The translations under genes were made by a program, and so were the position numbers. This document shows positions 1-37,910 of a stretch of DNA of 37,910 nt, piece by piece. The notes below the pieces were generated by a model, which did not search any database, was not told the DNA's origin, and saw only the letters and a list, made by a program, of their open reading frames with translations. The stretch comes from Candidatus Staskawiczbacteria bacterium. GTDB lineage: Bacteria; Patescibacteriota; Minisyncoccia; Minisyncoccales; Staskawiczbacteraceae. Every line of letters begins with the position of its first letter. Position 1 is the first letter of the stretch. The stretch lies in assembly GCA_016196125.1 (NCBI GenBank), contig JACPYG010000007.1, positions 1-37,910 of the forward strand, given 5' to 3'.

Positions 1-2
1 GC

Positions 3-1088
3 ACTGACGGTTTCACCGGAGGACCATTTTGTATGGGCAACAGCGTATACAAAAATTACACTACGCACACCTGCAACAATCCGGGCACAGCCAACTCAAG
101 CTGCAGCCAGTCAACAGCTCCTCAACTGCAAAATACATGCGGTTATAACCAAACTTGTTCTAATGGCAGTTGCTCACAGCAAAACAATTTATCTGTTTCA
201 ATTTCATCCTATCCCAATTCGCCGCAAATCAATCAATCGGTAATATTTTCATCGTCTGTTACAGGCGGAACGGGAAACTACATATATTCATGGACGGGAG
301 CCTGCGCAGGATATTCAACTAATTGCATTACTTCTTTTTCACAATCGGGCACATATACAGCTTACTTGTCGGTTTCATCTGGCAATCAAACTCAAAATGC
401 CAGTCATGCGATAACTGTAGGTCAAAATTGTACAGCCAACGCCACGCAAAGATGTATTGGAAACAGTATTTATTGGTATGATTCCTGCGGCAATCAGCAA
501 GGATTAATACAAACTTGCAATTACAACCAAACTTGTTCTAATGGTTACTGTTCCAATACGCAACAAAATTATATTACAGTGCAAACTAATCCGGCCACCA
601 ATACATACAATAATCAAGCAACTTTAAATGGCTATGTTTCTGGTATAAATACCAATAATACAAACTATGTTTGGTTTCAATGGGGGACTACAACATCTTA
701 CGGATTTGAAACAAATCATCAAACTTTAAACTATGCAGGATTTTTTAACCAAAATATTGCAGGATTATCTCCTTTGGTTGTTTATCATTTTAGGGCAGTT
801 GGCCAAAATTATAACGGTCAAATAGTTTATGGCCGGGATTTAACTTTTCAGCTGGGTCAGGTTTTAGGGGCAACAGATATTTCAACAGGTTTTACGAATA
901 ATTTATTAGTTGATTCGTTCTTTCTGCCTTTAATCATTGCTTTGGCCTTAATTTGGCTGTTCAAATCCCGGGTTTTAAATTTTACTCATTGGACTGATTC
1001 AGGCAAAATAAAGCACAAAGATTATGTTGCAAGCAAAGAATTAAAATTAAAAATTGCAAAAATCAAAGAAAAAGAAAAATTAAAATAG
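3..1088 (+). CDS. Surface/secreted protein with Cys-rich CxYNQTCSNGxCS repeats, PKD-like domain and C-terminal TM anchor (5' end outside window)
   Basis: Frame is open from nt 3 (TDGFTGGPFCMGNS...), so the listed ATG at 33 is internal. PKD-like segment VTGGTGNYIYSWTG...FSQSGTYTAYLSVSSG. C-terminal hydrophobic FFLPLIIALALIWLF followed by a Lys-rich tail. Confidence 0.75.
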   Translation, partial: TDGFTGGPFCMGNSVYKNYTTHTCNNPGTANSSCSQSTAPQLQNTCGYNQTCSNGSCSQQNNLSVSISSYPNSPQINQSVIFSSSVTGGTGNYIYSWTGACAGYSTNCITSFSQSGTYTAYLSVSSGNQTQNASHAITVGQNCTANATQRCIGNSIYWYDSCGNQQGLIQTCNYNQTCSNGYCSNTQQNYITVQTNPATNTYNNQATLNGYVSGINTNNTNYVWFQWGTTTSYGFETNHQTLNYAGFFNQNIAGLSPLVVYHFRAVGQNYNGQIVYGRDLTFQLGQVLGATDISTGFTNNLLVDSFFLPLIIALALIWLFKSRVLNFTHWTDSGKIKHKDYVASKELKLKIAKIKEKEKLK

Positions 1089-1098
1089 CTAATTAAAA

Positions 1099-1131
1099 AA
1101 CAAAAAGACGTTTTATGAACGTCTTTTTGTT
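1099..1131. terminator. Bidirectional intrinsic terminator between convergent genes
   Basis: Perfect 14-bp stem AACAAAAAGACGTT/AACGTCTTTTTGTT with loop TTATG; A/T-rich flanks; lies between convergent ORFs ending at 1088 and 1151. Confidence 0.8.
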
Positions 1132-1150
1132 GCACAATAATTGGTAAATA

Positions 1151-1765
1151 TTATTTTCTTCCTTCAAATGCCGATTCCAAAGTTTCCTCGTCTGCATATT
1201 CTAATTCACCTCCAACCGGCAATCCCTGGGCTAAATGAGTAATTTTAAAAACAATTACCGGAGTTAAATTTTTTAATTTTCTTTCAATTAAGACAGATGT
1301 TGCCTTGCCTTCAGGGGTCGGATTTGTGGCTATTATAATTTCTGTAAACTTTCCATGCGCCTTAATTCTTTCTAAAAGATTTTGAATTCTTAAGTTATCA
1401 ATATCATTTTTTTTCATGGTAGCAACTGTGCCGCCTAATACAAAATACAAGCCGTTGTATTTTTTTGTATTTTCAATTGACATTAAATCAGTTTCTTTTT
1501 CAACAACACAGAGCAATTGATTGTTTCTCAATGGATTTTTACAAATGGGACATAAATTTTCAATTGTATCTTGCGGTTCAAAGGGGTTAAAACACAAAAC
1601 ACAAAACTTTATCTTATTTTTTAATTCTCCGATAGCGCTTGTTAATTCGTTAATTTTTTCTTTCGGCAATTTCATTAAATAAAAAACAAAACGGCCGGCA
1701 GTTCTTGGTCCAACCGCGGGAAATTTAGAAAATAATTCTATAAGTTTTTTAACTGAATCTGACAT
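1151..1765 (-). CDS. recR: Recombination mediator protein RecR
   Basis: VGPRTAGRFVFYLMKLP helix-hairpin-helix, C4 zinc finger (CVLCFNPF...CPIC), Toprim region, C-terminal GLPVGGELEYADEETL. Confidence 0.95.
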   Translation of the reverse strand: MSDSVKKLIELFSKFPAVGPRTAGRFVFYLMKLPKEKINELTSAIGELKNKIKFCVLCFNPFEPQDTIENLCPICKNPLRNNQLLCVVEKETDLMSIENTKKYNGLYFVLGGTVATMKKNDIDNLRIQNLLERIKAHGKFTEIIIATNPTPEGKATSVLIERKLKNLTPVIVFKITHLAQGLPVGGELEYADEETLESAFEGRK

Positions 1766-3138
1766 TATTCTGTTATTTCAGAAGAATATTCTCCTTTGTC
1801 CAAGTTTCTAAAACTTACCCTTTGGTCGTCAAAATACAGTTCAATTTTTCCCAATGGGCCATTTCTGTGTTTGGCAACCAAGATTTCAGCTATGCTCTTT
1901 TTTAGGCTGTTTTCATTATATCTGTCTTCTCTATATATAAATAAAACAACGTCGGCATCTTGTTCAATCGCCCCCGATTCTCTTAAATCAGCTAATCTTG
2001 GTATTTGTGGAACGCGCGATTCAACAGCGCGGGATAACTGCGACAAAGCCAAAACAGGAACATTTAGTTCTTTGGCCAGTGTTTTTAATGCCCTTGATAT
2101 TTCTGTCACTTGCTGCACAGAACTATGGAATTTATTAATAGGTTCCATTAATTGCAAATAATCAATAATCAATAAATCAAGGCCTTTTGTTGCCTGTAAT
2201 CTTCTTGCCATTGCTCTCATTTGCAGTATATTTACGGAACCTGCGTCATCAATGTAAATTGGCGCTTCAGATAAAGTTCCTATGGCATGCTGAATTCTGG
2301 AATAGTCATTGTCTCCAGAACCGTCTTGCAGCCTGCCATTTCTTATATTCCATAAATTAACATTTGCCTGGCTAGAAATTAATTTGTCTCCTAATTGGTC
2401 TTTTGACATTTCTAAGCTAAAAAGACCAACGGTTTTGTTTTCAAAAACAGCCGCATGCCTGGCAATATCAAGGGCTAAGGATGATTTTCCCATAGACGGC
2501 CTTGCGGCTAAAACAATTAAATCAGAATTTTGAAGCCCTGCCAAAATTTTATCCAAATCATTAAATCCGGTTGGTATACCTCTCATTTTGCCCTGATTTT
2601 TTGAAAGTTCGTCAATTCTTTCAAATGTATCCGATAGTATTTCTTTTATTGGAGTAAAAACCTGCGTAAGAGACCTTTGTCCAATGCTAAAAACTGTTTT
2701 TTCGGCCTTGTCTAACAAAATATCAACTTCTTCTGCCTCATCAAAAGCCGAAAGGCCGATTTCATGCGAAGCTGAAATTAGGTCTCTTAAAATCTTTTTT
2801 TGTCTGACTATTTTAGCATAATTTGCAACGTGAGTGGCAGTAGGAACAGAATTTATAAGAGAAGTGATATAAGCCATTCCGCCGATTTCTGCAAATTTTT
2901 GCTTTTCTTTTAACCTGGCAGATACAGAAAGAGTATCAATTGGTTCAGACCTTTCATAAAGATCAACCATTGCCTGGTAAATTTCTTGGTGAATATTTTT
3001 ATAAAAATCTTCAGCTCTTACAGAATCAACTATTTTAACGATGGCGTCTTTGTCTAACATCAAACAACCCAGCAGACTTTGTTCTGCTTCTGTATTTTGC
3101 GGAGGAAGTTTATCTGGTAATGTGTTTTCATTTGCCAT
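1765..3138 (-). CDS. dnaB: Replicative DNA helicase DnaB
   Basis: LPPQNTEAEQSLLGCLM N-terminus, Walker A AARPSMGKSSLALDIA, LLIIDYLQLM, ESGAIEQDADVVLFIYREDRY. Confidence 0.96.
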   Translation of the reverse strand: MANENTLPDKLPPQNTEAEQSLLGCLMLDKDAIVKIVDSVRAEDFYKNIHQEIYQAMVDLYERSEPIDTLSVSARLKEKQKFAEIGGMAYITSLINSVPTATHVANYAKIVRQKKILRDLISASHEIGLSAFDEAEEVDILLDKAEKTVFSIGQRSLTQVFTPIKEILSDTFERIDELSKNQGKMRGIPTGFNDLDKILAGLQNSDLIVLAARPSMGKSSLALDIARHAAVFENKTVGLFSLEMSKDQLGDKLISSQANVNLWNIRNGRLQDGSGDNDYSRIQHAIGTLSEAPIYIDDAGSVNILQMRAMARRLQATKGLDLLIIDYLQLMEPINKFHSSVQQVTEISRALKTLAKELNVPVLALSQLSRAVESRVPQIPRLADLRESGAIEQDADVVLFIYREDRYNENSLKKSIAEILVAKHRNGPLGKIELYFDDQRVSFRNLDKGEYSSEITE

Positions 3139-3139
3139 A

Positions 3140-4582
3140 TTAAGCAGAATGTCTAATAATCTGTCCCTCTTTTGTATCTTCCATTATATAACCCATTTTT
3201 TCAATTTCAATGCGAATTTCGTCCGCTCTCTGCCAGTTTTGTTCTTTGCGGTATTTTTCTCTAATGTTTATTAATTTTTTAACATCAGAAGGTATTTTTT
3301 GTTTTTTAGTTTTCTTAAAATCTATTATTCCAAAAATTTGGTTTAATTTTTCAAAGAAGCTATAAATTTCCCGGGCCAATTTCTTTGAAAGGCCCATAGG
3401 GCGTTCCTCATCTTTTAAAAATTTATTAGCTTCTTTTATAAAATTAAAAATAACGGCAAAGGCCATTGGTGTATTAAAATCATCGTCTAACTCTTTATAA
3501 AAATCTATTTCTGCCTTTTTAAATATTTTTTCAATAATTTTGTCATTTTTTGCCAGCTGACTTATTTTTTGTGTTTTGGCATCTTCTATCTTTCTTAAAA
3601 ATTCTTCAATTTTTTCTAAGGCGGATTTTACTTCAATCATCAAAGATTCAGAATAATCAAGAGGGGATCTCCATAAATTCTTTGATATTAAAAATCTTAA
3701 TTGTTGTTTGGAGTGCCTTTTTAAAAAATCATCTATTGTCACAAAATTTTTAAGTGATTTAGACATTTTTTGTTCAGAAATTGTTAAAAATCCCGTATGC
3801 ATCCAATACCTTACAAATGGTCTCTTTCCAGAAATTGCTTCCATTTGTGAAATTTCTGCTTCATGGTGAGGAAATATAAGATCTCGGCTTCCTCCGTGAA
3901 TATCGTATTGCGCTCCAAAAAAACTCTCTGTGATTGCAGTATCCTCAATGTGCCAGCCAGGCCTTCCTTTGCCAAATTGGCTAGGCCAGCCGGGTTCGGA
4001 TATGTCTTGCTTGAATTTCCACAAACAAAAGTCGCCCCTGTTTTTTTTATCTTTGCTGTAATCAATCCTGGAAACAGAATCCTCCGCTTCCAGCGCAGTT
4101 CTGCCCGATAATTTGCCATAGTTTTTAAATTTACTTATATCGTAATAAATTCCATCATCCAATTTATAGGCATAGCCTTTTTTTAAAAGTATTTCTATTT
4201 GGCTTATTATTTTTTTAATATAACTTGTTGCTTTGGCGTATTTTGTAACGCTGTTGATTCCCAAACTTTTCATTGATTTTAAGTATTCTTTTTCAAAAAC
4301 CGAAGCTAATTTTTTAGGCAGAACTCCTTTTTCTCGGGCTCGGGCAATTATTTTGTCATCTAAATCTGTGATATTTTGCAGATAAAAAACATTAAAACCG
4401 ATTTGTCTTAAATATTTAGCGAAGGAATCAAAAATAACACATGTTCTGGCATGGCCCAAATGAGCAAAGTCATAAACAGTCGGCCCGCAAACAAAAAGAT
4501 TAACTTTTTTGTTTTTTAGCGGTAAAAACTTTTCTTTTTTGCCGGAAAGAGTGTTATATATTTTTAAATTGTGTTTTATCAT
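3140..4582 (-). CDS. cysS: Cysteinyl-tRNA synthetase
   Basis: VNLFVCGPTVYDFAHLGHARTCV, GWHIEDTA, HGGSRDLIFPHHEAEISQ, KMSKSLKNFV. Confidence 0.97.
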   Translation of the reverse strand: MIKHNLKIYNTLSGKKEKFLPLKNKKVNLFVCGPTVYDFAHLGHARTCVIFDSFAKYLRQIGFNVFYLQNITDLDDKIIARAREKGVLPKKLASVFEKEYLKSMKSLGINSVTKYAKATSYIKKIISQIEILLKKGYAYKLDDGIYYDISKFKNYGKLSGRTALEAEDSVSRIDYSKDKKNRGDFCLWKFKQDISEPGWPSQFGKGRPGWHIEDTAITESFFGAQYDIHGGSRDLIFPHHEAEISQMEAISGKRPFVRYWMHTGFLTISEQKMSKSLKNFVTIDDFLKRHSKQQLRFLISKNLWRSPLDYSESLMIEVKSALEKIEEFLRKIEDAKTQKISQLAKNDKIIEKIFKKAEIDFYKELDDDFNTPMAFAVIFNFIKEANKFLKDEERPMGLSKKLAREIYSFFEKLNQIFGIIDFKKTKKQKIPSDVKKLINIREKYRKEQNWQRADEIRIEIEKMGYIMEDTKEGQIIRHSA

Positions 4583-5205
4583 ATTTTTAGTTTATTTATC
4601 GGACGAATCTCCAGTATTTTATAAAAAATATTCAATAGCGCAAAAGCGACCGAAACCCACAAAATATCAATAAAAAACCGGTGCGGGGGATTTGGCCAGA
4701 AAAACAATATTGCCGCAAAAACCAATGACTGCATAACCATTTTGGTTTTTCCGAAAATATTTGATTCAAGGTATACTTTTTTTGTTTTATAATATATTGA
4801 AACAAAAGTGTTGGCCACTTCTATTAAAAGCAAAACCAATAGCAGCCACCTATGGGCTTCAAATAAGCTATAAACGGCTATGGTTATTATTATAATTCTA
4901 TCGGCCACAGGGTCTAACATAGCCCCCAGTTCGGTAACCATATTTTTGCCTCTGGCAACCGAACCGTCTAAAAGGTCGGTTAAAACTCCGAAAAAAAATA
5001 GAGATACGATTAAGATTTTATCTTCTATTTTGAAAAAGAATAATAAAATAAAAAGCAAAACTCCAATAATAATTCTTACAGTTGTTATTTTATTCGGCGT
5101 AATTTTGCTTGGCCAATACGGTTTGATAAAAACAAAAAGGATTTCGTCTCTGTAAGAATCAATTTTTTCAAGGAATAATTTTAGGCCTTCTATAAATTTA
5201 TTCAT
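4579..5205 (-). CDS. pgsA: CDP-alcohol phosphatidyltransferase (PgsA-like)
   Basis: Motif DGSVAR-x7-LGAMLDPVADR (DGxxAR...GxxxDxxxD) plus multiple TM segments. Confidence 0.88.
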   Translation of the reverse strand: MNKFIEGLKLFLEKIDSYRDEILFVFIKPYWPSKITPNKITTVRIIIGVLLFILLFFFKIEDKILIVSLFFFGVLTDLLDGSVARGKNMVTELGAMLDPVADRIIIITIAVYSLFEAHRWLLLVLLLIEVANTFVSIYYKTKKVYLESNIFGKTKMVMQSLVFAAILFFWPNPPHRFFIDILWVSVAFALLNIFYKILEIRPINKLKI

Positions 5206-5211
5206 TGCCGT

Positions 5212-5240
5212 ATTCTACCAAAGATTATTAGATTTGTTAA
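5212..5240 (-). promoter_or_regulatory. Sigma70-type promoter for pgsA (leaderless geometry)
   Basis: Minus strand: TTAACA (5240-5235), 17-nt spacer, TAGAAT (5217-5212), then exactly 6 nt (ACGGCA) to the ATG at 5205. Confidence 0.65.
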
Positions 5241-5241
5241 G

Positions 5242-5280
5242 CCCCGTTAGAGGTTTATTATCGCAAACCTCTAAACGGGG
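5242..5280. repeat. Inverted repeat with CCCCGTTAGA/TCTAAACGGGG core between divergent promoters
   Basis: CCCCGTTAGAGGTTT-attatcgc-AAACCTCTAAACGGGG; one bulged A in an otherwise complementary stem. Confidence 0.8.
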
Positions 5281-5322
5281 TAAGCCCTCTGTTTCCAGAA
5301 TAAATTTTTTATGATAATCTGA

Positions 5323-5328
5323 TATAAT
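5323..5328 (+). promoter_or_regulatory. Candidate -10 box for dnaX
   Basis: Perfect TATAAT 15 nt upstream of the dnaX ATG (5344); no convincing -35 seen. Confidence 0.4.
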
Positions 5329-5343
5329 TGTAAAAATAGCATT

Positions 5344-6447
5344 ATGAATAATTTAGTTTTATATCGCAAATACAGGCCTCAAAGTTTTTCTGAAATAATA
5401 GGGCAGGAACATATTGTCCAAACTTTAACCAACTCAATTTCTGCAAAATCTATTTCCCATGCTTATTTGTTTACGGGACCTCGGGGCAGCGGCAAAACAA
5501 CAATTGCCCGTCTTTTTGCAAAAGCCATTAACTGCCACGACTTATCTTCTTTTGAGCCATGCAATAAATGTTCTTCCTGCCTTGAGATTATGCAGTCCAA
5601 ATCAATGGATTTAATTGAGATTGATGCGGCCTCTCACACCGGAGTTGACGATGTAAGGGAATTGATAGAAGGAATTAAATTTTCTCCCGTAAAATCAAAA
5701 TACAAAATTTTTATAATTGACGAATGCCACCAATTAAGCAAGTCGGCTGCCAATGCCTTATTAAAAACTCTCGAAGAACCGCCTGGCCACGCTATTTTTA
5801 TACTGGCTACCACAGAGGTTCATAAAATGATACCGACAATAATTTCAAGATGCCAGAGATTTGATTTCAAAAGATTGCAGATTTCAGAAATTATTAAAAA
5901 GCTGGAATTTATTTCTAAAAAAGAAAATATAAAATTCGAAGATTCTGCCTTATCTTTGATTGCTTTTAATTCTCGGGGCTCGTTCCGCGACGCAGAATCA
6001 CTTTTAGATCAGTGCATTAGTTTTTCCGGTAAAACCGGCGCAATAAAAACAGACGATATAAAAGAGCTTTTAGGCATTGTTGAGGCCAGCCAAATTGCCC
6101 AGCTTGTTGATTATCTTTCGCAAAAAAACACAAAAGACTCAATTTTGTATTTAAACTCAATGGCAGACAACGGCATTGATTTGCAAGAATTCACCAAAAC
6201 ATTGGTTTTTTATTTAAGGCAGTCATTGCTTCTAAAAATAAATCCTGATTTTTTGAATTTGCAAAACTCCGGCCTTTCGGATAAAGAAATAGAGAAAATG
6301 AAGAATCAAACAGCCAATTTAAACAATAAAGACATTCAAAATATGCTGGAACTTTTTATTGAAGCAGAAAACAAAATGAAATATTCAGCAATACCGCAAC
6401 TTCCTTTAGAATTAGCCATTGTTGACATTACCTATGAGGAAGTGTAG
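5344..6447 (+). CDS. dnaX: DNA polymerase III subunit gamma/tau (short form)
   Basis: LYRKYRPQSFSEIIGQEHIVQTL, Walker A GPRGSGKTTIARLFAKAINC, zinc-binding CNKCSSC, Walker B IFIIDECHQLS, SRC motif; 367 aa. Confidence 0.95.
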   Translation: MNNLVLYRKYRPQSFSEIIGQEHIVQTLTNSISAKSISHAYLFTGPRGSGKTTIARLFAKAINCHDLSSFEPCNKCSSCLEIMQSKSMDLIEIDAASHTGVDDVRELIEGIKFSPVKSKYKIFIIDECHQLSKSAANALLKTLEEPPGHAIFILATTEVHKMIPTIISRCQRFDFKRLQISEIIKKLEFISKKENIKFEDSALSLIAFNSRGSFRDAESLLDQCISFSGKTGAIKTDDIKELLGIVEASQIAQLVDYLSQKNTKDSILYLNSMADNGIDLQEFTKTLVFYLRQSLLLKINPDFLNLQNSGLSDKEIEKMKNQTANLNNKDIQNMLELFIEAENKMKYSAIPQLPLELAIVDITYEEV

Positions 6448-6451
6448 TAAT

Positions 6452-6480
6452 TTGCAGTATTTGAACTAAGGTAGTACAAT
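6452..6480 (+). promoter_or_regulatory. Candidate promoter of the HTH/endonuclease-like gene
   Basis: TTGCAG (6452-6457), 17-nt spacer, TACAAT (6475-6480). Confidence 0.45.
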
Positions 6481-6503
6481 TAATTTATACTAAAGCTTAG
6501 TTC
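6463..6503. promoter_or_regulatory. Nested inverted repeat just upstream of the 6508 start codon (possible operator or leader hairpin)
   Basis: GAACTAAG (6463-6470)/CTTAGTTC (6496-6503) outer arms and TAGTA (6472-6476)/TACTA (6488-6492) inner arms; overlaps the putative -10. Confidence 0.6.
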
Positions 6504-6507
6504 TATT

Positions 6508-7203
6508 ATGAAATCAAAAATTGAAGAAAAAAATAAAGCGATAGAATTGCGAAAACAAGGACTATCTTACAGGGAGATTTTGGAACAAATTCCGGTTGCT
6601 AAATCGTCGTTGTCTTTATGGCTAAAAAGTGTTAAATTAGCAGATAGTCAGAGACAAAGATTAACTGATAAAAAACTGGCTTCTGCACGGAGAGGATCAC
6701 AAAAAATGAAAGATATTAGGATAGCTCTTACAAAACAAATAAAAGATAAAGCAAGAAAAGAGATAGGGAAGTTATCAAAAAGAGAATTATGGTTAATTGG
6801 CATAGCATTATACTGGGCAGAGGGGAGCAAAGAAAAAGAATATCGACCAGGGGCTGGAATCAAATTTACCAATTCGGACCCAATGATGATTAAAATTTTT
6901 CTAAAGTGGCTCTTTGAAGTCGCTAATATATCAAAAGAAAAAATTTATCTTGATATTATTATCCACGAAAATAATAAAAACAGATTAGAAGAAGTAATTA
7001 GTTATTGGTCAGAATATACTGGTTTTTCAAAAGAAAGTTTTAAACGTATTTATTTTAAAAATAATAAAATAAAAATACATAGAAAAAATATAGGGAATAA
7101 TTATTTTGGCTTACTAAGAATAATAGTTAGAGAAGGTTCTACTTTAAATAGAAAGATTCAAGGTTGGACCGAAGGTATTTATCAACATTCCGGGGTCGTC
7201 TAA
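6508..7203 (+). CDS. HTH protein with LAGLIDADG-endonuclease-like C-terminal region
   Basis: N-terminal KAIELRKQGLSYREILEQIPVAKSSLSLWL (resolvase-type HTH); then LIGIALYWAEGSKEKEYRPGAGIKFTNSDPMMIKIFLKWL, resembling a LAGLIDADG-type core. Stop codon lies 15 nt inside tRNA-Gln. Confidence 0.6.
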   Translation: MKSKIEEKNKAIELRKQGLSYREILEQIPVAKSSLSLWLKSVKLADSQRQRLTDKKLASARRGSQKMKDIRIALTKQIKDKARKEIGKLSKRELWLIGIALYWAEGSKEKEYRPGAGIKFTNSDPMMIKIFLKWLFEVANISKEKIYLDIIIHENNKNRLEEVISYWSEYTGFSKESFKRIYFKNNKIKIHRKNIGNNYFGLLRIIVREGSTLNRKIQGWTEGIYQHSGVV

Positions 7204-7259
7204 TGGTAGGACTTGGAGCTTTGGACTCCACTATTTTGGTTCGAATCCAAGCCCCGGAG
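7189..7259 (+). tRNA. tRNA-Gln (anticodon TTG)
   Basis: Acceptor TCCGGGG/CCCCGGA, anticodon stem TGGAG/CTCCA with loop CTTTGGA, T-loop GGTTCGAATCC, discriminator G; CCA not encoded. Confidence 0.93.
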
Positions 7260-7358
7260 CAGAGTATCAGATTAAAAAATTGTACTGATGCAAAGAAGAG
7301 CGGTTTTTTTAGTATTCATTATTATTTTATTAAAGAAATTATTGTAGTTTAATTCATT

Positions 7359-8657
7359 ATGATTCTTCAAAACTGGTGGTATACAACGCTTTTAAATACT
7401 AAGGTTGATGCTTGTTCGCCCCTAATAGAAAATATTTCTTGTGATGTTTTAGTAGTGGGTGGCGGCATGGCAGGATTACATGCCGCCAAATATCTGACTG
7501 AGGCTGGCAGGAAAGTTGTTCTCCTTGAACGGAATATTTGTGGCGGCAGTTCTACCGGAAAAAGCGCCGGTTTTCTTACTCCAGACAGCGAACTTGAATT
7601 GGGCCAGCTTGTAAGACGTTATGGTTCAGAAGATGCAAAAGTTGTCTGGAGCATCGCTTCACAAGGAGTTGATTTGATAATTCAAAATATCAAAAAACAT
7701 GATATCAAATGTGATTTATTAAAACAGGATAGTCTTTTTGTAGGCCTTGGCCAAAAGGGGTCTCAAGAAGTTCAAGAAGAAGCGTACGCTCGTAAAAAAC
7801 TCAACCTCCCATTCACACTTTACCACAAAGAAGAACTTAAAAAAATTAATACTGGCAGAGAATATACTCTCGGCATTCAGTATAGCGATACATATGGTAT
7901 TAACCCGTTGCTCTATGCGCAAGAACTAAAAAAAATCCTACTCACATTAGGAGTAAAAATTTACGAAAGCACCGAAGTAACAGAAATTAAGGGCCATACT
8001 GCCAAGACTCATTTAGGTTCAGTAACCGCAGAAAATATTATTATCTGCATAGATAAAATGAAGCCGAGTTTTTCTAGAGTCGCAAAGCAGACATATCATG
8101 CCCAGACATTTTTAAGCATCAGCGAGCCACTGGAAAAAAAAGACATAAAGGATATGTTTCCAATCACAGATGTTATGTGTTGGGATTCAAAACTTGTTTA
8201 TACTTACTACCGCTTGACTGGCGATAACAGATTACTGGTGGGTGGTGGCTCGGCGCTTACTACTTTTTCTTCCATGGATGTTACTCCACCCAAAATTATT
8301 GAAAGAGTTATCGGTGGATTAAAAAAACAGTTTCCGATATTAAACCATGTGGAATTCATCCAATATTGGCCGGGACGAATTGATACTACCAAAGATTTAA
8401 TTCCAATAGTTGATTTCGATTCTCAAATGCCTCACGTGCAGTATGTTTTAGGATGCGTCGGTCTTCCTTGGGCGGCTTTTTGTGGTGATTATGCCGCCCG
8501 CCGGCTTTTAGAACCAGAATACTGCCATATTTATTGCAAGTATTTGAAAATTCAAAGAAAATATTTTATTCCATTTACACTCCAAAGAATTCTTGGTAAA
8601 ATGATAACATTCTCACTAAATAATATTTTTAGTAAATATATTCAAAAGGGTTATTAA
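7359..8657 (+). CDS. FAD-dependent oxidoreductase (DAO/PuuB-like)
   Basis: CDVLVVGGGMAGLHAAKYLTEAGRKVVLLER dinucleotide-binding motif, GGSSTGKSAGFL, C-terminal YVLGCVGLPWAAFCGDYAARRL. Confidence 0.85.
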   Translation: MILQNWWYTTLLNTKVDACSPLIENISCDVLVVGGGMAGLHAAKYLTEAGRKVVLLERNICGGSSTGKSAGFLTPDSELELGQLVRRYGSEDAKVVWSIASQGVDLIIQNIKKHDIKCDLLKQDSLFVGLGQKGSQEVQEEAYARKKLNLPFTLYHKEELKKINTGREYTLGIQYSDTYGINPLLYAQELKKILLTLGVKIYESTEVTEIKGHTAKTHLGSVTAENIIICIDKMKPSFSRVAKQTYHAQTFLSISEPLEKKDIKDMFPITDVMCWDSKLVYTYYRLTGDNRLLVGGGSALTTFSSMDVTPPKIIERVIGGLKKQFPILNHVEFIQYWPGRIDTTKDLIPIVDFDSQMPHVQYVLGCVGLPWAAFCGDYAARRLLEPEYCHIYCKYLKIQRKYFIPFTLQRILGKMITFSLNNIFSKYIQKGY

Positions 8658-8684
8658 TTTATTTATAACTATAGATATTTTAAT

Positions 8685-9257
8685 ATGAAAAAAAATTTAT
8701 TAATCGGATTCATTGTCGTATGTGCTATTGTTGTAGTTGGATATGTTATCTTTACATTAAAAAGTGGTAAAATATTAGATGATGTTTCGCCACTTAATAA
8801 GACAGAATCGTTACCAACTTCCACAGTCATTAAAGATAATCTAGATACAATGGGCGAAGCGGAAAAAAATGAATTTATGCAGGAAGTTGAATCAATGAAA
8901 AACGATATAATGGAAAAAAGCGATGCAATGCCGTCGCAAGCCACGCTTATTGCGAAAGGTGATTTTATGAAAAGGTTTCATGGTGTTGAAGGACGAGCAT
9001 TGCTTATCAAAGACGGCAACAAGAAAACGGTGAGATTTGAAGATTTTCAAACCGATAACGGTCCACAATTGCGCATTTATCTTTCAACAAGCCTTGACGC
9101 AAAAGATTTTGTCGACCTTGGGACAATAAAGGCAACGAGAGGAAATGTGAATTACGACATTCCTCCGGAAACCGACACAACAAAATACAAATATGTGCTT
9201 GTCTGGTGTAAGCCATTTAGTGTGCTTTTCAGTTATGCTAACTTAATATCAATTTAA
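8685..9257 (+). CDS. DM13-domain protein with N-terminal TM anchor
   Basis: N-terminal TM LLIGFIVVCAIVVVGYVIF; AKGDFMKRFHGVEGRALLI..., GPQLRIYLSTS, terminal VLVWCKPFSVLFSYANL, typical of DM13. Confidence 0.7.
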   Translation: MKKNLLIGFIVVCAIVVVGYVIFTLKSGKILDDVSPLNKTESLPTSTVIKDNLDTMGEAEKNEFMQEVESMKNDIMEKSDAMPSQATLIAKGDFMKRFHGVEGRALLIKDGNKKTVRFEDFQTDNGPQLRIYLSTSLDAKDFVDLGTIKATRGNVNYDIPPETDTTKYKYVLVWCKPFSVLFSYANLISI

Positions 9258-9261
9258 AAGT

Positions 9262-9774
9262 ATGGTAAAGATTTCTTTTTCACATAAATTTATTAAGGAA
9301 GTCATCACGCTCTTTAGAAAAAAATCTTTAAAAGAAATATTTTTTGGCAAAAAAGTTGATTTGATTGCCCGGGAAGATGAAGTGATTTACTGGTTGAAAG
9401 AACACGATGAAGAGTTCAGGAAAAGCGGTGGTAGGAAAGGAGCTTTTGTAAAGATTGACCCGATTCACAAGGGAATTGGCATGGCGTATCTTTTGCCAAA
9501 TAAACTCGGTAATGATAAAACAGAGAGTTTAATATTATTTGATGGAGATACTAATATTACAGTTGGTCCTGATTTGTGGGTGTATCTTTCAGTAAACGAA
9601 GATATAAAAAAGAATGGATTAGGCGAACATCTGCGACTAATGCTACTCAAGGGTAACCAGGGCGGGCAAACCTATATGGTGAATAAATCGTTGGCCGAAT
9701 TGCAGAAATATAAATCAGTAGTGGTGTGGTGCAAGCAATTCGAAGTACTTTTTACCTATGCGACATTATTCTAA
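9262..9774 (+). CDS. DM13-like protein without an evident signal/TM segment
   Basis: DTNITVGPDLWVYLSV and terminal VVVWCKQFEVLFTYATLF parallel the preceding DM13 protein; no hydrophobic N-terminus. Confidence 0.6.
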   Translation: MVKISFSHKFIKEVITLFRKKSLKEIFFGKKVDLIAREDEVIYWLKEHDEEFRKSGGRKGAFVKIDPIHKGIGMAYLLPNKLGNDKTESLILFDGDTNITVGPDLWVYLSVNEDIKKNGLGEHLRLMLLKGNQGGQTYMVNKSLAELQKYKSVVVWCKQFEVLFTYATLF

Positions 9775-10099
9775 CTTCATCCGCACTCGGTTTTTTGGCG
9801 AAATTTTTTTCTGGCTCCACATCGCAGTTATTATACTTGCAATCTTAAGCGGTTTTTGGTTGCCCACTATGGTAGTAGTCGTATTAATCGTTTTACATAG
9901 AATACATCTTGTCGTTTTCGGGGATTGCCTTCTTACAAAGATTAAAAAATATATCAAAAGTATTGGTGAAAATGAACTTTTTCTCCAATACGCGGCTAAA
10001 AGATTATTTAAAATACAAATTAGCAAAGATCAAAGCGAATTAGTTAACTACATTATATATGCGTTTACCATTTTATTCTCGTTAGTAAATATGATTTAA
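9758..10099 (+). CDS. Small membrane protein (HRIHLVVFGDCLLT motif)
   Basis: Overlaps the upstream ORF by 17 nt; two or three hydrophobic segments. Confidence 0.5.
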   Translation: MRHYSNFIRTRFFGEIFFWLHIAVIILAILSGFWLPTMVVVVLIVLHRIHLVVFGDCLLTKIKKYIKSIGENELFLQYAAKRLFKIQISKDQSELVNYIIYAFTILFSLVNMI

Positions 10100-10107
10100 A
10101 AGTACAC

Positions 10108-10136
10108 TTGATATTTGTTTTTTATAAATTTACTAT
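10108..10136 (+). promoter_or_regulatory. Candidate promoter of the DsbA-like gene
   Basis: TTGATA (10108-10113), 17-nt spacer, TACTAT (10131-10136), 19 nt before ATG. Confidence 0.5.
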
Positions 10137-10155
10137 TAAATAAATTATCACTTAT

Positions 10156-10896
10156 ATGTTAGAACAAAGTTCAGGAAAAATTAATAAGTTAATAATTCCC
10201 ATAGCTATTATTGTTGCCGGTGTTATTATTGCCGGCGCGGTTTATTTTTCGGTAAAAAGTTCAGCGCCGTCTGTTGCGCCAAATAACGGACAAGGACAAA
10301 AAGCAGACCAGCCAATAGTTCCTCAACAGCCAAGCTCTGTTGATATTAGCAAGGTAAAAATAGAAGGGTCGCGTTTCGCAGGCAACCCAAATGCGCCTGT
10401 TGTAATGGCATATTGGGGTGATTTTCAGTGCCCATTTTGTAAACGGCTTGAAGAAACAGTTGTAGGACAAATTTTAAAAGACTATCCGGATAAAGTAAAA
10501 ATTGTAATTAAGGATTTTCAGTTTTTAGGGGCTGATTCACAGACTGCCGGGTGGGCGGCAAGAGCGGTATGGGAAGTTGACCCAGAAAAGTACTTTGAAT
10601 GGCATATGGCAATGTATAACAAACAAGATGGCGAGAATTCCGATTTTGGAAACAAGGAAGATATCGTTGCGCTTACGAAGACCATACTCGGAAATAGCAA
10701 AGGAAATAAAGTTGCCGAACTAATGGTTTCAAAACAAGCCGAATATCAAAAAGCCATGGATGAAGACAAAGCGGAAGGTCAAAGTTTTGGCATAAACGGC
10801 ACTCCTGATTCTATTATAGGCAAAGACCTTATTTCCGGCGCCCAGCCATATTCTGCTTTTAAACAGATTATTGATTTGGCTCTGCAAGGTAAATAA
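10156..10896 (+). CDS. DsbA-like thioredoxin-fold protein, membrane-anchored
   Basis: N-terminal TM; VVMAYWGDFQCPFCKRLEETV (CPFC); INGTPDSIIGKDLISGAQPYSAFKQIID. Confidence 0.88.
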   Translation: MLEQSSGKINKLIIPIAIIVAGVIIAGAVYFSVKSSAPSVAPNNGQGQKADQPIVPQQPSSVDISKVKIEGSRFAGNPNAPVVMAYWGDFQCPFCKRLEETVVGQILKDYPDKVKIVIKDFQFLGADSQTAGWAARAVWEVDPEKYFEWHMAMYNKQDGENSDFGNKEDIVALTKTILGNSKGNKVAELMVSKQAEYQKAMDEDKAEGQSFGINGTPDSIIGKDLISGAQPYSAFKQIIDLALQGK

Positions 10897-10898
10897 TT

Positions 10899-11441
10899 AT
10901 GTTTTTTGGAACCTTAAAAAAGATATTTCAAAGACCAATATATGCGTTTTTGTCGCTTATCACAAGTTTTGGAGCGTTTGCGTTTGCAGTATGGCTGCCA
11001 AATATCCGCTTGATTATAAGCTTTATGGGCCATTCTGAAATACCTTTTTCGCAAAAAATTAATCTGCCAATTAGTCTTCTGGGATCAATTACAACTAATT
11101 TCACTCTGCTCTCCGCCTCATACACTATTGCTATCGCTGTCTTATTTGGAATTAATCTCTCCATGATTGTTTATTATTTGGAAAAAAGAATCACAGAGTT
11201 AAAACATAATGGAATTACTACTGGTTTTTTTGGCATTATGAGCGGTATCTTCGGCATAGGTTGCGCCACTTGCGGCTCAGTTATTCTTACAGGTGTTCTT
11301 TCGTTATTTGGCTCGTCTTGGATACTCTCATTTTTGCCTCTTCGGGGAGGCGAGTTTGGTATTCTTGGAGTAATTCTACTTGCTATATCTATCTGCATAA
11401 CAGCGAATCAAATCCAAAATCCGGCCGTTTGTAAAATTTAA
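10899..11441 (+). CDS. Polytopic membrane protein with GIGCATCGS motif
   Basis: Several hydrophobic helices, paired Cys GIFGIGCATCGSVILTGVLSLFG; starts 3 nt after the DsbA-like gene. Confidence 0.55.
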   Translation: MFFGTLKKIFQRPIYAFLSLITSFGAFAFAVWLPNIRLIISFMGHSEIPFSQKINLPISLLGSITTNFTLLSASYTIAIAVLFGINLSMIVYYLEKRITELKHNGITTGFFGIMSGIFGIGCATCGSVILTGVLSLFGSSWILSFLPLRGGEFGILGVILLAISICITANQIQNPAVCKI

Positions 11442-11454
11442 TTGCTAAAATTTT

Positions 11455-11994
11455 ATGGAAGAAGTAAAACTCGTTGAACAATTAAGCAATAAGGAGCGCC
11501 ACGACCTTAAACGCCAGCAGAAATTACAAGCTCAAGAAAGAATTATTAAAAAAAACCGCATTAAAAAAATTGTATTGTGGAGCGCAGGCAGTATCTTGAT
11601 TTTCACAATAATCGGAGGTTTGATTTGGTATGTTGCAACAAGACCCCCAACCTTAGAATCTGACATAATATCCCGCACCGGACTTCACTGGCATCCGGAA
11701 CTTGCCATTTATGTCAAGGGTGAAAAGCAGGAGATACCGGAGAATATCGGCATTGGAGCGGTTCATCAGCCGATTCACACCCATGATGACAGTGATCAAG
11801 GCATTATTCATATGGAATTTCAGGGGTTGGTTAGAAAGCAAGACGCAATGATAGGCCATTTTTTTAGGAACTGGGGCAAAGACATGCGCTCATTCGGCGC
11901 AAACATGAAAATGACCGTAAACGGGGAAGAGAATACCGAATACGAAAATTACATCATGCTGGACAAAGATAAAATAGAACTCCATTATGAGTAA
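11455..11994 (+). CDS. Membrane-anchored His-rich protein (HWHPEL...HTHDD), possible metal binder
   Basis: TM LWSAGSILIFTIIGGLIWYVA; TGLHWHPELAIYVKGEKQEIP...PIHTHDDSDQGIIHMEF. Confidence 0.55.
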   Translation: MEEVKLVEQLSNKERHDLKRQQKLQAQERIIKKNRIKKIVLWSAGSILIFTIIGGLIWYVATRPPTLESDIISRTGLHWHPELAIYVKGEKQEIPENIGIGAVHQPIHTHDDSDQGIIHMEFQGLVRKQDAMIGHFFRNWGKDMRSFGANMKMTVNGEENTEYENYIMLDKDKIELHYE

Positions 11995-12037
11995 TAAAAT
12001 AAAAGTCAATATTTCTGGTTATATTAAAAAATAACTA

Positions 12038-13198
12038 ATGAAAAAAGAAAGACAGATTATAGAATCTCTATTAGAAGGTACCGGTATTGCCATAAATGGC
12101 AATAATCCGCATGACCCGCAAATACATAATGAAAATTTTTATAGCCGTGTATTGAAATACGGATCTTTGGGGCTTGGTGAATCATATATGGACGGCTGGT
12201 GGGACTGTGACAAACTTGACCAGTTTTTCCATAAAATTCTTATAGCTGATCTTGACCGGCGAATCAAAAAAAATTGGGTTTTAGCATTAAAACTTTCATT
12301 GAATATTATTTTTAATCCGGGAAAAAAGTCAAAAGCTTTTGAGATTGGAAAAAAACATTATGATATCGGCAATGACTTATATCGCGCGATGCTTGATAAA
12401 CGCTTAACCTATACTTGCGGATATTGGTCACAGCCCCAAAGCAAACGGGGATCCTCGATGAAATCGGGAAAAGATGCAAAAAACCTAAACGAAGCGCAGG
12501 AGGCAAAACTTGATCTTGTCTGCAGGAAAATAGGACTTACGAGAGGGAAAAAGGTGCTTGATATTGGTTCTGGGTGGGGAAGTTTTATCGGCTATGCCGC
12601 CAAAAAATATGGAGCAGATGCGTTAGGAATCACCGTCTCAAAAGAGCAAAAGGCGCTGGCTGATAAATTGTATAAAAATCTTCCCGTTCAGACTCGTCTC
12701 CAGGATTATCGCGATATCATCAATGAAAAATTCGATCATATCGTATCTTTGGGAATGTTTGAGCATGTAGGATGCAAAAATTATCGCGCCTTTATGAAAA
12801 TAGCCCACAACGCTATTAAAGATGATGGGTTATTCCTTTTGCATACCATAGGCGGCAACGATTCTATAAGCGCAATAGATCCATGGATCGTAAAATATAT
12901 TTTTCCTAATGGCATGATTCCTTCCATAAAACAAATCGGCAAAGTAATTGAAGGATTATTTGTTATGGAAGACTGGCATAATTTCGGAGCGGATTACGAC
13001 AAGACATTGATGGCTTGGCATAAGAATTTTGAAAACAACTGGGACAAAATAAAGTCAAATTACGGCGAAAAATTTCATAGGATGTGGAGATATTATCTTC
13101 TGTCGTGCGCCGGATCATTTCGCGCCAGAAAAATACAGCTGTGGCAGATTGTATTGTCTAAAAAAGGATTCCGCAATGGATACAAAACGATTAGATAA
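12038..13198 (+). CDS. cfa: Cyclopropane-fatty-acyl-phospholipid synthase family SAM methyltransferase
   Basis: GLGESYMDGWWDCDKLDQF, AFEIGKKHYDIGNDLYRAMLDKRLTYTCGYW, VLDIGSGWGSFIGYAA, SLGMFEHVG. Confidence 0.92.
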   Translation: MKKERQIIESLLEGTGIAINGNNPHDPQIHNENFYSRVLKYGSLGLGESYMDGWWDCDKLDQFFHKILIADLDRRIKKNWVLALKLSLNIIFNPGKKSKAFEIGKKHYDIGNDLYRAMLDKRLTYTCGYWSQPQSKRGSSMKSGKDAKNLNEAQEAKLDLVCRKIGLTRGKKVLDIGSGWGSFIGYAAKKYGADALGITVSKEQKALADKLYKNLPVQTRLQDYRDIINEKFDHIVSLGMFEHVGCKNYRAFMKIAHNAIKDDGLFLLHTIGGNDSISAIDPWIVKYIFPNGMIPSIKQIGKVIEGLFVMEDWHNFGADYDKTLMAWHKNFENNWDKIKSNYGEKFHRMWRYYLLSCAGSFRARKIQLWQIVLSKKGFRNGYKTIR

Positions 13199-13258
13199 AA
13201 ATTAAAGGTTGATAAAAGCATAGAATTAAGGCAATATTAATATTAGTTTTATAAACTT

Positions 13259-13552
13259 ATGAAGAATAACAATACTTACGAAAAAATATTTTTAGCAAGT
13301 TTGGGACTTGTGAGTGTATCTGTAAAAGAAATTAAAAAAGTTTTAGAGGAAATTTCGTCAAAACAACCTACAGGCAAAGAGCTGGAAAAATTTATTGCCA
13401 AACTTTCAAAAGAAGGCAAATCTCGCCAACAGGAAATCGAGAAACAAATTAAAAGCTCGGTAAGAATGGTTCTCAAAGAGCTAGATATACCGACTAAAAG
13501 CGAATTAAAGAAACTGGAGAAAAAAATAAAAAGCAGCCGCGCTAAAAAATAA
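13259..13552 (+). CDS. Small phasin-like coiled-coil protein
   Basis: YEKIFLASLGLVSVSVKEIKKVLEEI..., Lys/Glu-rich helical; 5 nt before the UbiB-like gene. Confidence 0.45.
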   Translation: MKNNNTYEKIFLASLGLVSVSVKEIKKVLEEISSKQPTGKELEKFIAKLSKEGKSRQQEIEKQIKSSVRMVLKELDIPTKSELKKLEKKIKSSRAKK

Positions 13553-13557
13553 TACAA

Positions 13558-15267
13558 ATGTTTTTATTAGGCTTAAAAAGCAGGGCAGGTGACCTTAATC
13601 GTTTTCGTATGATTTTAGCCGTTGTTTTTGAATCCGGCGGCGGTGTTTTGGTTGCTAAGATGCGTCTTAAATATTTAGTGCCATGGTCTTGTAAAATCCA
13701 TTGTTTTTTTCATCCACGGTCGCCCAAAAAATGCCTAGTTCAAATGGAGGGAGATAAAGTAGTATTATCATCACAGATGGTTAGCGAAGTGCTGGAAAAA
13801 TTGGGCCCCACATTCATTAAGCTGGGCCAGGTATTGAGTCTGCGCGCCGATGTGGTTGGCGAAGAAATTTCAGAAGAACTTTCCAAACTGCAAAGCAATG
13901 TTCAACCGTTTTCTTATGAACAAGTCCGCCAAATTATCATTAATGAATTTAGAGAACCGCCGGAAAAAATTTTTAAGTCTTTTGAAAAAAAACCTGTGGC
14001 TGCAGCTTCGCTGGCCCAGGTTCATCGGGCATATTTAAAAGATGGAACAGAAGTTGCGGTAAAAATCCAGAGGCCGAATATAAGAGCGACTATAGAGCAT
14101 GATATACATATTCTATTTTCTCTTGCGCATTTGGCAGAGCGTTTTATGCCGGAACTTCGCCCCTACCAACCGGTGCGCGTTGTTAAAGAATTTGCCGACT
14201 GGACACTGCAGGAATTGGATTTTAAAGTTGAAGGAAACAATGCTGAGCGTTTTCGTTTTGCTTTTAAAGATAATAAGTATATTAATATCCCGAAAATTTA
14301 TTGGGAGCTGACTACATCCAAAATCCTAACGATGGATTTTGTACATGGGGTTAAAGCAAATGATGTTTCTGGCATTCGCAAACTTGAGTCAGATTCAAAG
14401 CAGCTTGCCCTGCATGGAGTCGGAGCTGTTTTTCAGCAATTTCTTATTGACGGATTTTTCCATGCCGATCCGCATCCGGGCAATTTTTTTGCCATGAAGG
14501 GCGATATTCTTTGCTTGCATGACTTTGGCATGGTCGGCTATCTGGCACCCGAACAGCGCAGGGAACTGGTAAGTTGTTTTGTTGCTTTTGAAAATAAGGA
14601 TATCGACGGTTTTCTCAGGCATTTTATGCATCTTGCCGCAACTTCGGAAATAAGCGATGTTTCAGGCTTTCAAAAAGATGCATCGGAGATTTTAAGCGAA
14701 CTGCTTTTCACGCCAAATCAGCCAAGCATTGCCTGGGCATTCTTCCGCCTGATTAATAAAGGAGCAGGTCGGCAAATTAATTTTCCGGCGGACTTGGCGC
14801 TCTTTGGCAAGGCCATCATTACCACCGAAGCAATGGGCATGAAGTTATATCCGGAATTTAATTTTAATAAAGAACTTCAGCCGTTTGTGCAAAAGGCTTT
14901 TAACGCATATCTTAACCCGAAAAAAGCATTAAATAACTTAAAAACCGATATTTTTGATTACTTGGACTTTTTAAAGAATCTTCCCGAGAAAACCCAAATT
15001 CTTTTGAAAAAAATGGAGAAAAATGATTTCGGAGTCAAAATTGATGTCAGTGAATTATTGGGCATAAAAACCGAATTTGACCGCCAGAACGATGTGCGCG
15101 TTCTGGGCGGTATAACCGGTGTTTTATTTATTATTTCATCCATTTTTGCCTATTTTGAAGGAATAAAAAGTATTGGCGGTTTGAGTTTTAGCGCTATCGG
15201 ATTGATTGCATCGGTAATATTGTTTTTGTGGTTTGCGGCGCGAATTATTAAAAAACCAAAATTATGA
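13558..15267 (+). CDS. ABC1/UbiB-family atypical kinase
   Basis: LGPTFIKLGQVLSLRADVV (KxGQ), AAASLAQVHRAYLKDGTEVAVKIQRP, FFHADPHPGNFF, LHDFGMVG; two C-terminal TM segments. Confidence 0.93.
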   Translation: MFLLGLKSRAGDLNRFRMILAVVFESGGGVLVAKMRLKYLVPWSCKIHCFFHPRSPKKCLVQMEGDKVVLSSQMVSEVLEKLGPTFIKLGQVLSLRADVVGEEISEELSKLQSNVQPFSYEQVRQIIINEFREPPEKIFKSFEKKPVAAASLAQVHRAYLKDGTEVAVKIQRPNIRATIEHDIHILFSLAHLAERFMPELRPYQPVRVVKEFADWTLQELDFKVEGNNAERFRFAFKDNKYINIPKIYWELTTSKILTMDFVHGVKANDVSGIRKLESDSKQLALHGVGAVFQQFLIDGFFHADPHPGNFFAMKGDILCLHDFGMVGYLAPEQRRELVSCFVAFENKDIDGFLRHFMHLAATSEISDVSGFQKDASEILSELLFTPNQPSIAWAFFRLINKGAGRQINFPADLALFGKAIITTEAMGMKLYPEFNFNKELQPFVQKAFNAYLNPKKALNNLKTDIFDYLDFLKNLPEKTQILLKKMEKNDFGVKIDVSELLGIKTEFDRQNDVRVLGGITGVLFIISSIFAYFEGIKSIGGLSFSAIGLIASVILFLWFAARIIKKPKL

Positions 15268-15749
15268 AAAACAAAAAAAGAATTTCAACTTTAACAGGTA
15301 TAATAATTATCATTGTGGCAATTATGCTCTTCTGCGGAGTTTTTCTTTATGAATATTATTCAGAGCAAAATTTTATAAACATAAGTCAAAATCAAGTTTT
15401 ATTGTCATTATCAGGACTCAATTTTGTATTGCCTAACGATTGGCAGATAAAATTAAAAAATAACCATATTGCAACGGTGGTTAATTCTAATAATAATCAA
15501 ATAGATATAAGTGTAGAGGCAGTAAATAACTATCAAGATTTTGGTTCTGGCAAATACAATCTGACAAATATAAAATATGGACAAGCGTGGGATGAAGTAG
15601 CAACTGAAAATATTATTCCTATCGGAATTTCTTTTAATAATGGCCGACATTATGATTTTCTCGCTGATTTTGGGAATCACAAAGTTTCAACAAATGATTA
15701 TAATCAAATTTGGAATATAGTTAAAAATGCATCTCCGATTGAAAAATAG
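15264..15749 (+). CDS. Hypothetical membrane-anchored protein
   Basis: ATGA overlap with the UbiB-like gene; N-terminal TM, extracytoplasmic remainder. Confidence 0.5.
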   Translation: MKNKKRISTLTGIIIIIVAIMLFCGVFLYEYYSEQNFINISQNQVLLSLSGLNFVLPNDWQIKLKNNHIATVVNSNNNQIDISVEAVNNYQDFGSGKYNLTNIKYGQAWDEVATENIIPIGISFNNGRHYDFLADFGNHKVSTNDYNQIWNIVKNASPIEK

Positions 15750-15821
15750 TTTGATGGGTAGTATATTTAAAAATGAAATACAATAAATCCGGCGAAAATT
15801 TATTATTAAATTGTCAAAGAT

Positions 15822-16127
15822 ATGTTTTTTGAAGAATATATTAATTATTTAAAAGATAACCCCGATAATTACTGGTTCAAGCGCAAATTATATGGCTGGG
15901 GCTGGACTCCCGCAAAATGGCAGGGATGGATTATTTTAATTGTTTTCATAATTTTTATCGTATTGAATGCAATAGCGATAGATTCAAACCCGGAGCCAGA
16001 CGCCGACCAATTAACATGGTTTTTCGCAAAAACAATACTCTCTGTGGCAATACTGATTTTTATTTGCTATAAAAAGGGAGAAAAGCCAAAATGGCAGTGG
16101 GGCATGCCTAAAAAAGATAAAAATTAA
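15822..16127 (+). CDS. Small hypothetical membrane protein
   Basis: Two TM segments flanked by Trp/Lys-rich ends (KLYGWGWTPAKWQGW..., KPKWQWGMPKKDKN). Confidence 0.5.
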   Translation: MFFEEYINYLKDNPDNYWFKRKLYGWGWTPAKWQGWIILIVFIIFIVLNAIAIDSNPEPDADQLTWFFAKTILSVAILIFICYKKGEKPKWQWGMPKKDKN

Positions 16128-16144
16128 AATAAATTAAAAAATCT

Positions 16145-16543
16145 ATGAAAGGATTTGTTAAAAATATTGAAGAAATCTCTCTTGAAAATGAAAATTTCAG
16201 AAAAGTGCTATATACATCAAAAAACATCCAATTGGTAATAATGAGCTTAAAGCCCGGCGAAGAAATCGGTGAAGAAGTTCATCAATTAGACCAATTTATT
16301 CGCTGTGAAAGCGGAACAGGAAAAGCTATTTTGGACAGCATTGAACACGAAATCGGCGACGGGTTTGCCATAGTAGTGCCATCGGGAACTAACCACAACA
16401 TTATAAACACATCATTAGATAAACCTCTTAAACTTTATACTTTATATTCTCCTCCAAACCACAAAGACGGAGTGGTGCACCAAACAAAAGAACAAGCAAA
16501 AGCCGGCGAAGAAGAGCATTTTGACGGCAAAACGACCGAATAA
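16145..16543 (+). CDS. Cupin-domain protein
   Basis: LKPGEEIGEEVHQLDQFIRCESGTGKAILD...GDGFAIVVPSGTNHNIINT. Confidence 0.8.
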   Translation: MKGFVKNIEEISLENENFRKVLYTSKNIQLVIMSLKPGEEIGEEVHQLDQFIRCESGTGKAILDSIEHEIGDGFAIVVPSGTNHNIINTSLDKPLKLYTLYSPPNHKDGVVHQTKEQAKAGEEEHFDGKTTE

Positions 16544-16567
16544 TTATTAAATTTTATAAATAACATT

Positions 16568-17104
16568 ATGAAAAAAGCCCCAATACCAAAAGACGAATTA
16601 AAAAGAATTATGTCAGTTTACACTCTTGATTTACTTGATACTCCTCCGGAAGAAAGGTTTGATCAGCTTACCCGTTGCGCTACGCTTATTTTTCAAGTTC
16701 CTATCTCAACCTTAACACTGATTGATGCTAATAGAGAGTGGTTTAAATCCTGCCAGGGCCTTTCAAAAACAGAAGGCGACAGGGCTATTTCTTTTTGCGG
16801 ACATGCATTGGTTGAAGATGAAATACTAGTGATAAATGATACTCTAAAAGATGAAAGGTTTGCCGATAACCCCATGGTAATTGGCGAGCCATTTATACGT
16901 TTTTATGCCGGAGTGCCGATTATGAGCGCAGATGGCGCCCGAGTTGGAGTATTTTGCATTAAAGATGTAAAGCCAAGAGGATTTTCTAAAGAGGACCAGG
17001 AAATCTTGGAAGGATTGGCCGCATGGGCGCAGCTTGAGGTTAATTCGCGTAATTTAAGCCTGTCTTTTCAAGATAAGTTAATTGAAAAATACGTAAAGAA
17101 ATAA
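16568..17104 (+). CDS. Stand-alone GAF-domain protein
   Basis: LLDTPPEERFDQLTRCATLIFQVPISTLTLIDANREWFKSCQGL...FYAGVPIMSADGARVGVFCIKD. Confidence 0.85.
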   Translation: MKKAPIPKDELKRIMSVYTLDLLDTPPEERFDQLTRCATLIFQVPISTLTLIDANREWFKSCQGLSKTEGDRAISFCGHALVEDEILVINDTLKDERFADNPMVIGEPFIRFYAGVPIMSADGARVGVFCIKDVKPRGFSKEDQEILEGLAAWAQLEVNSRNLSLSFQDKLIEKYVKK

Positions 17105-17117
17105 AATATATCAGATT

Positions 17118-17903
17118 ATGATAGAAGCAAGGAATCTTACAAAGAAATTCGGTGATTTTATTGCAGTAGATAATATTTATATTAAGGTAAATAAAGGTGA
17201 AGTTTTTGCATTTTTAGGCCCTAACGGAGCGGGCAAATCAACAACTATCAAAATGCTGACTACTCTACTAACTCCAACTTCCGGCGACATATTTCTTAAT
17301 AATCATAATGTTATTGAAAACCCTCATGAAACCCGCAGGTCTTTTGGCATAGTTTTTCAAGACCCAAGTTTAGACAACGAATTGACGGCAGAAGAAAATA
17401 TGCAGTTTCACGCGGTTCTCTATGGCTTAAAAAAAGATGTTTATCAAAAACGGATTGTTGAACTTTTAAATCTTGTTGAGCTTTACGACCGTAAAGATTC
17501 GTATGTTAAAAATTTTTCAGGAGGAATGAAGCGGCGGCTCGAAATTGCGCGGGGACTTTTACATCATCCCAAAGTTTTATTCTTAGATGAACCGACAATC
17601 GGCCTTGACCCGCAAACAAGAAATCATATTTGGACATATATTAATAATTTAAACAAAAAAGAGAATGTGACTATTTTTTTTACGACGCATCACATGGAAG
17701 AAGTTGAACGCATTGCCCAAAGAGTCGCCATTATTGACCACGGGAAAATTCTTATTACAGGAACAATTGGAGAAATTATCCAAAAAGCCGACACAAAAAA
17801 TCTTGAAGATGCTTTCATATCTTTGACCGGCAGCAAAATCAGGGAAGAAACAGGCAATGTTGGATTAAATCAAATGCGCATTAGCAATAAGCTTATGAGG
17901 TAA
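17118..17903 (+). CDS. ABC transporter ATP-binding protein
   Basis: FLGPNGAGKSTTIKML, VKNFSGGMKRRLEIARGL, VLFLDEPTIGLDPQTR. Confidence 0.95.
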   Translation: MIEARNLTKKFGDFIAVDNIYIKVNKGEVFAFLGPNGAGKSTTIKMLTTLLTPTSGDIFLNNHNVIENPHETRRSFGIVFQDPSLDNELTAEENMQFHAVLYGLKKDVYQKRIVELLNLVELYDRKDSYVKNFSGGMKRRLEIARGLLHHPKVLFLDEPTIGLDPQTRNHIWTYINNLNKKENVTIFFTTHHMEEVERIAQRVAIIDHGKILITGTIGEIIQKADTKNLEDAFISLTGSKIREETGNVGLNQMRISNKLMR

Positions 17904-17914
17904 CTGTCAACATT

Positions 17915-18658
17915 ATGAATGCAATTTATATTTTGTGGTTGCGCCAATTAAAAAGATTTGTGAGAAAAAAAGCCAGTATTGTGGGGGCTTTGGGCCAGCC
18001 CATTATTTTTCTTTTGGCGATTGGCTTTGGTTTTAGCCCTATTTATGCCAAAGCGGGAGGCGGCAACTACATTCAATTTTTGGCTCCCGGAATTATTGTA
18101 ATGACCGTATTATTTACATCTATTTTTACCGGTCTGGAAATTATCTGGGACAAGCAATTCGGATTTTTAAAAGAAACTTTTGTAGCGCCCATTTCCAGGC
18201 TTGAAATTCTTTTGGGAAAAACTTTAGGCGGAGCAACGGTGGCTATGATTCAAGGAACGTTTGTTTTTTTGATTACTCTCATTGCCGGTTTTAGGCCAGA
18301 TTTAGCCAGTTTGCCTTTGGCGTTGCTCTTTTTGTTTTTAGTGGCCGTTCTTTCTTCGGCTTTGGGAGCCGCCATAGCCGCCAGGCTTGACGATATGCAA
18401 GGATTTCCCCTTATTTTTAACTTTATGGTACAGCCGTTATTTTTTCTTTCTGGCGCAATTTTTCCTATAAAAGACCTGCCTCCGGCATTGAGCTTTATAA
18501 CAAAAATAAATCCATTTTCTTATGGAGTTGACGGATTGCGATACGCTTTTAACGGAGCCAATGTTTTTAATCCGGTTTTAAGCATTAGCGTTCTTTGCGG
18601 TTTTACAGCTGTTATTCTTGCCGCGGGAGTGTATCAATTTTCAAAAGTGCAGTTATAA
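17915..18658 (+). CDS. ABC-2 type transporter permease
   Basis: Polytopic; KETFVAPISRLEILLGKTLGGATVAMIQG; partner of the upstream ATPase. Confidence 0.9.
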   Translation: MNAIYILWLRQLKRFVRKKASIVGALGQPIIFLLAIGFGFSPIYAKAGGGNYIQFLAPGIIVMTVLFTSIFTGLEIIWDKQFGFLKETFVAPISRLEILLGKTLGGATVAMIQGTFVFLITLIAGFRPDLASLPLALLFLFLVAVLSSALGAAIAARLDDMQGFPLIFNFMVQPLFFLSGAIFPIKDLPPALSFITKINPFSYGVDGLRYAFNGANVFNPVLSISVLCGFTAVILAAGVYQFSKVQL

Positions 18659-18698
18659 AAGGTCGCAATAATATAAAAATATAAAAGAAAGAAAAAAT

Positions 18699-18782
18699 AT
18701 GGGAATTGGATGGGCAAACAAAAAAAGGTTTGACAGAAGGTCAAAAAAGAAAAACAGAGGAAAACAGCAAAAGAATAAATAA
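18699..18782 (+). other. Possible 27-codon upstream ORF (very basic peptide)
   Basis: ATG...TAA encodes MGIGWANKKRFDRRSKKKNRGKQQKNK; stops 4 nt before an in-frame GTG of the DUF2779 gene. Confidence 0.3.
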
Positions 18783-18786
18783 TTTC

Positions 18787-20298
18787 GTGAAATTAATATC
18801 AAAATCTAGGTTCCTTGAGTACAGAGCATGCCCCAAAGATGCCTGGTTTAGGCTGTATATGCCAGAACTCGATGAATTTAAGATATCTATATCAGAGCAG
18901 GGCCGCATGGATCAGGGCAATATAGCTGAAGAGCATGCAAAAAAACTGGACATTTTTTCTGGATTTGTTGAAATTAAAACGAGAAACTTTGACTCAAGAA
19001 AAGAAATTGATTTATTAATGTCGCAAAAAGCGCCAGCCATATACCAGCCCACCTTTGTTGCAGATGGGTTTATTGTCCGCTGTGATATGCTTGTGTGTAA
19101 CGAATCAACCGGTAAATGGGATTTGTACGAAATAAAAGCAACTAATTCAATAAAAAACGACGACAGTCCTCGCGACCATATTTCCGACCTTTCTTTTCAA
19201 ACAATCGTATTGGAACGAGCCGAAATTGACATTGGAAAAAAATTTATTGTTCATTTAAATAATAAATACATCCGTAAAGGAGATATAGATATTGAAAATC
19301 TTTTTTTAATTAACGACAGTACGGAGCAAGTATCTGCAAAAATAGAAATTACTGCCCAACAGATGGAAAATGCAAAAAAATACTTAAACCAAAAAACAGA
19401 ACCAAAAAATGGATGCAATTGTCATTTATATGGGCGAAGCAGGCATTGCGCAACATTTGGACGTTCTCATCCCGAGATACCGGAATATTCCATACATGAT
19501 TTATTGCGGATTGGGTCAAGCCCAAGCAAACTTGCAGAATTCGTAAAAAATGAAACTTATGATTTGGGTGAGATCGGAGATACGTCGGATTTTAGCGTTA
19601 CCCAGCAAAATCAAATTAATACTTACAAAAATAATAAAGAAATAATCAATGAAAAAGAAATCTCTAATATTTTAGATGAATATAAGTATCCGCTTTATTT
19701 TTTTGATTATGAAACTTTTGCTCCCGCAATACCAATATATTCAGGATACGGAACATGGCAAAGAATTCCAATACAATTTTCTTTGCATATTATTGATAAA
19801 AAAGGAGGTCCTTTGCGTCACGTGGAATATTTACACCAAGAAAATTCAGACCCGTCAGAAATAGTCGCAAAAAAACTTAATGAATATATTGACCCAAAAG
19901 GCACAGTTCTTGCCTGGAATGTTTCTTTTGAAAAAAATGTTACAAAAGAAATTGCCGCCAGATTATCTAAATACGAGAAAGTTTTAAACAGGATTTGTTT
20001 ACAAATGAAAGATTTAAGCGACATTTTTTCCAAACAACATTATGTTCACAAAGACTTTAGGGGAAGGTTCGCAATCGAAGCAGTAATGAAAGTGCTGTTG
20101 CCTGAAATGACTTATGAAAATTTACCTTATACGGGTGAAGATGTTGGCTATGTTTGGTGGCAAGATATTGCAAATCAAGGATTAAACCCAAAAGAAAGGG
20201 ACCAAAAAGCGCATTTGATTAAAGAGTATTGCAAACAAGACACTTTTATTATGGTTGAGATTTTTAGAATACTAAATGATTTTGTTAGTAAAAAATGA
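18787..20298 (+). CDS. DUF2779-type protein: RecB/Cas4-like nuclease N-terminal region plus DEDD-exonuclease-like C-terminal domain
   Basis: LISKSRFLEYRACPKDAWFRLYMPEL, DLYEIKATNS, Cys cluster CNCHLYGRSRHC, then YPLYFFDYETFAPAIPIYSGYGTWQRIPIQFSLH. Listed ORF uses TTG at 18706; GTG at 18787 is more plausible. Confidence 0.8.
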   Translation: MKLISKSRFLEYRACPKDAWFRLYMPELDEFKISISEQGRMDQGNIAEEHAKKLDIFSGFVEIKTRNFDSRKEIDLLMSQKAPAIYQPTFVADGFIVRCDMLVCNESTGKWDLYEIKATNSIKNDDSPRDHISDLSFQTIVLERAEIDIGKKFIVHLNNKYIRKGDIDIENLFLINDSTEQVSAKIEITAQQMENAKKYLNQKTEPKNGCNCHLYGRSRHCATFGRSHPEIPEYSIHDLLRIGSSPSKLAEFVKNETYDLGEIGDTSDFSVTQQNQINTYKNNKEIINEKEISNILDEYKYPLYFFDYETFAPAIPIYSGYGTWQRIPIQFSLHIIDKKGGPLRHVEYLHQENSDPSEIVAKKLNEYIDPKGTVLAWNVSFEKNVTKEIAARLSKYEKVLNRICLQMKDLSDIFSKQHYVHKDFRGRFAIEAVMKVLLPEMTYENLPYTGEDVGYVWWQDIANQGLNPKERDQKAHLIKEYCKQDTFIMVEIFRILNDFVSKK

Positions 20299-20987
20299 GT
20301 GCGAAAAAATTAGCTATTTTTGATATTGACGGGACTATTTTCAGGTCTAGCCTTTTAATAGAGATTACAGATGCCCTTATAACAGAAAAAATATTTCCAG
20401 AAAAAGTTAGAGATATTTATGCCAAAGCTTACGAAAATTGGTTGGATCGCAAAGGTTCTTATGAAGAGTATATTGAAGCGGTAGTTAATGCTTTTGTGAA
20501 AAACATAAATGGCGTTCGGTACTCTGACTTTGCCAAAATTTCAAAGAAAGTAATTATTTCTCATCAAAATCGCGTATATCGCTATACAAGAGAACTCATT
20601 TTGGATTTAAAAAAGAAAAAATATTATCTTTTGGCAATTTCTAATTCTCCTAAAACAGTTGTTGATGAATTTTGCAAAAAGTGGGGTTTCAATAAATCTT
20701 ATGGGCGTATTTACGAATTAGATAAAAATGGAAAATTTACAGGCAAAATACTTCACGAAGACCTTATTTCAGACAAGGCAAAAATTTTAAAACGCGCCAT
20801 AGAAAAAGAGAATTTAACCATAAATAATTCGGTTGGAGTGGGGGACTCGGAAAGCGATATCGCTTTTTTAAAATTAGTCAAAGAACCAATTTGTTTTAAT
20901 CCTAACAATAAGCTTTACTTGCACGCCAAGAAAGCCAAGTGGAAAATAACAGTTGAAAGAAAAGATGTGATATATCACTTATCTTGA
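20295..20987 (+). CDS. HAD-superfamily hydrolase (SerB-like, subclass IB)
   Basis: KLAIFDIDGTIFRSSL, LLAISNSPKTVVDEFCKKWGF, GVGDSESDIAFLKLV; ATGA overlap with the upstream gene. Confidence 0.9.
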   Translation: MSAKKLAIFDIDGTIFRSSLLIEITDALITEKIFPEKVRDIYAKAYENWLDRKGSYEEYIEAVVNAFVKNINGVRYSDFAKISKKVIISHQNRVYRYTRELILDLKKKKYYLLAISNSPKTVVDEFCKKWGFNKSYGRIYELDKNGKFTGKILHEDLISDKAKILKRAIEKENLTINNSVGVGDSESDIAFLKLVKEPICFNPNNKLYLHAKKAKWKITVERKDVIYHLS

Positions 20988-21108
20988 GTATTTTTAATTG
21001 TTTGTGATACAATAGTAGAAAATATAATTAACCCTGGTCAAATAATTTCGCTAAAAACAAAATTAAAATCTAAAAGATTTTATTTGACTGGATAAAATAA
21101 TAAAAAAT

Positions 21109-21489
21109 ATGGAACTTTCAATTTTTTTAGCAAATATTTTCGGTCTTTCTATTGTCGCCGTATCTTTGTCGTTATTATTGAATCCCAAAAACGTAAAGAA
21201 AATATCTGATTCTATGGAAAATGGAATAACTTTGTTTTATACCGGGATTGTTAGCTTTGTAATAGGTACTGCTATGATTTTAAACCACAATATTTGGGTT
21301 TATGATTGGAGGTTAATTATTACCATTTTGGGCTGGGCGATTTTAGTAAAAGGCATAATAAGGTTATTTTTACCTAAGATGGCAATAAATATGTCAAAAA
21401 AAATAATAAATAGCCAATGGATTCCTTTAATATTAGTCGCAGGCGTTATTTTGGGTTGTGTTTTAATTTATTTTGGCTTTACCAGTTAG
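21109..21489 (+). CDS. Hypothetical four-TM membrane protein
   Basis: Four hydrophobic segments over 126 aa. Confidence 0.5.
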   Translation: MELSIFLANIFGLSIVAVSLSLLLNPKNVKKISDSMENGITLFYTGIVSFVIGTAMILNHNIWVYDWRLIITILGWAILVKGIIRLFLPKMAINMSKKIINSQWIPLILVAGVILGCVLIYFGFTS

Positions 21490-21541
21490 TTTAAATAAAA
21501 TTATATGCAATTATGGGTTATGATAATTAATTAATAAAAAT

Positions 21542-23683
21542 ATGGGATACATAAACGAACAACAAAACACAAATAATATTCCTAATAACTCTAACAATTT
21601 AAATACGGCAAAAAAGTCAAATTTAATTAAAATTGTTATTTTAGCAATAATAATGGTTTTATTTCTTTCCGGGGCATACTTAGTTGCAGCTTTTTTTATT
21701 AATCTATGGCCATTCACAATTCCAAACCCGGCAGATAATTTTAAAAAATCACTGCTAAATCTTTCTAATATAGATTCTGCTTCTTATGAAGTATATTTTA
21801 ATCTGCAACCTGTGGAAAAAAACCAAAATATAAAACCGCTTAGCGAAGAAATAGGGGAGTATATTTCCGATAAAAAACCTATGTACGACAGAGATGCCGA
21901 CAGATTTAGAGACCTCCGATTAATGGCAGATAAAATCAATAAATTTTATTCGGTTGTAAAAAGGTACCCCAAAAATCTTGCTGAAGCCGGAATTACATTA
22001 AAGGATCCCAATGGAAGCCAGTATGAGTATGAGGGTGTAGCCAAATCAGGTGGTTTTGAGGAGGATTTTTTTATCACTATCATATTTGAAACGGACGAGG
22101 CGGCAAAAGCTATTCATAGTAGAAATAATAATAAATCAACAGATAAAATAATTTCTTTTGATAAAGATACTTCTACAAGTTACTACTACTTTTCAGGAGA
22201 GCCTCCGATTCCCGGTATAGTAAGCTTTTTGGGTACTGCAAATAAATTAGCCGGATATTTACCGGCTGGAGCTAAAATTGACTTTAAAATATTCGGTGAA
22301 GGAAAAGGCCAGGAAAAAAAATTGCCAAATGGAAAATTCGGTTTTGACGCAAATGTTGATTTTAGCGATGTTACAATGAAACTGCAGGCAGAACTAATAA
22401 AAAATGGAGATGATATTTATGCAAAAATAAATAATTTCCCGAGTATATTTTCCACGTTCTTTGGCAGTTCATTTGACAAAATCAAAGGTAAGTGGATTAA
22501 AACAAATATAAATGATATTGCTGATGATTTTGCAGGAGCTACAATAAAATCATTTTCTGAAGAGAGTGGCGCTGTTAATAACCAAGCAATAGAACAGGTT
22601 AAATTGTTTTTCCGCTTAGCAGTTGATCATAATATCTTAAAGAACTTTGATATAGCAACATTAGAAAAAATAGATAAAAACAATGTTTATAAATTTGAGA
22701 TTTCTCTTGATAAAAATAAAATAAGTTCTTTTTATGAAGATATAACTCGTAATTTTGAAGAGAAATTTGGTGATAAATCTTTAATAAAATTTGATGCATC
22801 TACTGCAGAATATTTGAGAAGCCCTGCCTTCGAAAAATTATTTAACTATTTGAATAAAAACATAAAGATTTATTTATTCACAGATGTAAAAAATTCTTAT
22901 CCAGTTAAATTTGAAATTATATCCAATATTGTTTCAGATACAGATGCAAATTACTTAGGCGGGTCATCATCAGAAAATCAATTCATACTTACGACTGGTG
23001 TTAATTTAAAAAATATAAATAAGCAAGTTTTAATAGATAGTCCAAAAGATTTTTTAAAATTTAGTGAAGTACAAATGATGCTTTCTGGAATGAACGAAAG
23101 CCAATATCTATTTAATAATCAAACCAGAAAAATTACTTTTATTAGAACCGCAATTAAGAGTTATAAAGATTCAACAGGTAAATTTCCAGTTTCCTTGGAG
23201 GAACTTAAAAAAACTGGCAAAAATAAAGAACAATTTATGCCTAACTTACCGTTAGATTTTTATAGTGTTTATGATAAACAGATGTTTTTGTATAGTCTCT
23301 CACTAAACGGAAAAGATTATAGTCTTAAATATGAAATTAAGTTGCCAGAATATAATAAAGAATATGGCCCATTTATGGGTACATATGGTATGATCTATTA
23401 TTCAAAAGATCGTAAAAGTTTTGGTATAAAGTTAAATCATATAAACGGTTTAAATACCGCAAATTCAGAATCTATTTCTGCTGAATCAAAGGCTTTAGAG
23501 AAAATAGATTTTGATAAAGATACAATTTCAGATGGATTAGAATACTACATAGGCACTGACTCAAAAAAATACGACACAGATAAAGATGGAGTAAGTGACG
23601 GTCAAGAACTTTATAATAAATCTAATCCACTGGGTCCAGGAAAATTTAAAGATAACGGTTATTCTGGCTCATTTCTATGGTAA
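21542..23683 (+). CDS. Large membrane-anchored extracytoplasmic protein with DxDxDG calcium-binding-type repeats
   Basis: N-terminal TM; pseudopilin-like pieces LMADKINKFYSVVKRYPKNLAEAG and RTAIKSYKDSTGKFPVSLEELKKT; C-terminal DFDKDTISDGLEYYIGTDSKKYDTDKDGVSDGQELY. Confidence 0.65.
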   Translation: MGYINEQQNTNNIPNNSNNLNTAKKSNLIKIVILAIIMVLFLSGAYLVAAFFINLWPFTIPNPADNFKKSLLNLSNIDSASYEVYFNLQPVEKNQNIKPLSEEIGEYISDKKPMYDRDADRFRDLRLMADKINKFYSVVKRYPKNLAEAGITLKDPNGSQYEYEGVAKSGGFEEDFFITIIFETDEAAKAIHSRNNNKSTDKIISFDKDTSTSYYYFSGEPPIPGIVSFLGTANKLAGYLPAGAKIDFKIFGEGKGQEKKLPNGKFGFDANVDFSDVTMKLQAELIKNGDDIYAKINNFPSIFSTFFGSSFDKIKGKWIKTNINDIADDFAGATIKSFSEESGAVNNQAIEQVKLFFRLAVDHNILKNFDIATLEKIDKNNVYKFEISLDKNKISSFYEDITRNFEEKFGDKSLIKFDASTAEYLRSPAFEKLFNYLNKNIKIYLFTDVKNSYPVKFEIISNIVSDTDANYLGGSSSENQFILTTGVNLKNINKQVLIDSPKDFLKFSEVQMMLSGMNESQYLFNNQTRKITFIRTAIKSYKDSTGKFPVSLEELKKTGKNKEQFMPNLPLDFYSVYDKQMFLYSLSLNGKDYSLKYEIKLPEYNKEYGPFMGTYGMIYYSKDRKSFGIKLNHINGLNTANSESISAESKALEKIDFDKDTISDGLEYYIGTDSKKYDTDKDGVSDGQELYNKSNPLGPGKFKDNGYSGSFLW

Positions 23684-23704
23684 AATAAATCAAAGATTAA
23701 AAAT

Positions 23705-24130
23705 ATGCAACTTTGGATAATTTACTCTCTTTTATCTGCTATGTTTGCCGGTTTGGTGGCAATATTTGGCAAAATAGGGCTTAAAGATATTGATTCCACT
23801 TTGGCTACCACAGTGAGGTCTTTTGTGATGGCTTTATTCCTTTTTTTTGTTTCTTTGACTTTAGGCAAATTTGATCTCATCGGCACAATTAAAAATAAAG
23901 TTCTATTTTTTATAGTTTTATCCGGCATAGCCGGAGCCTTATCCTGGCTTTTTTATTTTTTTGCGTTAAAAACAGGCGTAGCTTCGGGAGTGGCCGCCAT
24001 AGACAGGTTAAGTGTTGTTTTTGTTGTAATTTTCGCCATTTTATTTTTAGGCGAAAAACTAAGCTGGCAAACAGCTATAGGCGCTTTGCTTATAACTATT
24101 GGAGCCGTAATAATGGTTATTAAAAAATAA
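23705..24130 (+). CDS. Single-domain EamA/DMT-family transporter
   Basis: IYSLLSAMFAGLVAIFGKIGLKDIDSTLATTVRS...FLGEKLSWQTAIGALLITIGAVIMV; 141 aa, one EamA repeat. Confidence 0.85.
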   Translation: MQLWIIYSLLSAMFAGLVAIFGKIGLKDIDSTLATTVRSFVMALFLFFVSLTLGKFDLIGTIKNKVLFFIVLSGIAGALSWLFYFFALKTGVASGVAAIDRLSVVFVVIFAILFLGEKLSWQTAIGALLITIGAVIMVIKK

Positions 24131-24131
24131 T

Positions 24132-24906
24132 ATGCCTGGCGATAAATATAATTCCGTATGGGTTTCATATTCCTCTATAGGGGACTTTTTAAAATGTCCT
24201 CGGTTGTATTTTTTACGCAATATTTACAGAAACGAACGGGGCAACAAAGTCAATATAATCACTCCAGCGCTTTCTTTGGGGCAAGCCGTACATGGAGCAT
24301 TGGAAGGATTATCGCAATACAAAGCGGAGGAAAGATTTTTAATACCTTTGGAAAATTCTTTTGAAGAAGAATGGATAAAGATTTCAGGAAAAAGAGGAGG
24401 ATTTAAAAATGCGAAAGAAGAATCCGAATCCAAAGAACGCGGGAAGAATACATAATGGAACGCCGCCTCATTTTTATTTATCCAAAGCAGAGAATATTAT
24501 TTTATGCGGAAGGATAGATTGGCTGGAATATATTGAAAAAGACGACAGTGTCAGGGTTGTTGATTTTAAAACCGGAAAAAACAAAGAAGAAAAAGGGTCT
24601 TTGCAATTGCCAATATACAGCTTATTGCTGAACGCTCTGCAAAAACGCAAAGTTTCAGGAGCCAGTTATTGGTATGTTGATAAAGACGACTCTCCATTAT
24701 CAGTTGAATTGCCGGATATCTCTGAATCAAAAGAAAATGTATTAGATCTAGCCAGAAAAGTTAAAATTGCAAGGGAAAGAATGGCTTTTAACTGTTTTTA
24801 CGGTCCAGGCGGATGTTTTGCCTGCAGGCCATTTGAAAAAATTATTAGCGGTCAAGCAGAGTTTGTCGGACTCGGCGAATATAACCAGGAAATGTATATA
24901 ATTTGA
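24132..24906 (+). pseudogene. PD-(D/E)XK RecB-like nuclease split into two frames
   Basis: N-half 24132-24455 (VSYSSIGDFLKCPRLYFLRNIY...SLGQAVHGALE) and C-half in another frame 24409-24906 (IILCGRIDWLEYIEKDDSVRVVDFKTGKNKEEKGSLQLPIYSLLL); both halves read as one nuclease. Confidence 0.7.
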
Positions 24907-24920
24907 GTTCGTGAAAACTT

Positions 24921-25373
24921 ATGAATAAAAATATTTTAATATCAGTTATAGTAATAATAATCTTGATTTTTGGCGGTTATTTTCTTTTGAAAAAGCCGGT
25001 AAATAGCCAGCCTGTTAAAGAAGAAAAAAATCCCACAAACAATGAAGTTAAAAACGTGAAAATAGAAATATTGCAAGAGGGAAGCGGAGAATCATCAAAA
25101 ACCGGCGACATTGTAGCTGTTCACTATGCTGGCGCCTTAGAAGACGGCGCAAAGTTTGATTCAAGCGTAGACAGAGGTACGCCATTTTCTTTTACCTTGG
25201 GAGAAAATAAAGTGATACAAGGATGGGAATTAGGAGTTTTGGGAATGAAAGCGGGCGAAAAAAGAAAATTAACAATACCGCCAGAATTAGGTTATGGAGA
25301 GTCGGGATACCCTGGAGTGATACCTCCAAACGCAACTTTGATATTCCAAGTGGAACTATTAAAAATTAACTAA
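24921..25373 (+). CDS. FKBP-type peptidyl-prolyl isomerase, membrane-anchored
   Basis: N-terminal [67 protein letters not shown]. Confidence 0.95.
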
Positions 25374-25399
25374 TCATCTCTGAATTCCATAAAGATGTT

Positions 25400-25428
25400 T
25401 TGACATTAGCTGTTTTTTAGTGTATAAT
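25400..25428 (+). promoter_or_regulatory. Full-consensus sigma70 promoter for typA
   Basis: TTGACA (25400-25405), exactly 17-nt spacer, TATAAT (25423-25428); ATG at 25443. Confidence 0.85.
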
Positions 25429-25442
25429 TACTTTTCAATATC

Positions 25443-27278
25443 ATGAATAAAATACGCAACATCGCAATAATTGCCCACGTTGACCATGGAAAAACCACTT
25501 TAGTGGACGCGCTTTTGCGTCAGTCGGGAACTCATTTAAATAAAGAAACTATTGGACAAGAATTTATTATGGACAGCAACGAATTGGAAAGGGAAAGGGG
25601 GATTACCATTTTTTCTAAAAATGCGTCTGTTCAATATGGCGCCACAAAAATAAATATAATCGACACTCCCGGCCATGCGGACTTTGGAGGAGAAGTGGAA
25701 AGGGTTTTAAATATGGCAGACGGCTGTTTGCTTTTAGTTGATGCAAAAGAAGGCCCTATGCCCCAAACTAGGTTTGTTTTGAAAAAGGCTTTGGAAATGG
25801 GGCATAAAATTATTGTGATTATAAATAAAATAGACAAAGATGGGAGCAGGCCCAAATTTGCTTTAGATGCAACGTTTGAATTATTTTTAGAACTGGGAGC
25901 AGGAGACCATTCTTTGGATTTTCCAGTAATTTACGCTTCGGGACGGGCTGGAAAAGCAGGATTAAATGCAGATTTAAATAAAATGACCGATATTACGCCG
26001 ATTTTTGATGCTATTTTACAGCATATTCCTTCACCTATTGCAGATAAAGAAAAACCTCTGCAAATGCTAATTACTTCAATTATGGCAGATAATTTTAAGG
26101 GCAGAATTGCCATTGGAAGAGTTTACAATGGCGTTGTAAAAGCGGGTCAGGAAATAACACATATAAACAGAGATGGAAAATCTAAAAAATACAGATTAGT
26201 TTCTTTGATGACTTTTTCTGGATTAGGCCGGATTGAGGCCGCAGAAGTAGAAGCCGGAGACATTGCTGCCATAGCCGGCATACCAGATATAACTATTGGT
26301 GAAACAATCGCCGACCCGGAAAACCCAACAGCCATGCCGTTAATTAATATTGAAGAGCCAACTGTGAAAATGACTTTTATGGTCAATGATTCTCCCTTTG
26401 CCGGCAAAGAGGGCCAATTTTTAACTTCAAGGCAAATAAGAGAAAGATTATTTAAAGAGCTCCAAACAGACGTTGCTTTGAGGGTCAAAGATACAGATAA
26501 AGGCAGCTGGACTGTTTCTGGAAGAGGCGAATTGCATTTATCAATTTTGATTGAAAGAATGAGAAGAGAAGGATTTGAATTTCAGGTTTCAAGACCACAG
26601 GTTATTATAAAAGAGATAGAAGGCGTAAAAATGACCCCCTACGAAAAAGTTTTTATTGAAGTTCCAGAGCAATATCATGGAATAGTTATTCAAAAACTGG
26701 GCAGCAGAAAAGGCGAACTGATAGAAATGAGAAACCAGAATAACATTATATTTTTGGAATTTATGATTCCAACCAAAGGTCTTTTTGGATATAGAACAGA
26801 ATTTTTAACGGATACTAAGGGGCTTGGAATAATAAATACTGCTTTTCATCAATACTTACCGGATCCCGGAAATTGGAAAGAGAAAGAACAAGGTTCTTTG
26901 GTTGCCTGCGAATCCGGACCAACCAATCTTTACGGACTAAAAAATGTACAAGACAGGGGAGTGCTGTTTTTTGGCCATGGGATAGAAATTTATGAAGGGC
27001 AGGTTGTCGGACAAAACTCAAGGCCAAACGATATAAGGGTAAATGTTTGTAAAACAAAACAATTATCAAATATGAGGTCAAAGGGCGAAGGAAATACGGA
27101 ACATTTCAACGCTCCAAAAACAATGGGTTTAGAAGACGCTTTGGAATATATTGGCGATGACGAATTAGTGGAAATAACTCCAAAAAATGTACGAATAAGA
27201 AAAATATATTTAAAAGAAATTGATGAAAAAAGGGCCCTTCGCAACTCGGGATCTTCGACAGGCAGACAAAACAAATAG
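25443..27278 (+). CDS. typA: Ribosome-associated GTPase TypA/BipA
   Basis: NIAIIAHVDHGKTTLVDALLRQSG, RERGITIFSKNASV, DTPGHADFGGEVERVL, NKIDKDGSRP; BipA C-terminal LKNVQDRGVLFFGHGIEIYEGQVVG. Confidence 0.97.
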   Translation: MNKIRNIAIIAHVDHGKTTLVDALLRQSGTHLNKETIGQEFIMDSNELERERGITIFSKNASVQYGATKINIIDTPGHADFGGEVERVLNMADGCLLLVDAKEGPMPQTRFVLKKALEMGHKIIVIINKIDKDGSRPKFALDATFELFLELGAGDHSLDFPVIYASGRAGKAGLNADLNKMTDITPIFDAILQHIPSPIADKEKPLQMLITSIMADNFKGRIAIGRVYNGVVKAGQEITHINRDGKSKKYRLVSLMTFSGLGRIEAAEVEAGDIAAIAGIPDITIGETIADPENPTAMPLINIEEPTVKMTFMVNDSPFAGKEGQFLTSRQIRERLFKELQTDVALRVKDTDKGSWTVSGRGELHLSILIERMRREGFEFQVSRPQVIIKEIEGVKMTPYEKVFIEVPEQYHGIVIQKLGSRKGELIEMRNQNNIIFLEFMIPTKGLFGYRTEFLTDTKGLGIINTAFHQYLPDPGNWKEKEQGSLVACESGPTNLYGLKNVQDRGVLFFGHGIEIYEGQVVGQNSRPNDIRVNVCKTKQLSNMRSKGEGNTEHFNAPKTMGLEDALEYIGDDELVEITPKNVRIRKIYLKEIDEKRALRNSGSSTGRQNK

Positions 27279-27291
27279 AAAAAGATATAAT
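27263..27291 (+). promoter_or_regulatory. Candidate promoter for msrA inside the 3' end of typA (leaderless geometry)
   Basis: CAGACA (27263-27268, 4/6), 17-nt spacer, TATAAT (27286-27291), exactly 6 nt (ATCAAT) to ATG 27298. Confidence 0.55.
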
Positions 27292-27297
27292 ATCAAT

Positions 27298-27858
27298 ATG
27301 GAAGAGAATAAAGAAGTTGTAGTTTTTGGAGGAGGCTGTTTTTGGTGCACAGAGGCAATTTTTAAAATGTTAAAAGGAGTTATTTCAGTAAACCCGGGAT
27401 ATGCTGGAGGAACAAAAGAAAATCCAACCTACGAAGAAGTTTCAAATGGCAAAACCGGACACGCAGAAGTTGTTAAAATAGAATACGACCAAAATAAAAT
27501 TTCTTTTAAAAATTTATTAACAGTATTTTTTGCCACACATGACCCAACCACAAAAAATAGGCAGGGAAACGATGTCGGCGAACAGTATAGGTCAATAATT
27601 TTATATACTAACGAAAAACAGCAAAAAATTGCTCAAGATTTCATTGAAGAATTAAATAACTCTGATGCAAATGGCGGTAAGATTGAAACAGAGGTAAAGC
27701 CCTTGGATAAGTTTTATGAAGCCGAATCATATCATAATAATTATTATGAAAAAAACCTGACTGCCGGCAGGCAAGGTAAAAACAAGTCATACTGCCAAAT
27801 TGTTATTAATCCAAAATTAAAAAAAGTTCAGGAGAAATTTGCAGAATTATTAAATTAA
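27298..27858 (+). CDS. msrA: Peptide-methionine (S)-S-oxide reductase MsrA
   Basis: VVVFGGGCFWCTEAIFKMLKGVISVNPGYAGG, HAEVVKIEYD, FFATHDPTTKNRQGNDVGEQYRS. ORF-track start 27220 lies within typA; MEENKE at 27298 preferred. Confidence 0.96.
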   Translation: MEENKEVVVFGGGCFWCTEAIFKMLKGVISVNPGYAGGTKENPTYEEVSNGKTGHAEVVKIEYDQNKISFKNLLTVFFATHDPTTKNRQGNDVGEQYRSIILYTNEKQQKIAQDFIEELNNSDANGGKIETEVKPLDKFYEAESYHNNYYEKNLTAGRQGKNKSYCQIVINPKLKKVQEKFAELLN

Positions 27859-27868
27859 ATATAATGCT

Positions 27869-28231
27869 ATGGATGAAGAGCATTTTAAAAAAATACTGAC
27901 TCCAAAACAATATAAAGTAATGAGAGAGAAGGGCACGGAAGCCCCTTTTGCGGGAAAATATGTCCATGAAAATAAAAACGGCATATATGTTTGTTCCGCC
28001 TGCCAAAATCAATTATTTACTTCTGACGCAAAATTTGACTCAAAAACAGGCTGGCCGAGTTTTGACCAGGCAATTGCGGGGTCGGTTGAATACAAACCAG
28101 ACGGAAACCAAACAGAAATTATTTGCGCCAAATGCAAATCTCATTTGGGCCATATCTTTTTAGACGGACCGACAAAAACAGGCAAAAGATATTGCATAAA
28201 TTCGGTTTGCCTTGATTTAAAAGAAAAATAA
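27869..28231 (+). CDS. msrB: Peptide-methionine (R)-S-oxide reductase MsrB
   Basis: CSACQNQLFTSDAKFDSKTGWPSFDQAI, CAKCKSHLGHIFLDGP, RYCINSVCLDL. Confidence 0.96.
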   Translation: MDEEHFKKILTPKQYKVMREKGTEAPFAGKYVHENKNGIYVCSACQNQLFTSDAKFDSKTGWPSFDQAIAGSVEYKPDGNQTEIICAKCKSHLGHIFLDGPTKTGKRYCINSVCLDLKEK

Positions 28232-28239
28232 TATATATG

Positions 28240-28258
28240 CGGAAATAAGGATATTTCC
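28240..28258. repeat. Short hairpin sharing a 17-mer with the 34655 inverted repeat
   Basis: CGGAAATAAGGATATTT matches CGGAAATAAGTATATTT (34659-34675) at 16/17; GGAAATA-agga-TATTTCC is itself a stem-loop. Confidence 0.5.
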
Positions 28259-28268
28259 TCTTAAAATC

Positions 28269-28679
28269 ATGACATCATACGCCCTTCTCTTTACTCTATC
28301 GGCAATTGGCATAAGCGAAACAATGTACTTAATTCGTAAAAGGATTGCATCAGAAAAACCAATCTGCCCAATCGGCGATAATTGCGCTTTGGTTTTAGAA
28401 AGCAAATACAATAAAATTTTTATCATTCCCAACGATGTTTTGGGTTTGTTGTTTTATATCATGGCTTCATTTGTTTCGGCTTTTTTGGTAATTGGCGTAG
28501 AACCATTGGCATTTTGGGATTTTATTTTTAAATTTTCTGTTTTAATCGGAGCCATTATGTCTTTATTTTTTACATATTTACAGTGGAAAGTAATTTGCGC
28601 CTGGTGTTTTTGGTGCTTAATGTCCGCCTTTACTATTTGGCTAATGGGAACTATAATTATAATTAGTAACCTTGTTTAA
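28269..28679 (+). CDS. Vitamin K epoxide reductase (VKOR) family protein
   Basis: CPIGDNCALVLESKYNKIFIIPNDVLGLLFY and CAWCFWC in a polytopic protein. Confidence 0.9.
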   Translation: MTSYALLFTLSAIGISETMYLIRKRIASEKPICPIGDNCALVLESKYNKIFIIPNDVLGLLFYIMASFVSAFLVIGVEPLAFWDFIFKFSVLIGAIMSLFFTYLQWKVICAWCFWCLMSAFTIWLMGTIIIISNLV

Positions 28680-28685
28680 ATATGA

Positions 28686-28783
28686 ACCCCGTTAGAAGTT
28701 TTGGAAGAGGAAATTATAATAAATAATAAATGTCTGTTTGAAATTGATGTTTAAGTCATATAAAGACAGACTTCTAACGGGGT
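28686..28783. repeat. Inverted repeat ACCCCGTTAGAAGT...ACTTCTAACGGGGT
   Basis: Perfect 14-nt arms 28686-28699 and 28770-28783; the right arm contains most of the GTG start (28782) of the next gene. Confidence 0.85.
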
Positions 28784-29153
28784 GAAAAAAACAGCATTTC
28801 ATTTTTTAAGAGTCGGTTTGGCAGTCACTTTTTTGTGGGTAGGAGTTTTAATTTTTAAAAATCCCGATGGCTGGAGCGGATATTTGCAGCCATGGGCAAT
28901 GGGGCTCTTGCCGGTGCCAATTAAACAAGCAATGATTGGAACTGCAATTTTAGACATTGTCATCGGCGCCTTTCTGCTTTTTGATTTTATGCCGTGGCTT
29001 GCGGCTCTTGCCGGTTCTATTCACCTTATTATTGTGCTTACAGTGAGCGGCATTACCGATATAACAGTGCGCGATATCGGTCTTTTAGTCGGAGCGATAG
29101 CCATAATGATTGACTCTTTGCCGCAATGGGTGTTAAATAAAATAAAAAAATAA
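28782..29153 (+). CDS. DoxX-like small membrane protein
   Basis: RVGLAVTFLWVGVLIFKNPDGWSGYLQPW...AMIGTAILDIVIGAFLLFDFMPWLAALAGSIHL; GTG start. Confidence 0.6.
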   Translation: MKKTAFHFLRVGLAVTFLWVGVLIFKNPDGWSGYLQPWAMGLLPVPIKQAMIGTAILDIVIGAFLLFDFMPWLAALAGSIHLIIVLTVSGITDITVRDIGLLVGAIAIMIDSLPQWVLNKIKK

Positions 29154-29177
29154 TTATTAATTTTAACTAATAAAAAA

Positions 29178-29660
29178 ATGAACAAAGTCATTACAACAGT
29201 TGTTATTGCAGTTATTATATTGGGAGGATATTTTGTTTTAAATAATTCATATCAGCCGACATCGGCAACTTATCAGCCGCAAATTACGGATCAACCAACG
29301 GAGCAACCAATAGAACAAACGCCAACCGCGCCAGCCGCAAGTGAAAATGAAAATATAATAACCTACACCGATTCGGGCTATTCGCCAAATATGCTCACAA
29401 TAAAAAACGGGGAAACGGTAATTTTTAAAAACCAAAGTTCCAAATCAATGTGGCCGGCTTCAGCCATGCATCCAACCCACCGAGTTTATAGCGATACATC
29501 TCTTGATGATCACTGCCCCGATACAACCAACTCTTCCCTTGACGCTTGTACCGGAATTTTACCGGGCAATTCCTGGTCTTTTAAGTTTGATAAAACAGGC
29601 AGTTGGGGATTCCACGACCATTTAAACCCGAAAAACTTTGGCAAAATCACAGTAGAATAA
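29178..29660 (+). CDS. Cupredoxin-domain protein, membrane-anchored
   Basis: N-terminal TM, Pro/Gln-rich linker, YSPNMLTIKNGETVIFKNQSSKSMWPASAMHPTHRVY...DACTGILPGNSWSFKFDKTGSWGFHDHLNPKNFGKITVE. Confidence 0.88.
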   Translation: MNKVITTVVIAVIILGGYFVLNNSYQPTSATYQPQITDQPTEQPIEQTPTAPAASENENIITYTDSGYSPNMLTIKNGETVIFKNQSSKSMWPASAMHPTHRVYSDTSLDDHCPDTTNSSLDACTGILPGNSWSFKFDKTGSWGFHDHLNPKNFGKITVE

Positions 29661-29679
29661 TTAAAATTTGGTTTTTCAA

Positions 29680-29716
29680 AATAACAAAAGGCCTGGAATA
29701 CAGGTCTTTTGTTATT
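29680..29716. terminator. Intrinsic terminator-like hairpin abutting CIRCE
   Basis: AATAACAAAAGGCCTG-gaata-CAGGTCTTTTGTTATT, 16-bp stem with one G-T wobble. Confidence 0.65.
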
Positions 29717-29741
29717 ATCACTCTTGACAACAGATTGCTAA
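29715..29741. promoter_or_regulatory. CIRCE element (HrcA operator)
   Basis: TTATCACTC-N9-GATTGCTAA versus consensus TTAGCACTC-N9-GAGTGCTAA: one mismatch per arm, exact spacer, directly upstream of hrcA. Confidence 0.88.
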
Positions 29742-29752
29742 TTTTATAGAAT
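29724..29752 (+). promoter_or_regulatory. Promoter of the hrcA-dnaJ operon, -35 inside CIRCE
   Basis: TTGACA (29724-29729) inside the CIRCE spacer, 17-nt spacer, TAGAAT (29747-29752), then 6 nt to ATG 29759. Confidence 0.8.
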
Positions 29753-29758
29753 GGCTAC

Positions 29759-30250
29759 ATGATATCAGAGAGACAAATAAGAATTTTAAACTCATTGGTT
29801 AAAGAATATATTGATTCGGCCGAACCTGTAAGTTCAAATCTTTTAAAAAAAAAGTGCGGTTTGGATGTTTCACCGGCAACAATAAGAAACGAGATGCAAG
29901 AGCTGACAGAACAGGGCTATATTAAGCAGCCGCACACTTCGGCAGGAAGAATTCCAACCGAAAAGGGATATAGATATTTTATAGAAATAACGTTTTCGGG
30001 TAAGACAGATAGGTTTCCCGGTTTCATTTTAAAGGAAATAGAGAATGCTAAAGAAAAAATTGAAAACGAACTGAAATTAGCCCAAAAATTAACTTATTCA
30101 TTAGAGCATATATCGGCAATATTGGATTTTGGCAGGATAGAAGAAGATACGCTTTTTGATGTTTTAAAAATTATTGGTCCGGCGCAGACATCGCATAATA
30201 AAAATATCAGATTAATTAACGGATTGTTAGAAGAATTAAATAATTTTTAA
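29759..30250 (+). CDS. hrcA: HrcA-type heat-shock repressor, short form (163 aa)
   Basis: SERQIRILNSLVKEYIDSAEPVSSNLLKKKCGLDVSPATIRNEMQELTEQGYIKQPHTSAGRIPTEKGYRYF. Confidence 0.9.
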   Translation: MISERQIRILNSLVKEYIDSAEPVSSNLLKKKCGLDVSPATIRNEMQELTEQGYIKQPHTSAGRIPTEKGYRYFIEITFSGKTDRFPGFILKEIENAKEKIENELKLAQKLTYSLEHISAILDFGRIEEDTLFDVLKIIGPAQTSHNKNIRLINGLLEELNNF

Positions 30251-30254
30251 TTTT

Positions 30255-30893
30255 ATGACTGAAGATAATAAAATAAAAAATAATCAAAGTCTATACCAAT
30301 GCAAAGAGTGTGGTTTGCATTACAAAGATAAGGATATTGCCGAAAAATGCGAAACATGGTGCAAAGAGAACAAAACTTGTAATATAGAAATTACCAGACA
30401 CGCAGAAGAGAACAAATCGAGTGATAAATTAAATTTAGAAGAATGCCAGAAAAATTGCGGCGAGTATTTGAATAACTGGAAAAGAGAAAGAGCCGACTTT
30501 TTGAATTACAAAAAAGACGAAGCGGAGAGAATCGGATTTTTGGGGCAATATGTAAAAGAGGATATAATTTTTAAGATTTTACCGATTTTGGATAATATCG
30601 CGCTTGCCGAGAAACAACTCCCCGCCGCCGCCCTCGGCGCTGAATGGACAAAGGGATTTTTACAAATCCAAAAACAAATTGATGATTTTCTAAAAAAAGA
30701 GGGGATTGAGGAAATAAAGTCAGTCGGCGAAAAATTTAATCCAGAAACAATGGAAGCCGTAGGCGAAGCTGAAAGTAGTGACATAGGAACTACCGAAGGC
30801 GGTGACGAAGGAACCATAGTCGAAGAAATCCAAAGAGGATATAAAATGAATGATAAAGTTTTGAGGCCGGCAAAGGTCAAGATTAGTAAATAA
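30255..30893 (+). CDS. grpE: GrpE with extra N-terminal Cys-rich domain
   Basis: GrpE core ERADFLNYKKDEAERIGF...ILPILDNIALAEKQ...IEEIKSVGEKFNPETMEAVGE...VEEIQRGYKMNDKVLRPAKVKIS; preceded by YQCKECGLHYKDKDIAEKCETWCKENKTCNIEITRHA. Confidence 0.9.
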   Translation: MTEDNKIKNNQSLYQCKECGLHYKDKDIAEKCETWCKENKTCNIEITRHAEENKSSDKLNLEECQKNCGEYLNNWKRERADFLNYKKDEAERIGFLGQYVKEDIIFKILPILDNIALAEKQLPAAALGAEWTKGFLQIQKQIDDFLKKEGIEEIKSVGEKFNPETMEAVGEAESSDIGTTEGGDEGTIVEEIQRGYKMNDKVLRPAKVKISK

Positions 30894-30897
30894 AAAA

Positions 30898-31578
30898 ATG
30901 CCGAATTTACAACAAAATATAAAAGAAGTAAGAAAATCAGTTGTGGCGATAGGGTTTAATCCGAGCCCAAATCAAATAACTATTTTAGGAAGCGGATTTA
31001 TTTGTGATGGCAAAATTATTACCGTTGCGCATCTTTTGAGTAAACTTAACGAAGAACAGATTAAAAACTTAAAAGCGAATGTGATGGTTGAGCAAGTGGG
31101 CAATGACTTGGAAAGATATCAGTGGATGCCTATTAAAGAATGTAAGAAAGATATGAAAAATGATTTGGCAGTGTTTGAATTTGAATCAAAGCCAGAAAAT
31201 TTGAAAAATTTAGTTTTAGGAAATTCTGAAAATACAGAAATTGGGCAGGATGCATATTTTATCGGTTTTCCTTATGCCGCCCAACTAATAAACGACGGTT
31301 TTGGAGTAACCCTTGTGGTTAATAAAGGCATCATAAGCAATATAAAGAGAGATGGCACAGATCCGGAGCGTAAAAGAAACTGGTTTATTATTGATGCAAT
31401 AAGCAATCCGGGAAACTCGGGATGCCCTGTGATTAACGCAGAAACAAATGAAGTTATTGGAGTAATGAGTATTTCATTTAGAACGCCGTCGCAAGTGGTA
31501 AAAGAATTAGATATTAGAGAACCGATGCATATTGCAGGGGCCAAACCAATAAATTTAGCAAAGGAATTATTAAAATAA
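30898..31578 (+). CDS. Trypsin-like (chymotrypsin-fold) serine protease
   Basis: GSGFICDGKIITVAHLL (His), KNDLAVFEFE (Asp), DAISNPGNSGCPVINAETNEVIGVMS (GNSG Ser). Confidence 0.85.
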   Translation: MPNLQQNIKEVRKSVVAIGFNPSPNQITILGSGFICDGKIITVAHLLSKLNEEQIKNLKANVMVEQVGNDLERYQWMPIKECKKDMKNDLAVFEFESKPENLKNLVLGNSENTEIGQDAYFIGFPYAAQLINDGFGVTLVVNKGIISNIKRDGTDPERKRNWFIIDAISNPGNSGCPVINAETNEVIGVMSISFRTPSQVVKELDIREPMHIAGAKPINLAKELLK

Positions 31579-31591
31579 TTAAAAAAAACAT

Positions 31592-33484
31592 ATGTCAAAA
31601 ATATTAGGAATTGATTTAGGCACAACTAATTCGGCTATGGCCGTGGTTGAAAACGGCGAGGCGAAAATTATTGAAAACAAAGAAGGGGCAAGAACAACTC
31701 CCTCAATTGTAGCCATTACAAAAGCCAATGAAAGAGTGGTTGGCGTTTTAGCAAAACGCCAGGCGGTTACCAATCCAAATAATACAATTTTTTCTGTCAA
31801 AAGATTAATCGGCAGAAAATTTTCCGACCCCGAAGTGCAAAAAGACAAAAAGAATTTGCCTTATGAAATAAAAGAATCTGCCGATGGCGGAGTTGACGTA
31901 AAAATGGGCGATAAATGGCTAAATCCAGCCGAAATTTCTGCGATGATTTTGCAAAAATTAAAAGCCGACGCGGAAGCAAAACTGGGAGAAACCATAACAG
32001 ACGCAATAATTACCTGCCCTGCTTATTTTGACGATTCGCAAAGAAAAGCGACAAAAATTGCCGGAGAAATTGCCGGATTTGATGTAAAAAGGGTTATAAA
32101 CGAACCGACTGCGGCGGCTTTGGCTTATGGCTTAACAAAAAAGAAAGATGAAAAAATAGTTGTGTATGATTTTGGCGGAGGCACTTTTGATATTTCTATT
32201 CTGGATGTGGGAGCTGATACAGTGGAAGTAAAAGCAACTGGCGGAGACACGCATTTGGGAGGAGATGATTTTGACCAAAGAATAATGGACTGGATAGTAA
32301 AAGAATTTAAAAAAGATAATGGAGTTGATTTGTCAAAAGACAATTTGGCTCTGCAAAGAATAAAAGAATCTGCCGAAAAAGCAAAAATAGAACTGTCTTC
32401 AAGCGTAGAAACAGAAGTAAATCTGCCGTTTATTACTTCTGACGCTTCGGGCCCAAAACATTTGCTTTATAAATTAACCCGAGCCCAATTTGAAAACATG
32501 GTTGCCGATTTTATAGATGAATCAATTGCCTTGGTAAACAAAACACTGAAAGAAGCAAACTTGGAACCGAAAAATATTGATGAAATAGTTTTAGTCGGCG
32601 GCCAGACAAGAATGCCAAAAATACAAGATGAAGTCAAAAAACTTTTCGGCAAAGAACCTAACAAAGAAGTAAACCCCGACGAAGTCGTGGCAATTGGAGC
32701 GGCAATTCAGGGGGGGATAATGCAGGGAAATGTCAGAGACGTATTGTTATTAGACGTTACTCCTTTGTCGCTTGGCATTGAAACCGAAGGCGAAGTAAGC
32801 ACGGTTTTAATTTCAAAGAATACGACTGTGCCAACCGCAAAAACTCAAATATTTTCTACGGCGGCAGACAACCAGACCGAAGTTGGAATACATGTATTGC
32901 AGGGCGAGCGACCAATGGCCAAAGACAATAAAACTTTGGGCAACTTTATGTTGAGCGGAATTACTCCAGGACCGCGAGGCATTCCGCAAATTGAAGTTTC
33001 TTTTGATATTGATGCAAATGGAATTTTGAATGTTTCGGCAAAAGACAAGGCCTCCGGGAAATCACAATCAATTAAAATTGAAGGGTCTGCCGGTATTTCA
33101 AAAGAAGAAGTTGAAAAAATGAAAAAAGAAGCGGAATTGCACGCAGAAGAAGACAAAAAGAAACAAACTGCAGTTGAAGCAAAAAATATTGCCAATGCTT
33201 TAATTTATACTTCTGAAAAAACTCTAAAAGATTCGGGAGACAAAATGAACCCTGAAAGCAAAAAAGATATTGAGCAAAAAATAGAAATATTGAAACAATC
33301 AAAAGAAAATGATAATATAGAGGAAATCAAGAAAAATACTCAGATTCTGGCGGATACCATACAAAAAGTTGGAGCCGAACTCAACAAACAAGCTCCGAAA
33401 GCCGAAGGTTCTGAACAGCCAAGCGACGAAGAGAAGAAAGAAAAAAACGACAATACTGAAGAAGGAAAATACACTGAGAAATAA
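31592..33484 (+). CDS. dnaK: Molecular chaperone DnaK
   Basis: [77 protein letters not shown]. Confidence 0.98.
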
Positions 33485-33558
33485 ATTACATAACGCATAA
33501 CATAGAACACATAACAAAAATTTCGTCATTTTGTTTCATGCTCCATGTTTTATGTTCC

Positions 33559-34653
33559 ATGACGATGAATTACTATGAAGTCTTGGGAGTTACAAAAAGC
33601 GCCTCGCAAGACGAAATAAAAAAAGCCTTTCACAAATTGGCTCACAAATATCACCCGGATAAGGGCGGAGATGAAAAAAAATTTAAAGAGATAAACGAAG
33701 CTTATCAGGTGCTTTCCAATAAAGAAAAAAGAGACCAGTATGATCAGTTTGGTAGAGTATTCAACGAGGGCGCGCCAGGCGGAAATCAGGGGCAAGGGTT
33801 TGATTTTAACTGGGCTTGGGGCAATCAAAACCAAAACCAAGATTTTGATTTAGGAGATTTGAGCGATGTATTTGAAGATTTTCTTGGTTTTGGCGGAAGG
33901 CGCGCGGCAAAAAAAGACCACAAAAAAGGCAAAGATATTCAAGTGGATATAGAAATATCATTGGAACAAGCTCTAAAAGGAACCGTTGAAAAAATAAACT
34001 TGGTAAAATCGGTTGCTTGCCACAGGTGCCAAGGCAATGGGGCTGAACCGGGAACTAAGATTAAAGAGTGTTTTTCTTGCAGAGGCACTGGCCAAGTGCA
34101 GCAAGTAAAGAAAACTTTCTTAGGTTCTTACACGACAGTTACTGTTTGTCCATCATGCCAAGGCGAGGGAACAATTCCAGAAAAAGCCTGTAATGTATGC
34201 AAGGGACAGGGCAGAATAAAAGGAGAAGAAATAATTGATGTTTCAATACCGGCTGGCATTGATACAAATCAGGCAATAAAAATTGAAGGAAAGGGGGAGG
34301 CAGGTAAAAAAGGCGGAAAGCCAGGAAATCTTTATGTAAGGATATTTGTAAAAAAACATCATATATTTGAAAGAAAAGGAGATGATTTATACACTTTGGT
34401 CCATATTGGTTTTTCACAGGCTGCAATAGGAGGTGAAATTGAAATTTTGACGCTGGAAAATACAAAAATATTATTGGACATACCGGCAGGCACAGAATCG
34501 GGAAAGATTTTCAAAATTTCCGGAAAGGGGATTCCGCACTTTGGAGGATATGGAAAAGGTAATTTATATGTTGAATTAAAGATAAAAACTCCGAAAAAAT
34601 TATCACGAAGACAGAAAGAATTACTTGACCAGCTCAAAAAAGAAGGGTTATAA
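33559..34653 (+). CDS. dnaJ: Molecular chaperone DnaJ
   Basis: [34 protein letters not shown], four CxxCxGxG-type repeats, DnaJ C-terminal domain. Start at 33559 or 33565 preferred over 33538. Confidence 0.96.
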
Positions 34654-34654
34654 T

Positions 34655-34776
34655 AAATCGGAAATAAGTATATTTTTCAATTCAGGCTCGGGTCGCGAGA
34701 GCTTCCCGCTGTGCGGGAGCTCCCGACATAGGCCGTGGGTTTGGCGGGAGTTGAAAAATATACTTATTTCCGATTT
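34655..34776. repeat. Long inverted repeat with 26-nt perfect arms around a GC-rich hairpin core
   Basis: AAATCGGAAATAAGTATATTTTTCAA (34655-34680) / TTGAAAAATATACTTATTTCCGATTT (34751-34776); core contains GAGCT-t-CCCGC-tgt-GCGGG-AGCTC. Confidence 0.9.
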
Positions 34777-34783
34777 TCTACAT

Positions 34784-34855
34784 GCGCCCATAGCTCAATG
34801 GTAGAGCAGTTGCCTTTTAAGCAATTGGTTGCAGGTTCGAGTCCTGCTGGGCGCA
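34784..34855 (+). tRNA. tRNA-Lys (anticodon TTT)
   Basis: Acceptor GCGCCCA/TGGGCGC, anticodon stem GTTGC/GCAAT (one G-T) with loop CTTTTAA, T-loop GGTTCGAGTCC, discriminator A; no encoded CCA. Confidence 0.95.
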
Positions 34856-34907
34856 CACACTAGTGCTAAGTCAACTGACCGAGTGGGTCTACTGAATTAG
34901 CCATTTA

Positions 34908-34937
34908 AAATCACCCTTTCTTTCGGGATGATTTTTT
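34908..34937 (+). terminator. Intrinsic terminator downstream of tRNA-Lys
   Basis: AAATCACCC-tttctttc-GGGATGATTT (one mismatch) followed by TTTT. Confidence 0.6.
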
Positions 34938-34963
34938 ATTAGTATAATTAAACGAAATCTTTA

Positions 34964-34992
34964 TAAAAAAGCGAGACTCCGAAGAATCTCGC
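34964..34992 (-). terminator. UUCG-tetraloop intrinsic terminator of the minus-strand ALDH/NTase cassette
   Basis: Minus strand GCGAGATTC-TTCG-GAGTCTCGC (9-bp stem, one G-T wobble) then TTTTTT. Confidence 0.85.
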
Positions 34993-35010
34993 ATCATGAA
35001 CGTCAGTGAA

Positions 35011-35697
35011 TCACACCTTGTCGGGAAAATCCATAACCCCAAAACGAAAGTAGGGGTTGTAAAGGTGATCTGCCTTAAACACGTGCTTCCCGATAAACTC
35101 TCTTGCGGAGACTAATCGGAATACTATGTCTGAATAGGCAGGCCTTTCCTCGAAGGGAATCATATTTAGCGCATTCATCAGTCCTCTTCCTTTAAGATTG
35201 CTGATAAAGCGGGAAACTTCCGGTTCCTTCCGGGGTATCTCGTAGATTTCTGGACGAAGCTGGGTTAAGGGATCGCCGGCTAGAACAGTCCTTTCCAGGT
35301 CATCCAAGAAAGAGCGTAGTAACCTATGGCCATGTACCGCGAAGAGCTGCTTCCATTCCTGTGGAACGTTTTCCGGATACAAGGCTCCCAGCCAAGGCTG
35401 TGATAGCGAATGGCACCAAATCATGGCATCGTAGGCTGTAGAACTGTTCATCTTGGCCGACAGTTCTAGCGTCGGCAATGATGCCGTAGCGGCCTGAAGC
35501 TCGCCGATGGTAACTACCTCAGTAGGATACTTGAAGTCCGGAATCCTTCCAAACATCTCATGAATAAAGGATAACCACTCGAGGTATTTTTCAACCTGCT
35601 CGGTATTCCTATTTTTCACACACACCAAAGTATCCACATCGGCGTACCGTTTGTCCCTTCTGGTAGCGAAGCTACCGAAGATGTAGGCGAAGAACAA
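35011..35697 (-). CDS. Nucleotidyltransferase-fold protein (GSF-x10-DVD)
   Basis: FFAYIFGSFATRRDKRYADVDTLVCV matches the NTase GS...DxD signature; ORF-track start is a TTG, no in-frame ATG; frame is open upstream to the TAG at 35716-35718. Confidence 0.65.
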   Translation of the reverse strand: MFFAYIFGSFATRRDKRYADVDTLVCVKNRNTEQVEKYLEWLSFIHEMFGRIPDFKYPTEVVTIGELQAATASLPTLELSAKMNSSTAYDAMIWCHSLSQPWLGALYPENVPQEWKQLFAVHGHRLLRSFLDDLERTVLAGDPLTQLRPEIYEIPRKEPEVSRFISNLKGRGLMNALNMIPFEERPAYSDIVFRLVSAREFIGKHVFKADHLYNPYFRFGVMDFPDKV

Positions 35698-35715
35698 TTC
35701 ATCTTCGAAGATCCG

Positions 35716-36924
35716 CTATACATTTTCCTGGAATTGGGCGGCAACGATCTGTCGCTCAAAGTCATCCTTTATTCCCGGAAAGCCGGCAAAAATCTTTTTG
35801 CCTTCAGTTCCTATAAAATTACGGATCTCCCTAGGGACCAACAGCGGTTTCGAGATTTGAACGCCATGGTAGGAGACTTGCGAAGCACCCGGGCTGTACC
35901 CTCCGAACTCATATAACCCCTTCTCGACATCGTGTATCGTGCAATTCTTCAGGATGATACTCCCTTTTACACTGGCAACATAGTCGCTTTCCCCGAACAG
36001 CGAGATGTACATTTCGCTGTTTTGGTATTGCGAGCTGGGGTCGTCGAAGTAGAGCGCTAACTCACGATCATGCTCATACTCAGTTACCAGGAAAATGGGA
36101 GCATACATTTCTCTGAAGTTTTGCAGCTGTTTCAAGGTAGTCCTAACTACACATGGATACACAATGTTGTGCAAAAGATCGACTTGGCCGCCGTACTTGA
36201 TGTATGCCTCTTGCCTCCGCATATTGGAAATCATTTCCACAACATGCTGGAGGGAGGAAATTTCAAAAAGGGGGCCAACCGCCACATCATCATCAGCATA
36301 CGAAGCGCTGCACTTCACCTTGGACAGCTCAGCCAGAAGCTTTTCCATGTAAATTTCCACGACCAAACTATGGACGAGAATGTTGTCTGGTCCGGCACAA
36401 TCCTGTCCATTGTTGAAGAGCTTTACATAGAGCGTCTTCTGCACTGCCAAATCCATGTCGGCACTGGGAGTGATGACCAAAGGGTTGTGTCCGACACCAT
36501 TGTAAAGCAGAAGGGTATCGGTACCACAAGCTTTTTGGATACGGGTGAAATTTTCCCGTCTACCGGTGAAAATCACAACAGAGGCTTTTTTGCAATGTTC
36601 GCTGACAAATCGTTCCCGTGATCCTTCAAAAAGATGGATGTTTGGGTAGCGCTCTTTCAGCGAGAGTACGTTAGCTAATTCGTCAAACACCTCACACATC
36701 CTTTCGGGTGTTCTTATTGTGAGCGATACCGATTGATATGCCGGTATTGCCCCAAAAATCACGAACGAGTAGAGGGGCAAGTTCAAGGGCAGAAAAGACG
36801 CTATGCTTTGAGCCAGCGGCTCTTCTAGAAAATATCGCTGGATCTCAGAAATGCCTCTCAAGGCCTCTACTGATCTTTTGATTTCATCATCAACCACCTG
36901 CTTGCTCTCGTACTTTCTCAGCAC
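35716..36924 (-). CDS. Divergent aldehyde-dehydrogenase-superfamily protein
   Basis: VVIFTGRRENFTRIQKACGTDTLLLYNGVGHNPLVITPSADMDLAVQKTLYVKLFNNGQDCAGPDNILVHSLV (GQ-C motif) and REMYAPIFLVTEYEHDRELALYFDD; GTG start. Confidence 0.75.
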   Translation of the reverse strand: MLRKYESKQVVDDEIKRSVEALRGISEIQRYFLEEPLAQSIASFLPLNLPLYSFVIFGAIPAYQSVSLTIRTPERMCEVFDELANVLSLKERYPNIHLFEGSRERFVSEHCKKASVVIFTGRRENFTRIQKACGTDTLLLYNGVGHNPLVITPSADMDLAVQKTLYVKLFNNGQDCAGPDNILVHSLVVEIYMEKLLAELSKVKCSASYADDDVAVGPLFEISSLQHVVEMISNMRRQEAYIKYGGQVDLLHNIVYPCVVRTTLKQLQNFREMYAPIFLVTEYEHDRELALYFDDPSSQYQNSEMYISLFGESDYVASVKGSIILKNCTIHDVEKGLYEFGGYSPGASQVSYHGVQISKPLLVPREIRNFIGTEGKKIFAGFPGIKDDFERQIVAAQFQENV

Positions 36925-36992
36925 CCTGTGGATGTCGGAAGCACTAAATCGCCGAACTCCTTCGCATGCGTCAGAAAATTCTGATACATCAT
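36918..36992 (-). other. 24-codon ORF with strong Shine-Dalgarno, overlapping the ALDH-like start
   Basis: Minus strand AAGGAG (37004-36999), 6 nt, ATGATG; encodes MMYQNFLTHAKEFGDLVLPTSTGC, its TGA overlapping GTG 36924 (GTGCTGA). Confidence 0.5.
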
Positions 36993-37057
36993 GGTTTTCT
37001 CCTTGTTTCAGTGATTGTCAAAGGACGCCTTCTTAGCCTTTACTAAGAATGGATTGT

Positions 37058-37085
37058 ATTATATAGTAAATATAAATAATTTCAA
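37058..37085 (-). promoter_or_regulatory. Promoter of the ALDH/NTase cassette
   Basis: Minus strand TTGAAA (37085-37080), 16-nt spacer, TATAAT (37063-37058). Confidence 0.6.
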
Positions 37086-37100
37086 TATAAAACCTGCAAA

Positions 37101-37776
37101 ATGATGAATCTGACATTCCTGGGAAGTGGCTGCTGGCAAGGCATTCCAGCCCCTTTTCAGGATGATAAAATCAGCAAAGAAGTGAAATGGGGCTCGAAAG
37201 ATTTCCGATTTAGAACTTCTCTTCTCATAACCACTCAGAAAGGAAGCAAAATTCTTGTCGAGGCAACTCCAGATATAAGATTACAGTCATGGAAATTCAA
37301 CCTCAGTAAACCTGATGCTATTTTGGTTTCCCATTGGCACTGGGACCATCTTTTTGGATTATTAGACATAGCTTGGTTTTCAGAAAAGAACAAGGTAACG
37401 GTCTATGGAAACAGCACTACGAAAAAATGGTACGACTCCAGAATAGCCCATGTGCCTGTAAATTTCATCACATTTGAATCCTACCGCTCCTTTGAAATTG
37501 ATAACCTCAAAATAACTCCTCTAAAGGTTAACCATGTCGATGAAACGGACGGATTTCTGTTTGAAGACAAAGATAGCGGAAAAAAGTTTGCTTATCTTTC
37601 TGACTTATACGAAATTCCCTTGGAGACTGAAGGTTTAATCAAAGGAACAGAGGCCGTAATAACAGATGCGACATATTTGGAGTCGGATATATCGGATGAT
37701 TCCACTCATCTTCAAAAGAATCAATTCAATCAATTCTTGAAAAAAATTATATCCAAGGAAATTATTTTGACTGGCA
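37101..37776 (+). pseudogene. MBL-fold metallo-hydrolase truncated by IS insertion
   Basis: MNLTFLGSGCWQGIPAPF, ILVSHWHWDHLFGLLDI, TDATYLESDISDDSTHLQ; reading frame passes into IS-end sequence after EIILT, so the ORF tail to 37850 is not native. Confidence 0.75.
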
Positions 37777-37910
37777 TGACCCCCGTTTTTAAGACACTTT
37801 CTCTAAATGTTTTTGGCATCGTTTGGCGAATAATACCGGCGGCATTCTGAAGGCTGAGTGTATTCTGGTATGATTGTATTTCCAGATAAGATGATGTATT
37901 TCGTAAACCA
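37772..37910 (-). mobile_element. Insertion sequence end with integrase-core transposase C-terminus (IS3-like), continuing past window
   Basis: Minus strand 37908-37789 translates VYEIHHLIWKYNHTRIHSAFRMPPVLFAKRCQKHLEKVS*; followed by GTGTCTTAAAAACGGGGGTCA as a putative IS end. Confidence 0.75.

Follow-up and report, generated by a model that had tools for sequence, protein, structure and literature searches.

This locus raises the question of why an ALDH-like and a nucleotidyltransferase (NTase) domain are encoded in a single reading frame that is split by one TAG codon, and whether the pair represents one protein, two proteins, or the remains of a gene.

Layout of the locus

The window, i.e., the whole stretch of 37,910 nucleotides that was analyzed (G000:C13:1-37910), comes from a draft assembly of 647 kb in 17 contigs. 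On its minus strand, a GTG-started ALDH-like ORF of 402 aa (36924-35716) precedes a TTG-started NTase ORF of 228 aa (35697-35011). A preliminary description had placed the two in one frame, separated only by a TAG at 35718-35716, and the coordinates, the strand, and the TTG were all verified here. It had also noted that the NTase has no ATG of its own; indeed, there is none between the TAG and the GSF motif, where the TTG at 35697 is the sole ATG, GTG, or TTG start. The features of the locus are as follows, with L040 and L036 denoting the loci of the two closest relatives.

37058..37085, minus strand: promoter-like TTGAAA-16-TATAAT upstream of the broken gene (consensus scan, 11/12 matches)
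36999..37004, minus strand: AAGGAG, the ribosome-binding site; L040 conserves it and L036 has a similar one (DNA alignment)
36918..36992, minus strand: original start ATG at 36992, with 24 codons (MMYQNFLTHAKEFGDLVLPTSTGC) and then TGA owing to the frame change
36930..36950, minus strand: lesion 1, loss of a net 10 nt as compared with L040 and L036 (pairwise DNA alignments; exact position ambiguous)
35716..36945, minus strand: ALDH-like domain (Pfam Aldedh, 2e-23, and homology starting upstream of GTG 36924)
36397..36399, minus strand: codon of the ALDH catalytic Cys in the GQDC motif (alignment of 56 members)
35716..35718, minus strand: lesion 2, the in-frame TAG, a Gln codon in the two closest relatives (codon alignment)
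35014..35763, minus strand: NTase half, including an N-terminal helix that spans the TAG (NTP_transf_2/Polbeta and AF2 model)
35632..35676, minus strand: NTase active-site motif GS...DxD (GSFATRRDKRYADVD), invariant in three homologues
35520-35518, minus strand: third acidic residue (E) of the NTase
34971..34992, minus strand: intrinsic-terminator-like hairpin just 3' of the NTase stop, predicted from sequence
37101..37850, plus strand: MBL-fold gene with its C terminus swapped for unrelated sequence
37769..37910, plus strand: 142-bp repeat; a second copy, 99% identical, is at G000:C10:62066-62207

Since the promoter-like and terminator-like sites, which are consensus matches only, bracket the ALDH/NTase pair, it looks like one transcription unit.

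Intact and interrupted homologues

The preliminary description had proposed a bifunctional ALDH-NTase fusion cut by one amber codon and had predicted single-chain fusions of about 630 aa. We scanned a set with one genome for each GTDB species, using an alignment of five homologues as the query, and found such a protein in L040, a MAG contig on which a single ORF of 665 aa carries both Pfam domains, is 66% identical over query residues 1 to 631 of the read-through protein, and has Gln at the amber position. A divergent fusion in a Legionella MAG (L042; a single 711-aa frame, about 32% identical) has the same domain order, and together with L040 it bears out the proposal. Because full-length single-chain homologues exist, the shared frame of the two halves is not due to chance.

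Genome G165 holds a further copy (L036, the contig that is also designated L041), with 66% and 62% identity in the two halves; here, too, the residue at the amber position is Gln. An IS3-like element interrupts this copy, and the flanks on either side of the element are in frame with each other. The transposase gene (L036:8862-9764) lies within the ALDH-NTase linker, with an apparent 3-bp GAA duplication, and the insertion is about a dozen codons before the position equivalent to the window TAG. The roughly 1.2 kb at this place in G165 might have been read as a middle gene since deleted from the window, a candidate that was ruled out once the segment was recognized as the inserted element. In the tree, the window sequence, L040, and L041 form one clade with full support. 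No matches came from genomes or viruses scanned with the window protein as the only query or from plasmids searched with the NTase alone, phage records yielded generic ALDHs only, and the surroundings of G165 held no additional fusion. The fusion is real and ancestral: the ancestral gene encoded a single chain of about 660 aa, in which an ALDH-fold domain preceded an adenylyltransferase-like NTase.

Two lesions in one gene

Codon alignment sets the window TAG opposite Gln codons in both L040 and L036. The second lesion lies near the 5' end, where pairwise DNA alignments with both close relatives indicate a net 10-nt deletion near 36948 while the ATG at 36992 and its ribosome-binding site are retained; lacking these 10 nt, the window has its native ATG out of frame. 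At the matching start, the ALDH frame of the relatives gives MWFTNAIDHAKSF... and MLYTNVVDHAQSF..., and residues 20 to 660 of the L040 protein align to 36945-35032, so that homology in this frame extends 5' of GTG 36924. Thus, the 402-aa GTG ORF does not begin at the true 5' end of the gene, and the true start is the ATG at 36992 with its ribosome-binding site.

The simplest explanation of the break is that the gene carries a nonsense mutation as well as a frameshift, so that the TAG is a lesion rather than recoding. Among the alternatives offered in the preliminary description, nonsense mutation is the best supported, and two features expected of a pseudogene are present: there are intact single-chain homologues (L040 and L042) and more than one disabling lesion (the TAG and the net 10-nt deletion). 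A broken gene is not unusual in such genomes, since pseudogenes are reported to amount to 4.9% and 9.4% of coding genes in two Parcubacteria MAGs (PMC11188291). The amber break seen in the preliminary description thus stands; the 5' deletion, the decayed neighboring gene, and the LysRS link described below were absent from it.

An assembly or sequencing error, with the organism's own gene being an intact fusion, is improbable. Both active sites are intact and the draft assembly consists of 17 contigs, of which this is one, and for the TAG alone such an error would be possible; the two lesions, however, are independent and of different kinds, one of them being the separate net 10-nt deletion, and the adjoining gene is truncated by a repeat. 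It is also quite improbable that the locus encodes two working proteins, an ALDH from GTG 36924 and, coupled to it across the stop, an NTase with its own restart at TTG 35697, which was the tightly coupled initiation considered earlier. In favor of this, the two frames are long and have intact catalytic residues, and in Saccharibacteria and Cytophagales the NTase homologue is encoded by a gene of its own that overlaps, but neither GTG 36924 nor TTG 35697 has a clear Shine-Dalgarno sequence, and the ALDH would be deprived of its native start. Moreover, the read-through protein was modeled with AlphaFold (mean pLDDT 80), and the model has one helix at residues 389 to 409, across amber residue 403, followed by a strand at 410 to 416. 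Because this helix spans the amber residue and leads into the first NTase strand, the TTG product would lack most of it, whereas separate NTase genes retain the segment. Functional readthrough or suppression of the TAG, for which the frame open on either side speaks, is almost certainly not the explanation, because TAG is used as a normal stop here (it ends five other ORFs of at least 120 aa in the window), the stop is not conserved as programmed readthrough would have it but replaced by Gln codons in relatives, and the upstream frameshift would be left unexplained.

Acquisition and decay

Very probably, then, the locus is an acquired, now broken, and decaying gene of a former ALDH-NTase fusion with two lesions, and a working fusion protein from this gene is probably absent from the source genome. 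The small-genome bacterium acquired the fusion gene horizontally. The gene has a GC content of 47.5% versus 36.1% for the window, and its distribution is patchy: the gene is absent from all 57 related genomes searched within the family or order, and the fusion is absent from another 285 genomes sampled across the class, where three genomes gave generic ALDH matches only (about 30% identity). Between relatives, both halves are constrained (pN of about 0.15 to 0.24 and pS of about 0.74 to 0.91, the latter near saturation), and this strong constraint indicates that the fusion was a working protein until recently. In a raw comparison, the ratio of first- and second-position to third-position change in the NTase half was higher on the window branch than on other branches. 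Both halves keep long frames and catalytic motifs, suggesting that decay is recent and that residual activity of either half is possible.

The MBL-fold gene next to the window gene is the same neighbor as in L036 and L040. Its last ~30 residues in the window are replaced by the 142-bp repeat at the contig end, which truncates the gene and is probably the end of a mobile element. The dnaJ-tRNA-Lys order beside the locus is conserved in nearly all relatives checked, so that the fusion module sits immediately past a conserved tRNA gene. This order being ancestral, tRNA-Lys was rejected as a part of the system. A search of the window for another copy of the 3' end of the tRNA gave none. A long inverted repeat (AATCGGAAATAAGTATATTTTTCAA ... 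TTGAAAAATATACTTATTTCCGATT) lies between dnaJ and tRNA-Lys at 34655-34780.

The ALDH and NTase halves

The ALDH half matches Pfam Aldedh at 2e-23 (83.2 bits versus a gathering score of 23), mainly over profile positions 204 to 385, and the best 50 matches in a fold search with the full model were all ALDHs. None of the NCBIfam equivalogs reaches its own cutoff for this half, and relatives have weak matches to LuxC-type acyl reductases (PF05893). In the subfamily alignment, the Cys is kept in 56 of 56 members, while the Glu of the ELGG motif is replaced in all 56, typically by NGxGHNP or FGxGPNP; the window protein has NGVGHNP in its place. Members in Nocardia and Tsukamurella are distant, and the tree was flagged for long branches. 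In Streptomyces, the members have TPP enzymes and adenylate-forming enzymes as neighbors, in what look like biosynthetic clusters; a 218-aa gene following the ALDH there was considered as a possible NTase and rejected.

The NTase half matches NTP_transf_2 at 1.6e-5 (25.6 bits versus a cutoff of 21) and has the G-S/G...D-x-D motif and third acidic residue by which NTP_transf_2/Polbeta enzymes are recognized. In an eight-row alignment spanning four phyla, the G, both D's, and the E are invariant; the S is not, although the window has it. The NTase profile is nearest to kanamycin NTase and MNT-type chains, with weak E values of about 1e-4 to 1e-2, and the last ~85 residues are of low confidence in the model. 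The two Saccharibacteria and a Cytophagales MAG have an NTase of the window type next to the ALDH gene, and one Nocardia has such an NTase near it; no HEPN partner was seen in the ALDH-linked cases examined. The complete acidic motif and the closeness in sequence and fold to MNT and aminoglycoside adenylyltransferases make adenylylation of a small molecule our best guess for what this half would do.

Linkage of the ALDH subfamily with class I LysRS

At 36 of 52 loci, the ALDH is accompanied by a class I LysRS-like sequence, whether fused, adjacent, or as the C-terminal domain alone. Seventeen loci have LysRS first in one ORF with the ALDH (e.g., Xenorhabdus L047 and Pseudomonas L054; PF01921, 6e-75 and 2e-82), and two Saccharibacteria loci, L067 and L072, have the ALDH first (PF01921, about 1e-100). 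LysRS is a neighboring ORF at 10 loci; at L043, L044, L046, and L065, the frames identify it as separate and adjacent rather than fused. The remaining seven (L069, L077, L079, L080, L082, L084, and L085; Parcubacterial and related, nearly all from Patescibacteria groups) carry only the C-terminal LysRS domain on the ALDH (phmmer, 2e-6 to 2e-10; profile comparison, E of 4e-19). The LysRS parts retain HIGH- and KMSKS-type motifs. The two domain orders fall in different tree clades, which suggests independent fusions. L066, which lies on a cut contig, gave no LysRS match.

LysRS-ALDH proteins or gene pairs occur at L043-L060, L062-L065, L068, L070, and L071 (e.g., L047:6252-9134 and L054:6213-9128), and the two are joined in Photorhabdus, Xenorhabdus, Pseudomonas, and Pseudonocardiaceae. 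An MFS transporter gene lies directly 3' of LysRS-ALDH in the two loci examined, Xenorhabdus L047 and Pseudomonas L054. A Saccharibacteria cluster (L072:3781-12501 and L037) holds an ALDH-LysRS fusion, an NTase, a class II aaRS-like protein, a PPDK/PEP-utilizer protein, a small kinase-like protein, and an amidohydrolase and looks like a biosynthetic cluster. At L075:4252-5835, an NTase-methyltransferase fusion, the NTase of which differs from the window type, stands directly before ALDH and LysRS genes and 3' of class I aaRS-like genes.

No LysRS part was found in the window gene, L040, or L041, nor was a clear class I LysRS found elsewhere in the source genome (G000). The link to lysine that LysRS provides may therefore not apply to the fusions of the window lineage, which have no LysRS domain.

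Proposed function of the intact protein

The Cys is kept and the hydrolytic Glu of oxidizing ALDHs is lost, from which we infer a reductive use of an activated acyl group. In the ALDH half, the Cys would take the acyl group from an activated carboxylate (an acyl-adenylate or an aminoacyl-tRNA), and the group would be reduced with NAD(P)H to an aldehyde; the NTase half may adenylylate this product or a related small molecule. This combination of reduction and adenylylation is a tentative assignment for the intact fusion, held with less than even confidence.

In the wider subfamily, the activating enzyme would typically be class I lysyl-tRNA synthetase, the repeated partner of the ALDH being an enzyme that makes an acyl-adenylate or an aminoacyl-tRNA. 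The LysRS C-terminal domain alone on the ALDH suggests a tRNA ester as the substrate, if this domain has retained the tRNA binding that it has in LysRS. The LysRS-linked members could thus be aminoacyl-tRNA or aminoacyl-adenylate reductases, although we regard this as somewhat doubtful. A new kind of reductase system, in which LysRS would activate lysine, the ALDH would make an amino aldehyde, and the NTase or an exporter would handle the product, with the window lineage as an NTase-fused variant, is likewise a speculative and rather unlikely scheme as it stands; the NTase-fused branch, being without LysRS, may use another activated acid.

As a single locus, the window gene is an ordinary decaying acquired gene of modest interest, and the family that it exposed is more interesting. 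It was through the broken gene that we came to an intact family of ALDH-NTase fusions and to an ALDH subfamily that, in several phyla and with either domain first, is repeatedly joined to class I LysRS or to its C-terminal domain alone. The family exposed in this way is apparently undescribed, as far as the open-access papers searched show, and nothing relevant was found in these papers on LysRS-ALDH fusions, aminoacyl-tRNA reductase, or lysinal enzymes. If lysyl-tRNA or lysyl-adenylate were indeed reduced, this would be a route to amino aldehydes linked to aminoacyl activation outside haem synthesis, and LysRS-ALDH with the MFS transporter is a ready cassette in culturable Xenorhabdus and Pseudomonas.

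Comparison with known systems

With the ALDH superfamily (PF00171, Aldedh), the window protein shares the ALDH fold, by model and Foldseek, and the Cys in a GQDC motif, but it lacks the general-base Glu of ELGG and is fused to an NTase. The ANT(4')/AAD(9) enzymes and MNT antitoxins share the GS...DxD motif and third acidic residue, match the NTase in profile comparison at E values of 2e-4 to 1e-2, and are its best, though weak, fold matches; in contrast to them, the window-type NTase has a motif of its own, H...GR.PD..P.E, and is fused to or beside an ALDH. Class I LysRS (PF01921) is fused to ALDH relatives in either order or represented by only its C-terminal domain, whereas the window gene and its two closest relatives are without it. 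Pfam identified no HemA or carrier-protein domain in the window protein and the relatives examined. Glutamyl-tRNA reductase (HemA) and carboxylic acid reductases make aldehydes by reducing activated amino acids or acids; the window protein, with its ALDH fold, resembles them only by analogy in how it might work.
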